A DNA stretch of 64,000 nt, from assembly GCF_000455345.1 (NCBI RefSeq), contig NZ_HG315690.1, forward strand, positions 1,191,742 to 1,255,741, written 5' to 3'. Origin of the DNA: Halopiger goleimassiliensis (GTDB lineage Archaea > Halobacteriota > Halobacteria > Halobacteriales > Natrialbaceae). Positions 1-64,000 of the stretch are shown piece after piece; within the stretch, counting starts at the first letter, position 1; each line of letters starts with the position of its first letter. The notes under the pieces are model-generated. The model saw only the letters and a list, made by a program, of their open reading frames with translations. It was not told the origin of the DNA and searched no databases. The translations under genes and the position numbers were made by a program.

Positions 1-543
1 TCGGGGATTCTCGAAGTAGCCGTGCTCGTAGGCGGTGACGAGCGTCCGCGCCTGGACGGGCGTCAGGCCGTACTCCTCGCCGGCGGACTCCTCGTCCGCG
101 TGAAAGAGTCGGTCGACGGTGAACGAGACGTCGAGGTCGGTACAGAGCCGTCGAAACTCGCGCAGGGCCTCGCGTTCGGGGATCTCGAGCGTCGCGATCC
201 AGCCGCCACGGCCGCTCTCGGCCCGGAGGACGCGGATGCCGAGGTCGGCGGCTTTGGGCAGGACCAGTCGCTCTGACGAGGTGAGTCGCATCCGATACAC
301 CCGGAACTCGTCGCCGTCGACGATGACGACCGGGTCCGAGACCGTCGGATCGGTCGCGACGGCGCGATCGAACCGATCGAAGTCGCCGCCGTGAGCCTGG
401 AAGAAGAGGTAGTACTCCCCTGGAGCGGCGATCGTCTGATACTCGAGTTCGGTCGTCACCTCCGGGACCGCCTCGATCGTCGGGGTGAGCACCAGTTCGG
501 GATGGACGAGCGTGATCTCGGCGATAACCCTCGGGCCGGCCAT
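1..543 (-). CDS. Bat-like HTH-10 transcriptional regulator (partial, 3' end outside window)
   Basis: Reading from an ATG at 543 towards the window edge gives 181 residues without a stop. The first ~145 residues look like the sensor half of haloarchaeal bacterio-opsin-activator-type regulators. From about residue 160 the sequence LTPVQARTLVTAYEHGYFEN is the hallmark start of the HTH_10 DNA-binding domain, so only the end of that domain is missing. It probably binds DNA in the cytoplasm; the ligand and target genes are unknown. It lies downstream of the amidohydrolase gene in the same direction with an 87-nt gap, so the two might be cotranscribed. The start is the first ATG after that gap. The family call is firm, the regulon is not inferable. 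Confidence 0.8.
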   Translation of the reverse strand, partial: MAGPRVIAEITLVHPELVLTPTIEAVPEVTTELEYQTIAAPGEYYLFFQAHGGDFDRFDRAVATDPTVSDPVVIVDGDEFRVYRMRLTSSERLVLPKAADLGIRVLRAESGRGGWIATLEIPEREALREFRRLCTDLDVSFTVDRLFHADEESAGEEYGLTPVQARTLVTAYEHGYFENPR

Positions 544-630
544 ACGCGCGGCTTCACCGTCGACGGCTATGAATCCCACACCTGTGTGGCGGCTCCCGTT
601 CCGAACCCGGCGATTCGCCGGTGAGAGGTG

Positions 631-2202
631 CTATTCGCCACGACCGTCGAAGACCACCGTCCCGTCGACGACGGTCATCGCCACGTCGATGTCGTCGATC
701 CGATCCGGTCGTTCCCAGGGGGAGTCCTCGAGTACGACCAGATCTGCACACGTCCCGGGCTCGAGCGTCCCCAGGCGGTCCTCGTCGAAGCCCGCGTAGG
801 CGGCACCGCGGGTGTAGGCCTCGATCGCCTCGGTGACGGTGAGCCGCTGGGCCTCGGTCGGCGCGTTCACGGCGTAGTGGATTCCCAACAGCGGATCCAG
901 CGGCATGCAGTCGGAGCCGAACGCCAGCGGGACGTCGGCCTCGAGGACGTCTCGGAAGCGGTTCGAGTTGCGTCGGCGTTCGTCGCCGAGTCGCCGATCG
1001 TAGAGACCACCCTCGTCGGCCCAGCGGTGGAAGTTCGGCTGCATCGAGGCGACGATCCCCGCCTCGGCCATCCGCTCGAGGTGGTCGTCGGTCGCCAGTT
1101 CTACGTGTTCGATCCGGTGGCGCGAACCGGCGGGATCCGGGGTCGACTCGAGCGTCGCGAGCGTCTCCTCGATGGCCTCGTCGCCGATGGCGTGGACACA
1201 GACCTGGAACTCCTCCGCGGTCGCTCGCTCGACCAGCGACGCGAGGTCGTCGGGGTCGACGACCCACTGGCCGCGCTCGTCCTCGGGTCCGTCGTCCGCG
1301 TCCTGTGCCTCGGCGTCGGCGTAGGGCTCCGAGAGCTTCGCCGTCCGGCTTCCGAGACTGCCGTCGGAGAAGGACTTGATCGCTCCCGTCCGGACGAAGC
1401 CGTCGCCGTCGTTCGTTCCGAGTCCGACCTCCGTCAGCGCCTCGAGGTGGTCGCTCCAGTAGTCGATCCGAACCCGGAGCGGGAGGTCGCCGTCGGCGGC
1501 CAGGTCGCGGTAGACCCGCGGCGCGACGGAGTCTCTGACCTTGTCGTGGACGCAGGTGACCCCGAGTTCGACCGCGCGGGTCGTCGCCGCCTCGAGGACC
1601 TCCCGCATCTCGTCGCGATCGGCCGTGATCGTCCGCCGGACGGCCTCCGCGGCGTCCTCGACGGCGATTCCCGTCGGCTCACCGCCCTCGTACAGCAGGT
1701 CCTCCTCGGGTAATTCGTCGCGCAGACGCTCGAGGGCGACGGAGTTCAACGAGATCGTGTGCAGATCGACCCGCAGGGCAGCGACCGGTCGGTTCTCGCT
1801 GACCCCGTCGAGTTCGTCCCGCGTGAGTCGCTCGGCGTCGGCCCCCCACTCGCTCTCGTCGTACCCGAAGCCGAGCACCCATTCGCGGTCGGGGTCGCGC
1901 TCGGCCTGGTCGGCGAGCAGTTCCAGACACGCCTCGCGGCTCTCGGCGCTCGAGAGGTCCGCGTGGACCAGGTGCTGGCCGAGTTGCTCCATGTGCGTGT
2001 GGGCGTCGATGAAGCCCGGCAGGACGACCCGTCCCTCGCAGTCGATCGTCTCGGTCTCGACGCCCTCGAGGAACGCCACCTCGTAGCGCTTGCCGACGCG
2101 AACGATCTCGCCGTCCCGGATGGCGATCGCCTCGTAGACCGCGTCGTCCGAGAGGGCGTGGACCGCCGCGTTCGTCAGGACGATATCCGCAGCCTCGGTC
2201 AT
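631..2202 (-). CDS. Amidohydrolase family protein (YtcJ/AepA-like metal-dependent hydrolase)
   Basis: A 523-residue cytoplasmic TIM-barrel hydrolase. An N-terminal beta-sandwich (residues ~5-60) leads into LPGFIDAHTHMEQLG, whose HTH pair near residues 68-70 is the first metal-binding motif. Later features are HAIGDEAI, HRIEHVELA and FGSDCMPLDPL near the end, the usual order in YtcJ-like amidohydrolases. These enzymes hydrolyse amide or related bonds of small molecules; the substrate cannot be told. I chose the ATG at 2202 (MTEAADIV) over an upstream in-frame ATG at 2229 because the conserved domain starts at once and the extra nine residues look untranslated. It is the first gene of a possible two-gene unit with the Bat-like regulator downstream. 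Confidence 0.85.
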   Translation of the reverse strand: MTEAADIVLTNAAVHALSDDAVYEAIAIRDGEIVRVGKRYEVAFLEGVETETIDCEGRVVLPGFIDAHTHMEQLGQHLVHADLSSAESREACLELLADQAERDPDREWVLGFGYDESEWGADAERLTRDELDGVSENRPVAALRVDLHTISLNSVALERLRDELPEEDLLYEGGEPTGIAVEDAAEAVRRTITADRDEMREVLEAATTRAVELGVTCVHDKVRDSVAPRVYRDLAADGDLPLRVRIDYWSDHLEALTEVGLGTNDGDGFVRTGAIKSFSDGSLGSRTAKLSEPYADAEAQDADDGPEDERGQWVVDPDDLASLVERATAEEFQVCVHAIGDEAIEETLATLESTPDPAGSRHRIEHVELATDDHLERMAEAGIVASMQPNFHRWADEGGLYDRRLGDERRRNSNRFRDVLEADVPLAFGSDCMPLDPLLGIHYAVNAPTEAQRLTVTEAIEAYTRGAAYAGFDEDRLGTLEPGTCADLVVLEDSPWERPDRIDDIDVAMTVVDGTVVFDGRGE

Positions 2203-2341
2203 ACTCGAGGTGGGTCGCGCGACCGGCAAAACCGTTGGGTTCGCGGCGGCCCGCGTTCGCCGGGGCCGTCACGGCACCTCGAGTCGGACCCTCCCCGGTA
2301 CCATCGAAGGGTTGATAGGTAGTCGACGTGCCCAGTCCGGT

Positions 2342-2764
2342 ATGCCGTCCCGGGAGAACCTGGTGATCCTCGCGTCGTTGCTCCTCCTGTTTCTGTTCGT
2401 GCTCCTCGGCATGCCGCTTCTCGATCGCGCGGTCGGCGTCGATCTGAACCGGTATCCGCTCCCTGCGTTCGTGCTCGTCGCCGGTCTCGCCGTCGTCGTC
2501 CCGCAACTGTCCCTCGCGCGGACCGACGACGCGGTCACCCGACGAACCCGGATTCGGTTCGCCGTCATCGCCACGGGCGTCTTCGCCGTGACGTTCGCCG
2601 GCGATACGCAACTCGAGGACGGCCTCGGCTGGCACCTGCTGTCCGATCTCGAGGCGCTCCAGAGCGTCCTCGTACTCGCGATCGGTGCCGGCGCGTTCCT
2701 CGGTCTCGTCGCGTACGAGTTCGCCGTCGGTTACCGGTCCGGAGCCGAGGATCCCCAGCGGTAA
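2342..2764 (+). CDS. Small integral membrane protein, function unknown
   Basis: A 140-residue protein with four predicted membrane segments at about residues 7-24, 40-57, 71-87 and 108-128 and a short charged C-terminus. I do not recognise the family. The ATG at 2342 is chosen because it starts just before the first hydrophobic segment; longer readings add arginine-rich sequence typical of a wrong frame. It is transcribed divergently from the amidohydrolase and followed 64 nt later by another small haloarchaeal gene. No catalytic or binding motif is visible. Confidence 0.7.
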   Translation: MPSRENLVILASLLLLFLFVLLGMPLLDRAVGVDLNRYPLPAFVLVAGLAVVVPQLSLARTDDAVTRRTRIRFAVIATGVFAVTFAGDTQLEDGLGWHLLSDLEALQSVLVLAIGAGAFLGLVAYEFAVGYRSGAEDPQR

Positions 2765-2828
2765 CGTTTTCGGCCTCGCCGTTGTCGGCCTCGCACATGA
2801 TCGCCCGTCACCGACCGGAGGGGTACCG

Positions 2829-3326
2829 ATGACCGACGACGGGGTGTCGACGCGCGAGTGGGACGATCTGCTCGCCGACGCCACCGCCATCGCCGACAGC
2901 TACCGGGAAGAGGGCTGGGACGTCGTCGTTCCCGCCCCCGAGTCCGTCTCGCCGCTCGCGGACGACGACCGACGCGGCTTCGAGGTGCTCGTCGACGACG
3001 AGACGTACGACCTGCTCGCGTCGCTCGTCGACGGCGACGTCTCGATCGACGACGCCGAGGTCTACTACCGCCCCGCCGACGGCGGCGACCGCCGGTTCGC
3101 CCTCGCCGTCGAACGCGACACCGACACCGAGACGGCGGTCTGTCTCCCGCTCACCTACTCGATGGCCGCGGCCAGGCCAGTGCTCGAGGCGGCGCTGCTC
3201 GAGGAGGAACTGCCGGTCTACGTCGGCGCGGCGGCCGACGGGTCAGAGGAGCGGCTCACCTTCTCGCACGACGATCCGTCGCTCTTTCTCGAGGAATCCG
3301 ACGTACGCGGCTGGGAGACGGAGTGA
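2829..3326 (+). CDS. Conserved haloarchaeal protein of unknown function (DUF7529-like)
   Basis: A 165-residue, strongly acidic, soluble protein. It has a short helical N-terminus with YREEGWDVVVPAP (about residues 23-35), followed by an alpha/beta region ending in FSHDDPSLFLEE. From memory this layout matches an uncharacterised haloarchaeal DUF family (DUF7529-type); I could not check that. The ATG at 2829 is chosen because the upstream extension is arginine- and proline-rich and unlike the acidic body. It has no signal peptide, membrane segment or cysteine cluster. Its neighbours, a small membrane protein and tRNA-His, say little about its job. Confidence 0.7.
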   Translation: MTDDGVSTREWDDLLADATAIADSYREEGWDVVVPAPESVSPLADDDRRGFEVLVDDETYDLLASLVDGDVSIDDAEVYYRPADGGDRRFALAVERDTDTETAVCLPLTYSMAAARPVLEAALLEEELPVYVGAAADGSEERLTFSHDDPSLFLEESDVRGWETE

Positions 3327-3377
3327 GGCAGCCCCTCGAGCGGAGACTGGAGGTCGAGAGACCAACCAATCGAGACC

Positions 3378-3399
3378 GTTCGGGTGCGAGAATCGAACC
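3378..3399 (-). repeat. Partial copy of the tRNA-His 3' end (outer copy)
   Basis: Twenty-one of 22 bases match the 3' end (acceptor strand plus T-arm) of tRNA-His at 3686-3707, in the same orientation. The plus strand reads GTTCGGGTGCGAGAATCGAA and then CC. It lies downstream of the tRNA 3' end, where integrative elements that use a tRNA gene as attachment site leave duplicated 3' ends. It may be a remnant attachment site. Confidence 0.6.
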
Positions 3400-3464
3400 A
3401 CGCCGAGACGTGCTCACTCGCGGCGAGGCCGCTCGTTGCGCGCGACTCGTCTGGTTCGATTCTC
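3388..3464. repeat. Inverted repeat, 13-bp perfect arms, built on the tRNA T-arm sequence
   Basis: Arm GAGAATCGAACCA at 3388-3400 is mirrored exactly by TGGTTCGATTCTC at 3452-3464, with 51 bases between. The left arm is part of the outer tRNA-His 3'-end copy, so the right arm is a short copy of the T-arm in the opposite orientation. It could reflect inversion or recombination between tRNA-end copies. Confidence 0.6.
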
Positions 3465-3504
3465 AGACGATTTCTGTGGCTCACGAAGTTGTTCGCCACA
3501 GAAG

Positions 3505-3526
3505 GTCCGGGTGCGAGAATCGAACC
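3505..3526 (-). repeat. Partial copy of the tRNA-His 3' end (inner copy)
   Basis: All 22 bases are identical to the last 22 bases of tRNA-His (3686-3707), in the same orientation and 181 bp from the intact gene. The match stops where the anticodon-side sequence would begin. Together with the outer copy it gives a ladder of three tRNA ends spaced 127 and 181 bp apart. Confidence 0.7.
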
Positions 3527-3551
3527 GAAGGAAGACGGTCGCCTCGTGGTT

Positions 3552-3601
3552 CGAGAGACCTTCGGTCTCTCGTCATCACGAAAGGCGCTCTGCGCCTTTC
3601 G
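3552..3601. repeat. Paired perfect hairpins with 3-nt loops
   Basis: First hairpin: arm CGAGAGACC (3552-3560), loop TTC, arm GGTCTCTCG (3564-3572). Second: arm CGAAAGGCGC (3579-3588), loop TCT, arm GCGCCTTTCG (3592-3601). Six bases separate them. The same two-hairpin layout occurs elsewhere in the window, including inside genes. Confidence 0.7.
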
Positions 3602-3685
3602 AACGACTTCGCTCGGCGCTGCGGCTTCCAGGGTTCGATTTCGCCTTCCGGCTTTTCCACTCCTCCCGATGGTCGTCGTGAAAAA

Positions 3686-3758
3686 GTCCGGGTGCGAGAA
3701 TCGAACCCGCGTCTCAGCCTCCACAAGGCTGAAGGATAACCACTACCCCAACCCGGAC
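3686..3758 (-). tRNA. tRNA-His (anticodon GTG)
   Basis: On the minus strand, 73 bases fold as a standard tRNA. The anticodon stem is CAGCC/GGCTG around the loop TTGTGGA, giving anticodon GTG. The T-arm is GCGGG/TTCGATT/CTCGC. The acceptor pairs TCCGGGT with ACCCGGA. An extra encoded G at the 5' end faces C at the discriminator position, the G-1:C73 pair that identifies tRNA-His. No intron is visible and the CCA end is not encoded. Its 3' end is repeated twice downstream (3505-3526 and 3378-3399). Confidence 0.95.
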
Positions 3759-3920
3759 ACGCTTGCACGCCATAGTAGGCCCGGTGGACCTGAAATACGT
3801 TACGACTCGAGGGGCGGGTGCCACACCCTGGCGCGGATTCCGCTCGCCAGCGAGCCCACCGCCCGACTCGAGTCGGGACCGGGACGCTTTTCGACGCCGA
3901 TCCCGAACGACCACTAACGC

Positions 3921-4376
3921 GTGGCCATCACCGACAAGATCTACCTCAAGAACCACCGGCAGATCAGCTCCCAGCTGGAGACGAACGTCCCGAAGGGCGT
4001 CTTCAAGGGGGCGACGCTCGATATCCTCTTCCAGGGCGAGGGACTCGAGAAGCTGGACGACGCCACTCGCGATCGGGTGCTCGACTTCAGCGAGGACTTC
4101 CTCGATTGCGACTGCGAGGACAACCCCTACTGCGGCTGTCCGGAACGGAAGTTCGTCCGCTACCTGCTCGAGTTACGCGCCCAGGGCCTCGGCCCCGACG
4201 CCATCGTCGACGTGATGGGCGACGACTACATGGTCTACGCCTACCCCGGCGATATCCTCTCGTTTCTCGACGACGCCGTGCGGACGCTCGAGGCCGCCGA
4301 AGGGCTGGCTCGCGTCGACGGGGCCGACGAGCAACACGAGGCGATCCGGGACGCGAAGCAAGAGCTAGCGAAATAA
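3921..4376 (+). CDS. Conserved haloarchaeal protein, cysteine-cluster, DUF5814-like
   Basis: A 151-residue soluble protein starting at GTG 3921 (MAITDKIYLKNHRQ). A compact cysteine group, CDCEDNPYCGC near residues 65-75, may bind a metal ion. The rest is helical and ends in a charged tail. From memory the start and the RYLLELRAQGLGPDAIVDVM stretch match a family annotated DUF5814 in haloarchaea, where a related module accompanies superfamily II helicases; this is unchecked. GTG is preferred because the conserved sequence begins exactly there and no upstream ATG fits. It is convergent with the next gene, with a small hairpin between their stops. Confidence 0.75.
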   Translation: MAITDKIYLKNHRQISSQLETNVPKGVFKGATLDILFQGEGLEKLDDATRDRVLDFSEDFLDCDCEDNPYCGCPERKFVRYLLELRAQGLGPDAIVDVMGDDYMVYAYPGDILSFLDDAVRTLEAAEGLARVDGADEQHEAIRDAKQELAK

Positions 4377-4384
4377 GCGAGACG

Positions 4385-4398
4385 CCCCGCCGACGGGG
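4385..4398. terminator. Terminator-like hairpin between convergent genes
   Basis: CCCCG (4385-4389) pairs with CGGGG (4394-4398) around a 4-base loop, in the 24-base gap between two converging stop codons. There is no strong T-run, so a terminator role is only an inference from position. Confidence 0.3.
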
Positions 4399-4400
4399 AT

Positions 4401-4814
4401 TCAGCGGAGCTGGTAGGACTCCTCGTCCTCGTCCAGGTCGTCCAGCAGGAGGACCTCGTTCTCTTCGTCCTCGAGGCGGTCCTGAAGCTCCGTCACGTAG
4501 GATTTGTACTCGTCGAGTTGCTCCCGGAGGTGGTCGGCCTCGAGTTCCAGCCGCTCGTGCTCGCGGATGAAGCTCTTGGGCACCTCGACGGTCGGCGGAA
4601 ACGAGAGGTCCTCCTCGCCCTCGCCGGTCGCGCCGTTGCGATCGAGTTCCTCCTCGGGGACGACCGCCACCTGGCCGTCGTGTTCGACCAGTTGGTCGAC
4701 GTAGTCCCGGAAGACGGCCGACAGCGAGATGTCCCGCTCGGCGGCGATGTCCTGGAGCGCCTCGAAGGCGTCCTCGTTGACCCGGAACGAGATCGTCTTG
4801 TTCTTGTTGCCCAT
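4401..4814 (-). CDS. Ribbon-helix-helix protein with C-terminal coiled coil
   Basis: A 137-residue protein. Residues 1-45 (KTISFRVNEDAFEALQDIAA, then a helix and SLSAVFRDYVDQL) form a ribbon-helix-helix DNA-binding domain of the CopG/Arc type. Residues ~80-125 are a charged coiled coil rich in E, L and R, followed by an acidic tail. It is likely a dimeric DNA-binding regulator in the cytoplasm; targets are unknown. It superficially resembles the CdrS/CdrL cell-division regulators, but no division gene is nearby, so I do not assign that name. A TATA-like CTTAAGTA on the minus strand lies about 30 nt upstream of the ATG, consistent with a leaderless transcript. Confidence 0.75.
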   Translation of the reverse strand: MGNKNKTISFRVNEDAFEALQDIAAERDISLSAVFRDYVDQLVEHDGQVAVVPEEELDRNGATGEGEEDLSFPPTVEVPKSFIREHERLELEADHLREQLDEYKSYVTELQDRLEDEENEVLLLDDLDEDEESYQLR

Positions 4815-5513
4815 TCGTCGCTGTAGTTACCCATCGCGCTACTTAAGGGTTCGTCAGACGAGAGACTTCGAGCGCGATAGTGGTCGGCGTCCCAAAAGCG
4901 TGAGCGAATACCGCGACGTTCCGATCCGCATCGGCTGGCCGGTTTCCCGATCGCGAATTGCTAGGCAGGACGGACCGGCCAACGCGGCCTCGGACGAAAA
5001 CTCACGTTCAGTACAGGGCGTGTGGTTACCGGTTTGAACCTGCCCAACCGCCTGCGGTGGCGCGCGCTGTCGAGCGGCCGACCGAAAGGGAGACCGCTCG
5101 ATTAAACCGCGCGAGGGATGAGCGACCGAAGGGAGCGTTAGCGCGGAACCTCCGGTTCCGCGAACCATGCGAACGGGCAGAGCGCGGCGCTACGCGCCGC
5201 GATGTCGGGGCAGCGCAGCCGCCCCGCCGCGCCCGTGAGCAGAAATCGGCTGGGGAGAGCGAGGTGCGGACGAACGTGAGCACCTCGGAACAGCGAACGG
5301 CGAACGGAGTGAGCCGTGAGCGGCGTGGCAACGCCCCGTGTCCACGATAGCAGAGCGCTTTGTTCCACCAAAATCCGCTACAAACCCGGCGATCAATACG
5401 CAGGGCGAGTGATCGTCCGCTTCATCCAGGGCAGATTGCTGGAGTTTCTCGAAACCGCCCACGACCCCGAACGGACCCCACAGGCTATCCGAGTCCACCC
5501 CGTACGCCCGGCC
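4815..5513. other. Long hairpin-rich intergenic region, no gene seen
   Basis: About 700 bases between divergent genes. The first 60 bases hold the promoter of the ribbon-helix-helix gene. From about 5040 to 5345 the DNA is a chain of short inverted repeats, for example CGCGGAACC/GGTTCCGCG, CGCGGCGC/GCGCCGCG and GAGGTGC/GCACCTC. Frames through it are arginine-rich with no family resemblance. The promoter of the dioxygenase gene must lie in its last ~100 bases, but I see no clear TATA box. Confidence 0.5.
5142..5226. repeat. Cluster of three hairpins with 3-nt loops
   Basis: Hairpin 1: CGCGGAACC (5142-5150), loop TCC, GGTTCCGCG (5154-5162). Hairpin 2: CGCGGCGC (5183-5190), loop TAC, GCGCCGCG (5194-5201). 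Hairpin 3: CGGGGCAGC (5206-5214), loop GCA, GCCGCCCCG (5218-5226) with one mismatch. Hairpins 2 and 3 are 4 bases apart, repeating the paired-hairpin layout of 3552-3601. Confidence 0.65.
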
Positions 5514-6497
5514 ATGCTCACCGATACGCCCGGGTTGCACCATGTGACCGGGATCGTCGGCGACGCCCAGTCGGCGATCGACTGCTACGGCGGCGTACTC
5601 GGGTTGCACCTCGCGACGGCGACGGTGAACTTCGAAGACGTCCTCCAGCACCACCTCTACTTCGGCGACGCCAGGGGGACGCCCGGCACCGTCGTCACGG
5701 TCTTTCCCGATCCCCACGCCGAACCGGGCCGCGTCGGCGCGCCACAGCCGACCGCGACGGCGTTCGTCGTCCCCGAGGGCTCGCTCGAGTACTGGCACGA
5801 GCGCCTCGAGGCCCGCGACGTCGCGGTCGAGGGACCTCGAGACCGGTTCGGCGAGCGCGTCCTCGCGTTCGAGGACCCGAGCGGGACCGGCCTCGAACTC
5901 GTTGCGGGGCCGACCCCACCCGAAGACGCGATCGAACCGTGGGCCGACGGGCCGGTCCCCCTCGAGCACGCGATCCGCGGCCTCCACGGCGTCACCCTCC
6001 TCTCGGTCACTCCCTACGCGACCGCGAGCGCGCTCGAGACGCTCGGCTTCGAGTACGAACGCGAATCCGGCGACCGAATCCGCTACCGGGCACCGGGCGA
6101 CCGCGCGACGGTCGTCGACCTGCTCGACCACGACGCGGACTACGGCCGGGAAGGGCCGGGAACGATCCACCACGTCGCCGTCCGCGCCGAGAGCGAGGAA
6201 GAACTCGCGGAGTGGCGCGAGCTCTTCGCCGACCGCGGCTACGACGTCTCGCGAGTCAAGGATCGGCACTTCTTTCACTCGCTGTACGTTCGCGAACCGG
6301 GCGGGATCCTCTTCGAGCTGGCGACCGAGCCCGACGACGGCGTCGCCGTTCGCCATTCCGACGCCACGGACGTCTCGCTGTTTCTCCCCGACTGGTTCGA
6401 ACCGGACCGGGACCTGATCGAGAGTCAGCTGCCGGCGCTGCGATCCCCCGGAGGAGCCGAAACCGGTGCCCGGTCGGAAACGGAGGGATCGCCGTGA
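5514..6497 (+). CDS. Ring-cleaving dioxygenase / VOC family protein (MhqO-like)
   Basis: A 327-residue protein with two tandem vicinal-oxygen-chelate domains. Domain 1 starts LHHVTGIVGDAQ (metal His near residue 6) and domain 2 carries IHHVAVRAESEEEL and GGILFELAT, the expected His and Glu metal ligands. The size and two-domain plan match MhqO/MhqE-type extradiol dioxygenases that deal with quinone-like electrophiles in bacilli. The ATG at 5514 starts right at the first domain; earlier in-frame codons run through the hairpin-rich intergenic DNA. It overlaps the esterase gene by 4 nt (GTGA), so translation is probably coupled. The pairing supports a detoxification role, which is inferred. Confidence 0.8.
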   Translation: MLTDTPGLHHVTGIVGDAQSAIDCYGGVLGLHLATATVNFEDVLQHHLYFGDARGTPGTVVTVFPDPHAEPGRVGAPQPTATAFVVPEGSLEYWHERLEARDVAVEGPRDRFGERVLAFEDPSGTGLELVAGPTPPEDAIEPWADGPVPLEHAIRGLHGVTLLSVTPYATASALETLGFEYERESGDRIRYRAPGDRATVVDLLDHDADYGREGPGTIHHVAVRAESEEELAEWRELFADRGYDVSRVKDRHFFHSLYVREPGGILFELATEPDDGVAVRHSDATDVSLFLPDWFEPDRDLIESQLPALRSPGGAETGARSETEGSP

Positions 6498-7162
6498 GCG
6501 ACGGGCGACGGATGCGCGACGTCTCCGGTCCCCACGCCAACCAGCCGCTCGTCACGGCCGGCGCACCCGCGCTCGCGGCCGACGTCGCCCTCGTCGCCTG
6601 CCACGGCCGCGGTGCGACCGCCCAGGGGATCGTCAACCTGCTCGAGCCGGTCTATCGCCACGGACTCGCGGTGCTCGCACCCCAGGCCCGACGGAGCAAC
6701 TGGATTCCCCGACCGCCGACCGCCCCACGCGAGGCGAACGAGCCCGCCCTGTCCTCGAGCGTCGAGTGCGTCGGGGTCGCGCTCGAGGCCGCCCGACAGA
6801 TCGGGATTCCGCCCGAACGAACCGTCCTCGGCGGGTTCTCTCAGGGAGCCTGCGTCGTCGCCGAGTTCCTCCGCCGCCGGCCGCGACGCTACGGCGGCAC
6901 CTTCCTCCTCTCGGGCCACCTCCCGGGTTCGGGTGACGACGATCGTTCGCTCGAGGGCTCGCTCGCGGGAACGCCAGTGCTCGTCGGCTACGGGGCCGAC
7001 GACGCGCGAATCGATCACGAGTGCGTCACCGAGACGGCGCGGGTGCTCGAGCGAGCGGACGCAGATGTCGACGAACGGCGTTACGCAGGCGTCGGCCACG
7101 AAGTTACCGACGACGAGTTCGACGCGATTCGCGGGCTGATCGACGACATCGCTCGACGCTGA
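6494..7162 (+). CDS. Carboxylesterase / phospholipase family hydrolase (MhqD-like)
   Basis: A 222-residue alpha/beta hydrolase of the phospholipase/carboxylesterase group. Visible features are ACHGRGATAQG (oxyanion region), GGFSQGACV (GxSxG nucleophile), YGADDARI (Asp) and VGHEV (His). It starts at GTG 6494, overlapping the stop of the dioxygenase by 4 nt; an in-frame ATG at 6512 is the alternative. The dioxygenase-esterase pairing resembles the mhq genes of Bacillus, which respond to quinones and electrophiles. That parallel is from family knowledge and not proof of substrate. No signal peptide is visible. Confidence 0.8.
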   Translation: MSDGRRMRDVSGPHANQPLVTAGAPALAADVALVACHGRGATAQGIVNLLEPVYRHGLAVLAPQARRSNWIPRPPTAPREANEPALSSSVECVGVALEAARQIGIPPERTVLGGFSQGACVVAEFLRRRPRRYGGTFLLSGHLPGSGDDDRSLEGSLAGTPVLVGYGADDARIDHECVTETARVLERADADVDERRYAGVGHEVTDDEFDAIRGLIDDIARR

Positions 7163-7238
7163 CGCTGAGAGAGAACCGAACACGGCGTCGATCGGCCCGA
7201 CGTGACTCAGACCGGAGACGTGACGTATTCGTCACCAG

Positions 7239-7664
7239 TTAGGCAGGGTCGATTCGAGTGACGAGTCCGTCGAAGTCGTCGTCGAAGCTCATGACGTAGT
7301 CGAGGTCGTGCCGTCGATAGAGTGCGACGGTCGTCGCATCAGTGAAACTCAGCGCCTGGTCGTCGTACTGTTCGAATACGTCGACGGCGTCGGTGAATAC
7401 AGCAGCGGAAACGTGGAGAATTTCGTACGTGGACGGATACGGATCAATGCCACGCAACTTCTCACCGAGTTGCTTCGCTGGCGCGAACGACCCGCTTCGC
7501 TTGAGCGTGAGCGTGACGGCTTCGTCGTAGACGTAGTCGCTCACGTAGGGCTGTCCGAACTCCCCATCGTAGACGCGATCGAGCGCCTCGGCCGCGTCGT
7601 CGTGTCTGGACGCGTCGAGATCCTGGTCGGCGTAGAGGACGCCCGTATCGATCAGTATCGTCAT
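7239..7664 (-). CDS. PIN-domain protein, VapC-type toxin
   Basis: A 141-residue PIN nuclease domain. The acidic active-site residues are visible in order: ILIDTGVL (Asp 6), YVYDEAVTL (Glu), FTDATTVAL (Asp) and SFDDDFDGL (Asp). PIN toxins cleave RNA, often tRNA or rRNA, when the partner antitoxin is lost. It overlaps the upstream antitoxin-like gene by 4 nt (ATGA), the classic coupled VapBC arrangement. The RNA target cannot be inferred. Confidence 0.85.
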   Translation of the reverse strand: MTILIDTGVLYADQDLDASRHDDAAEALDRVYDGEFGQPYVSDYVYDEAVTLTLKRSGSFAPAKQLGEKLRGIDPYPSTYEILHVSAAVFTDAVDVFEQYDDQALSFTDATTVALYRRHDLDYVMSFDDDFDGLVTRIDPA

Positions 7665-7936
7665 CCGTACAGCACGTCGTCGATATCGCTCTCGTCGGTG
7701 TCGAGGCCGGAACGGAACCGACCCTCACGCATCGCTTCTTTCTCGTCCTCGGAGAGCGGAACCGTCGACTCCCGGAACGAATCGATGATTTCGTCACGCG
7801 ATTCGTAGGCGCCGTCGATCAGCCGTGTGAGAAGCTCCTGTTGGGTGACGTTGCGTCCCGTCCGAAGCCGTATCTCCGCCTGTAACTCCTCGAGACGCGA
7901 TTTCGCGTCCTCGTCGACTTTTACGGCCGTCGCCAT
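7661..7936 (-). CDS. VapB-type antitoxin (putative DNA-binding)
   Basis: A 91-residue protein. The first ~50 residues (TAVKVDEDAKSRLEELQAEI, then NVTQQELLTRLIDGAY) look like a short DNA-binding dimerisation domain of the kind fused to antitoxins in haloarchaea. The rest is acidic and could wrap the toxin. I chose the ATG at 7936 because the conserved sequence starts there; the extra 11 residues upstream run through the operator. It is cotranscribed with the PIN toxin. An inverted repeat just upstream of the start is a likely autoregulatory operator. Confidence 0.75.
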   Translation of the reverse strand: MATAVKVDEDAKSRLEELQAEIRLRTGRNVTQQELLTRLIDGAYESRDEIIDSFRESTVPLSEDEKEAMREGRFRSGLDTDESDIDDVLYG

Positions 7937-7942
7937 ACGCCT

Positions 7943-7977
7943 CGGTAGCATCCGAAACCGGGTAAACATTGCTACCG
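7943..7977. promoter_or_regulatory. Inverted repeat at the vapBC promoter (candidate operator)
   Basis: CGGTAGCA (7943-7950) and TGCTACCG (7970-7977) form a perfect 8-bp inverted repeat with a 19-base spacer. On the coding strand the spacer holds TGTTTACC about 27 nt upstream of the antitoxin start, a TATA-like position. Antitoxin binding here would block the promoter, the usual logic of toxin-antitoxin operons. Confidence 0.5.
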
Positions 7978-8112
7978 GCTTCTCGAGCGCCAGACCCGTT
8001 GCGAGTAGACGCTGTGCTCGTGGGGCAATCGTGCCAAAATCGGGGCGACGGTGAGTTCGAGTGGTGTGTCAGCGTTTGCGTGCCGTGACTGCTACACGGC
8101 GTGCCGACGCGA

Positions 8113-8748
8113 CTACGCCGTCGGTTCGGTCGCTTCGGACTCCTCGAGGCGCTCGAGGGCCTGGATGACGTCGCGGCGGTAGTTCTCGACGGGCGAGTCG
8201 TACCGGTCGCGGGCCATCTCGGCGTACTCGTTGGTGGGTGCCGTGGAGCCGCTTTCGGGAGCCTCCTGCTCGGCTTCCCACTCTTCGTAGGACTCGATGC
8301 GGTCGAGGGTTCGTTCGGCGGTCTCGACGACCCAGCGGTCCCGAGTCGCGGCGTCGACGACCGAGATGGACTCGGGTCGGACGGAGACGTTGACCGTCCC
8401 GTCTTCGGGTTCGTAGGTCCGGGGTTTGCCGACGACCGCGACGTACGCCGGCGGTTCGGCGTCCCGCAGCACCGAGGCGGCCTCGGGCTGGTACTGGCCG
8501 GCGTAGACGAAGAACGTCCCCGTCGGATCGACGACGCGGCCGCGCCAGTACTCGTTGTCCTCGCCGACGTCCTCGGTCTCGGTGAGGGTGCCGACGATGA
8601 ACACGCGGTTCGCGCGGTCGCCCGTCGGGAGGAGGGCGTAGTTTGGCGCGCGCTCGTCGTCGCTTTCCTTGAACGTGTACGTCGAGTCGTTGAATTCGGA
8701 GGCGAAGACGCGACGTGCGACTTCGCGGGTGAGTTCTGCCTGGCTCAT
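8113..8748 (-). CDS. rpap3: RPA-associated protein RPAP3
   Basis: A 211-residue protein of the COG3390 type. It has an OB-fold-like body with RVFIVGTLTETEDVG, EYWRGRVVDPTGTFFVYAGQ and AYVAVVGKPRTYE, then an acidic tail. In haloarchaea such proteins are encoded next to a single-stranded-DNA-binding RPA subunit and act with it in DNA replication and repair. Here the gene follows the RPA gene with one base between. The short length fits RPAP3 rather than the longer RPAP1. Confidence 0.85.
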   Translation of the reverse strand: MSQAELTREVARRVFASEFNDSTYTFKESDDERAPNYALLPTGDRANRVFIVGTLTETEDVGEDNEYWRGRVVDPTGTFFVYAGQYQPEAASVLRDAEPPAYVAVVGKPRTYEPEDGTVNVSVRPESISVVDAATRDRWVVETAERTLDRIESYEEWEAEQEAPESGSTAPTNEYAEMARDRYDSPVENYRRDVIQALERLEESEATEPTA

Positions 8749-8749
8749 G

Positions 8750-9679
8750 TCACATCGACCTCGCTTTGATCAGCAGGTCCTCTGCATCGGCCGGCCCGTC
8801 CAGTTCCTCGACCTCGTCGGCCAGCACGTAGCGGCCGAACGTCGGCCCCTCGATGCGATAGTAGGTGCCGAGGATCTCCGCACCGATCTCGTCGGCGACG
8901 ACGGTCGTATCGAGCGCGTCCATCGCCATGTCCTTGGCCTCCTCGAGGCTGATCCCCGTGAGTTCCTCGGTGGCGTCCTTGTCGAAGATGACCTCGTGGG
9001 CGTCGATGCCGTCGTCGACGACGGCCTTGATGCGGAGGTCGAACTCGCCTTCGACCTCGCCGTGTTCCGAACACCGGCCGTTCTGGAGGACGCGGGTGCA
9101 GTCCTCCGTCGGACAGCGCTTGATGAGGCCGCTGCCGCTTTGCATGTCGATCAGCGCGCCCTCGATCTCGCTGGTGTCGTCGCCGACCTCGATCTCCTCG
9201 TCGAGTTCCTCGATGACGGTCGTCGAGTTGAGTTTGACCGAGTACCGGCCCTGGTACTCGTCGGTGACGACGTTACGGAGGTCGTAGACGCCGCCCTCCT
9301 CGAGGCTCGGCAGGTCGGATTTGGCCCACTTGGTGAACTTGATCGTTCCCGTCGGGTCGCCGAGCAGGCCGACCTGGGCCACCGAATCGCTGCGGGGTTC
9401 CCAGAGTTCGATCACTTTGGCGGTGAGGTCGATCCACTGCTCGGGTTCGTCGACGTCCTCGATGCGAACCTCCTCGCTGCCGCCGCGGGAGATGTCCTCG
9501 CGCTCGAGACCGGCCTCGTCCAGGTAGTGGTTGGTGACGCTTCGCCTGGCTTCGTCGATCGGTACCTTGTACTCGTCGACGAGCGTCCGGAAGCGCTCCT
9601 CGACGTCCTCGAGATCGATCTCGAGGTGGTCCGAAAACTGCTCGTGTACGTCTTCCGCGTGCTGTCGTACGTCGCTCAT
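8750..9679 (-). CDS. rpa3: Single-stranded DNA-binding protein, replication factor A subunit RPA3
   Basis: A 309-residue RPA protein. An N-terminal helical region (residues 1-60) is followed by an OB fold around residues 75-165 (IDLTAKVIELWEPRSDSVAQ, VGLLGDPTGTIKFTKW). A zinc finger near residues 185-205 (CPTEDCTRVLQNGRCSEHG) comes next, then a second C-terminal domain. It coats single-stranded DNA during replication and repair. The partner rpap3 follows after one base, the known haloarchaeal gene pair. A TATA-like TTTAAATA on the minus strand lies about 60 nt upstream of the ATG. RPA3 rather than RPA1 is inferred from length and partner type. Confidence 0.88.
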   Translation of the reverse strand: MSDVRQHAEDVHEQFSDHLEIDLEDVEERFRTLVDEYKVPIDEARRSVTNHYLDEAGLEREDISRGGSEEVRIEDVDEPEQWIDLTAKVIELWEPRSDSVAQVGLLGDPTGTIKFTKWAKSDLPSLEEGGVYDLRNVVTDEYQGRYSVKLNSTTVIEELDEEIEVGDDTSEIEGALIDMQSGSGLIKRCPTEDCTRVLQNGRCSEHGEVEGEFDLRIKAVVDDGIDAHEVIFDKDATEELTGISLEEAKDMAMDALDTTVVADEIGAEILGTYYRIEGPTFGRYVLADEVEELDGPADAEDLLIKARSM

Positions 9680-9781
9680 TGTCTCACGCCTCCTCTTTGC
9701 TTTCGACGGGAGGCATACCCTCCTTCGCTCGCGATAGTATTTAAACTGCCGCCACCGGAGCGAAAGTGAAGCTACCGTTCC

Positions 9782-10015
9782 TCAGACGCCGACGACGATG
9801 ACGTAGGCGACCATCGCGACCATGAAGAACGCCACCAGCGCGACGAAGAGGTAGGCCATGATCGGCGCTGGGGGGTCGTCGTCCTCGAGGGAGCCGTGTT
9901 CGGCCGCGCGACGACGGTCGATCCGCCCGAGTTCGTCGGCGTGTTCGGAGCCTACGTGTGAGAGGTAGGCGTCCTCGTCGGCGAACGATGCGTCGCAGTA
10001 GTCGCAGTCGGGCAT
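9782..10015 (-). CDS. Small C2H2-type zinc-finger membrane protein
   Basis: A 77-residue protein with two parts. Residues 1-26 contain CDYCDASFADEDAYLSHVGSEH, a C2H2-like zinc finger (C-x2-C, then H-x4-H). Residues ~52-77 are one hydrophobic segment, so the finger is probably anchored to the membrane by its C-terminal helix. No function is known to me. It is followed downstream by moaB in the opposite part of the gap and may be monocistronic. Confidence 0.75.
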   Translation of the reverse strand: MPDCDYCDASFADEDAYLSHVGSEHADELGRIDRRRAAEHGSLEDDDPPAPIMAYLFVALVAFFMVAMVAYVIVVGV

Positions 10016-10076
10016 TGGTCGACCTCTCGACGGCAGCCACTCAGTTGTGACGGCCCATACGGTACGCTGTACCGGA

Positions 10077-10667
10077 TCACTCGCCGCCGTCGCCGAACGC
10101 AGACAGCGACTGGTCGGTTACCTCCGCGCGGTGGCTGGTCGCCAGCCCCGCGAGGTGGGGCGCTTCGGGAACGATCAACTGTTCGCAGGCAGTTCGGCAG
10201 GCGTTCGTGCTCCCCGGCAGGCAGAAGACCGGCGTGTCGACGGCGATACCGGCGGTCGCGCGCGAGGCCATCGCCCGGGTGCCGACCTCCTCCCACGAGA
10301 GCGCGCGGAAGAGTTCGCCGAAGCCGGGCAGTTCGCGCTCGAACAGCGACGACGTCGCCTCCGGCGAGACGTCGTCCGCGGTGACCCCCGTCCCGCCGGT
10401 CGTGAGCACGACGTCGACGTCGCGGCGCGCGACGAGTCCCCGGACGGCCGTCCGGATCGAGGAGTAGTCGTCCCGGACCAGCAGTCGCTCGCGGACCTCG
10501 TGGCCCTCGCGTTCGAAACACTCCTGGATGGTGTCCCCGCCCGGATCGTCCGGGTCGTCCTCGCCAGCCCGCGAACTCGAGACCGTTACGATGCCGACGT
10601 ACAGCGGGTCGATGACGTCGTGGCCGTGGTGGTCGGTACCCCGTCGCTCGTCTCGGTCGAGTGCCAT
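10077..10667 (-). CDS. moaB: Molybdenum cofactor biosynthesis protein MoaB
   Basis: A 196-residue MogA/MoaB-fold protein. Key motifs are YVGIVTVSSSRAGE near residue 25, DVVLTTGGTGVTADDVSPEA around the molybdopterin-binding loop, and PGFGELFRALSWEEVG. The family adenylates molybdopterin or helps insert molybdate or tungstate into the cofactor. I chose the ATG at 10667 because the upstream extension is arginine- and serine-rich. The neighbours are not Mo-cofactor genes. Length and motifs are normal for the family. Confidence 0.9.
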   Translation of the reverse strand: MALDRDERRGTDHHGHDVIDPLYVGIVTVSSSRAGEDDPDDPGGDTIQECFEREGHEVRERLLVRDDYSSIRTAVRGLVARRDVDVVLTTGGTGVTADDVSPEATSSLFERELPGFGELFRALSWEEVGTRAMASRATAGIAVDTPVFCLPGSTNACRTACEQLIVPEAPHLAGLATSHRAEVTDQSLSAFGDGGE

Positions 10668-10719
10668 GTAGGTGGACCCACGGCCGGGGGTGACAAGAGC
10701 GTGTGGGAGACGGGTGCGG

Positions 10720-12030
10720 TCACTCCGGGGTGTCGTCGCTCGAGACCACGACCCGTTCGTTCGTTCCGGTCGGCGCGCGGTTCTCGAACGTCGACGGGTC
10801 TGCCTCGAGTTCGTCGTCGGTGAGCAGGCAGTCGTCGAAGCGGTCGACCAGCGCATCGACGTCGAGATCGCGGCCGATCAGCGCGAGACGCGTCTCGCGG
10901 TCGCCCCACTCCTCGTGCCACTCGAGGTCGGAACGTCCCTGTCGGTAGGTCTCCCGACGCTGCTCGGAGAGGCTGGCGATCCAGCGGCCGGTCACCTCGA
11001 GGCTCGTCTCCGTTCCGGCGTGGCTCATCGTGATCGCCTGGCGCTCGCGACCGGCGATCCAGCACAGCCCCTTCGCGCGAACGAGTTCCGAGGGAAGGTC
11101 CTCGAGTAACCCGAAGAACCGCTCGGGATGGAGGGGTCGACGACGGTGGTAGCTCTCGACGGTGATCCCGTACTGCTCGGGTGGATGGGCGTGGTCGTGC
11201 TCTCGAGCCTCGTCGTGGCCGTGTTCGGTATCGCCGTGGCTGTGTTCGGAATCGCCGTGTTCGGAATCGCCGTTGTCGTGCTCGTGCGAGTCTGCGTGGT
11301 CGTGGCCGGTGTCGTCCTCGAGCACCTGTTTCCAGCCCGCGGCGTCCGTCGCGGCCTCGAGGTCGAACCGCTGCGGTTCCAGCAACGCGTCGGGATCGAC
11401 TGCGCCGTACTCCGTCGGCAGCACCTCGGCGCGGGGCTGGAGCGTCTCGAGTAAGGCGACGACGCGCTCGCGTTCCTCGTCGGAGACGAGGTCACACTTG
11501 TTGACGACCAGCAGGTCGCAGAACTCGACCTGCTCGAGGACGAGGTCGGCGAGCGGTCGGGTATCGGTTTCGTCGGGACCCTCGCGGGTCGGACGGACGT
11601 CCGTATCGGCGTCGTCGTCGGCGAACCGGTCGTGAAACCGACGGGCGTCGACGACTGTGACGACCGCCTCGAGGTCGTAGACGCCCGCCGCGGGGCCGCG
11701 GACGAACTGGCGGGCGATCGGCTCCGGTTCGCCGATGCCCGAGGCCTCGATCACGAGGTGGTCGAACGCGCGCTCGCGCTGGAGGCGGACGACCGACCGG
11801 GCGAGTTCGCCCCCGAGGCTACAGCAGATACAGCCGTTCTCGAGGGCGACGACCTCCTCGCCCGTCTCGAGGGTCGTGCGCGCTTCGACGAGATCGGCGT
11901 CCACATTTACGGCACCGACGTCGTTGACGACGACCGCGATATCCCGATCCGTGGACTCGAGCAGGCCCGACAGCAGGGTGGTCTTGCCCGCGCCGAGTTC
12001 GCCGGCGAGGAGGGTGACCGGAGTCTGCAT
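10720..12030 (-). CDS. CobW/COG0523 GTPase, histidine-rich putative metallochaperone
   Basis: A 436-residue G3E GTPase. The P-loop GELGAGKTT is near residues 10-18, the metal motif ENGCICCSLGGEL near residue 64, and NKCDLVS is the nucleotide-specificity motif. A long His/Asp/Glu loop near residues 235-285 (DHADSHEHDNGDSEHGDSEH and more) would bind divalent metal; its DNA contains short direct repeats of GTTCGGAATCGCC. COG0523 proteins hand zinc, cobalt or iron to client enzymes. Its ATG directly follows the stop of the paralogous CobW gene (TAA then ATG), so the two form an operon. Confidence 0.87.
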   Translation of the reverse strand: MQTPVTLLAGELGAGKTTLLSGLLESTDRDIAVVVNDVGAVNVDADLVEARTTLETGEEVVALENGCICCSLGGELARSVVRLQRERAFDHLVIEASGIGEPEPIARQFVRGPAAGVYDLEAVVTVVDARRFHDRFADDDADTDVRPTREGPDETDTRPLADLVLEQVEFCDLLVVNKCDLVSDEERERVVALLETLQPRAEVLPTEYGAVDPDALLEPQRFDLEAATDAAGWKQVLEDDTGHDHADSHEHDNGDSEHGDSEHSHGDTEHGHDEAREHDHAHPPEQYGITVESYHRRRPLHPERFFGLLEDLPSELVRAKGLCWIAGRERQAITMSHAGTETSLEVTGRWIASLSEQRRETYRQGRSDLEWHEEWGDRETRLALIGRDLDVDALVDRFDDCLLTDDELEADPSTFENRAPTGTNERVVVSSDDTPE

Positions 12031-13236
12031 TTACCGACTCGAGAGGGCGAGTTCACGTCGGTCTTCCGGTTCGAACGGGTCGGGGAACGCGTCCCAGTCG
12101 TCGGCCATCTCCGCGTCGGTGAGCAGGCAGTCGTCGAGGCGGTCGATCAAGGCGTCCTCGTCGAACTCGCGGGCGATGAACACCAGCCGGGTCATCCGGT
12201 CGCCCCACTCTTCGTCCCAGTCCTCCTTCAGTCCGGGTCGGGCCGCGAAGTACTGCTCGCGCTCGGCCTCCGGCAACGTGGCGAGCCACTGCCCCGCAGG
12301 GCCCGCACGGACGGAGGTACCGGCCTTGTCCACCCCCATCGCGACGTCCTCGCGGCCGGCGCTCCAGAAGAACCCCTTCGCGCGGACGATCTCGTCTGGG
12401 AGATCGGAAAGCACCCCGGCGATTCGCTCGGGGTGGAACGGCCGCCGGCGCTGGTAGACGAACGAAGTGACGCCGTGTTCGGCCTGCGGATCGTGGTCGT
12501 GTTCGTGTTGGAGTTCGTGCTTCCAGCCCGCCGACTGCTGGGCCCGCTGGAAGTCGAACCGGCCCGTCCCGAGGATCTCGGTCGGATCGACGTCGCCGAA
12601 CTCCGTCCGGATCAGTTCGGCGCGCGGTTGCAGGCGCTCGAGGACGGTCTCGATCTCCTCGAGCGCGTCGTCGGGAACGAGGTCGCACTTGTTCACCAGC
12701 AGGACGTCGCAGAACTCGATCTGCTCGAGCAACACCGCCTCGGGGACGCGACCGGCGTCGTCCTCGGGATGGTCGTCGACCAGCGCAGCGCCGGAGTCGA
12801 ACGACTCCCAGACGCTGTGTGCGTTGACAACGGTCACCATCGTATCGAGTTCGTACGTATCAGTGGGATCGAAGTCGGCGTCCTCGAAGCCCATCGCGAA
12901 CGTCTGGGCGACGGGAATCGGTTCCGAGATTCCCGACGATTCGACCAGCAGATAGTCGAACTCGCGTCGCTCGGCGAGACGACCCACTTCCTCGAGCATG
13001 TCGCCGCGCAGTCGACAGCAGATACAGCCGTTGGACAACTCGACGATCTCCTCGTCCCCCGCGAGGTCGGACTGCTGGGCGACGTGTTCGGCGTCGACGT
13101 TCACCTCGCCCATGTCGTTGACGACGACGGCGACCTCGAGGCCGTGGTCGGCCGTCAGCACGTGGTTGAGGACGGTCGTCTTGCCCGCACCGAGCGGGCC
13201 ACTGAGGACGGTGACGGGAATGCGGTCGTCGGACAT
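12031..13236 (-). CDS. CobW/COG0523 GTPase, second paralogue
   Basis: A 401-codon reading frame encoding a G3E GTPase with SGPLGAGKTTVLNHVL near residue 10, SNGCICCRLRGDM carrying the CxCC metal motif, NKCDLVPDD, and a C-terminal CobW_C domain (SFVYQRRRPFHPERI). It lacks the long His loop of its neighbour, with only a short HEHDHDPQAEHG. I chose the ATG at 13236 because the P-loop domain starts at once; the reading upstream passes through the AT-rich promoter. It is first in the operon and divergent from a NikR-like regulator, which suggests metal-controlled expression. Confidence 0.87.
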   Translation of the reverse strand: MSDDRIPVTVLSGPLGAGKTTVLNHVLTADHGLEVAVVVNDMGEVNVDAEHVAQQSDLAGDEEIVELSNGCICCRLRGDMLEEVGRLAERREFDYLLVESSGISEPIPVAQTFAMGFEDADFDPTDTYELDTMVTVVNAHSVWESFDSGAALVDDHPEDDAGRVPEAVLLEQIEFCDVLLVNKCDLVPDDALEEIETVLERLQPRAELIRTEFGDVDPTEILGTGRFDFQRAQQSAGWKHELQHEHDHDPQAEHGVTSFVYQRRRPFHPERIAGVLSDLPDEIVRAKGFFWSAGREDVAMGVDKAGTSVRAGPAGQWLATLPEAEREQYFAARPGLKEDWDEEWGDRMTRLVFIAREFDEDALIDRLDDCLLTDAEMADDWDAFPDPFEPEDRRELALSSR

Positions 13237-13271
13237 GTCGTTGTGAATAGCACCCAGTAGCTTGTTAATAT

Positions 13272-13288
13272 TAGTTATTACGTAACTA
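13272..13288. promoter_or_regulatory. Inverted repeat in the CobW / NikR-like divergent promoter (candidate metal operator)
   Basis: TAGTTA (13272-13277) and TAACTA (13283-13288) form a perfect inverted repeat around TTACG. An 8-bp palindrome TTACGTAA sits at 13278-13285. The whole 100-bp gap is AT-rich against a high-GC background. It is well placed for binding by the ribbon-helix-helix regulator encoded next to it, which is inferred from position only. Confidence 0.45.
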
Positions 13289-13338
13289 GTGCGTACTTCA
13301 TAACAGTTTCTAATATCTATTTCGTGGTCGTTCATAAT

Positions 13339-13821
13339 ATGCCCGTCGTCAGCGTTTCGATGCCCCCGGCGCTCCTCGAGCGCCTGGATGCCTTCACCGA
13401 AGAACACGCCTACAGCGGACGCAGCGAGGCACTCCGGGAGGGCGTTCGGACGCTACTCACGGAGTTCGAGGATCGACGCCTCGAGGGACGGCCCCTCGCT
13501 GGGATCGTCGCCGTTCGGTACGCGTTCGGAAATCACGCGGTCGAGCGAGCGCTCACGGACGTTCGCCACGAGTACGACGCGCTCGTCGTCTCGGCCGACC
13601 ACAGCCACGTCGGACCGACGGCAGAACGACCGAGCGAATCAAACGACGCCGTTCGTTCGTCGGGAGAGCCACCACGGCGCTACTGCCTCGATCTGTTCGT
13701 CCTCGAGGGCACGCTCGCGGAGTGTTCGCAGTTCGTCGGCTCCTGTCGCTCGATCGACGACGTCGAAACGGTCGAGTACACGTTGCTGCCGCTGGACGAG
13801 GAGCGTTCGATACCGAACTGA
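13339..13821 (+). CDS. NikR-like ribbon-helix-helix metal-responsive regulator
   Basis: A 160-residue regulator. Residues 1-45 (VVSVSMPPALLERLDAFTEE, then SGRSEALREGVRTLL) form a ribbon-helix-helix domain. Residues ~60-155 form a NikR-type ACT-like domain with VSADHSHVGP and YCLDLFVLEG, which include His and Cys residues of the kind that bind metal in NikR. A serine-, arginine- and asparagine-rich segment (GPTAERPSESNDAVRSSGEP) separates the two motif blocks. The start is the ATG at 13339; the earlier ATG at 13324 would add MVVHN. Divergence from two CobW metallochaperone genes suggests control of zinc, nickel or cobalt homeostasis. Confidence 0.8.
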   Translation: MPVVSVSMPPALLERLDAFTEEHAYSGRSEALREGVRTLLTEFEDRRLEGRPLAGIVAVRYAFGNHAVERALTDVRHEYDALVVSADHSHVGPTAERPSESNDAVRSSGEPPRRYCLDLFVLEGTLAECSQFVGSCRSIDDVETVEYTLLPLDEERSIPN

Positions 13822-13854
13822 CGACTGCTCGCGGTCGCCGGCGTCGCCGGTCGA

Positions 13855-14247
13855 TCAGTCGTCCTGCCAGGTCGGGTTCTCCCGCGGCGGACTGAAGACG
13901 TCGATACCTCTCACGGTCTCGTCTCCACGGTTCTCCGCGGCGTGGGGTTGCTCGCCCGGAATCGCGTAGGCGTCACCGGGACCGCAGACGATCTCCTCAC
14001 CGTCATCGGGAATCGAAGATTCCCGATCGCTCGATGAGCGTTGCTCATCGCTGTCGGTCAGGAAGACCACCTCGCCCTCGTAGATGAAGCCGGTCTGCTC
14101 GTGGGGGTGGCTGTGCTCCGCGACGACCGCACCGGGTTCGATCTCGAAGTGCTGGACGTTCATCGACTCGCCGCCGGCCATCAACGCGAGGTGAACGCCG
14201 TCGGCGGCCTCCGTCGGTTCGAGGTCGGACAGGGAAACGCGATCCAT
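13855..14247 (-). CDS. Cupin-domain protein with a hairpin-encoded insertion
   Basis: A 130-residue single-domain cupin. Metal-ligand motifs are visible: EHSHPHEQTGFIYEGE (cupin motif 1) and PGEQPHAAEN (motif 2). Between them lies a hydrophilic segment (SDEQRSSSDRESSIPDDGEE, residues ~66-86) whose DNA is two perfect hairpins at 14005-14050. The inter-motif loop in small cupins is usually shorter, so this looks like an in-frame insertion. Cupins of this size are often sugar or small-molecule binding proteins or isomerases; the substrate is unknown. Confidence 0.82.
   Translation of the reverse strand: MDRVSLSDLEPTEAADGVHLALMAGGESMNVQHFEIEPGAVVAEHSHPHEQTGFIYEGEVVFLTDSDEQRSSSDRESSIPDDGEEIVCGPGDAYAIPGEQPHAAENRGDETVRGIDVFSPPRENPTWQDD
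14005..14050. repeat. Paired perfect hairpins inside the cupin gene
   Basis: Hairpin 1: ATCGGGAATC (14005-14014), loop GAA, GATTCCCGAT (14018-14027). Hairpin 2: CGATGAGC (14032-14039), loop GTT, GCTCATCG (14043-14050). Four bases separate them. They encode a hydrophilic insert between the two cupin motifs and keep the reading frame. Confidence 0.75.
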
Positions 14248-14588
14248 GCGTCTCGAGAGGCGTCCCGATCACATAGTTTCCCGTCATCGGCGAACCCGCT
14301 CTCGGAAGTTCGTCGGCGGAACACCACTCGGACCCGAGCAGCAGCACGTCCGTTCTTCGAGAGTGGGGCGGACGGAACTCACGAATCCTCTCGCGTCCGC
14401 TCGCGTTCCGTCTCTAACTCCCGGACGCGGTTTTCGAGGGCGGCATGTTTTGGGTGGGACACCAGAACACACGCCGATGAACGCAAAAATCCATCACGTT
14501 CGCCGCCGTCGATGACCGCGAGCGGCCATCACTTTCACTCCGGTCGCCAAACCTTGAACTACACTCGAGTCCCACCTCGAGACGAGAT
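14248..14588. other. Intergenic region between cupin and zinc-ribbon gene
   Basis: About 340 bases. It must contain the divergent promoters of the cupin gene and the DUF5817-like gene, and I see no sharp TATA box for either. The middle holds one short reading frame on the minus strand (14379-14462) with coding-like composition, listed separately. No repeats or RNA genes are visible. Confidence 0.4.
14379..14462 (-). CDS. Possible 27-residue charged peptide
   Basis: From a GTG at 14462 a short frame reads as a basic-acidic helix-forming peptide containing HPKHAALENRVRELETERER. Heptad-like L/V spacing and the E/R bias look like real haloarchaeal coiled-coil sequence rather than a shadow frame. 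It could be a small protein, the relic of a longer gene, or chance. No family is recognised and no ribosome-binding site is obvious. Confidence 0.25.
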   Translation of the reverse strand: MSHPKHAALENRVRELETERERTREDS

Positions 14589-15113
14589 ATGTACGCGGTC
14601 GTCGGCTGTAGCGACTGTTCGCACCTCTGGCTCATCGAGGGCCGCTCGGAGACGACGGAGTGTCCCCGCTGTGGCTCGCGACGGGCCTACGAGAAGCGCA
14701 AGAAGTTCGTCGAGACCGACGACGCCGACCACGCCCGCGAGGTCCGGGCCTCGATGCTCGCGAACCGGCAGGGTGAGGGCGAGGCGTTCGCCGAACTGGA
14801 TTCGTTCGGCGACCTCGAGGACGACGTCGCCGAGGGCGTCGTCGACGACGAGGAGTACCTCGAGGAGTCGGGGCTGGACGTCGAGGAACTCGAGGCCGCC
14901 GGCGAGCGCGATCCGCGCGGACCCACGCGTAGCGGCAGCAAGAAGGAGATCGTCGAACGGGCGCTCGCGGACCTCGAGCGGCCGACGGAGAGGGAGATCG
15001 TCGACTACGCGGGCGAACGTGGCGTCGAAGCCGAGTACGTGCGACGGACGCTCGAGAAACTCGTGCGACGGGGAGCGGTCAGTGAGAGTCGCGGACGGTA
15101 TCGGCTGCTCTGA
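14589..15113 (+). CDS. Zinc-ribbon plus winged-helix protein (DUF5817-like)
   Basis: A 174-residue protein of two domains. Residues 1-40 are a zinc ribbon, with CSDC near residue 7 and CPRC near residue 25. A linker of acidic repeats follows. Residues ~115-174 (KKEIVERALADLERPTEREI, then EYVRRTLEKLVRRGAV) form a winged-helix domain. It is probably a nucleic-acid-binding protein. It matches from memory the haloarchaeal family DUF5817, unchecked. It starts at ATG 14589, where the ribbon begins. Confidence 0.78.
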   Translation: MYAVVGCSDCSHLWLIEGRSETTECPRCGSRRAYEKRKKFVETDDADHAREVRASMLANRQGEGEAFAELDSFGDLEDDVAEGVVDDEEYLEESGLDVEELEAAGERDPRGPTRSGSKKEIVERALADLERPTEREIVDYAGERGVEAEYVRRTLEKLVRRGAVSESRGRYRLL

Positions 15114-15179
15114 GACGGTGACGCCCGCGACGACCGTCGATCGTCACGACTTTGCGGCGCTGTCCCGAACGGCGGTGTA

Positions 15180-15542
15180 ATGACCGAACGGGAGGACGTA
15201 CAGGGGACGGTGATCGGGATCGGGACCGTCGTCGCGCTCGCCTGTTACGCGTACGGCCGGTTCGTCGCCGGGTCGATCTTCGGAGCCGATCCGACGGCCG
15301 TCGCGGTCGCCGTCTTCGGCGCGACCTTCGCCGTCCTGGCGATCCTCCACGGCGCGTACGGCCGGCGGGACTTCGCGCTCGCCCACGGGGTCGCCGCCGT
15401 CGGCCTCTTCCTGCTCGCGCCGGCCTCGAGCGGGTCGCGGATGCTCGTCGGCTACCTCCTGTTGCTGGGTGGGGGCCTCTACGTCGCCGTCGTGACGATG
15501 CGGGTGCGTCGGGAGCAACAGCGCGCCGAACAGCCGGGATAA
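15180..15542 (+). CDS. Small integral membrane protein, unknown function
   Basis: A 120-residue protein with four hydrophobic segments (about residues 9-30, 40-60, 66-84 and 90-108) and a basic C-terminal tail. No motif is recognised. It follows the zinc-ribbon gene by 66 nt in the same direction and converges on hmgA with a five-base gap between stops. It may be cotranscribed with the upstream gene. Confidence 0.7.
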   Translation: MTEREDVQGTVIGIGTVVALACYAYGRFVAGSIFGADPTAVAVAVFGATFAVLAILHGAYGRRDFALAHGVAAVGLFLLAPASSGSRMLVGYLLLLGGGLYVAVVTMRVRREQQRAEQPG

Positions 15543-15547
15543 GCTCG

Positions 15548-16774
15548 CTACCGGCCCAGATCCTCGTGGGCGCTCGCGAGATGCCGCGAGGAGAGTGCGC
15601 CGAGAAGCGAGAGTTCGCCCGCCAGCGCGCCGACCGCGATGACCTCAGCGAGGGCGTCGGCGTTCGACCCTGCGGGATCGCCGCCGCCGCGCAGGCCGAG
15701 GATCTCGAGCGCCTCCGACTGGGTCGGGAGTTTCGTCCCGCCGCCGACGGTGCCGACCTCGAGGGAGGCCAGCGAAACCGACGCGTAGAGGTCGGTGGTG
15801 CCGTCGTCCCGCTCGCGCGTGTCCATCGTGGTGATCGTGTTGGCGGCCTCGACGACCTGGGCCTCGTCCTGGCCGGTCGCGAGGAACGCGGCGGCGACGA
15901 CGTTGGCCGCGTGGGCGTTGAACCCGAGCGCGCCGGCCTTGGCGCTGCCGGTCAGGTTCTTGCGGGTGTTGGCCTCGACGATGGCCTCGGGCGTGGTGTG
16001 CAGGCGCTCCTCCACGAGGTCGCCGGGGATTACTGCGTCGGCCGTGACCGAGCGCCCGCGCCCCTCGACGGCGTTGATCGCGGCGGGTTTCTTGTCCGAA
16101 CAGAGGTTGCCCGAGACCGCGACGAGGTCGGCAGGCGTCGCTTCCTCGACGAGGTCACAGGTCTCCCGGGTCGCGATCGTGACCATGTTCATCCCCATCG
16201 CGTCCTTGGTGTCGTAGACGAATCGCAGGTAGACCGAGTCGCCGACGACGTATGGATCGACCCCGAGCAACTCGCCGTGGCTGGTCGTCGACTCGGCGGC
16301 TTCGCGGAGTCGATCGACGTTTTCCTCGACCCACTCGACCGTCTCCGCGGCTTCGGCGACTCCGTCGACGCGGAAGACCGGCGCGCGGGTCATCCCGTGT
16401 TTCGTCACGCGAGCGTCGGCACCCCCGGCCGATCGGATGACGGCGAGACCGCGGTTGACCGACGCCAGCAGCGCCCCTTCGGTCGTCGCCAGCGGGAGAT
16501 AGTGTTCGCCGTCGGCTGCGCCACCGTTCACGGCGACAGGGCCGACGACGCCCATCGGCACCTGGGCCGCCCCGATCATGTTCTCGATGTTCGGATCGGC
16601 GGCCTCGGCCGGGAACGTATAGTCGCCGATCGCCTCGAGTTCCGTCTCGGTCTCGCGCTCGAGAAGCAGCCGGCGGGCCGTCGCCGCCGTCTCGGCGTCG
16701 GCGTGCTCCTCGAGTTCGTGGATGCGGAGATCACCCGTCTGCACCCGGTCGGCGAGGGATTCGGGATCGGTCAT
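15548..16774 (-). CDS. hmgA: Hydroxymethylglutaryl-CoA reductase (NADPH)
   Basis: A 408-residue class I HMG-CoA reductase. It makes mevalonate, the committed step to the isoprenoid ether lipids of archaeal membranes. Visible motifs are ENMIGAAQVPMGVVGPV, TTEGALLASVNRG (substrate Glu), DAMGMNMVTIAT (cofactor region), SGNLCSDKKPAAIN (catalytic Lys) and the C-terminal SSRHLASAHEDLG with the catalytic His. Length and motifs are complete. The enzyme is the target of mevinolin in haloarchaea. It appears monocistronic, with its promoter in 16775-16912. Confidence 0.96.
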   Translation of the reverse strand: MTDPESLADRVQTGDLRIHELEEHADAETAATARRLLLERETETELEAIGDYTFPAEAADPNIENMIGAAQVPMGVVGPVAVNGGAADGEHYLPLATTEGALLASVNRGLAVIRSAGGADARVTKHGMTRAPVFRVDGVAEAAETVEWVEENVDRLREAAESTTSHGELLGVDPYVVGDSVYLRFVYDTKDAMGMNMVTIATRETCDLVEEATPADLVAVSGNLCSDKKPAAINAVEGRGRSVTADAVIPGDLVEERLHTTPEAIVEANTRKNLTGSAKAGALGFNAHAANVVAAAFLATGQDEAQVVEAANTITTMDTRERDDGTTDLYASVSLASLEVGTVGGGTKLPTQSEALEILGLRGGGDPAGSNADALAEVIAVGALAGELSLLGALSSRHLASAHEDLGR

Positions 16775-16872
16775 GCTTCCAGGGAGACACCGACCGGTCC
16801 TAAGGATTGCTGATTCGCTCGCCCGGCACCTGCCGGCCTAGAGCCGCAGCCTCAAGAGGGCTGGCATACACA

Positions 16873-16905
16873 GGGGGAACGGCTTCCCCCCTCTCCAGAC
16901 TGGAG
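16873..16905. repeat. Two short hairpins before the small zinc-finger gene
   Basis: GGGGGAA (16873-16879) pairs with TTCCCCC (16884-16890), and CTCCA (16893-16897) with TGGAG (16901-16905) around GAC. They end eight bases before the ATG of the zinc-finger gene. They could shape the 5' leader of that transcript; the role is unknown. Confidence 0.4.
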
Positions 16906-16912
16906 TGGTGAC

Positions 16913-17095
16913 ATGGCGCGATCCGAGACGAGTCCGGCTCACGACGACGACCGCCAGTTACTGACGATTCTCGAGGGGCGTCCCTGCCCGACCTGCTCGG
17001 ACGGGGAACTCGAGCGCGGCGTCTACAAGGACAAGCGGGCCGTCGTCTGCGACAGCTGCGAGACGCCACGCGTCCAGCTCTGGACGCCCTCGTGA
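16913..17095 (+). CDS. Small zinc-finger protein (HVO_A0556-like)
   Basis: A 60-residue protein with two CxxC knuckles: GRPCPTCSDGELERG (residues ~23-37) and VVCDSCETPRVQLW (residues ~44-57). The sequence between them, YKDKRAV, is typical of the tiny haloarchaeal zinc-finger family that I remember as HVO_A0556-like. Members are thought to be zinc-stabilised single-domain proteins, with functions mostly unknown. It has a short leader with two hairpins just before the ATG. Confidence 0.8.
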   Translation: MARSETSPAHDDDRQLLTILEGRPCPTCSDGELERGVYKDKRAVVCDSCETPRVQLWTPS

Positions 17096-17111
17096 CAGCC
17101 GGCGGATCCCC

Positions 17112-17648
17112 TTAGAGTGCCGCGTCGTGTTCGCTCTCGAAGTCCCGCTGGGCGCGGTACTGCTCGACGAACTCGCCGACGTCGAACTCGAGCATCTGGG
17201 CTTCGAACTCGCTGACGGCGTCGTCGTCCTCGGCGTGGCTGATCGCGTGTTCCATCAGTTCGACGACGAGTTCGACGACGATTTCGTGGAGCCGTCGGGC
17301 GTCGAAGTCGGTGATCCAGACCATCGCGTAGCCGACCGCGCCGTCCTCCGCGGCGTCGTGGACGACGACTTTCTCGGGGAACTCCTCGAGGACGATGCCC
17401 ATGAGGTGTGGCGTGCCGAACTGCTCGAACTCGTCGTCGGTCTCGATGGTCTCCTGGAGGACGGCGACGAGGGACTCGGGGAAAAACCGAGAGGGGGGAT
17501 GTGGGTCCTGGACGACGGCGTGGGACTCGCCACAGGTACAGCGGTACTCGTAGGTTCCCAGGTCGATGTCGTGCGGGTCGAGCGACTCCCCACACGGCAA
17601 CTCGAGCCGACGATCGTCGTCGGAACCGGGCACGCGGGGCTCTGCCAT
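17112..17648 (-). CDS. Conserved haloarchaeal protein (DUF5815-like)
   Basis: A 178-residue acidic soluble protein. Near the N-terminus, LELPCGESLDPHDIDLGTYE, then RCTCGESHAV, gives a Cys-x25-Cys-x-Cys pattern that may bind metal. The rest is alpha/beta, with DAAEDGAVGYAMVWITDFDA and a C-terminal helix. It matches from memory the haloarchaeal family DUF5815. No enzymatic motif is recognised. It converges on the small zinc-finger gene. Confidence 0.75.
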   Translation of the reverse strand: MAEPRVPGSDDDRRLELPCGESLDPHDIDLGTYEYRCTCGESHAVVQDPHPPSRFFPESLVAVLQETIETDDEFEQFGTPHLMGIVLEEFPEKVVVHDAAEDGAVGYAMVWITDFDARRLHEIVVELVVELMEHAISHAEDDDAVSEFEAQMLEFDVGEFVEQYRAQRDFESEHDAAL

Positions 17649-17795
17649 CGGTCGTCGTTAGACGCGGGCGGGCATAAGGGCGACGACCCGCGGAAGCGCG
17701 GGCGGTACCCTCTCGGTGATGACGGGGAAGAGTGGAGAACGGAACGGCGAGTTCGCCGACGCAACACCTTCTGTGGCCGGCACCGTAGCACGGGT

Positions 17796-18017
17796 GTGTC
17801 CACGACGATCACCACTCCCGACGCGGACGAAGCGTGCGCGTACTGTGAATCGCGTATCTTCGAGCACGAACCGATCTGCGTACGCGATTGCACCGCCGAT
17901 TGCGGCTCGCCGACGTACTTCTGTAACTACGCGTGTCTATCGGCGTACATCGACGAGAACGACCTCTCGGCAGGGGACGCCTGTCGGTGGTCGCCCGGCG
18001 AACGTGATCGGTGCTAG
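17796..18017 (+). CDS. Small treble-clef zinc-finger protein (DUF7576-like)
   Basis: A 73-residue protein from GTG 17796. Cysteine pairs CAYC, CVRDCTADC and FCNYAC, with a His in FEHEPICVRD, suggest a treble-clef or TRASH/MYM-like zinc site. It resembles small haloarchaeal proteins annotated DUF7576, from memory. The frame runs open far upstream, but only this part has protein-like composition and the GTG directly precedes it. It converges on the DUF7124-like gene. Confidence 0.7.
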   Translation: MSTTITTPDADEACAYCESRIFEHEPICVRDCTADCGSPTYFCNYACLSAYIDENDLSAGDACRWSPGERDRC

Positions 18018-18103
18018 AAGTCGCATCGGCACGGTCGAACGAGAGAGCGGATATTCGCCGGATCGTCGTCGCGCGAGCCGATCGAAACGCCCACCGAAAC
18101 GAG

Positions 18104-18514
18104 CTACGGCCAGTCGTCGCGGACGGCTTCGGCGTCGTCTTCTTCCTCCTCGGGGTCCGCGGCGATGACCCAGTCAGCCGCTTCGGCGGCCTCCTCGACG
18201 TCGAGGTACTCCCAGTCGACTTCGTCCGCGAGTTCCTCGTCCTCGTCGCTGGCACCGATATAGACGTAGCGTTCGGTCTCGAACTGGTCTTTGACGCCCT
18301 CGAGACTCTCTGCCTTGCCGCGGGGGCCGGAGAAGAAGTCCTGCCGGATGCGATTCTTCCGGGTGAAGTTCGTCACGACGTAGGTCGGCTTCTCGGAGAC
18401 CACCCCGATGTACTCCGTCCAGCCGCGGGCGTCCTCGAAGACGCGTTCGGGCGAGGCGAGTTCCTTCAGCGCCTCGAGTTCGAACGCGAGAGTCATGTCA
18501 GTGTCGCCGTTCAT
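18104..18514 (-). CDS. Conserved haloarchaeal protein (DUF7124-like)
   Basis: A 136-residue acidic soluble protein. The start LAFELEALKELASPERVFED and the central YVVTNFTRKNRIRQDFFSGP are protein-like and, from memory, conserved in haloarchaea (DUF7124-type). A second in-frame ATG at 18496 would give MTLAFELEAL and is an equally good start. The C-terminus is a run of acidic residues. No catalytic motif is recognised. Confidence 0.72.
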   Translation of the reverse strand: MNGDTDMTLAFELEALKELASPERVFEDARGWTEYIGVVSEKPTYVVTNFTRKNRIRQDFFSGPRGKAESLEGVKDQFETERYVYIGASDEDEELADEVDWEYLDVEEAAEAADWVIAADPEEEEDDAEAVRDDWP

Positions 18515-18575
18515 ACCGGATCGAACGACCCCGCCGGGGAAAACCGCTTCGATACGGCGAACAGTCCCTGCCGTC

Positions 18576-18812
18576 TCAGACGCGCTCGACGCGGTAGTAG
18601 TCGGTGAATACGATCACTTCGCCCGCCTCGAGCGGCGACTCGTCGGCCGGGATCGACGCGTCCGAATCGGCCAATCCGAGCAGCAACTCGAGTTCGGCCG
18701 GCTCGAGTTGATCGACGTGGCGGACGCTCGCCGACGGGTCGACGCTCTCGACGCGGCGGAGGGCGTGTGCTCGGCGGACTGGCTCCTGGTGGGACTGCTC
18801 GCTCAGTGCCAT
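18576..18812 (-). CDS. Small acidic haloarchaeal protein, unknown function
   Basis: A 78-residue protein starting at ATG 18812 (MALSEQSHQEPVRRA) and ending VIVFTDYYRVERV. The end looks like a beta-rich segment. A TTTAAG box on the minus strand lies ~30 nt upstream of this ATG, so the transcript is probably leaderless. That supports this start over one eight codons earlier. The family is not recognised. Confidence 0.65.
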   Translation of the reverse strand: MALSEQSHQEPVRRAHALRRVESVDPSASVRHVDQLEPAELELLLGLADSDASIPADESPLEAGEVIVFTDYYRVERV

Positions 18813-18987
18813 GTGTATTGATACCAAACACCACAATTGGACTTAAACGTTGCGTCCACCCACGTCGATATTCACGACAGCCACTCGTCTCCGATCGAAC
18901 GGGAACGAGCCGACGGCCCGCCCCTCCGGCGATCGCTCGCGCTGGGACGAGGCGTCACATTGATACGAAACCGCTCCCTCCCTCGAA

Positions 18988-19998
18988 ATGAGTATGCCGC
19001 CTGCACCTGCACCGTCCGGGAACGGTCTCTTCGTCGGCCTCGAGTCGATGCCCGCGACGATCACGTCGCTGCTGAACTCGCCGTTCACGGACGCCCTCGC
19101 GTGGGTGGCTATCGCCGGCTTCCTCGTCGCCGTCGTCCTCCAGTGGCAGAACGTCCGCGACGGCGCTCGCTATCTCGCCGCCGGGTCGTGGGTCGTCTTC
19201 GGGCTCTTCTGGCTGACGATGGTGCCGTACTTCTACTACGACGCCCAGAGTCCCCTCGAGACGGTGCTCGCGCTGGCGGCGTTACCGCTGTGTGTCTACA
19301 CCGGCTACCTGCTCTACGCCGGCCGAGAGTCGCTTCTGCTCCTCTCGAAGGCCGTCGCGATCATGGGCCTGATCTACCTCCCCGCGGAACTGATCCCGGT
19401 CGTCCAGCGGTGGTTGATCGAAACCACCGCCGTACAGACCCACTACGGGATGGAACTGCTCGGCTACAGTCCCGGCATCGAGGAGGGGAGCAACGGCTAC
19501 TACAGCCGCTTCGCGTTCGACCCCGAGGAGACGGTGACCGGCCGAACGACCCACATCGTCCTCGCCTGCACCGGCATCGGTAGCATGGCCATCTTCGGCG
19601 GCCTCACCGCCGCCGTGAAAGCACCGCTTCGGCGGAAAGCGGTCGCGTTCGTCGCCTCCATCGGAATCATCTGGTTCCTCAACCTGATCCGGAACGTGTT
19701 CATCTCGCTATCTTCGCCGTACGGCTGGTTCCAGTTCGACTGGCTCGTCTCCCTCATGACGACCTACCTCGGCTCCCAACCCGATCGCGTCTCCTACCTC
19801 GTCGCCCACAACTACGTCGCCCAGCCCCTCTCGGTGGTCGCGCTCGTCGCCATCACCTACTTCGTCGTCAAGATCCTCCCGGAGGTGCTCGAGCCGCTCG
19901 AGGACGTCCTCTTCGTCTTCACCGGCAACGAGTACGATCTCTTCGAGGCGCTGGGCTACGAAGACGCTCGACCCGGGACAGCCGACTCCGAGCAGTGA
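18988..19998 (+). CDS. artA: Archaeosortase A
   Basis: A 336-residue polytopic membrane transpeptidase of the exosortase/archaeosortase family. It cleaves PGF-CTERM tails and attaches surface proteins such as the S-layer glycoprotein to lipid. The catalytic Cys is in VLACTGIGSM (C194) and the conserved Arg in LNLIRNVFIS (R235). The 41-residue spacing between them is the same as I recall between the known catalytic Cys and Arg of the Haloferax enzyme. A third conserved position falls in RVSYLVAHN (R267 or H274). It overlaps the next gene by 4 nt (GTGA). No PGF-CTERM substrate is encoded in the window. Confidence 0.92.
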   Translation: MSMPPAPAPSGNGLFVGLESMPATITSLLNSPFTDALAWVAIAGFLVAVVLQWQNVRDGARYLAAGSWVVFGLFWLTMVPYFYYDAQSPLETVLALAALPLCVYTGYLLYAGRESLLLLSKAVAIMGLIYLPAELIPVVQRWLIETTAVQTHYGMELLGYSPGIEEGSNGYYSRFAFDPEETVTGRTTHIVLACTGIGSMAIFGGLTAAVKAPLRRKAVAFVASIGIIWFLNLIRNVFISLSSPYGWFQFDWLVSLMTTYLGSQPDRVSYLVAHNYVAQPLSVVALVAITYFVVKILPEVLEPLEDVLFVFTGNEYDLFEALGYEDARPGTADSEQ

Positions 19999-20705
19999 GC
20001 CCCGACATCTCCCTTCCCGTCTCCCTCGCCGGTCGCAGCGCCGTCGTCCCGGACGCAGACGCGCTCGTCCTCGCCGACGTTCACCTCGGGCGCGCCGCCG
20101 CTTCGAGCGTCGACGCTCCGCTCCCGGACGGGACGGACGTGTTGGACCGGCTCGAGGAACTCCTCGATCGCACCGCGCCGGAGACGGTCGTCGTCGCCGG
20201 CGACCTGTTACACTCGTTCGACCGCCTGCCCCGGGGCGTCGAACGCGACCTCGCGGCCCTCGAGTCCGCCGTGGCCGACGCCGACGCGTCGCTGGTCGTC
20301 ACGCCCGGCAACCACGACACGATGCTCGAGTCGGTCTTCGACGGGACGACGGCAACGGAGTACCGACTCGCCGACGGCGAGACCGTCGTCTGTCACGGCC
20401 ACGAACGGCCGTCCGAAGACGCCGCGCTCTACGTGATCGGTCACGATCACCCCGCCATCTCCATCGAGGGGCGGAAACGACCCTGTTTCCTCTACGGCCC
20501 CGACGCCTACGACGGCGCTGACGTGTTCGTGCTGCCGGCGTTCACCCGGCTCGCGCCGGGGTCGACGGTCAACGGCATGTCCGCGAGCGACTTCCAGTCG
20601 CCGCTGGTCCGCGACGCCGGCCGCTTCCACCCCGGCGTGTGGGACGCCGACCAGGCGGAGGCGCTGTGGTTTCCGCCGCTCGAGGAGTGTCGGCACCTGC
20701 TCTGA
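19995..20705 (+). CDS. Metallophosphoesterase (COG1407-like)
   Basis: A 236-residue calcineurin-like phosphoesterase. The metal motifs are in order: LVLADVHLGRA (DxH), VVVAGDLLHSFDR (GDxxH type), VVTPGNHDTML (GNHD), VVCHGHERP and VIGHDHPAI (GHxH). These enzymes hydrolyse phosphodiesters or monoesters with two metal ions. It begins at GTG 19995, overlapping the artA stop by 4 nt, so it is translationally coupled to archaeosortase. The coupling is notable but the substrate is unknown. Confidence 0.88.
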   Translation: MSPDISLPVSLAGRSAVVPDADALVLADVHLGRAAASSVDAPLPDGTDVLDRLEELLDRTAPETVVVAGDLLHSFDRLPRGVERDLAALESAVADADASLVVTPGNHDTMLESVFDGTTATEYRLADGETVVCHGHERPSEDAALYVIGHDHPAISIEGRKRPCFLYGPDAYDGADVFVLPAFTRLAPGSTVNGMSASDFQSPLVRDAGRFHPGVWDADQAEALWFPPLEECRHLL

Positions 20706-20777
20706 GACGGCCGATCGTCGGGGGCTAGCTGGCTAGAGTCGGTCGTTTTCACGTTCGACGTGTCACTGTGGGACGAT

Positions 20778-21140
20778 ATGGGATCCAAGCGCGACTCGAG
20801 TCGACGTCGGTTTCCCGGGGCGGAGACGATCCGGGCGTCAGGCCTCTCGCTCGATACCGGCTACTCGCTGCTGGCGGACGAGACCCGCAGACGCGTCCTG
20901 GAGGTACTGGACGAGGGGGACCGGACCACGGTCGCGGGTCTGGCCGAACGGCTCGAAGCCGACGGTGCCCCCGGCCTCGACGCCAGGCGGGCGTCGACGG
21001 CTCTGGTCCACGTCCACCTCCCGAAACTCGGCGACGCGGGCGTGATCGAGTACGACGACCAGACCGGCGAAGTCGCGCTCTCGAACACCGGCCGTCGACT
21101 GCTGCGGCCGGGAGACGGGCGTACGGCGGGTACAGCCTGA
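20778..21140 (+). CDS. Winged-helix DNA-binding protein (DUF7344-like)
   Basis: A 120-residue protein. Residues ~30-105 form a winged helix: SLLADETRRRVLEVLDEGDR, then VHVHLPKLGDAGVIEYDDQT. This is typical of haloarchaeal ArsR-like domains annotated DUF7344. The basic N-terminus (KRDSSRRRFPG) is unusual. I favour the ATG at 20778; a GTG at 20760 would add six residues. It is probably a transcriptional regulator with unknown target. It converges on the FAD oxidoreductase gene. Confidence 0.72.
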   Translation: MGSKRDSSRRRFPGAETIRASGLSLDTGYSLLADETRRRVLEVLDEGDRTTVAGLAERLEADGAPGLDARRASTALVHVHLPKLGDAGVIEYDDQTGEVALSNTGRRLLRPGDGRTAGTA

Positions 21141-21151
21141 ATCGAGCCCGG

Positions 21152-22558
21152 TTACGTCCCGGCCGTCGAGCCCGCCGAGCGGTCCTCGATCACGGCCCGC
21201 GCCGCCTGCCGTCCGCTCTCCATCGCCCCCTGGATCGACGACCAGCGGGTGACCTCCCCGGCCAGATAGACGGGTCCGTCGGGGTCGCGAACGTCCGGCA
21301 GATCGTCGTGGATCCCCGGCGGCTGGGCGAACTGCGCGAACGGAATCCGATCGGTGTGCAGGTGCTCGAGCGCGTCGAAGCGCCGCTCCGGGTACCACGA
21401 CTCGAGCGTTCGGCGAGTGCGCTCGGCGAGGGTCGCGTCGTCGGCGTCGACGACGGTCGGTTCGGCCGTCGAATCCACGGCGTTCCCGGTGCCGACCGCC
21501 TCCGAGTCCGACGCGTCTCCGTTCTTGCTCGAGTCCGTCGATTCGCCTCTGGCCTCGAGGTAGACCGCGCCGAGCAGCGTCTCATCGTCCGGCGCGTACT
21601 CCGGCGCGACCTCGCCGTGCGGGACGACGTGATTCGGTTCGCGGCCGGCCGCCACGGCGTCGCCGTCGGCGTTCAACAACAGCCGTTTCCCCGTCTCGGG
21701 GGCCACACTCTCGGGAAGCCGGTAGTACTGGGTCACGCAGCCACGGCCGGCGGTCGGAATCCCGTCGACGCCGGTCAACCGGCGGGCCGTCGGCGGATCG
21801 GTCGCGACCACGACCGCGTTGACCTCGCTCGTCCCGTCCGCGGTCGTCACCGTAGCGCCGTCACCCTCGCTCGAGACCGACTCGACCGCGACGCCCGTCT
21901 CGAGGTCGCCACCTGCCTCGCGCACCCGATCGGCGAGTTGCGCCGGAACGGCGGCCATCCCCGCGGCCGGGACCGCAGTCGAACCGGTCGCGAGGGCCCG
22001 GAACGTGTACTCGAAGACGTGGCTCGAGGTCGACAGCGACCGATCGAGCGTGATGCCGCCGTAGAATGGAGCGAGGAACCGATCGACGAACCGATCGGAG
22101 AACCCTCGGTCGGCCAGGAACGACGCGATCGATTCGTCGGACCCCTCGAAGATCGTTTCTGGATCGGAACGACCCACCGCTAGCCGGAGCCGAGCGACGC
22201 GAAGCGCGTCCCCGACCGAGACGTTCGGGTTGGTCAGCGTCGCCGGCAGCGCCTGCGGGTCCCGAAGCGGATCCGCGAGCGTCGACCGGTGGTTCTCTGC
22301 CGCGACGATCGCTCCCGGCGCGAACCGCCGGAGGTCGAGCGCCTCGAGGTCGAGTTCCCGCTGTACTGCGGGGTAGGCCGTAAACAGGACCTGAAACCCG
22401 CGATCCAGCCGGAACCCCTGGCGCTCGCGGCTGCGGACCCGTCCGCCGACCGACTCGCGCCGTTCGAGCACCGTCACGTCGGTGCCGCCGGCGGCGAGGT
22501 GACGAGCCGCGACCAGGCCAGCCAGGCCGGCACCGACGACGATCACGCGCGTCGACAT
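21152..22558 (-). CDS. FAD-dependent oxidoreductase, protoporphyrinogen oxidase / carotenoid desaturase-like
   Basis: A 468-residue flavoprotein. The Rossmann FAD motif VIVVGAGLAGLVAARHLAAG is at residues 4-23, followed by VLERRESVGGRVRS, and a C-terminal FAD segment PVYLAGEVTRWSSIQGAMES closes the fold. This is the amine-oxidase/phytoene-desaturase superfamily; a carotenoid or porphyrin substrate is possible but not proven. A low-complexity insert (about residues 337-365, rich in S, D, T and A) interrupts the C-terminal half. I chose the ATG at 22558 because the Rossmann motif starts immediately. It is divergent from the GMC operon. Confidence 0.82.
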   Translation of the reverse strand: MSTRVIVVGAGLAGLVAARHLAAGGTDVTVLERRESVGGRVRSRERQGFRLDRGFQVLFTAYPAVQRELDLEALDLRRFAPGAIVAAENHRSTLADPLRDPQALPATLTNPNVSVGDALRVARLRLAVGRSDPETIFEGSDESIASFLADRGFSDRFVDRFLAPFYGGITLDRSLSTSSHVFEYTFRALATGSTAVPAAGMAAVPAQLADRVREAGGDLETGVAVESVSSEGDGATVTTADGTSEVNAVVVATDPPTARRLTGVDGIPTAGRGCVTQYYRLPESVAPETGKRLLLNADGDAVAAGREPNHVVPHGEVAPEYAPDDETLLGAVYLEARGESTDSSKNGDASDSEAVGTGNAVDSTAEPTVVDADDATLAERTRRTLESWYPERRFDALEHLHTDRIPFAQFAQPPGIHDDLPDVRDPDGPVYLAGEVTRWSSIQGAMESGRQAARAVIEDRSAGSTAGT

Positions 22559-22671
22559 ACCCGACCGTTGGACAGTCGAGGGGAAAACGGTGGAGCCAAA
22601 CGGCGTCTGCGCTGTCGCCGTCGCCTGCAGGCCCACGGACTAACTCGAGCTTCGGTGTCGATGCCCCTCGT

Positions 22672-23757
22672 ATGAGAGACGGTGACAACCCGAAGCGGGA
22701 CTTCACGCGCGACGTCTCCCGGCGGCGGATGATGCGACTCGGCGGCGGGCTGGCGGTGTTCGGCATCGCCGCACCGGCGGAGGGCAGTTTCGACGCCGCG
22801 GACTTCGACGTCGCGTCGGTACAGGAACTCGAGGAGGTCGAGGTCGAAGAGCAGGGGCTGGAGTACTTCACCATCCAGCAGGCGCGGGTGGTCCACGACC
22901 TGACGGCGCGGATCTACCCGTCCGACGAGAACGGGCCCGGTGCGCCGGAGGCCGGCGTCGTCTACTTCATCGACGGGCAACTGAACTCGGCGTGGGGCCG
23001 CGGCGAGCGCTGGTACATGCAGGGGCCGTTCGCGGGCGAGAACCCGACTGACCCGTTCGAGGACGACCCCGAGGAGCCGGAGGACATCGCGTCGGACGTC
23101 GAGGTGCCCTGGGCGGAGGCGAACCCGTCCGAGACGCAGGGCTGGCAGTATCCGCTCGCGCCAAACGAGGCCTACGACCGCGGCATTTACGCCATCGAGC
23201 AACACGTGCAGGCGGAGTACGACGAGGACTCGTTCGCCGACCTGGACGCCGACCAGCAGGAGGAGATCGTCGCCGCGCTCGAGGACGACGACGTCCCGGC
23301 GTTCGAGGACGTCCGGATGGACGCCCACGGCTTCTTCCTCCTGGTCAGGCAGAACACCCTCGAGGGCATGTTCTCCGATCCGATGTACGGCGGCAACCGG
23401 GAGATGATCGGCTGGCGGCTGAAGGGGTTCCCCGGGACCCCCGGCGCGCTGGGCAGCTACCGGCAGTTGATCGAGGACGAGGAGGACCTCGAGTACATCG
23501 AACTCGAGGAGGGCGACTACCGGAAGCTGGCCGACGACGTCGCGTCGCTCGGGATCGACGACGACAACCCGGAGCCAGCCGGCGACCACGGCGAGGGCCA
23601 CCCCCACGTCCACGACGCCGCGGAGGCGGACTACCCGAACGTCGTCGACGAGGACGCCGCTCGCGGCGCGACCGACCGCGAGATCGAGCCGCTGCGCCAC
23701 GATGGCGACGAGAGCGGCGATCCGAACGCGGCCGCGGACGACGGAGGTGACGAGTGA
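22672..23757 (+). CDS. Gluconate 2-dehydrogenase subunit 3 family protein (Tat-exported small subunit)
   Basis: A 361-residue small-subunit partner of a GMC dehydrogenase. A Tat signal, VSRRRMMRLGGGLAVFGIAA, lies at residues ~15-35. The body contains FFTIQQ-like YFTIQQARVVHDLTARIYPS and a helical core typical of the gluconate dehydrogenase gamma subunit. The C-terminal ~60 residues are acidic and His-rich. It is longer than usual for the family. It overlaps the GMC gene by one base (TGATG), so the two subunits are made together. As the only subunit with a signal it probably carries the folded pair across the membrane. Confidence 0.85.
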   Translation: MRDGDNPKRDFTRDVSRRRMMRLGGGLAVFGIAAPAEGSFDAADFDVASVQELEEVEVEEQGLEYFTIQQARVVHDLTARIYPSDENGPGAPEAGVVYFIDGQLNSAWGRGERWYMQGPFAGENPTDPFEDDPEEPEDIASDVEVPWAEANPSETQGWQYPLAPNEAYDRGIYAIEQHVQAEYDEDSFADLDADQQEEIVAALEDDDVPAFEDVRMDAHGFFLLVRQNTLEGMFSDPMYGGNREMIGWRLKGFPGTPGALGSYRQLIEDEEDLEYIELEEGDYRKLADDVASLGIDDDNPEPAGDHGEGHPHVHDAAEADYPNVVDEDAARGATDREIEPLRHDGDESGDPNAAADDGGDE

Positions 23758-25526
23758 TGGCCCAGGAACTGGACTCGGTCGACGTCGTCACCGTCGGAGC
23801 CGGCTGGACCGGCGGGATCGTCGCGAAGGAGCTCGCCCAGGAGGAGTACCAGGTAGTGAGCTTAGAGCGCGGTGGCGAGCGCGACACGGAGGACTTCTTC
23901 ACGGTCCACGACGAACTCGGCTACGCGCTGCGGTACAAGCTGATGCAGGACCTCTCGAAGGAGACGATCACCTTCCGCAACAACGTCGACGAACCGGCAC
24001 TGCCGATGCGCCGCTACGGCGCGTTCCTCCCCGGCTCCGGCGAGGGCGGCGCGGGCGTCCACTGGAACGGCCAGACGTGGCGCTTCCTCCCCTACGACTT
24101 CGAGATCCGCTCGCGGACGATCGAGGAGTACGGCGAGGAGAAGATCCCCGAGAACATGCAGCTCCAGGACTGGGGGATCACGTACGAGGAACTCGAGCCG
24201 TACTTCGACGCGTTCGAGTACACCGCCGGCATCGCGGGCGCGGCGGGTAACATCGAGGGCGAGATCCAGGACGGGGGCAACCCCTACGAGGGACCGCGCC
24301 AGCGGGACTATCCGCTCCCGCCGATGCACGAGACGCCCGTCCTGGAGCGATTCAAGGAGACCGCCGACGACCTCGGGTTCGAGCCGTTCCAAGCGCCGTC
24401 GGCGAACCTCACGGACACGTACACGAACCCCGACGGGATCCAGCAGGGCCGGTGCGAGTACTGCGGCTACTGTGAACGGTTCGGCTGCGAGTGGGGCGCG
24501 AAGGCCTCGCCGATCACGACCGTCCTGCCGGCCGCCCAAGAGACGGGCAACTTCGAACTGCGAACCCACGCCGACGTCGTCGAGTTGCTGTACGACGAGG
24601 ACGACGGGCGCGTCGAAGGCGTCCGGTACGTCGACCGCCGGGACGGCCAGGTGTACGACCAGCCGGCCGACGTCGTCGTGCTGACCGCCTACGTGCTGAA
24701 CAACGTCCGACTCCTCCTGCTGTCGGACATCGGCGAACCGTACGACCCCGAGACGGGCGAGGGCGTCGTCGGGAAGAACTACTGCTACCAGAACTTCGGC
24801 GCAAGCGCGCGGGGGTTCTTCGACGACGAGGACTGGAACCTCTACATGGGCGCGGGCGCGCTCGGGGCCTCGTTCGACGACCTGAACGGCGACAACTTCG
24901 ACCACTCCGATCTCGAGTTCCTCCACGGCGGCAACGTCGCCATCAACCAGACCGGCGACCGGCCGATCGCGAACAACCCGGTCCCCGAGGGGACGCCGTC
25001 GTGGGGCTCGGAGTTCAAGGCACAAAGTCTCGAGTACTACCACAGTTCGATCGAGGTCGCCGCCCAGGGCGCGGTGTTGCCCTTCCGGGAGAACTATCTC
25101 GACCTCGACCCCAACTACACCGACCAGTACGGTCAGCCACTGTTGCGGATGACCTTCGACTGGCGCGAGCAGGACCGCAACCTCGTCGAGCACATCGGGC
25201 CGCAACTCGAGGAACTCATGAACGAGATGGGCGCTGATCAGGTCGACGCGACCACGACGCTCGAAGGAAGCTTCGACATCACGCCCTACCAGTCGACGCA
25301 CAACACGGGCGGCGCGATCATGGGTGCCGACCCCGAGGAGTCGGTCGTCAACGACTACCTGCAGTGCTGGGACGCGGAGAACCTGTTCATTCCCGGCGCT
25401 TCCGCCTTCGCGCACAACAGCGGCTACAACCCGACCGGCACCGTCGGCGCGCTGGCGTTCCGCGCGGCCGAGGGGATCCAGGAGTACCTGGACGAACCGG
25501 AGCTACTGGTTGCGGCCGAGAACTGA
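23757..25526 (+). CDS. GMC family oxidoreductase (FAD subunit of a membrane-exported dehydrogenase)
   Basis: A 589-residue GMC flavoprotein. The N-terminal FAD motif is VVTVGAGWTGGIVAKELAQ. A cysteine cluster, CEYCGYCERFGC near residue 235, is typical of gluconate-dehydrogenase-type GMC subunits. The C-terminus has STHNTGGAIMG and AFAHNSGYNPTGTVGALAF, with the catalytic His and Asn. It oxidises a sugar or alcohol; the exact substrate is unknown. No cytochrome c subunit follows, so the electron acceptor must be another carrier. It lacks its own signal peptide and probably uses the Tat signal of the upstream subunit. Confidence 0.88.
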   Translation: MAQELDSVDVVTVGAGWTGGIVAKELAQEEYQVVSLERGGERDTEDFFTVHDELGYALRYKLMQDLSKETITFRNNVDEPALPMRRYGAFLPGSGEGGAGVHWNGQTWRFLPYDFEIRSRTIEEYGEEKIPENMQLQDWGITYEELEPYFDAFEYTAGIAGAAGNIEGEIQDGGNPYEGPRQRDYPLPPMHETPVLERFKETADDLGFEPFQAPSANLTDTYTNPDGIQQGRCEYCGYCERFGCEWGAKASPITTVLPAAQETGNFELRTHADVVELLYDEDDGRVEGVRYVDRRDGQVYDQPADVVVLTAYVLNNVRLLLLSDIGEPYDPETGEGVVGKNYCYQNFGASARGFFDDEDWNLYMGAGALGASFDDLNGDNFDHSDLEFLHGGNVAINQTGDRPIANNPVPEGTPSWGSEFKAQSLEYYHSSIEVAAQGAVLPFRENYLDLDPNYTDQYGQPLLRMTFDWREQDRNLVEHIGPQLEELMNEMGADQVDATTTLEGSFDITPYQSTHNTGGAIMGADPEESVVNDYLQCWDAENLFIPGASAFAHNSGYNPTGTVGALAFRAAEGIQEYLDEPELLVAAEN

Positions 25527-25583
25527 GTCGGGACGCGAACGCACCACCCACTATTTTTGGACAGCGCGTTGAAACGTCGTCCA

Positions 25584-26468
25584 ATGGACCCGAACGCCCC
25601 GTTGCCGAACGTGTCGTCGGCCGAGCGCGTCGAACGCGTCGTCGACGGCGTCAGGCTCCACGCCGTCGCCGCGGGTGACCCGGACGACCCGCTGGTCGTG
25701 TTGCTCCACGGGTTCCCCGAGTTCTGGTACGAGTGGCGCGAGTACGTCGGCCGGTTCGTCGACGCCGGCTACCGCGTCCTCGTGCCGGACCAACGCGGCT
25801 ACAACCTCAGCGAGAAACCCCACGGCGTCGGCTCCTACCGCCTGCCGACGCTCTCGAGCGACGTCGCCGCCCTCGTCGACAGCGAAGGGAACGAACGCGC
25901 CCACGTCGTCGGTCACGACTGGGGCGCGGCCGTCGCCTGGGACCTGGCGCTTCGCCGCCCCGAGGTCGTCGACCGTCTCGCCATCGTCAACGTCCCGCAC
26001 CCGAAGGTCCTCGAGGAGACCCTGCGCTCGAACCCGAGACAGCTACTCAAGAGCTGGTACGTCTTCGCCTTCCAGATACCGCGGCTCCCGGAGTGGGCCT
26101 CGAGCCGGTTCGACTTCGCCCCCTGGGTGCTGGCGATGCGGGAGCCGGCCAACCCTGGCGCTTTTACAGAGACCGATTTCGCCCGCTACCGGCGCGCCTG
26201 GTCGGAGCCGGGCGCACCGCGGGCGATGATAAACTGGTACCGGGCACAGGTTCGGTACCGCGACGGCCTCCCTCGCGAACGGGTCCAGGCACCGACGCTC
26301 GTCGTCTGGGGAGAGAACGATCAGGCGCTAGTACCCGAGATGGCCCCTCGCAGCGTCGCCTACTGCGAGGACGGGACGCTCGCGCGGTTCCCCGAGGCGA
26401 GCCACTGGGTCGTCCACGAGTACCCCGACCGCGTCGGCGAGTTGCTGCTCGAGCACCTCGCGGAGTGA
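25584..26468 (+). CDS. Alpha/beta hydrolase, epoxide hydrolase-like
   Basis: A 294-residue alpha/beta hydrolase. VLLHGFPEFWYEWR is the oxyanion-hole motif and VVGHDWGAAVAWDLAL carries an Asp nucleophile, as in epoxide hydrolases and haloalkane dehalogenases rather than esterases. WGENDQALVPEM gives the acid and ASHWVVHEYP the His. The start is the ATG at 25584 (MDPNAPLPNV). The gene follows the GMC operon by 57 nt in the same direction, but a link is not evident. Confidence 0.87.
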   Translation: MDPNAPLPNVSSAERVERVVDGVRLHAVAAGDPDDPLVVLLHGFPEFWYEWREYVGRFVDAGYRVLVPDQRGYNLSEKPHGVGSYRLPTLSSDVAALVDSEGNERAHVVGHDWGAAVAWDLALRRPEVVDRLAIVNVPHPKVLEETLRSNPRQLLKSWYVFAFQIPRLPEWASSRFDFAPWVLAMREPANPGAFTETDFARYRRAWSEPGAPRAMINWYRAQVRYRDGLPRERVQAPTLVVWGENDQALVPEMAPRSVAYCEDGTLARFPEASHWVVHEYPDRVGELLLEHLAE

Positions 26469-26523
26469 GGTCGACGCAACGACCGACCTGTAGCTATATC
26501 CGACCGTCGGTCCTTCTCGAGAT

Positions 26524-27315
26524 ATGGTCGACGCGACCGTCACGCCGATCGATCGCGGCACGATCACGACCGACGTGAACAACATCCTCGAGGGGTTCGT
26601 CCAGGGGACGGCCGACGATCCCAACCCCGACCTCGTGATGGGCGACGGGCCGGTCTACAACCTGGTGATCGACCACCCCGAGGCGACGATCCTCTGGGAC
26701 ACCGGCTCCCATCCGGAGGCCGACGCGGGCCACTGGCCCGCCGACCTCTACAGCGCGTTCGAACACACCGACCTCCGGCCGCTCGAGGACGACCTCGCGG
26801 ACGCCGGCTACGCGGTCGACGACGTCGACGCGGTGCTCCAGACACACCTGCACCTCGATCACGCCGGCGGCCTCTACGCCTTCGCGGGGACCGACACCCC
26901 GATCTACGTCCACGAGCGCGAACTCAAGTACGCCTACTACAGCGCGAAGACCGACGCCGGATCGACCGCCTACGTCGCCGCCGACTTCGACCTGGACCTC
27001 GAGTGGCGGATCGTCCACGGCGACCGTGAGTACCTCTACGAGGACCTCGAACTGCTCCACCTCCCCGGCCACACGCCCGGCCTGCTGGGCGTCCGCCTCG
27101 ACCTCGAGGACGCCGGCACCGTCGTTCTCGCGGGCGATCTGGCCTACTCGCGGGCAAACTACGACGAGGAACATCCGATGGGCGGCGGTCTCCTCTGGAG
27201 CAAGCGCCACTGGTACGAGAGCCTGCGGCAGGTGAAAGACCTCGAGCGACGGACCGACGCGCTCGTGACCTGTGGCCACGACGCCGGGGACTTCGAGCGA
27301 CTCGAGGCGCTGTAA
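26524..27315 (+). CDS. MBL-fold metallohydrolase, AHL-lactonase-like
   Basis: A 263-residue metallo-beta-lactamase-fold protein. The zinc motifs are complete: VLQTHLHLDHAGGLY (HxHxDH), LLHLPGHTPGLLG (His), VVLAGDLAYSRANY (bridging Asp) and VTCGHDAGDFERL (last His). This order and size match the N-acyl-homoserine lactonase family. That name reflects similarity only; many members cleave other lactones or esters. A TAGCTATA box about 25-30 nt before the ATG suggests a leaderless transcript. Confidence 0.85.
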   Translation: MVDATVTPIDRGTITTDVNNILEGFVQGTADDPNPDLVMGDGPVYNLVIDHPEATILWDTGSHPEADAGHWPADLYSAFEHTDLRPLEDDLADAGYAVDDVDAVLQTHLHLDHAGGLYAFAGTDTPIYVHERELKYAYYSAKTDAGSTAYVAADFDLDLEWRIVHGDREYLYEDLELLHLPGHTPGLLGVRLDLEDAGTVVLAGDLAYSRANYDEEHPMGGGLLWSKRHWYESLRQVKDLERRTDALVTCGHDAGDFERLEAL

Positions 27316-27403
27316 TCGCTCGGGGTCTCTCCAGAGCGAGACGCCGCTCGAACCCTCTCGCGAGCCAGACGCCGCTCGAGCGCCTCGGGCGGGCGTCGAT
27401 CCG

Positions 27404-28384
27404 CTACTGGTAGGAAACGGCGGACCGATCGACCAGTCGGTAGGCACCGTCTTCGTACGCGAGCGCGCCCTCGTGGTGCAGGTGATCCAGATGGGCGTAG
27501 GCCTCGCCGGGGCCGTGGATGACGTGGATCCCGGAGAGGTCGCCGAAGAGGTGGTCGCTGACCGTCCAGGCGTCGCAGGGGCCGTGCTCCTCGAGAACGT
27601 CGAGGATCCGCGCGGTGCGTTCGTGGTGGTGGTCGACGATTTCGCGCGCCCGGTCGGTCGGCTCCTCGATCGGATCGCGATGGCCGGGCCAGACGCGGTC
27701 GTAGCCCCTGTCGGCCAACCGTTCGAGCGTCTCGAGGTAGGTCGCGAGCGGTCGGTCGACTCGTACGTCCGCCCCGCCGACGTTGGGCGTGTAGACCGGC
27801 AGCAGAGCGTCGCCGGTGAACGCCTGCCGTCCGTCGCAGTCCGCGGCCGCCGGCGTCTCGAGCAGCTCGAAACTACAGAGGCCAGCGGTGTGACCCGGCG
27901 CGTGGACCGTCTCGAGGCGGTAGCCGGCGACCTCGAGTTCCGTCCCGTCCTCGATGGGCGTCACGTCCGCCGGTTCGCCCTCCAGGTGGCGGGCCGCCTC
28001 GATGAACTCGAGCAGGCGCTCGCGGGCCTCCTCGGGGACGCCCCACTCGACGAGCAACTCGCGACGGCGCTCCTCGAGGGCGGCGACGGCGTCCTCGTCG
28101 CCGGCGACGATGGGCGCGTCGGCCTCGTGGACGTAGACGGTCGCGTCGCTCTCGGCCTGGATCTCGCCGGCCAGCGCCGCGTGGTCGACGTGGTGGTGCG
28201 TCAGGACGATCGCGTCGACGTCGGCGAACGCGTAGCCCCGATCCGCGAGGCCCTCGCGCAGTTCGGACCGGATCCCGGCCGTCGCGAGACCGGTGTCGAC
28301 GAGCGCGAGGTCGTCACCGCCGTCCAGCACGTAGGCGTTGTTTCGCCCCTCGAACTCGTCGTTGCCCAGCGTGATTCGATCCAT
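27404..28384 (-). CDS. MBL-fold metallohydrolase with winged-helix-like C-terminus
   Basis: A 326-residue MBL-fold protein. It has IVLTHHHVDHAALAGEI (HxHxDH), VHAPGHTAGLCSFELLE, FTGDALLPVYTPNVGG (Asp) and VWPGHRDPIEEPT (His). The C-terminal ~70 residues resemble the helical extension of beta-lactamase-like hydrolases. The start is the ATG at 28384 (MDRITLGNDEF). A decayed copy of the first ~100 bases of this gene plus some upstream DNA lies at 29340-29480, so the gene was once duplicated. The substrate is unknown. Confidence 0.87.
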   Translation of the reverse strand: MDRITLGNDEFEGRNNAYVLDGGDDLALVDTGLATAGIRSELREGLADRGYAFADVDAIVLTHHHVDHAALAGEIQAESDATVYVHEADAPIVAGDEDAVAALEERRRELLVEWGVPEEARERLLEFIEAARHLEGEPADVTPIEDGTELEVAGYRLETVHAPGHTAGLCSFELLETPAAADCDGRQAFTGDALLPVYTPNVGGADVRVDRPLATYLETLERLADRGYDRVWPGHRDPIEEPTDRAREIVDHHHERTARILDVLEEHGPCDAWTVSDHLFGDLSGIHVIHGPGEAYAHLDHLHHEGALAYEDGAYRLVDRSAVSYQ

Positions 28385-28459
28385 GTGAACTGTCCACGAG
28401 TTGATCGACAATAACGTCCCGGGTATCGGAACCGAGCCGTCTCGAGGCCAGTTGGAAAG

Positions 28460-29310
28460 TTACGGCGGGATCGTCAGTTCGCCGTCCTCCTCGAGCATCG
28501 ATTCGCCCGCGAGCGCCGCGTTGAACGCCACGACCTCGGCGTACGCTTCCTCGGACTCGTACGCGTGGTCGGAGGGCGACTCCGCGCGGAGGTCCTCGAT
28601 CACGTCGTCGTAGGTCGCACGCGCCAGGTCGCGTGCGCCGAGAACGATCGCTTCGACCGTCGCCCGCTGGCAGACGTAACGGGGTGAACCGCGTCATCGA
28701 CTGACGCCGCCCGTTCGTCGGGTCCCTCCTCGAGGCGGTCGCGACCGCGAGAGACCGCGCCCTCGATGACGTGTAGCGGCGGCCCCGGATAGTCGAAGAA
28801 CGTCAGCGCACGGTCGTCGAGCGCGGCGTCGACGATCGCCGTCGGATCCTCGGCGTTCGTGACTGTCGCCTCGTCGAGGCCGGCGGTCTCGAGGAGTGCC
28901 TCGCGTTCCTCGTCCGAGAGTCGCTCGCGGCGGTCCGCCTCGGCGAGGGTCGTCACCGCCTCGAACCGCAACAGCGGTTCGAACAGGGGGTCCCGAAGGT
29001 CGTCGATCCGGTCGGCGAACGCCACTTCGTCCTCCTCGCGTGCGACGTCGGCGACGAAGCGCGCCTTCGTGAGTTCGGGGACCAGTTCGGCGTCGGGGTC
29101 CGGAAAGTCGCGTCGTTCGACGTCGTCCTCCAGCGCGGCGACGTACGCGTCGTCGCCGACCAGCGTGCGTGGTAACGGTCGTTCGCCCAGGGGATCGTCG
29201 GTGGACATTGGGTCAGTCGACTCGAGACAGCCGGCGAGCGCGTGTGCGAACGCGACGCCGGTGACCGTGGACAGTACCGTTCGCCTGTTCGGGAGTCGGG
29301 GACCGGGCAC
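28460..29310 (-). pseudogene. Lipoprotein gene with a 1-nt frameshift near its 3' end
   Basis: From GTG 29310 the frame gives a Tat-like lipoprotein signal (LPNRRTVLSTVTG, then lipobox ALAGC) and an acidic helical protein. At the G run 28681-28684 the frame changes. Upstream it reads AASVDDAVHP. One added base would continue RYVCQRATVEAIVLGARDLA and so on to ELTIPP and a stop at 28460, which is clearly coding. The total of 851 nt is one base short of a multiple of three. As given, translation would run on into a basic arginine/serine-rich tail past the MBL gene boundary. It may be a true mutation or a sequencing error in the homopolymer. The family is not recognised. Confidence 0.75.
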
Positions 29311-29339
29311 GGTACCCGATCGTCCTATTCCTGTGACGA

Positions 29340-29450
29340 AAAGCCCAGTGCCGAACGATCGATCGACGACGGCCTCGCGCTCGTCCGCACCGTCCAGCAC
29401 GCAGGTTCTTTCGCCTCTCCAGCGCGTGGCCCAGCGTGATTCGATCCACG
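29340..29450 (-). pseudogene. Decayed 5' fragment of an MBL-fold gene (copy of the gene at 27404-28384)
   Basis: On the minus strand this segment reads GGATCGAATCACGCTGGGC, identical to the start of the MBL gene at 28384. Then, after a frame change, it reads CVLDGADEREAVVDRSFGTG against YVLDGGDDLALVDTGLATAG in the intact gene. Similarity continues ~30 bases upstream of the start in both copies (CCACGAGTYGATCGAY). The start codon is GTG here and the frame is broken. It lies just upstream of the frameshifted lipoprotein gene. Confidence 0.7.
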
Positions 29451-29559
29451 TCGGGACACCACGAGTCGATCGATCACGGTACGCCGGGCCGCGACCGAGA
29501 TGGGCCGATCGGTTTTCCGGCATCCGAACGTATACGACGCCGTCGGCAAACGAGAAAAC

Positions 29560-30282
29560 ATGTCGAACATTCTGACCGACGTGACGGCCGACTACCTCAC
29601 CTCGATGGAGCCACCAGCCGACGACCTCGTCGCGGAGATGGAAGCCCACGCCGACGACGACGGAATCCCGATCGCTCGCCGCTCGGTCGCGACCCTGCAG
29701 GCGATCCTCGCCCGCGGGACCGACGCCGACCGCGCACTCGAGTTCGGCACTGCGATCGGCTACTCGACGCTGCACGTGGCTCGAACCGGCACCGACGTCG
29801 TCACCACCGAGGTCGACGCCGACCGGATCGACGCCGCCGTCGACTACCTCGAGCGCGACGGCATCGACGTCCAGGTGACCGACGACCCCGCGACCGTCGA
29901 CGCCGAACCCACCGGCGACGGAGCCGTCACCATCGTCGAGGGGCCCGCCCTCGAGACGGTCCCCGAACTCGACGGCCCGTACGACCTCGTCTTCCTCGAC
30001 GCCATCAAATCGGAGTACGAGGGCTACCTGAACGAATCGCTGCCGATGCTGCGGGAGGGCGGCATGGTCGTCGCGGACAACCTCCTTCGTGGCGGTCGAG
30101 TCGCGGCCGCGGCGACGGACGACGAGACCGACGATATCGAAGCTGCATACGGCTCGTCGGCGGCCGCACTCCGCGAGTTCAACGAGACGTTCGTCGACCA
30201 CGACGCCCTCGAGGCGATCGTCTCGCCGCAGGGTGACGGAACCGGAATCGCCGTCAAAACGTCGGCAGAAACGGACACGTAG
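29560..30282 (+). CDS. Class I SAM-dependent O-methyltransferase
   Basis: A 240-residue methyltransferase of the catechol-O-methyltransferase type. The SAM-binding motif is ALEFGTAIGYSTLHVARTG (residues ~60-78), followed by VVTTEVDADRIDAAVDYLER. YDLVFLDAIKSEYEGYL supplies the metal-site Asp, and GGMVVADNLLRGGRV completes the metal-binding region. It methylates a hydroxyl group of a small molecule; the acceptor is unknown. The start is the ATG at 29560 (MSNILTDVTADY). It converges on gatB. Confidence 0.87.
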   Translation: MSNILTDVTADYLTSMEPPADDLVAEMEAHADDDGIPIARRSVATLQAILARGTDADRALEFGTAIGYSTLHVARTGTDVVTTEVDADRIDAAVDYLERDGIDVQVTDDPATVDAEPTGDGAVTIVEGPALETVPELDGPYDLVFLDAIKSEYEGYLNESLPMLREGGMVVADNLLRGGRVAAAATDDETDDIEAAYGSSAAALREFNETFVDHDALEAIVSPQGDGTGIAVKTSAETDT

Positions 30283-30291
30283 GCGGCGAGA

Positions 30292-31779
30292 CTACTCGAG
30301 TTCGGCCCGCAGCAACTGGTTCACGTCGCCGGGATCGGCGCTGCCGCCGGTCTTTTGCATCACCTGGCCGACGAGGAAGTTGATCGCGCCGTCCTCGCCG
30401 CTGTGGTAGTCCTCGACCGCGTCGGGGTTCTCGTCGATCGCTTCGACGACGGCCTGCTGGACTTCGTCCTCGTCGGTCTTGCCCAGGCCCTCGTCGTCGA
30501 CGACCTCGTCGGGCGTCTTGCCGTCGTCGAGCATCGATCGCAGGACGGTCTCGCGGGCGTTCTTCGCCGTGATCTCGTCCTCGGCGACGAGTTCCACGAG
30601 GCGGGTGACCTCCTCGAGGCGGTCCGCGATCTCCGTAATCTCCATGTCGCGATAGTTGAGTTCGCCGAGCAGGTTGTCCGCGACCCAGGTGGCCGCGAGG
30701 TCGGGGTCGAACTCCCGGGCGACGTTCTCGTAGAAGTCCGCGACCTGCTTGGTCGAGGTGAGTTTCGAGGCGGCCTCCTCGCTCAGGCCGTACTCCTCCT
30801 GAAACCGCTCGCGGCGGGCCGAGGGCAGTTCCGGAATCGCGATCTCCTCCTTCCAGCCCGAGACGCGCAGCGGCGGCAGGTCGGCCTCCTCGAAGTAGCG
30901 GTAATCTTTCTCCTCTTCCTTCGAACGCATCGAGACCGTGATCCCCCGGGACTCGTCCCAGTGGCGGGTCTCCTGCTCGACCGCGCGGCCGCGCTGGATG
31001 GCGTTCTTCTGGCGCGTTTCTTCGTACGCGAGGGCCTTCTCCGCGCCCTTGTGGCTCGAGATGTTCTTGACCTCCGTGCGGTTGGCGGCCTCGAGCGCGT
31101 CTTCGCCGATTTCGTCGACGCCGTCGCCGTCGATCTCCGCCTCGGGGATGATCGAGAGGTTCGCGTCGATGCGGAGGCTGCCGTCGCGCTCGGCGTCGAA
31201 GACGCCCAGGTACTCGAGCACTTCCTCGAGTTCGGCGAGGAACGCGCGCACCTCGCTGGGGCTGCGGAAGTCAGGAGCCGTGACGATCTCCATCAGCGGC
31301 GTGCCCGCGCGGTTGTAGTCGACCAGCGTGTAGTCGGCGGTGTCGATGCCGCCGCCGACGTGCTGGAGGCTGCCCGGGTCCTCCTCTAAGTGCGCGCGCT
31401 GGATCGTCACCGAGCGGCGGGTCCCTTCGACGCTGACCTCGAGTTCGCCGTCGGCGCAGATCGGCTCGTCGTACTGGGTGATCTGGAAGTTCTTGGGCAG
31501 GTCGGGGTAGTAGTAGTTCTTGCGGTGGAACCGCGTCTCCTCGGGGATGTCCGCGTCGATGGCCTTGCCGATCTTGACGGCGGCCTCGACGGCGGCCTCG
31601 TTCAGCACCGGGAGCGCGCCCGGCAGGCCGAGACAGACCGGGCAGACGTGCTCGTTGGGCTCGTCGGTCGGCTCGGTCGAACAGCCACAGAAGATCTTCG
31701 TGTCGGTCTCCAGCTGGACGTGGACCTCGAGGCCGATGACGGTCACGAGGTCGCCCTGCTGGACGGTCTGGGCAGTCAT
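30292..31779 (-). CDS. gatB: Aspartyl/glutamyl-tRNA(Asn/Gln) amidotransferase subunit B
   Basis: A 495-residue GatB. Together with GatA and GatC it amidates mischarged Asp-tRNA(Asn) or Glu-tRNA(Gln). The signature VIGLEVHVQLETDTKIFCGC is at residues 11-30 and the zinc Cys pair is CPVCLGLPGALPVLNE. Kinase motifs include YYYPDLPKNFQITQYD and LVDYNRAGTPLMEIVTAP. The C-terminal helical YqeY-like tail (ITAKNARETVLRSMLDDGKT) is complete. gatA and gatC are not in the window, which is normal in archaea. Its promoter shares the gap with the second toxin-antitoxin operon. Confidence 0.97.
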   Translation of the reverse strand: MTAQTVQQGDLVTVIGLEVHVQLETDTKIFCGCSTEPTDEPNEHVCPVCLGLPGALPVLNEAAVEAAVKIGKAIDADIPEETRFHRKNYYYPDLPKNFQITQYDEPICADGELEVSVEGTRRSVTIQRAHLEEDPGSLQHVGGGIDTADYTLVDYNRAGTPLMEIVTAPDFRSPSEVRAFLAELEEVLEYLGVFDAERDGSLRIDANLSIIPEAEIDGDGVDEIGEDALEAANRTEVKNISSHKGAEKALAYEETRQKNAIQRGRAVEQETRHWDESRGITVSMRSKEEEKDYRYFEEADLPPLRVSGWKEEIAIPELPSARRERFQEEYGLSEEAASKLTSTKQVADFYENVAREFDPDLAATWVADNLLGELNYRDMEITEIADRLEEVTRLVELVAEDEITAKNARETVLRSMLDDGKTPDEVVDDEGLGKTDEDEVQQAVVEAIDENPDAVEDYHSGEDGAINFLVGQVMQKTGGSADPGDVNQLLRAELE

Positions 31780-31845
31780 TGCGCCCCGATTCGGGCCGGG
31801 CGCGGTAAAACGTAACGGGACGCGCTCGCTCGGTCTCCGAGCCGG

Positions 31846-31863
31846 TAGTGTGGTACCACACTA
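31846..31863. promoter_or_regulatory. 18-bp perfect palindrome at the AbrB-PIN operon promoter (candidate operator)
   Basis: TAGTGTGGTACCACACTA is its own reverse complement over all 18 bases. Its right end overlaps the TATA-like CTATACTT (31861-31868), which sits ~28 nt before the antitoxin ATG. A dimer bound here would cover the BRE/TATA region. This strongly suggests autoregulation by the AbrB-type antitoxin. Confidence 0.65.
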
Positions 31864-31893
31864 TACTTGTGTTTCCGGTGACTACCTGCGAGT

Positions 31894-32139
31894 ATGAGTA
31901 CCGATCGGGTCGACGCCGAGAGCAAGGTCTCCGGCAATCAGGCCAATATTCCCGCTCGAATCCGGCGACAGCTCGATATCGACGACGGCGACCGGCTTCG
32001 ATGGACCGTCGAAGAGGATGGAACGGTTCAAGTGGAAGTCGTTCACCGCCGCGGCGGCACGTTCGAGGATTTCACGGGGTACGACGGCGAGAAAGACACC
32101 GACGCCACGGCCGATCACGACGGCTGGGGAGTAGAGTAA
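31894..32139 (+). CDS. AbrB/SpoVT-domain antitoxin
   Basis: An 81-residue protein. Residues 5-50 (DAESKVSGNQANIPARIRRQ, then LDIDDGDRLRWTVEEDGT) are a swapped-hairpin AbrB domain that binds DNA as a dimer. The acidic C-terminus could bind the toxin. Its stop is followed directly by the ATG of the PIN toxin (TAAATG). An 18-bp palindrome overlaps its promoter. The transcript is probably leaderless. Confidence 0.83.
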   Translation: MSTDRVDAESKVSGNQANIPARIRRQLDIDDGDRLRWTVEEDGTVQVEVVHRRGGTFEDFTGYDGEKDTDATADHDGWGVE

Positions 32140-32574
32140 ATGCCCCGTGCGGTCGTCGATACGTCGGTACTGTTCGCCGCGAGTTACCGTCGGGACGGAG
32201 CACACGAGGACGCGCTTCCGATTCTTCACGGCATCGACGACCAATCCCTCCCCGAAGCGATCGTACTCGAGTACGTTCTCGCGGAGACGCTCAACGGACT
32301 CACGACGCACGCGGGCCACGATCCCGCGGTCGACTTCCTCGATCGCGTGGAAGAAAACGCTCGCTTCCACGTCGTTTCGTTGTCGACGGATACGTTGGCG
32401 ACGGCGAAATCGGAGTTTCGCCGATACGAGGCCCTTTCGTTCGTCGACGCCTGTATCGTCGCGTATATGCACTCTAACGGGGTCGAATATCTGTACGCGT
32501 TCGACGACGACTTCGATCGGGTCGACGAGGTTTCTCGTCTCGAGACCCCGACGAACCCGTACGACCCGCGCTGA
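32140..32574 (+). CDS. PIN-domain toxin, VapC-type (second locus)
   Basis: A 144-residue PIN domain. Acidic active-site residues are AVVDTSVLFA (Asp 7), LEYVLAETLNG (Glu), SFVDACIVAYM (Asp) and YAFDDDFDRV (Asp). The LYAFDDDFD ending resembles the MSFDDDFD ending of the other PIN toxin here at 7239, but the antitoxins belong to different families. It follows its antitoxin without a gap. It converges directly on the histidine kinase gene: the stop codons are adjacent (32574 and 32575). Confidence 0.85.
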   Translation: MPRAVVDTSVLFAASYRRDGAHEDALPILHGIDDQSLPEAIVLEYVLAETLNGLTTHAGHDPAVDFLDRVEENARFHVVSLSTDTLATAKSEFRRYEALSFVDACIVAYMHSNGVEYLYAFDDDFDRVDEVSRLETPTNPYDPR

Positions 32575-34068
32575 TTACCCCGACGCGGCCGTCGGGAGCG
32601 TGAAGTAAAACGTCGTCCCCTCGCCGGGTTCGGAGTCGACCCAGATGTCGCCGCCGTGGTGGTCGACGATCTTGCGACACAGCGAGAGGCCGATGCCGGT
32701 CCCGTCGAACTCGTCGTGCGCGTGGAGCCGGTTGAAGATCTCGAAGATCTGATCGCGGTACGCCGGTTCGATACCGATCCCCTCGTCCGCGACGGCGAAC
32801 ACGCACCGATCGCCCCGTCGCTCGGCCGACACCTCGACGCGCGGCGGTTCGTCGCCGCTGTAGGTGATCGCGTTCGAGAGCAGGTTCGAGAACAGTTGCT
32901 CGAGCTGGCGGGCGTTGCCCTCGACCGACGGTAGCGACTTCGCTTCGATCGCGGCGTCGGTCTCGGCGATCCGTACGCCGAGATCGGTCAGTGCGTCGTC
33001 GACGACGGCGTCGCAGTCGACGGGTTCGAACGAGGAGTCGTCCATGTCGATCCGGGAGTACGTGAGCAATCCGTCCACCATCTCCCGCATGCGATCGGAG
33101 CCGTCTACGGCGAAGTCGATGAACTCTCGAGCCTCCTCGTCCAGATCGTCGGCGTAGCGCGACTCGAGCAGCTGGAGGTAGCTCGAGATCATCCGCAGCG
33201 GCTCCTGCAGGTCGTGGGACGCGACGTACGCGAACCGTTTGAGCCGCTCGTTCGATTCCTCCAGTTCCTCGATGGTATCGTTGAGTTCCGATCGCGCTCG
33301 GGAACGATCGACCAGCGTGTTCAGCATTCGCTCGACGTCTCGAGCGGTCTCCTCCGGTTCGAAGAACTCCTCGGGCGGCGTGTAGTAGAAGTTGTGACAG
33401 ACCGTATCGTCGTAGACCAGGTGCGGATGCGTTCGAATGACGTCGACGAGCATCTCCGCCGGGATCCGGTTGCAGTCGTAGTGACAGAGCGCGATGCAGT
33501 CTTCGCCCTCGAAGAGGTCGTTCACCCGGCTCTCGTAGGCCATGAACTCCTCGATCGTCGCGTGGTCGTCGAGGACGAAGTTCGTGTTGGCGGTGACCCG
33601 GAGTCCAGGATACTCGGCTTTCGCCTCCTCGATGGCGTCGGCGTACACCCCGAGCATGTCGTCGGCGTCGAACCGCCCCGATCGCAGGTAGGTCTCGTCC
33701 AACGTGTGGAACGTCAACTGTCCCGATTCCAGCGCCGCGTCGACGTCGACGGCATCGCCGCGGAGTTGCTCGAGAACCGCATCCGTCGAGAGGTCGTCGA
33801 TGACGTACATCACTCGCTCGCCCTGTTCGATACCCTGTCGAACGAACGGGGCGACCGTCGCGAACCGCTCCTCGCGGCTCCTGTAGAAGAGGGCGATGTG
33901 CTCGCAAGTCTCGAGTTCGTCGAGCCCCTCGAGCGGTTCGACCGTCCCGTCGAACTCCGGACTCGACTGGAGCGCTTCCAGTCCGCTCTCGACCGTCAGC
34001 GACTCGGCGGACGCGAGGGTCGGCCGTCCCGACTCTCGCCTGACACCGTGATCCGACTCGGGATTCAT
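32575..34068 (-). CDS. MEDS-domain sensor histidine kinase
   Basis: A 497-residue soluble sensor kinase. Residues ~45-230 form a MEDS (DcmR-like sensory) domain: HIALFYRSREERFATVAPFV, VMYVIDDLSTD, then CHYDCNRIPAEM. A coiled-coil linker precedes the kinase core: AYVASHDLQEPLRMISSYLQ carries the phospho-His (H-box), LFSNLLSNAITYS is the N-box, and VADEGIGIEP and GTGIGLSLCRKIVDHHGG are the G-boxes. MEDS domains bind hydrocarbon derivatives in some proteins; the ligand here is unknown. The start is the ATG at 34068. No response regulator is adjacent. Confidence 0.88.
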   Translation of the reverse strand: MNPESDHGVRRESGRPTLASAESLTVESGLEALQSSPEFDGTVEPLEGLDELETCEHIALFYRSREERFATVAPFVRQGIEQGERVMYVIDDLSTDAVLEQLRGDAVDVDAALESGQLTFHTLDETYLRSGRFDADDMLGVYADAIEEAKAEYPGLRVTANTNFVLDDHATIEEFMAYESRVNDLFEGEDCIALCHYDCNRIPAEMLVDVIRTHPHLVYDDTVCHNFYYTPPEEFFEPEETARDVERMLNTLVDRSRARSELNDTIEELEESNERLKRFAYVASHDLQEPLRMISSYLQLLESRYADDLDEEAREFIDFAVDGSDRMREMVDGLLTYSRIDMDDSSFEPVDCDAVVDDALTDLGVRIAETDAAIEAKSLPSVEGNARQLEQLFSNLLSNAITYSGDEPPRVEVSAERRGDRCVFAVADEGIGIEPAYRDQIFEIFNRLHAHDEFDGTGIGLSLCRKIVDHHGGDIWVDSEPGEGTTFYFTLPTAASG

Positions 34069-34247
34069 TATCACGTAGAGGGAAGGAACCGATAAGTAGC
34101 CTTCGCCGGTCGTCCGATTACGACGGTCCCTCGACGACAGAAGAGCGGCTCCCCAGTGGACGCACAGCACCTACTCGAGTCGACACCAGCGGTACATCAG
34201 CCACGTTCTGAAAAACGTTTAACAGGATGCGCGGGGGAGAACGACGC

Positions 34248-34670
34248 ATGGAACGATCGATCCGCGATACCGCCCTCGGAGTCCTCGTCGGTGCCGCAAT
34301 CGCCGGCGGACTGTACTGGGTCGGAGACGCCGTCAGTCTCGCGCTCGTTGCCGGGCTGTGCTGGGCCGTCGGGGGCAAACTCACGCTCCTGATCGGCGAC
34401 CGGTTTCCGGCCTACGCCACGGGCGAGTCCTGGGCCGACAAACGGTGGACGGGACTGAGTGTCGGCCTCGTCACGCTCGCTGCGTTCGTCGGGGTGAGTC
34501 CGTACCTGCCGATCTCGAGCGAACTACGCCTCGGACTCGGCTTCCTCGTCGTCGGTGCCGGGCTGGTCGCGTACGCGGCGGGCACGCTCGCCGTGCTGGA
34601 GCGCGTGGACGGAGACGCAGACGCCGCGTCCGCGCCTCGAGACTCACCAAGGGCGACGAGTGGCGATTGA
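34248..34670 (+). CDS. Small membrane protein, unknown function
   Basis: A 140-residue protein with four hydrophobic segments (about residues 6-25, 26-42, 68-84 and 94-120) and a soluble acidic tail. No motif is recognised. The ATG at 34248 is preferred over 34227 because a TATA-like CGTTTAAC at 34216-34223 lies ~28 nt upstream of it, giving a leaderless transcript. It converges on the sulfurtransferase gene. Confidence 0.68.
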   Translation: MERSIRDTALGVLVGAAIAGGLYWVGDAVSLALVAGLCWAVGGKLTLLIGDRFPAYATGESWADKRWTGLSVGLVTLAAFVGVSPYLPISSELRLGLGFLVVGAGLVAYAAGTLAVLERVDGDADAASAPRDSPRATSGD

Positions 34671-34691
34671 CGTCGATCGCGACGGGACGAG

Positions 34692-35579
34692 TTACTCGGC
34701 CTCGCCGGTTTCGATCGGCGCGCGGACGAGGTTGCCCCACTCGGTCCAGGAGCCGTCGTAGTTCTCGACGTCGTCGAAGCCGAGCAGTTCGTGGAGCACG
34801 TACCACTCGATCGAGGAACGTTCGCCGACGCGGCAGTAGGTGACGACGGACTGGTTCTCGTCGATACCGACGTCCTCGTAGAGCTGGCGGAGTTCGTCGG
34901 GGTCTTTGAACGTGCCGTCGTCGTTCAACACCGTCGTCGTCGGCACGTTCTTCGCACCGGGGATGTGGCCGCCACGCTGGGCGGTCTCCTGGAGGCCCTC
35001 GGGGGCGATGACCTCGCCGGTGAACTCCTCTGGCGAGCGGACGTCGACCAGCGGGACGCCCGACTCGATGGCCTGATCGACGTCGCTCTTGTACGCGCGG
35101 ATGTTCTCGAAGGGGCCGCGAGCGGTGTACTCCTGGGCGGAGAAGTCGGGTTCGTCGGTCGTCAGCGGATAGTCGTTCTCGACCCAGTAGGGCTTCCCGC
35201 CGTCGATGACGCGGACATCCTCGTGGCCGAAGTACTTGTACTCCCAGTAGGCAAACAGCGCGAACCAGTTGGGGACGCGGCCGCCGCCGTAGAGGACGAC
35301 CGTCGAGTCCTCGGTGATCCCCGCCTCGGCGTTCAGTTGCTCGAACGCCTCCTTGTCGAGAATGTCGCGGGTCACCGGGTCGCTCAGGTCTTCCTCCCAG
35401 TCGAAGAAGATCGCTCCCGGAATGTGGCCCTCCTCGTAGGGCGTATACTCCGAGTCGGCCGTGACCGTCGGGTTGTTCACCTCGAGCAGTCGGTACTCCG
35501 GATCGTCGGACTGGAACTCGTCGAGGCGCTCCTCTACCCACTCCGCCGTGACGAGCGCGTCGGTATCGTGTGCTGTCAT
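34692..35579 (-). CDS. Sulfurtransferase with two rhodanese domains
   Basis: A 295-residue tandem-rhodanese protein of the thiosulfate/3-mercaptopyruvate sulfurtransferase type. The active site is in the C-terminal domain: SVVTYCRVGERSSIEWYVL, with CRVGERSS as the sulfur-carrying loop. The N-terminal domain has YGGGRVPNWF at the matching place and is inactive, as usual. It moves sulfane sulfur from thiosulfate or a similar donor. A TATA-like CTCTTATG lies ~30 nt upstream, and an 18-bp palindrome lies just beyond it at 35634-35651. Confidence 0.9.
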   Translation of the reverse strand: MTAHDTDALVTAEWVEERLDEFQSDDPEYRLLEVNNPTVTADSEYTPYEEGHIPGAIFFDWEEDLSDPVTRDILDKEAFEQLNAEAGITEDSTVVLYGGGRVPNWFALFAYWEYKYFGHEDVRVIDGGKPYWVENDYPLTTDEPDFSAQEYTARGPFENIRAYKSDVDQAIESGVPLVDVRSPEEFTGEVIAPEGLQETAQRGGHIPGAKNVPTTTVLNDDGTFKDPDELRQLYEDVGIDENQSVVTYCRVGERSSIEWYVLHELLGFDDVENYDGSWTEWGNLVRAPIETGEAE

Positions 35580-35633
35580 ACGCTCACTTCTACGAACGCC
35601 TCCCCCATAAGAGTGTCATAACTGGAACATCTC

Positions 35634-35651
35634 ACCGTCATCGATGACGGT
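35634..35651. promoter_or_regulatory. 18-bp perfect palindrome upstream of the sulfurtransferase gene
   Basis: ACCGTCATCGATGACGGT is fully self-complementary. It starts 55 bp before the sulfurtransferase ATG and ~20 bp upstream of its TATA-like box, the usual place for an activator site. The binding protein is unknown. Confidence 0.45.
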
Positions 35652-35855
35652 CGCCTCGAGCGCCCTCCGTCGGCACACCCGACCAGACCGACGCCAGCGA
35701 GGGTTCCCCGGGAGCCGTCCCGTCTCGAGCAGGGGAGAAACTTGCCGGTCGCGGGAAAGCGGAGGGGTCAGCCGTTCCAGTTCGGCCCGGAACGGGTTCA
35801 GGCCGACCGTGTATCCCCGTGTGAGGGGGTCGACCGTCGGAAACCGGTCGGGAGA

Positions 35856-37979
35856 CTACCGGGCCTCCGCGAGTTCCTCGAGCGCCTCGGGGTTCTCGAT
35901 GCTGCTCATGTCACCGAGATCCTCGCCGGTGTAGGTCGCCTCGATGGCGCGGCGGATGATCTTGCCCGACTGGGTTTTCGGGAACTCGTCGACGAACAGT
36001 ACCTCGCGCGGGCGGAACGGCTTGCCCAGTTCCTCGCCGACCTGGGCGCGCAGTTCCTCCCGGAGGTCCTCGGATTCCTCGTAGCCGTCCTCGAGGACGA
36101 CGTAGGTGACGACCGCCGTGCCGGTGGTGTCGTCCGGCGCGCCGATCGCGGCGGCCTGGTTGACCGCCTCGTGGTCGATCAGCGCGCCCTCGACCTCGGC
36201 GGGACCGACCTTGCGGCCGGCGACGTTGAGCACGTCGTCGGCGCGACCGTGGAGGAACCAGAAGCCGTCCTCGTCCTTCTGGGCCCAGTCGCCGTGGTCC
36301 CACAGCGGCGGGTCCTCGAACGTCGACCAGTACTCGTTCAGGTAGCGCTCGTCGCCGCTCCACAGGGACTTGGTCATCGAGGGACAGGAGTCGCGGGCGA
36401 CGAGATAACCGCGCTCGTGGTCCTCTTTGACCGAGTTCCCGTTCTGGTCGACGATGTCGATGTCCATTCCGAGGCCGGGGCCGCCGAGCGTGCAAGGTTT
36501 CAGCGGCTGGTTCGGCATCGGCATCAGGAAGCAGCCGCAGATCTCGGTGCCGCCGGAGATGTTGACGATCGGGCACTCGCCGTTCCCGACGCGCTCGTAG
36601 AACCACCGCCAGGACTCGGGGTCCCACGGCTCGCCGGTCGAACCCAGGATGCGGAGCGAGGAGAGGTCGTGGCCCTCGAGCCACTCGTCGTCTCCGGCTC
36701 CGCCGGAGCCGGATGGCTCGTCAGACGTAGTCTGACGCTCGCCGTGCTTTCGGAGCGCGCGGATCGCCGTCGGGGAGATGCCGAACTGCGTCAGTTCGTG
36801 CCGGTCGATCATCTCCCAGAACCGATCCGGCTGGGGGTGGTCGGGTGCGCCCTCGTACATGAATACCGTCCCGCCGAAGGTGTGGGTACCGATCAGCGTC
36901 CACGGCCCCATCATCCAGCCGATGTCCGACACCCAGAAGAACCGATCCGCGGGCTTGAGATCCATCCCGAAGTAGACCTCCTTCGCACACTGGACCTGCA
37001 CGCCGGCGTGCGTGTGGACGATCCCCTTCGGCTTGCCCGTCGTCCCCGACGAGTACAGCAACAGCGACTCCTGGCTCGAGTCGAGCGACTTCGTCTCGTA
37101 CTCGTCGTCCGCCGTCTCGACGGCCTCGGCCCACCACTCGTCGCGCCCGTCGTCCCACGGAATCTCGTGTTCGCTCCGGGGAGTACTCGAGCCAAGTCGG
37201 TCGTAAACGATCGTGTGCTCGACGTGGCCGGCCTGTTCGACGGCCTCGTCGGCCGCGGACTTGAGGAAGACGGGGTCGCCCCGACGGTAGAAGCCGTCGC
37301 CGGTGAACAGGACCGAACACTCGGAATCCTCGATCCGGGTGGCGGCGGCGTCGACGCCGAAGCCCGAGAAGATGGGGACCGCGATCGCCCCGACCTTGAG
37401 ACAGCCGTAGAGGATCGAGACGACCTCCGGCACCATCGGCATGTACAGCCCCACGGTGTCGCCCGTCTCGATCCCGCGGGCCTCGAGCGCGTTCGCCACC
37501 TGATTCGCCTGCCGGTGGAGTTCGTGGTAGGTGACCTCCCGGACTTCGCCGTCTTCGCCCTCCCAGATCGTGGCGACCGTGTTGCGCCGCTCGTCGTCGA
37601 CTTCGGCGTGGCGGTCGACGACGTTGTGGGCGACGTTGAGTTTACCGCCGACGTACCAGTCGGTGAACTGCGGACCGCCTCGGCTCGCGGTTTCACCGCT
37701 CGCATCGTCCGGGGCGCGTCGCGCCCCGCTGTCGTCGCGGACCTCGTCGTACGCCTCGTAGAACTCGATGTCGAGGTAGTCGACCACCTCGTCCCAGAAC
37801 CACTCGATCCCCGACGCCTCGACCCCCTCGAGGTCGGTGGTCGTCCGCTCGATCAGCTCCTCGTAGTCGTCGATCCCGTACTCCCGCATGAACGCCGCGA
37901 TATTCGTCGACTCGGCGAACTCCGGGTCCGGTTCGTGGACGATCTCGTCGACGTCCTCGAGCGCGGTGGATCCTGACAT
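35856..37979 (-). CDS. Acetyl/acyl-CoA synthetase (AMP-forming), with two hairpin-encoded insertions
   Basis: A 707-residue ANL-superfamily ligase of the acetyl-CoA synthetase type. The AMP-binding motif is LLLYSSGTTGKPKGIVHTHA, with WVSDIGWMMGPWTL, NISGGTEICGCF, GDWAQKDEDGFWFLHGRADD and the C-terminal PKTQSGKIIRRA (catalytic Lys). It converts a short-chain acid, CoA and ATP to acyl-CoA. Two low-complexity segments, SGARRAPDDASGETASRGG near residue 83 and TTSDEPSGSGGAGDD near residue 418, are coded by hairpin DNA and look inserted. The upstream gene, 10 bases away, is a 3-hydroxybutyrate-type dehydrogenase, so the pair may handle hydroxybutyrate or its products. Confidence 0.9.
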   Translation of the reverse strand: MSGSTALEDVDEIVHEPDPEFAESTNIAAFMREYGIDDYEELIERTTTDLEGVEASGIEWFWDEVVDYLDIEFYEAYDEVRDDSGARRAPDDASGETASRGGPQFTDWYVGGKLNVAHNVVDRHAEVDDERRNTVATIWEGEDGEVREVTYHELHRQANQVANALEARGIETGDTVGLYMPMVPEVVSILYGCLKVGAIAVPIFSGFGVDAAATRIEDSECSVLFTGDGFYRRGDPVFLKSAADEAVEQAGHVEHTIVYDRLGSSTPRSEHEIPWDDGRDEWWAEAVETADDEYETKSLDSSQESLLLYSSGTTGKPKGIVHTHAGVQVQCAKEVYFGMDLKPADRFFWVSDIGWMMGPWTLIGTHTFGGTVFMYEGAPDHPQPDRFWEMIDRHELTQFGISPTAIRALRKHGERQTTSDEPSGSGGAGDDEWLEGHDLSSLRILGSTGEPWDPESWRWFYERVGNGECPIVNISGGTEICGCFLMPMPNQPLKPCTLGGPGLGMDIDIVDQNGNSVKEDHERGYLVARDSCPSMTKSLWSGDERYLNEYWSTFEDPPLWDHGDWAQKDEDGFWFLHGRADDVLNVAGRKVGPAEVEGALIDHEAVNQAAAIGAPDDTTGTAVVTYVVLEDGYEESEDLREELRAQVGEELGKPFRPREVLFVDEFPKTQSGKIIRRAIEATYTGEDLGDMSSIENPEALEELAEAR
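36693..36737. repeat. Paired perfect hairpins inside the CoA ligase gene (first site)
   Basis: Hairpin 1: TCCGGCTCC (36693-36701), loop GCC, GGAGCCGGA (36705-36713). Hairpin 2: CGTCAGAC (36719-36726), loop GTA, GTCTGACG (36730-36737). Five bases separate them. They encode the segment TTSDEPSGSGGAGD and keep the frame. Confidence 0.75.
37687..37728. repeat. Paired hairpins inside the CoA ligase gene (second site)
   Basis: Hairpin 1: GCGGT (37687-37691), loop TTC, ACCGC (37695-37699). Hairpin 2: CGGGGCGC (37710-37717), loop GTC, GCGCCCCG (37721-37728). Ten bases separate them. They encode the segment SGARRAPDDASGETAS. Confidence 0.6.
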
Positions 37980-37989
37980 ATCGATACAC

Positions 37990-38847
37990 CTATTCGTACG
38001 TAAGGGTCATACCCCCATCAAACAACAGGTCGCCGCCGTCGAGGTGGCGACCCAGGTCCGAGAAGCCGAGCAGGAACAGGTTGGCGACGTCGACCGGTTC
38101 CATCATCTCCTTGACGCGGGACTGGCCGAGCATCACGTCCTGAATCACCTCCTCGACCGAGATGCCGCGCTGTTCGGCGGTGTCCTCGAGCTGGTTCGTC
38201 ACCAGCGGCGTCTTCACGTAGCCGGTGCTGATCGAGAACGAGCGAATCTCGCCGTCACCCTCGGCGGCGATAGACTGGGTGAGCCCGCGCAGGCCGAACT
38301 TCGAGACGTTGTAGGCGACCTTGTCGCTGGTGACGTAGTGGCCGTGGACCGACGCCATGTTGCCGACACAGCCGCGACCGTCCTCGGTCTCCCGGAAGTG
38401 GGGGATACAGCGCTTCGAGAGGTACAGCGGCGCGCGGAGCATGATCCGGTGCATCCGGTCGTAGGCCGCCATCGGGAACTCCTCGATCGAGTCGATGTGC
38501 TGGATGCCGGCGACGTTCGCGAGATACTTGACGTCCCCCAGATCGGCGGCGCGGTCGACGATCCGCTCGATGTCGTCGTCGACCGTCAGATCGCCGCCGA
38601 TCGGTTCGATCGTCCCCTCGAGGTCCAGTTCCGTACCGCGCGCGCTGGTCTCCTCGAGGCCCTCCTCGTCGACATCCGTGGCGGCGACCGTGAGCCCGTT
38701 TCCGGCGGCGACGAGGGCGGTCGCACGCCCGATGCCGGAGCCCGCGCCGGTCACGAGACAGACGTTTCGATCGGTGAACGAGTCGTCGTCGATGCGGTGG
38801 ATGTCGTCCTGCGATACGGACGGCGGCGTGACCTGATCCTGCGCCAT
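37990..38847 (-). CDS. Short-chain dehydrogenase, 3-hydroxybutyrate dehydrogenase-like
   Basis: A 285-residue SDR. The NAD-binding motif is VCLVTGAGSGIGRATALVAA, then YLANVAGIQHI, and the catalytic SxnYxxxK is in MASVHGHYVTSDKVAYNVSK. The C-terminal TPLVTNQLEDTAEQRGISVE matches 3-hydroxybutyrate dehydrogenases, which interconvert 3-hydroxybutyrate and acetoacetate. I chose the ATG at 38847 (MAQDQV) since upstream frames are unlike protein. It is first in a two-gene operon with the CoA ligase and divergent from a Bat-like regulator. Confidence 0.85.
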   Translation of the reverse strand: MAQDQVTPPSVSQDDIHRIDDDSFTDRNVCLVTGAGSGIGRATALVAAGNGLTVAATDVDEEGLEETSARGTELDLEGTIEPIGGDLTVDDDIERIVDRAADLGDVKYLANVAGIQHIDSIEEFPMAAYDRMHRIMLRAPLYLSKRCIPHFRETEDGRGCVGNMASVHGHYVTSDKVAYNVSKFGLRGLTQSIAAEGDGEIRSFSISTGYVKTPLVTNQLEDTAEQRGISVEEVIQDVMLGQSRVKEMMEPVDVANLFLLGFSDLGRHLDGGDLLFDGGMTLTYE

Positions 38848-39036
38848 ATGTAGTGGAACGTGAACTCGTATCACGCTAAACGCGGCCGTTAACATATCAA
38901 CGCCGTCCCCCGCGAGGCGACGCGGCCCCGAACCACCGCCGTTCCCTCCTGACGGCCTCCCCCGACCAACACCGTCGGCATCCGTCAGTCCGCGACACCG
39001 TCCTTCGCTCCGACCCGTTTCCCACAAATTAATTGG

Positions 39037-39055
39037 ACAAGTATTAAGCCCTTGT
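39037..39055. promoter_or_regulatory. Inverted repeat in the dehydrogenase / regulator divergent promoter
   Basis: ACAAG (39037-39041) and CTTGT (39051-39055) flank TATTAAGCC, in an AT-rich island just before the regulator ATG at 39075. The island also contains AAATTAATT. It is a plausible operator and promoter core, but the arms are short. Confidence 0.3.
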
Positions 39056-39074
39056 ATGGTAATCTCCCACAACC

Positions 39075-39797
39075 ATGATCGATCTCGATATCGACATGCG
39101 GCAGTACGACTGCCCGTTCATCGACACGACGGACGACGTCGATATCGTCTTCTCGGCGGTGCAATGGCAACTCGACACGGGCGACGAACAACTCGAGACG
39201 CGCCTGATCGCCAGGGGGGAGTCGACGGGGGCGCTCGAGGACGGCCTCCGGACGCTCCGGGACCACCCGAACATGAACGAGTGTTACATCCTCACGAAAC
39301 GGGAGAACGTCGCCGAGATCGGGACGACGATCGAGCAGACGAACGCGATGGAGACGATCCAGCGCAACGGCGGCTACATCACCGGCCCCTTCCGCATCGA
39401 GAAGGGGCGCGAGCGCTGGCACGTCGGCTTCGACGACGACGAGGACGAGGACCACGCGCTGGCCGACCTCGAGCGCCACAACGACTACCACGTCGAGGAC
39501 CGCGACCAGTTCGGCGCGACGACGCTGTTCGACCTGCTCGAGAACTCCGACAGCGCGATGACCCTGCTCGAGGGCTGTCGCTCCCTGACCGAGACCGAGC
39601 GCGAGACGTTCGAGGTCGCCGCCCAGCGGGGCTACTACGAGACGCCCCGCGACACGACGCTCGAGGACCTCGCCGCCCACTTCGACGTCTCGAAGACCGC
39701 CGTCTCCATGAACCTCCGGCGCAGCGAGCGCAAGCTCCTCCAGGGCGCGCTCACCGCGCTCGAGGAGCTGGACAACCGGGAACCGCTCGAGAACTGA
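39075..39797 (+). CDS. Bat-like HTH-10 transcriptional regulator
   Basis: A 240-residue regulator. Residues ~1-165 form a sensor region. The HTH_10 domain begins near residue 178: SLTETERETFEVAAQRGYYE, then TTLEDLAAHFDVSKTAVSMN, which is the helix-turn-helix. It is complete, unlike the Bat-like gene at the window start. Its divergent position beside the hydroxybutyrate dehydrogenase and CoA ligase operon suggests that it controls those genes. The signal it senses is unknown. Confidence 0.83.
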   Translation: MIDLDIDMRQYDCPFIDTTDDVDIVFSAVQWQLDTGDEQLETRLIARGESTGALEDGLRTLRDHPNMNECYILTKRENVAEIGTTIEQTNAMETIQRNGGYITGPFRIEKGRERWHVGFDDDEDEDHALADLERHNDYHVEDRDQFGATTLFDLLENSDSAMTLLEGCRSLTETERETFEVAAQRGYYETPRDTTLEDLAAHFDVSKTAVSMNLRRSERKLLQGALTALEELDNREPLEN

Positions 39798-39925
39798 GTT
39801 CGTCGATCGAAACCGCCAGTCGTCGGTTCCGCTCCGTTCATCGCACGATTTCGGGTGAGGATGTATCGCGGATGGAAACGGAACGATCGAGGAGCGACCG
39901 TTGGCAACTGGATCGAGAATACATT

Positions 39926-40037
39926 GAAAGCCCCCGGCCGTCTCGAGTCGGGGGACTCGCTGCGCGCCTCGGTCTCCGACCTGCGGTGCTTGCGTCGCCC
40001 GCCTTCCTCGAGACGGCCGGCCCCTTTCAGTCCCACC
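39926..40037 (-). repeat. Structured element A (GTGGGACTGAAAG...GGGCTTTC)
   Basis: On the minus strand it starts GGTGGGACTGAAAGGGGC and ends GGGGGCTTTC. Its two 22-base arms (39926-39947 and 40007-40028) pair at 19 positions around a 59-base loop. It shares its start and end motifs with element B on the other strand. Confidence 0.6.
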
Positions 40038-40213
40038 CGAGCCCTCTTCCTCCCCAACCGGCTCGCTCACTTCGTTCGCTCGCCCCTCGCGAGTAAGCGA
40101 GACGTTCTCGCATCTGCTCGAACATCTCGCCAGCGCGCCAGATGGCCGGGAGCACGCCTCCGCGCCTACTGCATGGAGGCGTGCGACCCGGGGAAGGGCA
40201 GGGTGCGGTCCCT

Positions 40214-40325
40214 GGTGGACTGAAAGGGCGAGCCGCTGTGGCGTTTCATATAGTCGCCTCAGCGACCCCTATCCGCGCAAGCGCGGATATGTCGCTGAGC
40301 GACCGCCACAGCGGCGAGGGCTTTC
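40214..40325 (+). repeat. Structured element B (GTGGACTGAAAG...GGGCTTTC)
   Basis: It starts GGTGGACTGAAAGGGCG and ends GCGAGGGCTTTC. The 22-base arms (40222-40243 and 40304-40325) pair through GAAAG and CCGCTGTGGCG. Inside are three nested hairpins: GTCGC/GCGAC, TATCCGCGC/GCGCGGATA, and GTCGC/GCGAC. Its length of 112 bases equals that of element A. Confidence 0.6.
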
Positions 40326-40471
40326 GAGGTGTTCGACGTTCGAGTTCCCGCTGCTCACGAAAATCGCATCACCGTCTCGATCGAGAGGTGATCAATCCCC
40401 ACCCGAAATCGTGCACGATAACGACGGCGTACCGAGGAGGCGACGAGCCGTACCCCGACCGCGTCGAAACG

Positions 40472-41299
40472 CTACTCCCCGCCGCCCTGCATGAGCAGCT
40501 GGATCTCCTCGTCCTCGGCGAGCACCTCGGGGTCGCCGCTGTCGACGATCTCGCCGCGCTCGATCACGTACATCCGGTCGACGATCTCGGGCACGTGGCT
40601 CGCGTTCGACTCCGCGACCAGCACCGAGATGTCCCGGTCGATGATCTCCCGGAGGTACGTCTTGAGGTTCTCGACGACGACCGGGGCCAGCCCCTCGAGC
40701 GGTTCGTCGAGGATGAGCAGGTCCGGCTTGAGCGCCAGCGCGCGGCCGATGGCGGTCATCTTGCCCTGGCCGCCGCTCAGGTTCTGGACCTCGGCGTCGC
40801 GGCGGTCCTCGAGTTCCGTGAACAGGTCGAAGACGTCCTCGACGACGGCGTCCTCGTTTCTGATCCCGCGGGCGTCGCCGGCGGTCCAGATGGGGAGGCG
40901 GACGTTCTCCTCGACGGTCATCCCCGTGAACAGGTCGCGGTTCTCGGGCTGGTAGCCGATGCCGCGTTTGGGGATCAGTTCCGGCCGCAGGTCGAGCAGT
41001 TCCTCGCCCTTGAACCGGATCGAGCCGCTCGCGACGGGCGTCAACCCCATGATCGAGCGGAACGTCGAGGTCTTGCCGGCCCCGTTGCGACCGACCAGGG
41101 CGACGGCCTCGCCGTGACCGACCTCGAGGTCGAGGCCGTGGGTGACCTCGAACCCCTCGACCAGCGCCGAGAGGTTCCCGACCTCGAGCAGCGGTTCGGC
41201 GTCCGACCCGGCGGGGGTCGCCGCGTCGGCACCGGCACCTGCGTTGGCGGTAGCCTCTCCGTCGTCCCCGCTGTGGGGGCCGCGCTCGTCGGCGCTCAT
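40472..41299 (-). CDS. livF: Branched-chain amino acid ABC transporter, ATP-binding protein LivF
   Basis: A 275-residue ATPase. The Walker A is VALVGRNGAGKTSTFRSIMG, the signature QNLSGGQGKMTAIGRAL, and the Walker B LLILDEPLEGLAP. The first ~35 residues are a low-complexity extension rich in A, G and D, unusual for LivF. The rest is normal. It is the last gene of the importer operon and overlaps livG by 4 nt (ATGA). Substrate class is inferred from the whole operon. Confidence 0.88.
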   Translation of the reverse strand: MSADERGPHSGDDGEATANAGAGADAATPAGSDAEPLLEVGNLSALVEGFEVTHGLDLEVGHGEAVALVGRNGAGKTSTFRSIMGLTPVASGSIRFKGEELLDLRPELIPKRGIGYQPENRDLFTGMTVEENVRLPIWTAGDARGIRNEDAVVEDVFDLFTELEDRRDAEVQNLSGGQGKMTAIGRALALKPDLLILDEPLEGLAPVVVENLKTYLREIIDRDISVLVAESNASHVPEIVDRMYVIERGEIVDSGDPEVLAEDEEIQLLMQGGGE

Positions 41300-42078
41300 T
41301 CGTCCACCCCCAGCAGGACCCGCCGGAGTTCCGAATCGGTCTCGAGCAGCGAGGGATCGCCCTCGCGGAAGACCCGACCCTCGTGGAGGACGACGAGCCG
41401 ATCCGCGTACTCCTTGACGAGGTCCATGTCGTGTTCGATCGTCACCGTGGTCACGTCGTCGGCCTCGCTGGCCTCGACGATGGTCTCGATGACGTACTCC
41501 TTCTCCCGGGTGGCGACGCCCGAGGTGGGTTCGTCTAACAGCAGGTAGTTCGGATCCAGCCCGAACGACATCGCCACGTCGAGCAGCTTTCGGTCGCCGT
41601 GGGGCAGCGTCTCGGCGACCTCGTGCTGGATATCGGCGAGCCGGAACCGCTCGAGGAGGTCGTCGACCGTCTCCTCGACCGCCTCGTGGCCGTCGTCGAC
41701 CGTCCGCATGCTCAGGGTCTTCCCGTACCGCGAGAGGACCGCGACCCGGACGTTCTCCCGGACGGTCATCTCCTCGAAGACGTGGACGATCTGGAAGCTC
41801 CGGACCAGGCCGGAGCGGACCCGTTCCGCGGGCGGGACGTTCGTGATCTCGCGCTCGACGCGCTCGCCGTTCCCGCCCGCCACTTTCTCGTGGACGACGA
41901 CCTCGCCCCGGTCGGGTTCCAGCAGGCCGGTCAGCAGGTTGACCAGCGTGGTCTTGCCGGCCCCGTTGGGGCCGACGATGAAGACCATCTCGCCTTCGGT
42001 CTCCCCGAACCGGACGGAGACGTCGTCGGTCGCGCGCAGTTCGCCGAACTCCTTGCGTAACTCGCGTGCTTCGAGCAT
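41296..42078 (-). CDS. livG: Branched-chain amino acid ABC transporter, ATP-binding protein LivG
   Basis: A 260-residue ATPase with MVFIVGPNGAGKTTLVNLLT (Walker A), HEVAETLPHGDRKLLDVAMS (signature region, degenerate as is normal for LivG) and NYLLLDEPTSGVA (Walker B). It pairs with LivF to power the importer. One base separates it from livM and it overlaps livF by 4 nt, so the operon is tightly coupled. Confidence 0.9.
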   Translation of the reverse strand: MLEARELRKEFGELRATDDVSVRFGETEGEMVFIVGPNGAGKTTLVNLLTGLLEPDRGEVVVHEKVAGGNGERVEREITNVPPAERVRSGLVRSFQIVHVFEEMTVRENVRVAVLSRYGKTLSMRTVDDGHEAVEETVDDLLERFRLADIQHEVAETLPHGDRKLLDVAMSFGLDPNYLLLDEPTSGVATREKEYVIETIVEASEADDVTTVTIEHDMDLVKEYADRLVVLHEGRVFREGDPSLLETDSELRRVLLGVDE

Positions 42079-42079
42079 C

Positions 42080-43222
42080 TCAGTTCACCCCGAAGATGAT
42101 GATTCGAACCGTCGTGATCGCGCGGGTGAGACCGTTCCTGATCGACCGGACGACCCGTGCGAGGTCCTCCCGGACGAGACCGGGATCGCGCGTTCGGCGC
42201 TCGAGGCCGCTGCCGAGCATCGGCAGCGAGCCGAGGATCCCCTGTGGGAGGAAGAAGACGACGACCAGCAGAACGAGCCCGGTCAGCGCGTGGTAGTACT
42301 CCACGGAGAACCGGGCCAGTCGCAGCAGGTAGACGAGGACTATTCCGCCGACGATCGGCCCGGCGAGCGTGTTGAGACCGCCGAGGATCGCCATGAACAG
42401 GATCTCGCCGGAGACGAAGACGTACAACACCGGCTCCGGCCGGACGTGCAGTTGGACCATCCCGAACAGGCCGCCGGCCAGGCCGCCGTAGAGCCCCGAG
42501 AGCGTGAACGCGATCCAGACGTACTTCTCGACGGGGATGCCGACGAACCGCGCCCGCGTGCGGTTCTGCCCGATGGCGTCGAGCGCCCGGCCGAACGGCG
42601 AGTTGATCAGATTCCAGGTGGCGAGCAGGGCGATCACCAGAAGGACGATGGTGAGGTAGTACAGCAGGAGGTCGTACGCGGTCGTCCCCAGCGTGAGGCC
42701 GAACAGGTCCGGCGGGTTCAGCCCGTCCGGGCGGACGCGAAGCCCGTCGCTGTAGTTGAAGAACTCGCTCTGGATGACGAACGCGAACAGGACCTGGTTG
42801 AACGCCAGCGTCAGCAACGCGAAGTAGATGTCGAGATAGCCCGCCACCAGGTAGCCGACCAGCAGCGCCAGCAGCGCCCCGACGGCGACCGCCGCCGCGA
42901 GCAACAGGAGGCCGCTCGAGACGTCGTAGTGGGAGGCCAGCACGGCGGCGGTGTAGGCCCCGGCACCGAAGAACGCGGCGTGGCCGAAGGAGACGAGTTC
43001 GGTGTGCCGGAGCAGGAGATTCAGCCCGAGCGCGGCGATGCCGAACAGGATCCCCTGGTGGAAGACCGCGAACGACAACGGCGTGAGACGAGCGATGTCG
43101 GGGACGGCAAGGAGGAACGCGATTCCCAGCACCGCCAGGAGCGCCTGACTCCTGGTGAGTTCCATGCCGGCAGCCAACCGCAGGTGGGTCTCGCCGTCGC
43201 GGTCGACGAGGAACCGACTCAT
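42080..43222 (-). CDS. livM: Branched-chain amino acid ABC transporter, permease LivM
   Basis: A 380-residue permease with about nine to ten membrane segments. The family features GIAALGLNLLLRHTELVSFG near residue 85 and SPFGRALDAIGQNRTRARFVG with GGLNTLAGPIVGGIV are visible. The first ~30 residues and the C-terminal ~60 are cytoplasmic. It overlaps livH by 4 nt (ATGA). Confidence 0.9.
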   Translation of the reverse strand: MSRFLVDRDGETHLRLAAGMELTRSQALLAVLGIAFLLAVPDIARLTPLSFAVFHQGILFGIAALGLNLLLRHTELVSFGHAAFFGAGAYTAAVLASHYDVSSGLLLLAAAVAVGALLALLVGYLVAGYLDIYFALLTLAFNQVLFAFVIQSEFFNYSDGLRVRPDGLNPPDLFGLTLGTTAYDLLLYYLTIVLLVIALLATWNLINSPFGRALDAIGQNRTRARFVGIPVEKYVWIAFTLSGLYGGLAGGLFGMVQLHVRPEPVLYVFVSGEILFMAILGGLNTLAGPIVGGIVLVYLLRLARFSVEYYHALTGLVLLVVVFFLPQGILGSLPMLGSGLERRTRDPGLVREDLARVVRSIRNGLTRAITTVRIIIFGVN

Positions 43223-44205
43223 TCGATCTCACCCCACGTGCCGTACAGTCCCTCGGGTCTGACCAGCAGGATGGCCACCATCAGGAGAAACGGCGCTGCC
43301 AGCTCGAGTTGCGGGTAGTACGGCGTCACGACCCGGCTGGTGACGCCGACCAGCAACGCGCCGACGAGCGCACCCTTCAGGCTGCCGAGGCCGCCGATGA
43401 CGATCACGACGAACGACAGCACCAGCGGGTCCAGGCCCATCTCGAGGTAGGCCGTGCGCGGCCCGACGTTGGCCATCGCGCCGCCGAAGCCGGCGAAGAA
43501 CGCGCCCATCGCGAACACGAGCGTGAACACGCGGTCGGTGCTGACGCCGATCGCGGTCGACATCTCCCGGTTGATCGCCGTCGCGCGGACGATACGGCCG
43601 GTCTTCGTCCGGTCGAAGAACCAGAGCAGCCAGGCGAAGACGGCCAGCCCGACCAGGATGACGATGACGTTGTACGACGGGTAGCTGACGCCGACGAGTT
43701 CCGTCGTCGGAATGGCGTTGAGGTGCCGGAAGACACCCGGATCGACCGGCGACGGTCCCCAGACGAACTTCATCACGTCGACCAGCACGAGCAACAGCCC
43801 GTAGGTCAACAGTAACTGGTAGACCTCGTCGCGGTCGTAGATCGGCCTGACGAACACCGCCTCGATGGCCCCGCCAACCGGTAGCAACACCGCGGCGGCG
43901 GCAAGCGCGCCCGCGAGGACGACGATCCCGAAGATCACCGTCGTCACCGTGTCCGTCGGTCTCGCGATCAGACCGGTCAGGAAGCCGACGACGCTGAACA
44001 CGGCAAATGCGCCCAGTGCGTACAGTTCGCCGTGCGCGAGGTTGAGCACGCCCAGGACGCCGAAGATGATCGTCAGCCCGGAGGCGATCATGAAGAGGAT
44101 GAATCCGTAGTAGACGCCGTTGAGCGCGTGGCGGACGAGCGCCCCGTCGACGAGGGCGGGCGCTACCGAGTCGAGCGCCGTGACGGCGGCGAGCGACCCG
44201 AACAT
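43219..44205 (-). CDS. livH: Branched-chain amino acid ABC transporter, permease LivH
   Basis: A 328-residue permease with eight or more membrane segments. Motifs include NGVYYGFILFMIASGLTIIF, GVLNLAHGELYALGAFAVFS, TAINREMSTAIGVSTDRVFT and VIVIGGLGSLKGALVGALLV, all typical of LivH/UrtB permeases. It follows the substrate-binding protein gene by 92 nt and overlaps livM. The UrtB (urea) alternative is not excluded by sequence alone. Confidence 0.9.
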   Translation of the reverse strand: MFGSLAAVTALDSVAPALVDGALVRHALNGVYYGFILFMIASGLTIIFGVLGVLNLAHGELYALGAFAVFSVVGFLTGLIARPTDTVTTVIFGIVVLAGALAAAAVLLPVGGAIEAVFVRPIYDRDEVYQLLLTYGLLLVLVDVMKFVWGPSPVDPGVFRHLNAIPTTELVGVSYPSYNVIVILVGLAVFAWLLWFFDRTKTGRIVRATAINREMSTAIGVSTDRVFTLVFAMGAFFAGFGGAMANVGPRTAYLEMGLDPLVLSFVVIVIGGLGSLKGALVGALLVGVTSRVVTPYYPQLELAAPFLLMVAILLVRPEGLYGTWGEIE

Positions 44206-44297
44206 GGCTATCGCCTCCGCGTGCCGGCCGCGTCGATCCGTCCGTCATCCGGTGGAAGTCGTAGTGTCATGGATACGTGACAGGATACTCGCGTCGG

Positions 44298-45587
44298 TCA
44301 CCAGCCGCCGATCCAGTCCCGCGAGGTTTCACCCGGCGGCGGCGACACGTCTTCCGGCGGGAACACCGCGACGTCCTCGAGGATCGCGGCGTCGTACTCG
44401 TCCGACCAGGCCAGTTCGCCGAAGTGGGCGTTCGAGTAACACTGGTGGTCCGACGCCATGGTGTGATAGCCCGCGGGCGTGAAGAACCCGTGATTCTCCA
44501 GCACCGTCGCGAGTTCGTCCTGTTCGGGCCACCGGCCCAGCAGGTCGACGGCCGTCTCGGCGGCCGTCGCCCACGCCGTGACGGCCCCGTAACCGCTCAT
44601 GAAGTGGGCCGTTGGGACGACCCCGTACTCCGACTGGACCTCCTCGAGCAGGTCCGCGGCGGGAGCCCACTGGTCGGTGTCGGGCTGGTCCCAGTAGAAG
44701 TTCCGCGATCCCGAGTAGATCGGCCCGTCGACGAGGTCCTCGCTCATGTCGTTGGCCGACCCGTACAGGACGGGACCGACCAGCAGTTCGACGTTGTCGA
44801 ACAGGTCGTTGGCCTGTCCCTGCTCGAGTAACAGCGTCGCGTCGCCGCCCCAGGCGCTCGAGAACAGCACGTCGGGCTCCTCGCTGTTGACCTCGGTGAT
44901 ATGCGAGGACATGTCGTCGGCTTCCAGATCCGGAAAGCCGCTGTACAACTCCTCGGCCCCCGTGAGCTGTTCGATCCCCAGCGAGAAGAGATCCATCTCG
45001 TCCTGCCCGAACGCGTAGTTGGGGTTAATCCCGGCGTAGGTCTCGATCCCGTCGGCACCGAGGACCTCGACCGCCTGGTTGACCGCCGCGAGCGCCTCCA
45101 TCACGTCGTGGTTCTGGAACCGGAACGAGTAGGTGACGTCCGTGAAGTCCTCCTCGTACAGCGTCGTCACCGTCCCGTCGGTCGCCACGTTGATGACGCC
45201 CTGGTCCTCGATCTCGGGAACCATCTCCTCGTGCCCGCCGCTCGAGATCGGCCCGAACGTGACGTCTTTCCCCTGCTCGACGAACTGCCGGTAGTTGTCG
45301 AGGTGTTCGTCCCCCTCGTTGATGACGTCGAGTTCGATCTGCCGCCCGGCGACGCCGCCGTTCTCGTTGATGCGCCGGACCGCCGTCTCGGCCCCGTACT
45401 CGGCCTGAATCCCCAGTACCGACGCGGCACCCTCGGTGAACGTCTGCAAGCCGGCCTCGATCGGCTCGTCCGGGACGTCACCCTCGGTCGTCCCGTCCTC
45501 CTCGTCTTCCAGCAGTTCCGCACAGCCGGCCAGCGCGACCGCGACGGCCGAGCCGCCGACTAGCTTCAACATCGTTCGTCTGTCCAT
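44298..45587 (-). CDS. ABC transporter substrate-binding lipoprotein (branched-chain amino acid type)
   Basis: A 429-residue periplasmic-binding-protein-fold lipoprotein. The signal MDRRTMLKLVGGSAVAVALA ends in the lipobox VALAGC, so it is anchored outside the membrane. The body is a type I binding fold (GIQAEYGAETAVRRINENGG, FGPISSGGHEEMVPEIEDQG). It delivers the substrate to LivHMGF. I chose the ATG at 45587 because the signal starts there. The exact ligand (amino acid, amide or other) cannot be read from the sequence. Confidence 0.9.
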   Translation of the reverse strand: MDRRTMLKLVGGSAVAVALAGCAELLEDEEDGTTEGDVPDEPIEAGLQTFTEGAASVLGIQAEYGAETAVRRINENGGVAGRQIELDVINEGDEHLDNYRQFVEQGKDVTFGPISSGGHEEMVPEIEDQGVINVATDGTVTTLYEEDFTDVTYSFRFQNHDVMEALAAVNQAVEVLGADGIETYAGINPNYAFGQDEMDLFSLGIEQLTGAEELYSGFPDLEADDMSSHITEVNSEEPDVLFSSAWGGDATLLLEQGQANDLFDNVELLVGPVLYGSANDMSEDLVDGPIYSGSRNFYWDQPDTDQWAPAADLLEEVQSEYGVVPTAHFMSGYGAVTAWATAAETAVDLLGRWPEQDELATVLENHGFFTPAGYHTMASDHQCYSNAHFGELAWSDEYDAAILEDVAVFPPEDVSPPPGETSRDWIGGW

Positions 45588-45957
45588 ACCCTCGTCCGAC
45601 CCTGCGGTTGGAACGGCCCTCATAGTGTATCTCACCGTGCTGGATGGTGCCTATTGACGTGGTCCGTAACTCACCAAGTAAACTGATGTAGATATGTTAA
45701 CCCATTCGCAGAACTTTACCAATTTCTGGAAGAAATAACAGACGTAATTGTTGTTGTGTTGGTTCATTGGAGAGGACTAGTCGAACCGTGGTGGTGTATT
45801 GGAGAAGGAGGTCGAACCTCGACTCGAGGCCGGAGAACAGGTAGCGGCGTCCGTGCAGTCGCCGCACGCGATCGCGTCACTCTCGCCGCCCAGACGTACC
45901 AATTCGACTAGCTGTGTCTGACGTACGTTTATGTGGCACGGACTGTCCCTAGAGCAT
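45588..45957. other. AT-rich divergent promoter region
   Basis: About 370 bases between the importer operon and the coiled-coil/SMC operon. The part at 45650-45760 is distinctly AT-rich (GATATGTTAACCC, TTCTGGAAGAAATAAC) and probably holds the importer promoter and regulator sites. TTTATG at ~45929 is a TATA-like box 27-29 nt before the next gene's ATG. A minus-strand frame with CGDC and TC residues is noted but not called. Confidence 0.5.
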
Positions 45958-46257
45958 ATGTCGAACAACCGCGTCGAGCAACTCGAATCGACGGTTGCGG
46001 AACTCGAGTCGACGGTAGAGGGGCTGACGGACGAACTCATCGAAGCCAAAGAGCGGATTCGCGTTCTCGAGGCCGAACTCGACGCCGAGACGCCGACGCG
46101 CGTTCCCGATCGGCGTAACGAAAGCGAAGAGGAGGAACGGGCGGAGGCCGACCCCGACGAGGTCGCCGAGGCCGCCGAGGCCGCGACCGACGTCGACGGC
46201 GAGAGTACCGGCGACGAAGCGGAAGACTCAGTAGGCGACGACATCATCGTCGCGTAA
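45958..46257 (+). CDS. Acidic coiled-coil protein preceding smc (DUF7518-like)
   Basis: A 99-residue protein. Residues ~3-48 form a strong coiled coil (VEQLESTVAELESTVEGLTD, then LIEAKERIRVLEAELD); the rest is disordered and acidic. From memory, a small coiled-coil family (DUF7518) precedes smc in haloarchaea. The ATG at 45958 lies ~28 nt after a TATA-like TTTATG, so the mRNA is probably leaderless. The 97-nt gap to smc allows cotranscription. It might work with the SMC complex, but that is inferred from position. Confidence 0.75.
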   Translation: MSNNRVEQLESTVAELESTVEGLTDELIEAKERIRVLEAELDAETPTRVPDRRNESEEEERAEADPDEVAEAAEAATDVDGESTGDEAEDSVGDDIIVA

Positions 46258-46354
46258 GGAGACGGCGGAACGCCCCCCACCGGGTCCGGTCGCCGGACCC
46301 GGCCCGACGTCAGCCCGTTGCCGTCCGCCGGACTACGGAGGACTCGAGGCGAGA

Positions 46355-49300
46355 ATGTACATCAAGGCAGTCGTTCTGGACAACTTCAAGAGCTTCGGAC
46401 GGAAGACGAGGATTCCGTTCTACGAGGATTTCACCGTCATCACCGGCCCCAACGGCTCGGGCAAGTCGAACATCATCGACGCCGTGCTGTTCGCGCTGGG
46501 GCTGGCCCGGACCCGCGGGATCCGCGCCGAGAAACTGACCGACCTCATCTACAACCCCGGCCACGAGGACGGCTCGAGCAGCGCCGGTCCTCGCGAGGCG
46601 ACCGTCGAGGTCGTCCTCGACAACAGCGACGACACGCTCGATCGGACGCAGGTCGTCAACGCCGCCGGCAGCGAGGACGTCGGCGACGTCGACGAGATCC
46701 GCATCCGCCGCCGCGTCAAGGAGACCGAAGACAACTACTACTCCTACTACTACCTCAACGACCGCTCGGTCAACCTCTCGGACATCCAGGACCTGCTCGC
46801 CCAGGCCGGGGTCACGCCCGAGGGGTACAACGTCGTCATGCAGGGCGACGTCACCGAGATCATCAACATGACGCCCCACGCCCGGCGGGAGATCATCGAC
46901 GAGATCGCCGGCGTGGCGGAGTTCGACGCGAAGAAGGAGGACGCCTTCGAGGAACTGGAAACCGTCGAGGAACGGATCGACGAAGCGACGCTGCGCATCG
47001 AGGAGAAACGCGACCGCCTCGAACAACTGGAAGACGAGCGCCGAACCGCCCTCCGATATCGCCGCCTGCGCGACGAGAAGGAGGAGTACGAGGGCTACAA
47101 GAAGGCCAGCGAACTCGAGGAGAAGCGCGAGGAACTCGCAGCCGCCGAGGAGACGGTCGACGAACTCGCCGCCGAACTCGAGGACCTCCAGCGCGAACTC
47201 GACGAACGGCAGGGGAAAGTCGTCCGCCTGCAGGAGGACCTCGAAGATCTGAACGCCGAGATCGAACGCAAGGGCGAGGACGAACAGCTCCGGATCAAAA
47301 GCGAGATCGAGGAGCTGAAAGGCGACGTCTCGCGGCTCGAGGACAAGATCGAGGCCAGCGAGGAACAGATCGAGGACGCCGAGGGTACCCGTCGCGAGGC
47401 GTTCGTCCAGATCGACCGCAAGCAGGAGGAGATCGAGGAGCTCGAGGACGAGATGCGCGAGCACAAACTCGAGAAGGCCTCGATCAAGACCGAGATCCAG
47501 GAACGCGAGCAGGAGCGCGACGAGCTGGAAGCCGAGATCGAAGCCGTCGACACCGAGTTCGACGAGCTGAAGGCCGAACTCGCCGAGCGCAAGGACGACC
47601 TCGAGGAAGCCAAGACCGAGAAGAACGACCTCCAGCGCGAGCAGGACCGCCTGCTCGACGAGGCCCGCCGGCGCTCGAACGAGATCAGCGAGAAAGAAAA
47701 CGCGATCGAGGAGAAGCGCGAGTCGATCCCGGACCTCGAGCAACAGCGGTCGGACCTGGAGCGCGAACTCGAGAAGGCGGAGAAGAACCGCGAGAACATC
47801 GCGGGCGTCGTCGACGACCTCAAAAGCGAGAAGCGCCGGATCCAGTCCGACATCGACGAGCTGGACGATAACATCCAGGCGAAACAGCAGGAGTACGCCG
47901 AACTCGAGGCCAACGCCGGCGAGAGCGGCGACTCTTCCTTCGGCCGGGCGGTGACGACGATCCTCAACGCGGGGATCGACGGCGTCCACGGCGCGGTCGC
48001 GCAACTTGGCAACGTCGCGGGCGAGTACGCCGTCGCCTGTGAGACCGCGGCGGGTGGCCGCCTCGCGAACGTGGTCGTCGACGACGACGTCGTCGGCCAG
48101 CAGTGTATCGAGCACCTCAAATCGCGCAACGCGGGCCGGGCGACCTTCCTGCCGCTGACGGACATGAGCCAGCGACGGCTCCCCAACGCGCCGAGCGATC
48201 CGGGGGTCGTCGACTTCGCGTACAACCTCGTCGACTTCGATGACGAGTACGCCGGCGTCTTCTCCTACGTCCTCGGCGACACGCTCGTCGTCGAGGACAT
48301 CGAGACCGCCCGCTCGTATATGGGCGACTATCGGATGGTGACGCTGGATGGCGACCTCGTCGAGAAAAGCGGCGCGATGACCGGCGGCTCCGGCAGCGGC
48401 TCGCGGTACTCCTTTACCGGCGGCGGCGAGGGCCAACTCGAGCGCGTCGCCAAACAGATCACCGAGTTACAGGAAGAGCGCGACTCCCTGCGCGAGGATC
48501 TGCGGGACGTCGAGCAACGGCTCGACGACGCCCGCGACCGCAAGACCGACGCCGCCGACGAGGTTCGTTCGATCGAGAGCGAGATCGACGGCCTCGAGGA
48601 CGAACGCGAGTCGATCGAGAGCGAGATCGAGAAGCTCGAGGACGACCTCGAGGAGCTTCGCGAGGAGCGCGAGTCGGTCGACGAACGGATGAACGAGATC
48701 TCGAACGAGATCGACGAGAAGACCGCCGAGATCGACGCCATCGAGGCCGACATCGACGACCTCGAGACGGAACTGGCGGACTCGAAGATTCCCGAGTTGA
48801 CCGAGCAGATCGAGGAACTCGAACGCGAGATCGACGACCGCGAGGACCGGATCGACGAGATCGACGGCAAACTCAACGAACTCGGCCTCCAGAAGGAGTA
48901 CGCCGAGGACGCCATCGACGACCTCCACGACGACATCGAGGCCGCACAAAATCGCAAGGCCGAACACGAGGAACGGATCGAGGAGTTCGAGGCGACGATC
49001 GAGCGGAAGGAAGCCGAACTCGAGGACAAACGCGAGGCCGTCGAGGAACTCGAAGAAGAGCTGGCGGAACTCAAGGAAGAACGCAGCGACCTCAAGGAGG
49101 AACTCTCGGAGGCGAGAACGAAACGTGATCGGCAGCAGGATCGGGTCAACGCCGTCGAGAGCAAACTCGAGGACAGGCGCGAGCGCGTGAGCGACCTCGA
49201 GTGGGAGATCGAGTCGCTGGAGGCGGAGGTCGGCGACTACGACCCCGAAGACGTGCCCGACCACGACACCGTCCTCGAGATGATCGACCTCCTCGAGAGC

Positions 49301-49942
49301 GATATGGAGGCGATGGAGCCGGTCAACATGCTCGCGATCGACGAGTACGACGAGGTGCGCGCGGACCTCGAGGAGCTCGAGGAGGGGAAGGCGACCCTCG
49401 TCGAGGAGGCCGAGGGGATCCGCGACCGGATCGAGCAGTACGAGACCCAGAAGAAGGAGACGTTCATGGAGGCCTACGAGGCCATCTCCGCGCACTTCAC
49501 CGAGATCTTCGAACAGCTCTCCGAGGGGACCGGCACCCTCCACCTCGAGGACGAGGACGATCCCTTCGAGGGCGGGCTGACGATGAAGGCCCAGCCGGGC
49601 GACAAGCCGATCCAGCGGCTGGACGCGATGTCCGGCGGGGAGAAGTCGCTGACGGCGCTGGCGTTCATCTTCGCGATCCAGCGGCACAACCCCGCGCCCT
49701 TTTACGCGCTGGACGAGGTCGACGCCTTCCTCGACGCCGTCAACGCCGAGCGGATCGGCGAGATGGTCGAGGAACTGGCCGACGAAGCCCAGTTCGTCGT
49801 CGTCTCCCACCGCTCGGCGATGCTCGACCGGTCCCAGCGGGCCATCGGCGTCACGATGCAACAGGACAACGTCAGCGCCGTCACCGGCATCGACCTGAGC
49901 GACGACGGTGCCGACGAAGCGGAGGTGCCAGTGAGTGACTAG
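46355..49942 (+). CDS. smc: Chromosome segregation protein SMC
   Basis: A 1195-residue SMC ATPase. The Walker A, GPNGSGKSN, is at residues 31-39. Long coiled coils flank a hinge at about residues 520-690 (GVHGAVAQLGNVAGEYAVAC, then GDTLVVEDIETARSYM). The C-terminal head has the signature DAMSGGEKSLTALAFIFAIQ and Walker B FYALDEVDAFLDAVNA. It compacts and segregates the chromosome with ScpA. Length and domain order are normal. The ScpA gene overlaps its stop by 8 nt, so expression is coupled. Confidence 0.97.
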   Translation: MYIKAVVLDNFKSFGRKTRIPFYEDFTVITGPNGSGKSNIIDAVLFALGLARTRGIRAEKLTDLIYNPGHEDGSSSAGPREATVEVVLDNSDDTLDRTQVVNAAGSEDVGDVDEIRIRRRVKETEDNYYSYYYLNDRSVNLSDIQDLLAQAGVTPEGYNVVMQGDVTEIINMTPHARREIIDEIAGVAEFDAKKEDAFEELETVEERIDEATLRIEEKRDRLEQLEDERRTALRYRRLRDEKEEYEGYKKASELEEKREELAAAEETVDELAAELEDLQRELDERQGKVVRLQEDLEDLNAEIERKGEDEQLRIKSEIEELKGDVSRLEDKIEASEEQIEDAEGTRREAFVQIDRKQEEIEELEDEMREHKLEKASIKTEIQEREQERDELEAEIEAVDTEFDELKAELAERKDDLEEAKTEKNDLQREQDRLLDEARRRSNEISEKENAIEEKRESIPDLEQQRSDLERELEKAEKNRENIAGVVDDLKSEKRRIQSDIDELDDNIQAKQQEYAELEANAGESGDSSFGRAVTTILNAGIDGVHGAVAQLGNVAGEYAVACETAAGGRLANVVVDDDVVGQQCIEHLKSRNAGRATFLPLTDMSQRRLPNAPSDPGVVDFAYNLVDFDDEYAGVFSYVLGDTLVVEDIETARSYMGDYRMVTLDGDLVEKSGAMTGGSGSGSRYSFTGGGEGQLERVAKQITELQEERDSLREDLRDVEQRLDDARDRKTDAADEVRSIESEIDGLEDERESIESEIEKLEDDLEELREERESVDERMNEISNEIDEKTAEIDAIEADIDDLETELADSKIPELTEQIEELEREIDDREDRIDEIDGKLNELGLQKEYAEDAIDDLHDDIEAAQNRKAEHEERIEEFEATIERKEAELEDKREAVEELEEELAELKEERSDLKEELSEARTKRDRQQDRVNAVESKLEDRRERVSDLEWEIESLEAEVGDYDPEDVPDHDTVLEMIDLLESDMEAMEPVNMLAIDEYDEVRADLEELEEGKATLVEEAEGIRDRIEQYETQKKETFMEAYEAISAHFTEIFEQLSEGTGTLHLEDEDDPFEGGLTMKAQPGDKPIQRLDAMSGGEKSLTALAFIFAIQRHNPAPFYALDEVDAFLDAVNAERIGEMVEELADEAQFVVVSHRSAMLDRSQRAIGVTMQQDNVSAVTGIDLSDDGADEAEVPVSD

Positions 49943-51209
49943 AGAGTCCGACGATCCCGAAGCCTGCGATGGCCCGGGCCGTGACGAGTTCTACCGGGAG
50001 GTCCGAACCGACGGCGGCGACGACATCCCGTTGAACATCGCCGGTCACGAAGACAGGGAGCCGCCGTCAGGCGGCTCCGATCGATCGAGCGGGGAAGGTA
50101 CTGACTCGCGAGACAGGGAGCCGCCGTCAGGCGGCTCCGATCGATCGAGCGGGGAAGGTACTGACTCGCGAGACAGGGAGCCGCCGTCAGGCGGCTCCGA
50201 TCGATCGAGCGGGGAAGGTACTGACTCGCGAGACAGGGAGCCGCCGTCAGGCGGCTCCGATCGATCGAGCGGGGACCTTCCGTCGGATAGCGCCGACCAG
50301 TCCGGCGAGGGTGACGACGGAGACGGGACCGTCCTCGAGTTCTCCGACGCCGGCGAGGAGACCGATGCAGGGGGATCCGCCGACGAGGAGGACGACGACG
50401 TCGAACCCGTCGAACTCCTCGTCCAGTTGGCCGAGGAGGGCGAGATCGACCCCTGGGACATCGACATCGTCCACGTCACCGACCGGTTCCTCGAGGCGCT
50501 GGACGACCGGGACCTGCGGACGTCGGGGCGGGCGCTGTTCTACGCGAGCGTCCTGTTGCGGATGAAAAGCGACGAACTGTTCGCCGCGGACGAACCCGAG
50601 GAGGAGGAACTCCCGCCGTGGGAGGCCCCCTTCGCCGACGACGCCGGCGGACCGATGGACGGCGGCGACGGCGAGGGCGGGCACCCGCCGGGCTTCGATC
50701 CCGTCGAGAGCCTCGAGGCCGAGATGGAGCGCCGACTCGAGCGCAAGCACGCCCGTGGGAAGCCCGAGACGCTGGACGAACTGGTGCGGGAACTGCGCAG
50801 CGCCGAGCGCGATAGCTGGTGGAAGGAATCGCGCAGCTACGACACCAGCGACTCGCCAAGCGGCTACGACCGCGGCGTCCAGGAGTTGAACTACCACGCG
50901 GACGACGACTTCCGGGTGGACGACGAACCGACCAGCGACGACGTCACCCACACCACCCACGAGGAGGACATCGAATCGGTCATCGACGACGTCGAGGTCG
51001 CCCTCGAGGAACACTACGAGAACGGCCGCGACGAGGTGCTGTACGCCGAAATCGACGACACCGGCGGCTCGCGCGTGATGACCTACCTCGCCTTGCTCTT
51101 CCTGGCTCATCGGGGACGGATCGAACTCGAGCAGGACGAACTGTTCGGCGACCTCTGGATCCAGCGGCCGACGCTCGAGGCCGACCCCGAGGAAGCGGTC
51201 GCGGACTGA
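49935..51209 (+). CDS. scpA: Segregation and condensation protein A with an N-terminal 20-residue tandem repeat
   Basis: A 424-residue kleisin partner of SMC. The ScpA core begins near residue 150: VEPVELLVQLAEEGEIDPWD, then VTDRFLEALDDRDLRTSGRA, and the C-terminal winged helix ends LFLAHRGRIELEQDELFGDL. It starts at GTG 49935, inside the smc stop region. Residues 41-115 are four copies (the last short) of a 20-residue unit (REPPSGGSDRSSGEGTDSRD), coded by identical 60-bp repeats. This disordered extension is unusual. No scpB lies nearby. Confidence 0.93.
   Translation: MTRESDDPEACDGPGRDEFYREVRTDGGDDIPLNIAGHEDREPPSGGSDRSSGEGTDSRDREPPSGGSDRSSGEGTDSRDREPPSGGSDRSSGEGTDSRDREPPSGGSDRSSGDLPSDSADQSGEGDDGDGTVLEFSDAGEETDAGGSADEEDDDVEPVELLVQLAEEGEIDPWDIDIVHVTDRFLEALDDRDLRTSGRALFYASVLLRMKSDELFAADEPEEEELPPWEAPFADDAGGPMDGGDGEGGHPPGFDPVESLEAEMERRLERKHARGKPETLDELVRELRSAERDSWWKESRSYDTSDSPSGYDRGVQELNYHADDDFRVDDEPTSDDVTHTTHEEDIESVIDDVEVALEEHYENGRDEVLYAEIDDTGGSRVMTYLALLFLAHRGRIELEQDELFGDLWIQRPTLEADPEEAVAD
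50051..50275 (+). repeat. Perfect 60-bp tandem repeat in scpA (three full copies and a 45-bp partial)
   Basis: The unit begins AGACAGGGAGCCGCCGTCAG and repeats exactly every 60 bases from 50051; the fourth copy diverges after 45 bases. Each unit contains a hairpin, GGAGCCGCC / GTCA / GGCGGCTCC, and the palindrome CGATCGATCG. I see no base difference between copies, which suggests recent expansion. Confidence 0.95.
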
Positions 51210-51353
51210 AACGGGGCCGACCGCTGTGACGGTCCGCACCGCGACGCCGGACGGCTACGTGTCTGCTGGAAAATAGGTGTGTGATAACGTAACGATCGAT
51301 ACCTGCCAATTCCTATAAGGCGAGCGGGTGGGATTGGCCAACTCGAACACAGC

Positions 51354-52673
51354 ATGGCGACAGGTACGCAACCGACGCACGATATCGAACCCGAGGCGGA
51401 CGCCGACGCGGCCGAGTTCTGGCGGCACGCGTTCGTCTCCCTCGTCGAGACGTTTCCCGAGCCGGCGTTTCTCGTCGACGCGTCCGGGCACATCACCGAC
51501 TGGAACGCGGGCGCGGCGGAACTCACCGGTTACCCTGCCGAGGACGTCGTCGGTCAGCACGCGTACGACGTCTTCGGGACCGAAGGCGAGGACGAGACCC
51601 TCGCCGAGGAGGTCCTTCGCACTGGACGGGTCATCCGCGAAGAAGAGATCCGAACCGCAAAAACAGCAGACGGCGGCCAGGCGCACGCGCGAGCGCTCGG
51701 CGTGCCGATCACGACGCCGGACGGTGACGTCGTCGGGGCCGTCGAGGTACTGACGCGCGTCACGACGCTCGTCGAACAGCGACAGCGGATTCGCTACCTC
51801 CAGGAGCAGATGAGCGACGAGGTGGAGGTCGCCGTCGAGGAACTGCGGGACTCGACCACGAACGTCGCCGAGAACTCACAGGAGATCAGCGAACTCGCCG
51901 GGGAACAGTCGGAGAACCTCGCGGAGGTCCAGGAGGAAGTGCCGACGTTCAGCGCGACCGTCGAGGAGATCGCATCCAGCACCGAGGAGGTCAGCGGGCA
52001 GAGCGAACAGGCCCGATCCCTCTCCGAGGAGTCGGTGGAGACCGCACAGAGTACGCTCGAGACGATGGACGACGTCGCGGCGGAGGCCGACAGCGTCGCG
52101 ACGGACGCCACGGAGTTAGCCGAGCGCATCGACGAAATCGACGACATCGTCGAGGTGATCGACGACATCGCCGATCAGACGAACCTGCTGGCGCTCAACG
52201 CCAACATCGAGGCGGCCCGCAGCGACGGCTCGAACGACGGTTTCACCGTCGTCGCGAACGAGATCAAGAGCCTCGCCGAACAGTCGAAAGAGCGGGCCGA
52301 CGAGATCGAACGAATCGTCTCGGAGGTCCGCGAGACGACGCTCGAGACGGTCGACAGCGTGGAGGCGACGAACGAGGAGATCGGCGGCGTCGTCGACGAC
52401 ATCCAGACCGTCGTGGCCAACCAGCGGGAGATCCTCGCCGCGATCGAGGAGACCGACGACGGTATCTCCGAGATCGCCAGTGCGACCGACCAACAGGCCG
52501 CGAGCACGGAGGAGATCGCGACGATGGTCGATTTGGTCGCCGAACGCGGCGAGGAAGTCGCGACGTCGGTCCAGGACATCGCCGCCGCGAACGAACAGCA
52601 GACGTCGATGGTCGAGAACATCGAGGAGAGCATCGAAACGCTCGAGCGGGACATCGAAGCGGTTCTCGACTGA
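51354..52673 (+). CDS. Soluble methyl-accepting transducer (Htr-type) with PAS domain
   Basis: A 439-residue chemotaxis-type transducer without membrane segments. A PAS domain at about residues 30-140 (PEPAFLVDASGHITDWNAGA, then ITTPDGDVVGAVEVLTRVTT) precedes the signalling domain. The conserved hairpin tip is IADQTNLLALNANIEAARSD, near residues 273-292. It would relay a cytoplasmic signal, perhaps redox or oxygen, to CheA. A TATA-like CCTATAAGG lies ~38 nt upstream. No che or flagellar gene is nearby. Confidence 0.88.
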   Translation: MATGTQPTHDIEPEADADAAEFWRHAFVSLVETFPEPAFLVDASGHITDWNAGAAELTGYPAEDVVGQHAYDVFGTEGEDETLAEEVLRTGRVIREEEIRTAKTADGGQAHARALGVPITTPDGDVVGAVEVLTRVTTLVEQRQRIRYLQEQMSDEVEVAVEELRDSTTNVAENSQEISELAGEQSENLAEVQEEVPTFSATVEEIASSTEEVSGQSEQARSLSEESVETAQSTLETMDDVAAEADSVATDATELAERIDEIDDIVEVIDDIADQTNLLALNANIEAARSDGSNDGFTVVANEIKSLAEQSKERADEIERIVSEVRETTLETVDSVEATNEEIGGVVDDIQTVVANQREILAAIEETDDGISEIASATDQQAASTEEIATMVDLVAERGEEVATSVQDIAAANEQQTSMVENIEESIETLERDIEAVLD

Positions 52674-52694
52674 TCTCGGGGTCGTCGGGACAGG

Positions 52695-53762
52695 TCAGGG
52701 CAGGTAGTGCTCGCGGTGGACGATCCGTTCCTCGCCGTCCTGTGCGATCCGGACGACGATCTGGTCGCCCTCGGGGTGGTAGGCGACGGTTCCCCAGGCC
52801 CCCGCCCAGCCGTCGGAGAGTTCGATGTAGCCGCCTTCGATCGTGGACTCGGCGCGGACGGCGTCGACCTCGAGCCCGGGGTCGTCCGTGAACACGACGC
52901 GGGCCATCTCGACGTCGTCGAACGGGACCGCACCGTTCTCCCCGTCGGCCTCCCCGGGTCGGTCCTCCGGTTCGTACTCCCAGTCGATCTCGGCGACGAC
53001 GTCCTCGTCTTCGTCGACGATCTCCTCCTCGAAGGCTTCTGTCGGGTCCTCGGGCGTGTCGTCCTCGGTACCCATGAAGAGGATGCGCCACTCGCCGCCC
53101 TCGGTGGCGAGCGCCCACGTAGTGATCTCGGGTTCCGTCTCGAAGTCGTAGTCGACGCCGACGTCGTCGTCGCGGTCCTCGAGCGCGTCGGCCTCGGCCT
53201 CGAGCCACGCCTCGTCGGCCCGGACGAGCGCGATCCGTGCGTCGCCGAGTTCGGCCTCGAGGTCGACCCCGTGGAACCAGAACTCGGCGTCCTCGAGCGC
53301 GAGGACGTCCTCGACGGTGGCGTCGCCGGTCACGACCTCGCCCTCGAACGGGGACGGGGCCTCGCTCTCGCCGCCCTGGTACTCCCAGCCGTCGTCCTCC
53401 CACTCGGCCGGGTTCAGGGGGTTCAGGCTGTGCATCACCTCGTCGATTCCGTCCAGGTCGCCCGCCGCCGCGGCCTCGAAGTAGGCGTCGAGGACGGCGA
53501 ACAGTTCGTTCTCCAGTTCCTCGAGTTCGTCGCCGTCGGCGACGTCGGGGTCATCGGGATCGGCGTCCCCGTCGCTCGTCCCGTCGTCTTCGTCGCCGGG
53601 GCTGTTCGCGCCTTCGTTCGCCGACTGCTCGTCGAGACAGCCCGCGATCGCGAGCGTCGCGGCTGTTGCACCGGCGTACAGGACTGAACGGCGCGATCGG
53701 GAGGGAGGGGCAGTCGGTCCGTCGTCGCTACCGCGCGGGGGTCGTGTCGGGTGTCGCGGCAT
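52695..53762 (-). CDS. Tat lipoprotein of unknown function
   Basis: A 355-residue secreted lipoprotein. The signal SRSRRSVLYAGATAATLAIA carries twin arginines and ends in the lipobox AIAGC. An acidic linker (residues ~45-80) precedes two beta-rich halves, including FFHGVD-like EFWFHGVDLEAELGDARIAL and RVVFTDDPGLEVDAVRAEST. The pattern resembles extracytoplasmic solute-binding or NTF2-like folds, but I assign no family. It is anchored outside the membrane. It lies convergent with the transducer gene. Confidence 0.78.
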   Translation of the reverse strand: MPRHPTRPPRGSDDGPTAPPSRSRRSVLYAGATAATLAIAGCLDEQSANEGANSPGDEDDGTSDGDADPDDPDVADGDELEELENELFAVLDAYFEAAAAGDLDGIDEVMHSLNPLNPAEWEDDGWEYQGGESEAPSPFEGEVVTGDATVEDVLALEDAEFWFHGVDLEAELGDARIALVRADEAWLEAEADALEDRDDDVGVDYDFETEPEITTWALATEGGEWRILFMGTEDDTPEDPTEAFEEEIVDEDEDVVAEIDWEYEPEDRPGEADGENGAVPFDDVEMARVVFTDDPGLEVDAVRAESTIEGGYIELSDGWAGAWGTVAYHPEGDQIVVRIAQDGEERIVHREHYLP

Positions 53763-53831
53763 ATTCGAGGGTCCAACGGAGACCGGCTTTAGTGTTTGCC
53801 ATCTATCAAATGTACTCTCGAGAGTTCCAGT

Positions 53832-53870
53832 ACTATCGATACCTCCGGTACCGTTCTTACAATCGATAGT
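53832..53870. repeat. Inverted repeat between lipoprotein and MTA phosphorylase genes
   Basis: ACTATCGAT (53832-53840) and ATCGATAGT (53862-53870) are perfect 9-bp arms with a 21-base spacer. It lies 70 bp upstream of the lipoprotein start and ~90 bp after the phosphorylase stop. It could be an operator for the lipoprotein gene or a terminator for the phosphorylase; I cannot decide. Confidence 0.45.
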
Positions 53871-53962
53871 TCGAACGATGCCGCTCGAGCGGGACTCAGC
53901 GAAGGAGGGTCGAGACGGTCGATAGAACGGAGACTCGCTTGCGGCCGTCGTACTCGAGGAAT

Positions 53963-54823
53963 CTAGTCGAGGTAGTCGCCGGCGATCAGGTCGACGCGCT
54001 CGCGGGTCTCCTCGGGGATGGCGTCGGCCGGCGTGTTGATGGTACCCTCGAGCGCGTTCCAGGCCGGACTCTCGAAGTCCTCGGGCATCGTCCGGATGGC
54101 GCGTTCGATGACCGCGTTGATCGCCGCCTGGTTCGCTTCGGCGTTCTCGAGAACCTCCTGCAGCGTCACTTCGCTGTCTTCCTTCCAGACGTCGTAGTCG
54201 GTGACGCCGGCGACGGTGGCGTAGCTGAGTTCGGCCTCGCGGGCGAGTTTGGCCTCGGGGATGGTCGTCATGCCGACGACGTCCCAGCCCTGGTCGCGGT
54301 AGAACTCGCTCTCGGCGCGGGTGGAGTACTGCGGTCCCTCGATGCAGACGTACGTCCCCCCTCTCTCGGTCGTCGTGTCCTCGTCGGTCGCCTCCTCGGC
54401 GGCGGTCGCGAGGTGGGAGACCATCGCGGGGCAGTAGGGGTCGGCGAATCCCATGTGGACGACCATCCCGTCGCCGAAGAAGGTGGGCTGGCGGTGTTTC
54501 GTGCGGTCGTAGATCTGATCCGGGACGACCAGCGTGCGCGGGGGGAGGTCCTCGCGGAGGCTCCCGACGGCGTTCGTCGAGATGACCCGGTCGACGCCCA
54601 CCGACTTCAGCGCGTAGATGTTCGCCCGGTAGGAGGCGTCGGTAGGCGTGTGCTGGTGGTCCTCGCCGTGTCGCGGGAGGAACGCGACCTCCTTGCCCGC
54701 GAGTTCGCCGATCGTGACGGCCTCGCTCGGCTCGCCGTAGGGCGTCGAGACGTCCGCTTTGCGGGTGTTCTCGAGTGGCAGTGCCTCGTAGATGCCGCTA
54801 CCGCCGATGACGCCGATGGTCAT
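53963..54823 (-). CDS. mtnP: S-methyl-5'-thioadenosine phosphorylase
   Basis: A 286-residue purine nucleoside phosphorylase. It splits 5'-methylthioadenosine with phosphate to adenine and methylthioribose-1-phosphate, for methionine salvage. Motifs are TIGVIGGSGIYEALPL at the start, FLPRHGEDHQHTPT, STNAVGSLREDLPP and CIEGPQYSTRAESEFY, then VGMTTIPEAKLAREAELSYA. The N-terminal phosphate loop is GGSG. I chose the ATG at 54823 because this loop starts there. It is divergent from the MATE transporter. Confidence 0.92.
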   Translation of the reverse strand: MTIGVIGGSGIYEALPLENTRKADVSTPYGEPSEAVTIGELAGKEVAFLPRHGEDHQHTPTDASYRANIYALKSVGVDRVISTNAVGSLREDLPPRTLVVPDQIYDRTKHRQPTFFGDGMVVHMGFADPYCPAMVSHLATAAEEATDEDTTTERGGTYVCIEGPQYSTRAESEFYRDQGWDVVGMTTIPEAKLAREAELSYATVAGVTDYDVWKEDSEVTLQEVLENAEANQAAINAVIERAIRTMPEDFESPAWNALEGTINTPADAIPEETRERVDLIAGDYLD

Positions 54824-54946
54824 ACGTCGGCGATGGGCGGACGGGAACGTAAACGGTCGGATTTCCGGATCGGCGTCCTCGACGGGGGTGGGCACCGATA
54901 GCACATCCCCCGCACGGTAAAGTGGTCGCGGCGGTTCGGTACGGGC

Positions 54947-56383
54947 ATGGCTACCGGGTCGACGCCGGCCGAGAGCGATCTGACCGAGGGATCGCTCCTC
55001 CGGCCGATGTTCATGCTGGCGTGGCCGCTGGTCGTCATCCAGTTGCTACAGGTGGCCTACAACGTCGGGGACACCTTCTGGATGGGAGTACTCTCGCCCG
55101 ACGCCGTCGGGGCGGTGAGCCTCGCCTTCCCGTTGCTGTTCCTGCTGATCGCCATCGGCGGCGGGCTGACGACCGCGGGCGCGATTCTCATCGCCCAGCA
55201 CACGGGTGCCGGGAGCGACGAGGGTGGCCTGATCGCGGGTCAGACGCTGTCGTTCATCTCGATCGTCGCCGTCGGTCTCGGCATCGTCGGCTACCTCGCG
55301 ACCGACCCCATGCTCGCTGCCTTGCCGAGCAATCCGGAGACGGACGCGGCGATCATCCCACTGGCTGCGGACTACCTGCGGGTGTTCTTCCTCGGTCTCC
55401 CGTTCGTCTTCGGCTTCTACGTGTTCGTCGCGCTCATGCGCGGCTACGGGAGCACGCGCGCGCCGATGCGAGTGATGCTCGTCAGCGTCCTCATCAACCT
55501 CGCGATCGACCCGCTGTTCATCTTCGGGGTCGGTCCCCTCCCGAGACTCGAGGTCGCCGGCGCGGCCGTCGCGACGGTCATCTCGCGGGCGGTCGCGACC
55601 GCCATCGGCTTCTACCTCCTGTACTACACCGACGTCGGTCCGGACGTCCGGTTCGACCACCTCCGGCCGCGGCTGGAGTACGTCCGCAAGATCACCCGAC
55701 TGGGCGTGCCGACCGCGCTCGAGCAGTCGATGACGGCGCTGGCGATGGTGGCGATGCTGGCGATGGTCGTGACGTTCCCGTCGGCCGTCGTCTCCGGCTA
55801 CGGCCTCGGGAACCGGCTCATCTCACTGGCGTTCCTGCCGGCGATGGGGATGGGCCAGGCGATGGACTCCATCGTCGGTCAAAACCTCGGCTCCGACAGG
55901 CCGGACCGGGCCGAACGGGCGACCTGGATCGGCGCGGGCGTCGTCGGGGCGATCATGTTCGTCGCCGGCACGGTCGCGTTCCTGTTCCCGGAGCCGTTCG
56001 TCTCGGTGTTCCTGCTAGCCGAGGAGGAGGGCCGCGCGGCGACGCTCGCCCACGGGACGACCTTCCTCCGGTTCGCCGCCTGCGCGTTCGTCTTCATGGG
56101 CGTCATGCAGGTCGTCCTCGGAGCGTTCCGCGGCGCGGGCAACACGAAGACGGCGCTGGCCTTCGCCGTCCTCGGCCTGTGGGTCGCCCGCGTCCCGGTC
56201 ACCTACTACCTGCTGTTCGTCGCTGGCTGGGGACCGACCGGCATCTGGACCGGCGTCGTGGTCGGCGACGTCGTCGGCTCGATCGCCGCCGTCGCGTGGT
56301 TCACGCGCGGCACCTGGAAGGAGGCCATCGTCGAGGACGACGACGTCCCCGCGGCGAGCGACGGTGAGTCAACCGCGGAGTGA
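54947..56383 (+). CDS. MATE family efflux transporter
   Basis: A 478-residue membrane protein with about twelve segments in two halves, as in MATE exporters. Motifs are FMLAWPLVVIQLLQVAYNVG, WMGVLSPDAVGAVSLAFPLL, GYGLGNRLISLAFLPAMGMG and MRGYGSTRAPMRVMLVSVLI. It exchanges Na+ or H+ for organic cations or drugs. A second reading frame overlaps it but is arginine-rich. The gene ends 66 nt before the P-type ATPase gene in the same direction. Confidence 0.92.
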   Translation: MATGSTPAESDLTEGSLLRPMFMLAWPLVVIQLLQVAYNVGDTFWMGVLSPDAVGAVSLAFPLLFLLIAIGGGLTTAGAILIAQHTGAGSDEGGLIAGQTLSFISIVAVGLGIVGYLATDPMLAALPSNPETDAAIIPLAADYLRVFFLGLPFVFGFYVFVALMRGYGSTRAPMRVMLVSVLINLAIDPLFIFGVGPLPRLEVAGAAVATVISRAVATAIGFYLLYYTDVGPDVRFDHLRPRLEYVRKITRLGVPTALEQSMTALAMVAMLAMVVTFPSAVVSGYGLGNRLISLAFLPAMGMGQAMDSIVGQNLGSDRPDRAERATWIGAGVVGAIMFVAGTVAFLFPEPFVSVFLLAEEEGRAATLAHGTTFLRFAACAFVFMGVMQVVLGAFRGAGNTKTALAFAVLGLWVARVPVTYYLLFVAGWGPTGIWTGVVVGDVVGSIAAVAWFTRGTWKEAIVEDDDVPAASDGESTAE

Positions 56384-56449
56384 GTCCCCCTCGCGCTCGA
56401 CGATCCATCCCCCGACCACCGTTATTGTCCTCGAGCACGCATCTCGCCT

Positions 56450-58906
56450 GTGGAGCGCGATCACGAGCGCGCCGACCGGTGTTCGCTCTGTGGCTCGCCG
56501 GTCGTCGATGCCGGCGGGGAGAGCGCCGGCGAGGGCGAAGACTATTGCTCGAGGGGCTGTCGCGACGTCGCGGCGTCGCTCGCGGAGTCCGACTCGGCGG
56601 TCTCGCTCGAGGGCTCCGGCTCGCCGGCGGCGTCCGCCGCGAGCGACCGGAGCGAATCGACGGAACGGGACCTCGATCGAACCTATCTCCGGGTCGACGG
56701 GATGTACGCCGCGACCTGCGAGTCCTACCTCGAGCGCGTGGCCGAATCGATCGCGGGCGTCGAGGCGGCGTCGGCGAGTTACGTCACCGAATCGGTCCGC
56801 GTCGACCACGATCCGGAGGCGGTCACGCCGGCTGACCTCGAGGACGCGCTGAGCACGCTCGGCTACACGGCCTACCGCCGGGACGAGGTCGACGCGAGCG
56901 CGGACGACGGGGCGACTCGACGCGCCCGCGAGATGACCGGCCTCCGGAAACGCCGCAGCGAGGACCTGCTCGCGGTGCGGTACGTCGTCGGTATCGTCTT
57001 CGGCAGCTTCCTGTTGGTCCCCTTCGTCGCAGTCCTCTATCCCGTCCACCTCTCTGCGTTCTCCGAGTGGGGGGTGCTCGAGTACTACGGCGACGCGTTC
57101 TCGAGTATCGACGGCCTGTTCGTCTTCCCCCTCTTCTTCTTCGTGACCGGCGTGGTGCTGTATCTGGCCGGCTTCCCGTTGCTGCGGGGCGCGTACGTCA
57201 GTCTTCGGCTCCGGCGACCCAACACCCACCTGCTGGCCGCGCTGACGATCCTCGCCGCCTTCGCCTACGGATCGGTCGCGTTGCTCCAGGGGCGCGTCGA
57301 CGTCTACTACGACGTGACCATCGTGGTCGCGTCGCTGGTCGTCGCCGCGGTCTTCTACGAGGCGCTAGTCAAGCGCCGGGCGACCGATCGGCTCACCGAC
57401 CTCACGATCGCGCAGGTCGACGACGCCCGCCGCCTCGAGGACGACGGCACGACGACCACGGTGGCGGTGTCCGACCTCGAGTCCGGCGACCGGGTGCTCG
57501 TCCGCGAGGGGGAGCGGATCCCGGTCGACGGCACCCTCGCGGAGGGGGACTGTACCGTCGACGAGGCCGTCGTGACGGGCGAATCGCTCCCGGTGCCGAA
57601 GTCCTCGGGCGACGATGTGGTCGGCGGCTCCCTCGTGCGCAGCGACGCCGCCGTCGTCGCCGTCGGCGAGGAGACGACCGGCAGCATCGATCGCCTCACC
57701 GAAACGGTCTGGGACGTCCAGAGCGCCGACCACGGCGTCGGCCGCCGGGCGGACGCGCTCGCCGCGACCGCGACGCCGGGCGTCGTCGGAGCCGCGGTCC
57801 TCGCCGGACTCGGCCTGTACGCCCTCGGGACCGGCCCGCAGGGGGTCGCGATGGGCGTCCTGCTCTCGATCGTCGTCGCCAGCCCGTGGGGCCTTGCGTT
57901 CGCGCCGCCGCTGACCGTCGCCGAGAGCGTCCGCGAGGCCCTCGAGCGGGGCATCGTCGTCTTCGACGAGAGCGTCTTCGAACGCCTGCGGGCGGTCGAC
58001 ACGGTCGTCTTCGACAAGACCGGCACGCTGACGACGGGGACGATGACCGTCGACGAGGCCGACGCGCCCGCGGACCTCCTCGCGGCCGCCGCGGCGCTCG
58101 AGGAGCGAGCCTCGCATCCGGCCGCGCGGGCGATCGCCGAGGCGGCAGCCGACGAGGCGACAGCGGCGACCACCGTGGAGGCGTTCCACGGTCACGCGGC
58201 CGGCGTGGCGGGCGTCGTCGACGGCGACCGACTCCTCGTGGGCCACCCTGATCTCTTCCGCGAGCAGGGGTGGGACCTGCCGGACGACCTCCTGGAGCGC
58301 GTCGCTCGAGCGCGATCCGAGGGGCGGCTTCCGGTCGTCGTCGGCCGGGAGGGCACGGCCGAGGGAATCGTCGTGGTCGGGGACGATCCGCGCCCGAACT
58401 GGGAGGCGACCCTGCGCGGTCTCGCCGAAACCGACGTCGAGGTGGTCGTGGTGACGGGCGACGACGCGGCCGCCACGGCGACGTTCGCGGCCCATCCGGC
58501 GGTCGACCGGGCGTTCGCGGACGTCCCGCCGGGCGGAAAGACGGCGGCGATCCGCCGTCTCCAGTCGCGAGGGACGGTCGCAATGGTCGGCGACGGGACG
58601 AACGACGCGCCGGCGCTCGCGGCGGCCGACCTCGGCATCTCGCTGGGCGGCGGCACCGACCTCGCCTCCGACGCCGCCGACCTCGCGATCCTCGAGAACG
58701 ACCTCACGGCGGTCGACCGGGCGTTTCGGCTGGCCGACGCCGCCGGGAATCGCGTGCGGCAGAACCTCGCGCTGGCGCTGTCGTACAACGCCATCGCCCT
58801 GGCGCTCGCGCTCGCCGGCGTCCTGACCCCGGTGTTCGTCACCGGTGCCATCGCCGTGACCGCCGTACTCGTCGGCGCGAACGCGTGGCGGCCGCTGCTG
58901 GAGTGA
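56450..58906 (+). CDS. P1B-type metal ATPase with SPW in place of the CPC motif
   Basis: An 818-residue P-type ATPase. An N-terminal Cys cluster (CSLCG, then YCSRGC, residues ~11-42) is followed by a degenerate HMA domain (GMYAATCESYLE, residues 84-95). The actuator has TGES (375-378). Transmembrane helix 6 reads VVASPWGLAFAPP (SPW at 478-480), where P1B pumps usually have CPC, CPH or SPC. Then come DKTGTLTTG (Asp 522) and GDGTNDAPAL (713 on). It is a metal exporter in form, but the ion is unclear. It starts at GTG 56450. Copper specificity is unlikely given the missing cysteines. Confidence 0.88.
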   Translation: MERDHERADRCSLCGSPVVDAGGESAGEGEDYCSRGCRDVAASLAESDSAVSLEGSGSPAASAASDRSESTERDLDRTYLRVDGMYAATCESYLERVAESIAGVEAASASYVTESVRVDHDPEAVTPADLEDALSTLGYTAYRRDEVDASADDGATRRAREMTGLRKRRSEDLLAVRYVVGIVFGSFLLVPFVAVLYPVHLSAFSEWGVLEYYGDAFSSIDGLFVFPLFFFVTGVVLYLAGFPLLRGAYVSLRLRRPNTHLLAALTILAAFAYGSVALLQGRVDVYYDVTIVVASLVVAAVFYEALVKRRATDRLTDLTIAQVDDARRLEDDGTTTTVAVSDLESGDRVLVREGERIPVDGTLAEGDCTVDEAVVTGESLPVPKSSGDDVVGGSLVRSDAAVVAVGEETTGSIDRLTETVWDVQSADHGVGRRADALAATATPGVVGAAVLAGLGLYALGTGPQGVAMGVLLSIVVASPWGLAFAPPLTVAESVREALERGIVVFDESVFERLRAVDTVVFDKTGTLTTGTMTVDEADAPADLLAAAAALEERASHPAARAIAEAAADEATAATTVEAFHGHAAGVAGVVDGDRLLVGHPDLFREQGWDLPDDLLERVARARSEGRLPVVVGREGTAEGIVVVGDDPRPNWEATLRGLAETDVEVVVVTGDDAAATATFAAHPAVDRAFADVPPGGKTAAIRRLQSRGTVAMVGDGTNDAPALAAADLGISLGGGTDLASDAADLAILENDLTAVDRAFRLADAAGNRVRQNLALALSYNAIALALALAGVLTPVFVTGAIAVTAVLVGANAWRPLLE

Positions 58907-58964
58907 GTCCGCAGGAATCGACAACGGTGCGTCCGGTACAGCGCGGCCTCGCTTCCGAGCGACG

Positions 58965-59663
58965 CTACTCCTCGAGCAGCCGCCACTCGCCGGGGCCGCT
59001 GGATGCGATGACGTCGCGGCGTTCCATCTCCGAGAGGACCTCGGAGATGCGGTTTGGCTGAGCGATCTCCATCTCGATGCGATCGATGCCGTGGTACGCC
59101 GCGAGGAAGTGGCGGATCTCCTCCTGGGTAAACGTCTCCTGGTCGGCCTGCTCCATGACGCCGGAGATGAGGTCGACCATGTCCTCGATGAAGTTCCAGG
59201 GGTAGACGATCCAGGTCCACTCCTCGAGGCGCTCGCCGACGTAGTTGGGTTCGAACTCGCTGGTCCCGAGGAGCTGGAGCGTGGCGGTCCGGACCTCGCC
59301 GGCGTCGCGGTCGTCGACGTACTCGTAGGCGCGCTCGATCGAACCGCCGGTGTCGGCGATGTCGTCGATGATGAGCACGTCCTTGCCCTCGACGCTGCCC
59401 TCGGGCATCGGATACCGGACGGTCGGCTCGCCGCTCTTCTCGGCGGTGCCGACGTAGTGTTCCATCTTCAGGCTCGTCAGGTCGTCCAGCCCGAGGAAGT
59501 CACAGAGACACCGACCCGCGAACCAGCCGCCGCGGGCCAGCGCGACGATGACGTCCGGTTCGAACTCGTCGCGGCGGACCTCGTCGCTGACGTCCCGACA
59601 CAGCCCGTAGATGTACTCCCAGTTCGTGATCGTACAGTCGAAGTCGTCCGGTAAGTCGGACAT
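58965..59663 (-). CDS. Phosphoribosyltransferase with C-terminal winged helix
   Basis: A 232-residue protein. Residues 1-160 form a type I PRTase fold: DVIVALARGGWFAGRCLCDF near residue 37, and VLIIDDIADTGGSIERAYEY (PRPP loop) near residues 95-114. The final ~70 residues (FTQEEIRHFLAAYHGIDRIE, then NRISEVLSEMERRDVIASSG) are winged-helix-like, unusual for a purine PRTase and suggestive of regulation. The substrate is a purine base or analogue, undefined. Confidence 0.83.
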   Translation of the reverse strand: MSDLPDDFDCTITNWEYIYGLCRDVSDEVRRDEFEPDVIVALARGGWFAGRCLCDFLGLDDLTSLKMEHYVGTAEKSGEPTVRYPMPEGSVEGKDVLIIDDIADTGGSIERAYEYVDDRDAGEVRTATLQLLGTSEFEPNYVGERLEEWTWIVYPWNFIEDMVDLISGVMEQADQETFTQEEIRHFLAAYHGIDRIEMEIAQPNRISEVLSEMERRDVIASSGPGEWRLLEE

Positions 59664-59877
59664 CTGGTGGCCACCTAGTCGAGTGACGGAGCGCCACTCT
59701 CATAAGTGGGTTGAATACGTCCCGACGGGCGATCCACGCGACAGCGGTCGATTCTCGTCCTGAGACTGGTCCGTGTTCGCTGGGTCGTCAGTGGTCCAGC
59801 ACGTTCCCCCACGTCAGAATCCGTACTGGTCTGTTGGTAGTTTCATACGTCCCCCTGTGATACGTACGGGCGAACGG

Positions 59878-60699
59878 ATGAGGGAGTACATCGTCGCACT
59901 CGTCGCGGGCATCGTCCAGGGAATCGTGGAGTGGCTTCCCGTCTCGAGCCAGGGGAACGTGGCCCTCGCGCTGACGGCCCTGGGAACGAGCCCGGACGTC
60001 GCGCTCCAACTCGCACTGTTCTTCCAGGTCGGAACGACCCTCTCGGCGGCCACCTACTACCGCGAGGACCTCGCGACTGCGATCGAGACGCTCCCCGAGT
60101 GGCGGCCGGACGCCGCCTACACCGGGGACAGCGCCATCACCTCCTATCTCGTCGTGGCCTGTCTGACGACCGGACTGGTCGGGATTCCGCTCTACGTCGT
60201 CGCGGTCGACATCGCCGGCCGGGTGTCGGGCGGGGTCTTCATCGCGGCCATCGGCGTCCTCCTCGTACTCACCGGTCTCCTCCAGCAGGCCTCGGGGTCC
60301 GAGGCCGCCGAACTGCGCGAACAGCCGACGCTGTTCGACTCCCTGTTCGTCGGTGCCGCCCAGGGCATCGCGATCCTGCCCGGCATCTCGCGATCCGGGA
60401 TCACGACGAGCGCGCTCCTGTTTCGAAGCTACGAGCCCGCATCGGCGTTTCGCCTCTCCTTCCTGCTCTCGATCCCCGCGAGCCTCGGCGCGGCCGCGCT
60501 GACCGTCGCAGGGGCCGGTGGACTTCCCGGCGTCGGCCTCGGGGCCGCGCTCACGGCCCTGGTCGTCAGCGCCGTCGTCGGCTACCTGACGATCGACGCC
60601 CTGATGCGGGTCGTCGAGCGCGTCCCCTTCGCGCTCGTCTGTTACGGACTGGGGACGCTCGCTATCGTCGGGGGCGGAGTCGTCGCCCTCGTCGTCTAA
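59878..60699 (+). CDS. UppP/BacA-like membrane phosphatase
   Basis: A 273-residue membrane protein with seven to eight segments. The family motifs are GIVQGIVEWLPVSSQGNVAL near residue 10 and AAQGIAILPGISRSGITTSA near residue 165, the latter with Arg and Ser of the active site. The usual GH after SS(T/Q) reads GN here. In bacteria it dephosphorylates undecaprenyl diphosphate; in archaea the substrate is likely a dolichyl or similar prenyl diphosphate. The start is the ATG at 59878, directly before the first segment. Confidence 0.83.
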   Translation: MREYIVALVAGIVQGIVEWLPVSSQGNVALALTALGTSPDVALQLALFFQVGTTLSAATYYREDLATAIETLPEWRPDAAYTGDSAITSYLVVACLTTGLVGIPLYVVAVDIAGRVSGGVFIAAIGVLLVLTGLLQQASGSEAAELREQPTLFDSLFVGAAQGIAILPGISRSGITTSALLFRSYEPASAFRLSFLLSIPASLGAAALTVAGAGGLPGVGLGAALTALVVSAVVGYLTIDALMRVVERVPFALVCYGLGTLAIVGGGVVALVV

Positions 60700-60763
60700 A
60701 TCGGCGGCCTGCCGTGCGTCGTTCGAGCGAGGGGCAATCGCTTCCCGGGGACGACCGGGGAAA

Positions 60764-60770
60764 GTATATA
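60764..60770 (+). promoter_or_regulatory. TATA box of thiC
   Basis: GTATATA lies ~29 nt before the thiC ATG, preceded by an A-rich AAA, as in haloarchaeal promoters with leaderless or near-leaderless transcripts. There is no room for a TPP riboswitch between it and the gene. Confidence 0.7.
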
Positions 60771-60795
60771 ACTCGATAGTACAACCTAGTTATCG

Positions 60796-62232
60796 ATGGC
60801 GAACACCCAGATCGCAGCCGCCCGCGAGGGGACGGTTACCGAGGCAATGGAACGCGTCGCCGAGCGCGAGAACCGCGACCCCGAATTCGTCCGCCAGCAG
60901 GTCGCCGACGGCCAGGCCGTCATCCCGGCCAACCGCAACCACGACGCGCTCGACGCGATGATCATCGGCCGCGAGTTCGCGACGAAGGTCAACGCCAACA
61001 TCGGCAACAGCGAGACGACCAGCGACCTCGAGACGGAACTCGAGAAACTCCACACCGCGGTCCACTACGGCGCTGACACCGTGATGGACCTCGGCACGGG
61101 GGAGAACTTGGACGAGATCCGCGAGACCCACATCGAACACTCGCCGGTCCCGATCGGAACGGTGCCGCTGTACGAGGCGCTCAAGCAGGCGGGCAGCCCC
61201 GAGGAGATCACCAAAGACCTGCTGCTCGAGGTCATCGAGAAGCAGGCCGAGCAGGGCGTCGACTACATGACGATCCACGCGGGGATCCTCGCCGAGCATC
61301 TGCCGCTGACCGACGGCCGGAAGACGGGCATCGTCTCGCGGGGCGGGTCGATCATGGCCTCGTGGATGGAAGCACACGGCGAGCAGAACCCGCTCTTTCA
61401 GGTGTACGACGAGATCTGCGAGATCTTCGCCGAACACGACGTCACCTTCAGCCTCGGGGACAGCCTCCGCCCGGGCTGTCTGGCCGACGCCTGTGACGAG
61501 GCCCAGTACGCCGAACTCGACACCCTGGGCGAGTTGACGCGTCGCGCCTGGGAGTACGACGTCCAGGTGATGGTCGAAGGTCCCGGGCACGTTCCGATGC
61601 ACAAGATCGCCGAAAACGTCGAACGCCAGCAGGAAGTCTGCGACGGCGCGCCCTTCTACGTCCTCGGCCCGCTGGTGACGGACATCGCGCCGGGCTACGA
61701 CCACATCACGAGCGCGATTGGTGCCGCGATGGCCGCGCAAGCGGGGGCGGCGATGCTCTGTTACGTCACACCCAAGGAGCACCTCGGCCTCCCCGACGAG
61801 GAGGACGTCCGCGACGGCCTCGCGGCCTACCGGATCGCCGCCCACGCCGGCGACGTCGGGAACGAGCGCCCCGGCGCGCGCGACTGGGACGACGCCCTCT
61901 CGGAGGCCCGCTACGACTTCGACTGGCGCGAGCAGTTCCGCCTCGCGCTCGACCCCGACCGCGCACGCGACTACCACGACCAGACGCTGCCCGGGGACAA
62001 CTACAAGGAAGCGCGCTTCTGCTCGATGTGCGGAGCCGAGTTCTGCTCGATGCGGATCGATCAGGACGCCCGCGCCGAGGGCGAGATGGCAGAACTGGAC
62101 ACGAAGACCGACCTCGAGGCCTCCCCGGCCGCCGAGGTCAATCTGCCGCCGGTCGGAACCCACGACTCGGCCGAGTTGCCCACGCTCGAGGAGTGTGCCG
62201 ACTATTCGGAGGAAGCGACCAGCGACGACTGA
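60796..62232 (+). CDS. thiC: Phosphomethylpyrimidine synthase ThiC
   Basis: A 478-residue radical-SAM enzyme that makes the pyrimidine half of thiamine from aminoimidazole ribotide. Motifs are [16 protein letters not shown] at the start, [42 protein letters not shown] and the Fe-S motif CSMCGAEFC (Cx2Cx4C) near residue 413. The rest of the family pattern is intact. The start is the ATG at 60796. It looks monocistronic. Confidence 0.95.
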
Positions 62233-62373
62233 GTCGGTCACCTCGGCCAGCTCGAGCGGGTCGCCCATCGCCCCGATTCGGCTTCGTTACCTGGTTGGCC
62301 TTCGGCTCTCCACCGGATCGTGTTCCGGGAACCGAAACGCTCTTTTCGTCGTTTTCGAAAAGTGATCGCATTC

Positions 62374-63807
62374 ATGACACGAACGCGGCGACGGGAACTC
62401 CTCGCGACGATGACGGCGGCCACGGTCCCGGGGATCGCCGGCTGTACGGACCTCCTCGAGGAGGACACCGACGAGGAGACGCCCGCGGACGACGAACCGA
62501 GCGACGACGGCGAATCTAGTGACACCGGGGACGGCAACGACGAAGCCGGAGAAGACGACGCCGAGGAGGAGCACCCGGAGACGATCGAGGAGGCCGCGAC
62601 GCTGTTCGTCGAGGACGTCACGGACGAACGCTTCGCAGACGCGAGCGAACGGTTCCGTTCGACCGTTCGCGCCCGGGTGGGTGCGCCGGGGCGGATCGAA
62701 CTCGTCTGGCTGGGGCTGACGGCGGTCGGCGGTGAGTTCGAAGCGATCGTCGGCACCGAAGCGACGGTCGTCAGCGGCTTCGACGCGGTGGACGTGCGAA
62801 TGGCGTTCGAACGCGGGACGCACGCGCTCCGAGTCGTCGTGACGAGCGACCTCGAGGTACAGGACATCGGCATCGCCGACGACTACGAGCGGCCATCGTA
62901 CGTCGACCTCGACGCCATCGACGAGGAGTCTGTTACCGTCGAGACCGGAAGCTGTCAGTTGAACGGCCTCGTGACGACGCCCGCGAACGCGGACGGCGAC
63001 GTGCCGGGCGTCGTGCTCGTCCACGGCTCCGGGCCGTCGGACATGGACGTCGACAACGGGGGCACGCGGCTGTTCCAGGACCTCGCCGAGGGGCTGGCGA
63101 GCAACGGCGTCGCCGCGCTCCGGTACGAGAAACGGAACCCGGCGTGTCCGCCCGACCTCGCCGACTACACGCTCGATACCGTCACCGTCGATCCCGCGCT
63201 GGCCGCCCTCGAGGAGCTTCGAACGGTCGAGGGCGTCGATCCGGACCGGATCGCCGTCGTCGGCCACAGCCTCGGCGGCATGGCGGTCCCGCGGCTCGCC
63301 GCTCGCGACGGGGACCTCGTCGGCGGCGTCGCCCTCGCCGCGCCCGCGCGGTCGTTCCACGACCTGACCGTCGACCAGGTCGAACACCAGGCGACGGTCA
63401 TCGACCACGAGTGGCCGCAACTGACCGCCCAGTACGAGGACTGGGTCGACCGCGTCGACCGTATCCGCGCGGGCGATTACAACCCCTCGGACCTCATCCT
63501 CGAGTACCCCGGTGCGTTCTGGGACAGCCTCGACGCCTACGATCATCTCGGGACTGCCCAGGAGATTGACGCGCCACTCTACTTCCTGCAGGGGGAGCGC
63601 GACTACCAGGTGACCCTCGAGGACGACTTCGAGCAGTGGCAGGAGGCCCTCGTGGAGCGGTCGGACATCGCGTTCGATCGCTACGACGGACTCAACCACC
63701 TGCTGATGTCGGGGGAAGGGCCGTCCGTCCCGACCGAGTATCCGGCGCGGAACAACGTGGACGAACGCGTCGTCGCCGACGTCGCCGGCTGGATCCGCGA
63801 GCGCTAG
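62374..63807 (+). CDS. Exported alpha/beta hydrolase lipoprotein
   Basis: A 477-residue lipoprotein. The signal TRRRELLATMTAATVPGIAG ends in the lipobox GIAGC. An acidic linker (residues ~30-70) leads to an NTF2/DUF3887-like region (~72-185), then an alpha/beta hydrolase: VVLVHGSGPSDMDVDNGG (oxyanion), VVGHSLGGMAVPRLAARDG (Ser), and a C-terminal LQGERDYQVTLED (Asp) with YDGLNHLLMSGEGP (His). It is a secreted esterase or dienelactone-hydrolase-like enzyme. The start is the ATG at 62374. Confidence 0.85.
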   Translation: MTRTRRRELLATMTAATVPGIAGCTDLLEEDTDEETPADDEPSDDGESSDTGDGNDEAGEDDAEEEHPETIEEAATLFVEDVTDERFADASERFRSTVRARVGAPGRIELVWLGLTAVGGEFEAIVGTEATVVSGFDAVDVRMAFERGTHALRVVVTSDLEVQDIGIADDYERPSYVDLDAIDEESVTVETGSCQLNGLVTTPANADGDVPGVVLVHGSGPSDMDVDNGGTRLFQDLAEGLASNGVAALRYEKRNPACPPDLADYTLDTVTVDPALAALEELRTVEGVDPDRIAVVGHSLGGMAVPRLAARDGDLVGGVALAAPARSFHDLTVDQVEHQATVIDHEWPQLTAQYEDWVDRVDRIRAGDYNPSDLILEYPGAFWDSLDAYDHLGTAQEIDAPLYFLQGERDYQVTLEDDFEQWQEALVERSDIAFDRYDGLNHLLMSGEGPSVPTEYPARNNVDERVVADVAGWIRER

Positions 63808-63849
63808 CGTCGGCCACAGAATTATGTCGCTCTATCGGGTAGCGCGGAT

Positions 63850-64000
63850 ATGGCACGGTTCTCGAGCCGGCGGAAACTGCTGGTCGGTGTCGGGGCGGCG
63901 GTCGGCGTCGCCGGCTGTCTCGACGATACGGGTTCGGCCGGCCCCGACGGCGATGGGGACTCGGACGGACCGGACGACGGGGGCGCGGCCGCCGGCGACG
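63850..64000 (+). CDS. Tat lipoprotein, partial (cut by window end)
   Basis: From ATG 63850 the frame runs to the window edge: 50 codons. The signal SSRRKLLVGVGAAVGVAGC has twin arginines and a lipobox, followed by an acidic D/G/A linker. Only the signal and linker are visible, so the function is unknown. It follows the hydrolase lipoprotein by 42 nt and may be cotranscribed. Confidence 0.75.
   Translation, partial: MARFSSRRKLLVGVGAAVGVAGCLDDTGSAGPDGDGDSDGPDDGGAAAGD

Follow-up and report, generated by a model that had tools for sequence, protein, structure and literature searches.

The window analysed here, a stretch of 64,000 nucleotides from Halopiger goleimassiliensis, holds a composite repeat in the spacer between two convergent genes of the open reading frame (ORF) list, one for an HTH regulator and the other livF. 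We read it as a non-coding composite of the mobile type, with hairpins A and B as its two ends, joined head to head. The parts of the element and the genes that flank it are the following:

39075..39797, plus strand: flanking HTH regulator gene, bat-like by inspection, outside the element (from its ORF and synteny)
39843..40414, no strand assigned: the complete composite, 572 bp (aligned with six others from the same genome; nine relatives' spacers without hairpin or repeat end)
39843..39867, plus strand: left terminal inverted repeat, GCACGATTTCGGGTGAGGATGTATC
39926..40037, minus strand: hairpin A, A-type subfamily, 112 nt (113.6 bits with covariance model R1)
40049..40139, minus strand: 5′ module of hairpin A, the upstream segment common to 38 of 117 aligned copies; within it, on the minus strand, GGTTGGGGAGG at 40049-40059, a small hairpin at 40060-40084 and the start, GGCGCGCTGG, at 40130-40139
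40153..40185, plus strand: central stem, the 5′ part of the B side (arms change in step among composites, by inspection)
40214..40325, plus strand: hairpin B, 112 nt, of the B-type subfamily (its nearest relatives are on plasmids of Haloarcula)
40390..40414, minus strand: right terminal inverted repeat
40472..41299, minus strand: flanking livF-like ABC transporter ATPase gene, outside the element (from its ORF and relatives)

The original prediction had described two 112-nt hairpins with a shared 5′ motif and a shared 3′ end, and we find both at exactly the positions it gave. The exact 12-mer GGACTGAAAGGG is common to the two, and each finishes in GGGCTTTC. Both fold as had been proposed, hairpin A with an energy of −65.9 kcal/mol (z −3.7) and hairpin B with −72.1 kcal/mol (z −7.2), and for each of them none of 200 shuffles folded as well. 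The strong stem suggested at 40153-40185 is also real, with a z of −2.4 for the stretch that holds it, and its arms change in step among other copies, as judged by inspection. The extent first given for the feature covers the hairpins correctly and falls short of the full unit, which measures 572 bp and is bounded by inverted repeats of 25 nt that are 88% complementary. The terminal-repeat consensus has two sites in the window, compared with zero expected by chance.

The cores of the two hairpins are different, GACGCAAGCACCG...GCGCAGCGAGTC in hairpin A and GACCCCTATCCGCG...GCGGATATGTCGCTGAGCGAC in hairpin B, and hairpin B reaches only 36.9 bits (E 8e-5) with the covariance model built from A-type copies. 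A and B thus represent two subfamilies, and covariation within a single stem does not by itself account for their differences. The idea of a conserved structure with covariation is supported across the copies of the family. A CRISPR link, which a resemblance to the 3′ tag of CRISPR repeats had brought to mind, is not supported: TGAAAG forms one side of the base of the hairpin, opposite CTTTC. No CRISPR array (direct repeats with unique spacers) was found in a repeat scan of 39500-40700 or in the loci examined.

The element is dispersed through its own genome. A DNA search with the region as query gave 44 matches there, and covariance model R1, which is of the A type, recognised 26 hairpins; across copies, hairpin length ranges from about 104 to 122 nt. 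Seven composites can be aligned at their two ends, along hairpin A and through the centre; in one of them hairpin A is reduced by the loss of its interior, and two have extra structured sequence in B. The outer repeat occurs at eight genome sites, compared with zero for a reversed control. Further copies consist of two hairpins set head to head around a palindrome of about 25-30 nt. At five loci (L015, L023, L024, L029 and L315), the hairpin interior is gone between its short direct repeats and the frame alone remains. A reading of the copies as a conserved short ORF was dropped since their lengths vary out of frame.

Nine loci from haloarchaea (L160-L166, L170 and L172) show synteny for LivF, the HTH gene and the gene that follows, and a motif search of those nine spacers, which range from about 30 to 1650 bp, found no hairpin and no repeat end. 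Because the syntenic LivF-HTH spacer of nine relatives lacks it, the composite at this site is an insertion. The dispersed copies, the inverted ends and the empty syntenic spacers together back the earlier suggestion of a palindromic or mobile element.

A covariance-model search of other haloarchaea, a check that the original prediction had proposed, matched the hairpin in 44 of 61 relatives (model R1). This bears out the impression that similar motifs occur in other haloarchaeal intergenic regions, as copies are mostly intergenic, 78 of 87 lying outside genes predicted by a simple purpose-written ORF caller. In a phylum-wide draw, R1 matched 29 of 33 members of the order and none of 164 others, a split taken from the printed kinship order; at the first look of this draw, most of the listed non-order genomes had far fewer candidates. 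The highest copy number is 84 in one genome, with 51 in a congener. The hairpin is carried by 46 plasmid records, nearly all of them without an annotated feature under the match. Phage records gave no match, nor did viral contigs in an exact-pattern scan with length limits, which is weak evidence of absence. No curated Rfam model matched at its gathering score, either at the element or in eight related loci, and in the literature searched the core words were absent in any relevant context. The hairpin family appears to be previously undescribed and to span much of an archaeal order.

Copies show no clear bias in placement, the four orientations of neighbouring genes being represented 23, 22, 18 and 16 times. 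One locus was compared among seven congeneric species: it is filled in four of them and empty in two, and in the seventh the hairpin alone is missing. The stems at orthologous sites are species-specific, for example CGCGAGGAC in genome G056 and CGGCTCCGG in genome G126, a pattern that points to probable concerted evolution or repeated replacement. It also means that part of the covariation among copies is whole-stem exchange rather than stepwise compensation. At L134 (1180-1880) and L313 (1330-2000), which come from two species and differ in sequence, tandem repeats of the element's 3′ end, with a unit of about 50 nt, lie beside a full copy.

The structure itself is conserved. In an alignment of 117 distinct copies, standard pairs make up 96.9% of the pair cells, and both sides have changed in 29 of the 34 pairs; covariation stands at 0.595, compared with 0.145 when shuffled and at most 0.066 when slid, a value that is inflated by whole-stem exchange and comes from an alignment fitted to the covariance model. 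When the 19 own-genome copies were aligned with MAFFT, with no fitting to the model, double changes were seen in 21 of 34 pairs. Overall there are 100 G·U pairs compared with 23 A·C, and the long outer stem has 26 compared with 9. This asymmetry, drawn from related copies in a model-fitted alignment, suggests that it is the GTGGGACTGAAAG strand that folds, as RNA or single-stranded DNA (ssDNA). Because the copies are related, p-values serve only as a guide. A plain palindrome would not be expected to have conserved parts that do not pair, and here there are some, for example GGG opposite GGG.

In 38 of the 117 copies, additional stems and a conserved segment, GGCTGGGGAGG, lie ahead of the hairpin. 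The stem that precedes the hairpin also changes in step, with 77% paired compared with 54% when shuffled, in a register (one class shifted by one base) that was chosen after a first, out-of-register count; the RNAalifold consensus of this upstream module was uninformative owing to the poor alignment. In three related species, roughly every second copy has a TTATAAAT-like box about 13-18 nt ahead of the module, as counted by inspection. We also observed TTATAAAT boxes at L311, L273, L274 and L277-L279, before the module or beside the element, with several on the other side in L311. These boxes may be promoters or a separate repeat. No TATA box was seen at the window copy. It is possible that hairpins A and B form a non-coding RNA pair.

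On plasmids, the hairpin has a recurrent partner. Most plasmid copies have a divergent gene for an OB-fold protein at a distance of about 456-626 nt (by annotated starts), in Natrinema, Natribaculum, Halopiger, Natronorubrum, Halobiforma, Natrarchaeobaculum, Halorientalis, Haloplanus, Haloprofundus and Haloarcula; the exceptions among the plasmid loci examined are L242, L243, L247 and L325. In plasmids of several families, the hairpin is the end of a conserved non-coding region of 0.5-0.6 kb that is divergent from the OB-fold gene. The protein matches the Pfam OB domain below cut-off and, over part of its length, the NCBIfam replication factor A model at about 1e-14 to 1e-15, again below cut-off, which is weak evidence that it may be RPA-like. 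Its record names are DNA-binding protein, replication factor A and SOSS complex subunit B. One form of the gene is present in 153 plasmid records and the Haloarcula form in 15. In the reverse test, with loci chosen by the OB-fold gene alone, a significant hairpin was found at the expected place in four of eight; the other four, pNRC100 of Halobacterium among them, contain weak matches or apparent broken remnants only, and the pNRC100 hairpin is degenerate.

The non-coding region and the OB-fold gene are conserved to about the same degree: the identity of the region in five plasmid pairs is 81-92%, compared with 80-88% for the gene, with gaps left out and some pairs having 160-200 gap columns. 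The region 5′ of the gene is full of strong stems (L336-L343, L240, L241, L244-L246 and L323-L335), and its MFE is similar on both strands and so does not tell the direction of an RNA. In four Haloarcula plasmids, a TATA box points into the non-coding region 262-264 nt before the hairpin; in a fifth, which has an internal expansion, the distance is 393 nt. When the related plasmids L240, L241 and L246 are compared, homology extends across the OB-fold gene and on to the hairpin, but dies away where the hairpin ends on its 3′ side (near 3107), as if recombination may take place there.

We lean, by a little, towards a reading of the composite as a mobile-type insert whose hairpin ends belong to a Halobacteria-wide family with its home form on plasmids and non-autonomous derivatives on chromosomes. 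The GTGGGACTGAAAG strand would fold when single-stranded, whether as RNA or as DNA exposed in replication or transfer, and a trans-acting protein would recognise the folded strand. The home form would be the plasmid locus, made up of the OB-fold protein and the structured region of 0.5-0.6 kb that ends in the hairpin. Chromosomal copies would share the terminal domain of the plasmid element, which would be a structured RNA or a single-strand DNA element, and would have spread in trans, and gene conversion would then homogenise them. Most chromosomal copies have no OB-fold gene nearby, so descent from plasmid to chromosome is a guess. A more specific version, which we regard as rather doubtful, is a two-gene plasmid system, widespread in Halobacteria, of an RPA-like OB-fold protein and a divergent structured ncRNA of 350-600 nt, the terminal hairpin of which would have moved out into chromosomes and become a repeat that is mobilised in trans or recognised by a protein.

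Alternatively, each copy could be a working RNA gene, encoding a structured RNA of about 110-350 nt with its own promoter and a conserved hairpin core that binds protein. The strong covariation, the conserved loops and the G·U preference on one strand would all be expected of such a gene, as would the near-constant TATA distance in the Haloarcula plasmids and the TATA box that roughly every second copy from three species has ahead of the module. However, the window copy has no visible TATA box, and the patchy presence, stem exchange and random orientation resemble a repeat; we therefore view this alternative as unlikely, if a credible one.

No mobilising enzyme was found for the composite or the hairpin, and by eye no target-site duplication was seen at the ends of the aligned composites. 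When up to three mismatches were allowed, the 25-bp ends recognised only composite-associated sites in the organism's own genome. The terminal inverted repeats of the composites are those of a classical MITE, in which a DDE transposase would act on the 25-bp ends and the hairpins would be passengers, but neither a duplication nor an autonomous partner was found, and most hairpins occur outside such composites, with other ends. Such an origin is quite improbable. Lower still stands a double-stranded palindrome with a structural role, for instance as a transcription terminator or a site for a nucleoid protein: the element is intergenic and at this site lies between convergent genes, but copies have no preference for orientation or gene ends, and the conserved loops with GGG facing GGG fit this role badly, as does the strand asymmetry, making it very unlikely.

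A Y1 transposase is missing from 7 of 13 tested element-carrying genomes and was not found in the organism's own, and reverse transcriptase was found in none of the 13, which makes both unlikely as mobilisers now, though either may have been present in the past. An origin from PATE or IS605 TnpB elements was rejected: none of the six own-genome TnpB genes adjoins a copy, and their 3′ ends are unrelated. The head-to-head pairs and strand-specific folding would suit a REPIN- or PATE-like element moved as ssDNA by a Y1 transposase (IS200/IS605, RAYT), but with the Y1 gene so often missing and the TnpB ends different, this is the least probable explanation and one that we hardly credit.

The mobile-type insert with a plasmid home form, which we prefer, matters as part of an apparently undescribed family, one that extends through a large part of an archaeal order and numbers 84 copies in its richest genome. 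The fixed link of this family on plasmids to the gene for an ssDNA-binding protein, which includes the model genera Haloarcula and Halobacterium (pNRC100), makes it a question that can be tested in the laboratory.

In its behaviour the element resembles repeats of the REP or MITE type; we do not file it as either, because it did not pass the tests for RAYT and TnpB and no target duplication was seen. MITEs are likewise non-coding and multi-copy with inverted ends, and terminal inverted repeats are present here, but the composite has no visible duplication and a parent transposon was not found. REP sequences and REPINs (BIMEs) with their RAYTs are also dispersed intergenic hairpins, often in head-to-head pairs, that fold on one strand. 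However, REPIN hairpins are short, tens of nucleotides, whereas the hairpin described here is about 110 nt with a conserved core, and many of its hosts are without a Y1/RAYT gene. PATE and IS605 TnpB elements likewise have near-terminal palindromes and are present in haloarchaea. The leading regions of conjugative plasmids such as F contain ssDNA promoters (Frpo/ssi), structured DNA near a gene for single-strand-binding protein; as an analogy only, the plasmid hairpin likewise adjoins an ssDNA-binding-type gene, and many of the plasmids are typed MPF_T. Nearest by description, the sole basis of this comparison, are the small mobile repeats (SMRs) of Haloquadratum walsbyi, which are short and non-coding and have inverted ends but neither a target duplication nor a known mobiliser (PMC3119063). 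The inverted ends and the lack of a visible target duplication fit, but SMRs measure 80-110 bp, with SMR-A at about 110 bp (PMC3119063), whereas the composite described here is 572 bp long and encloses a pair of large hairpins, and its range extends throughout the order.
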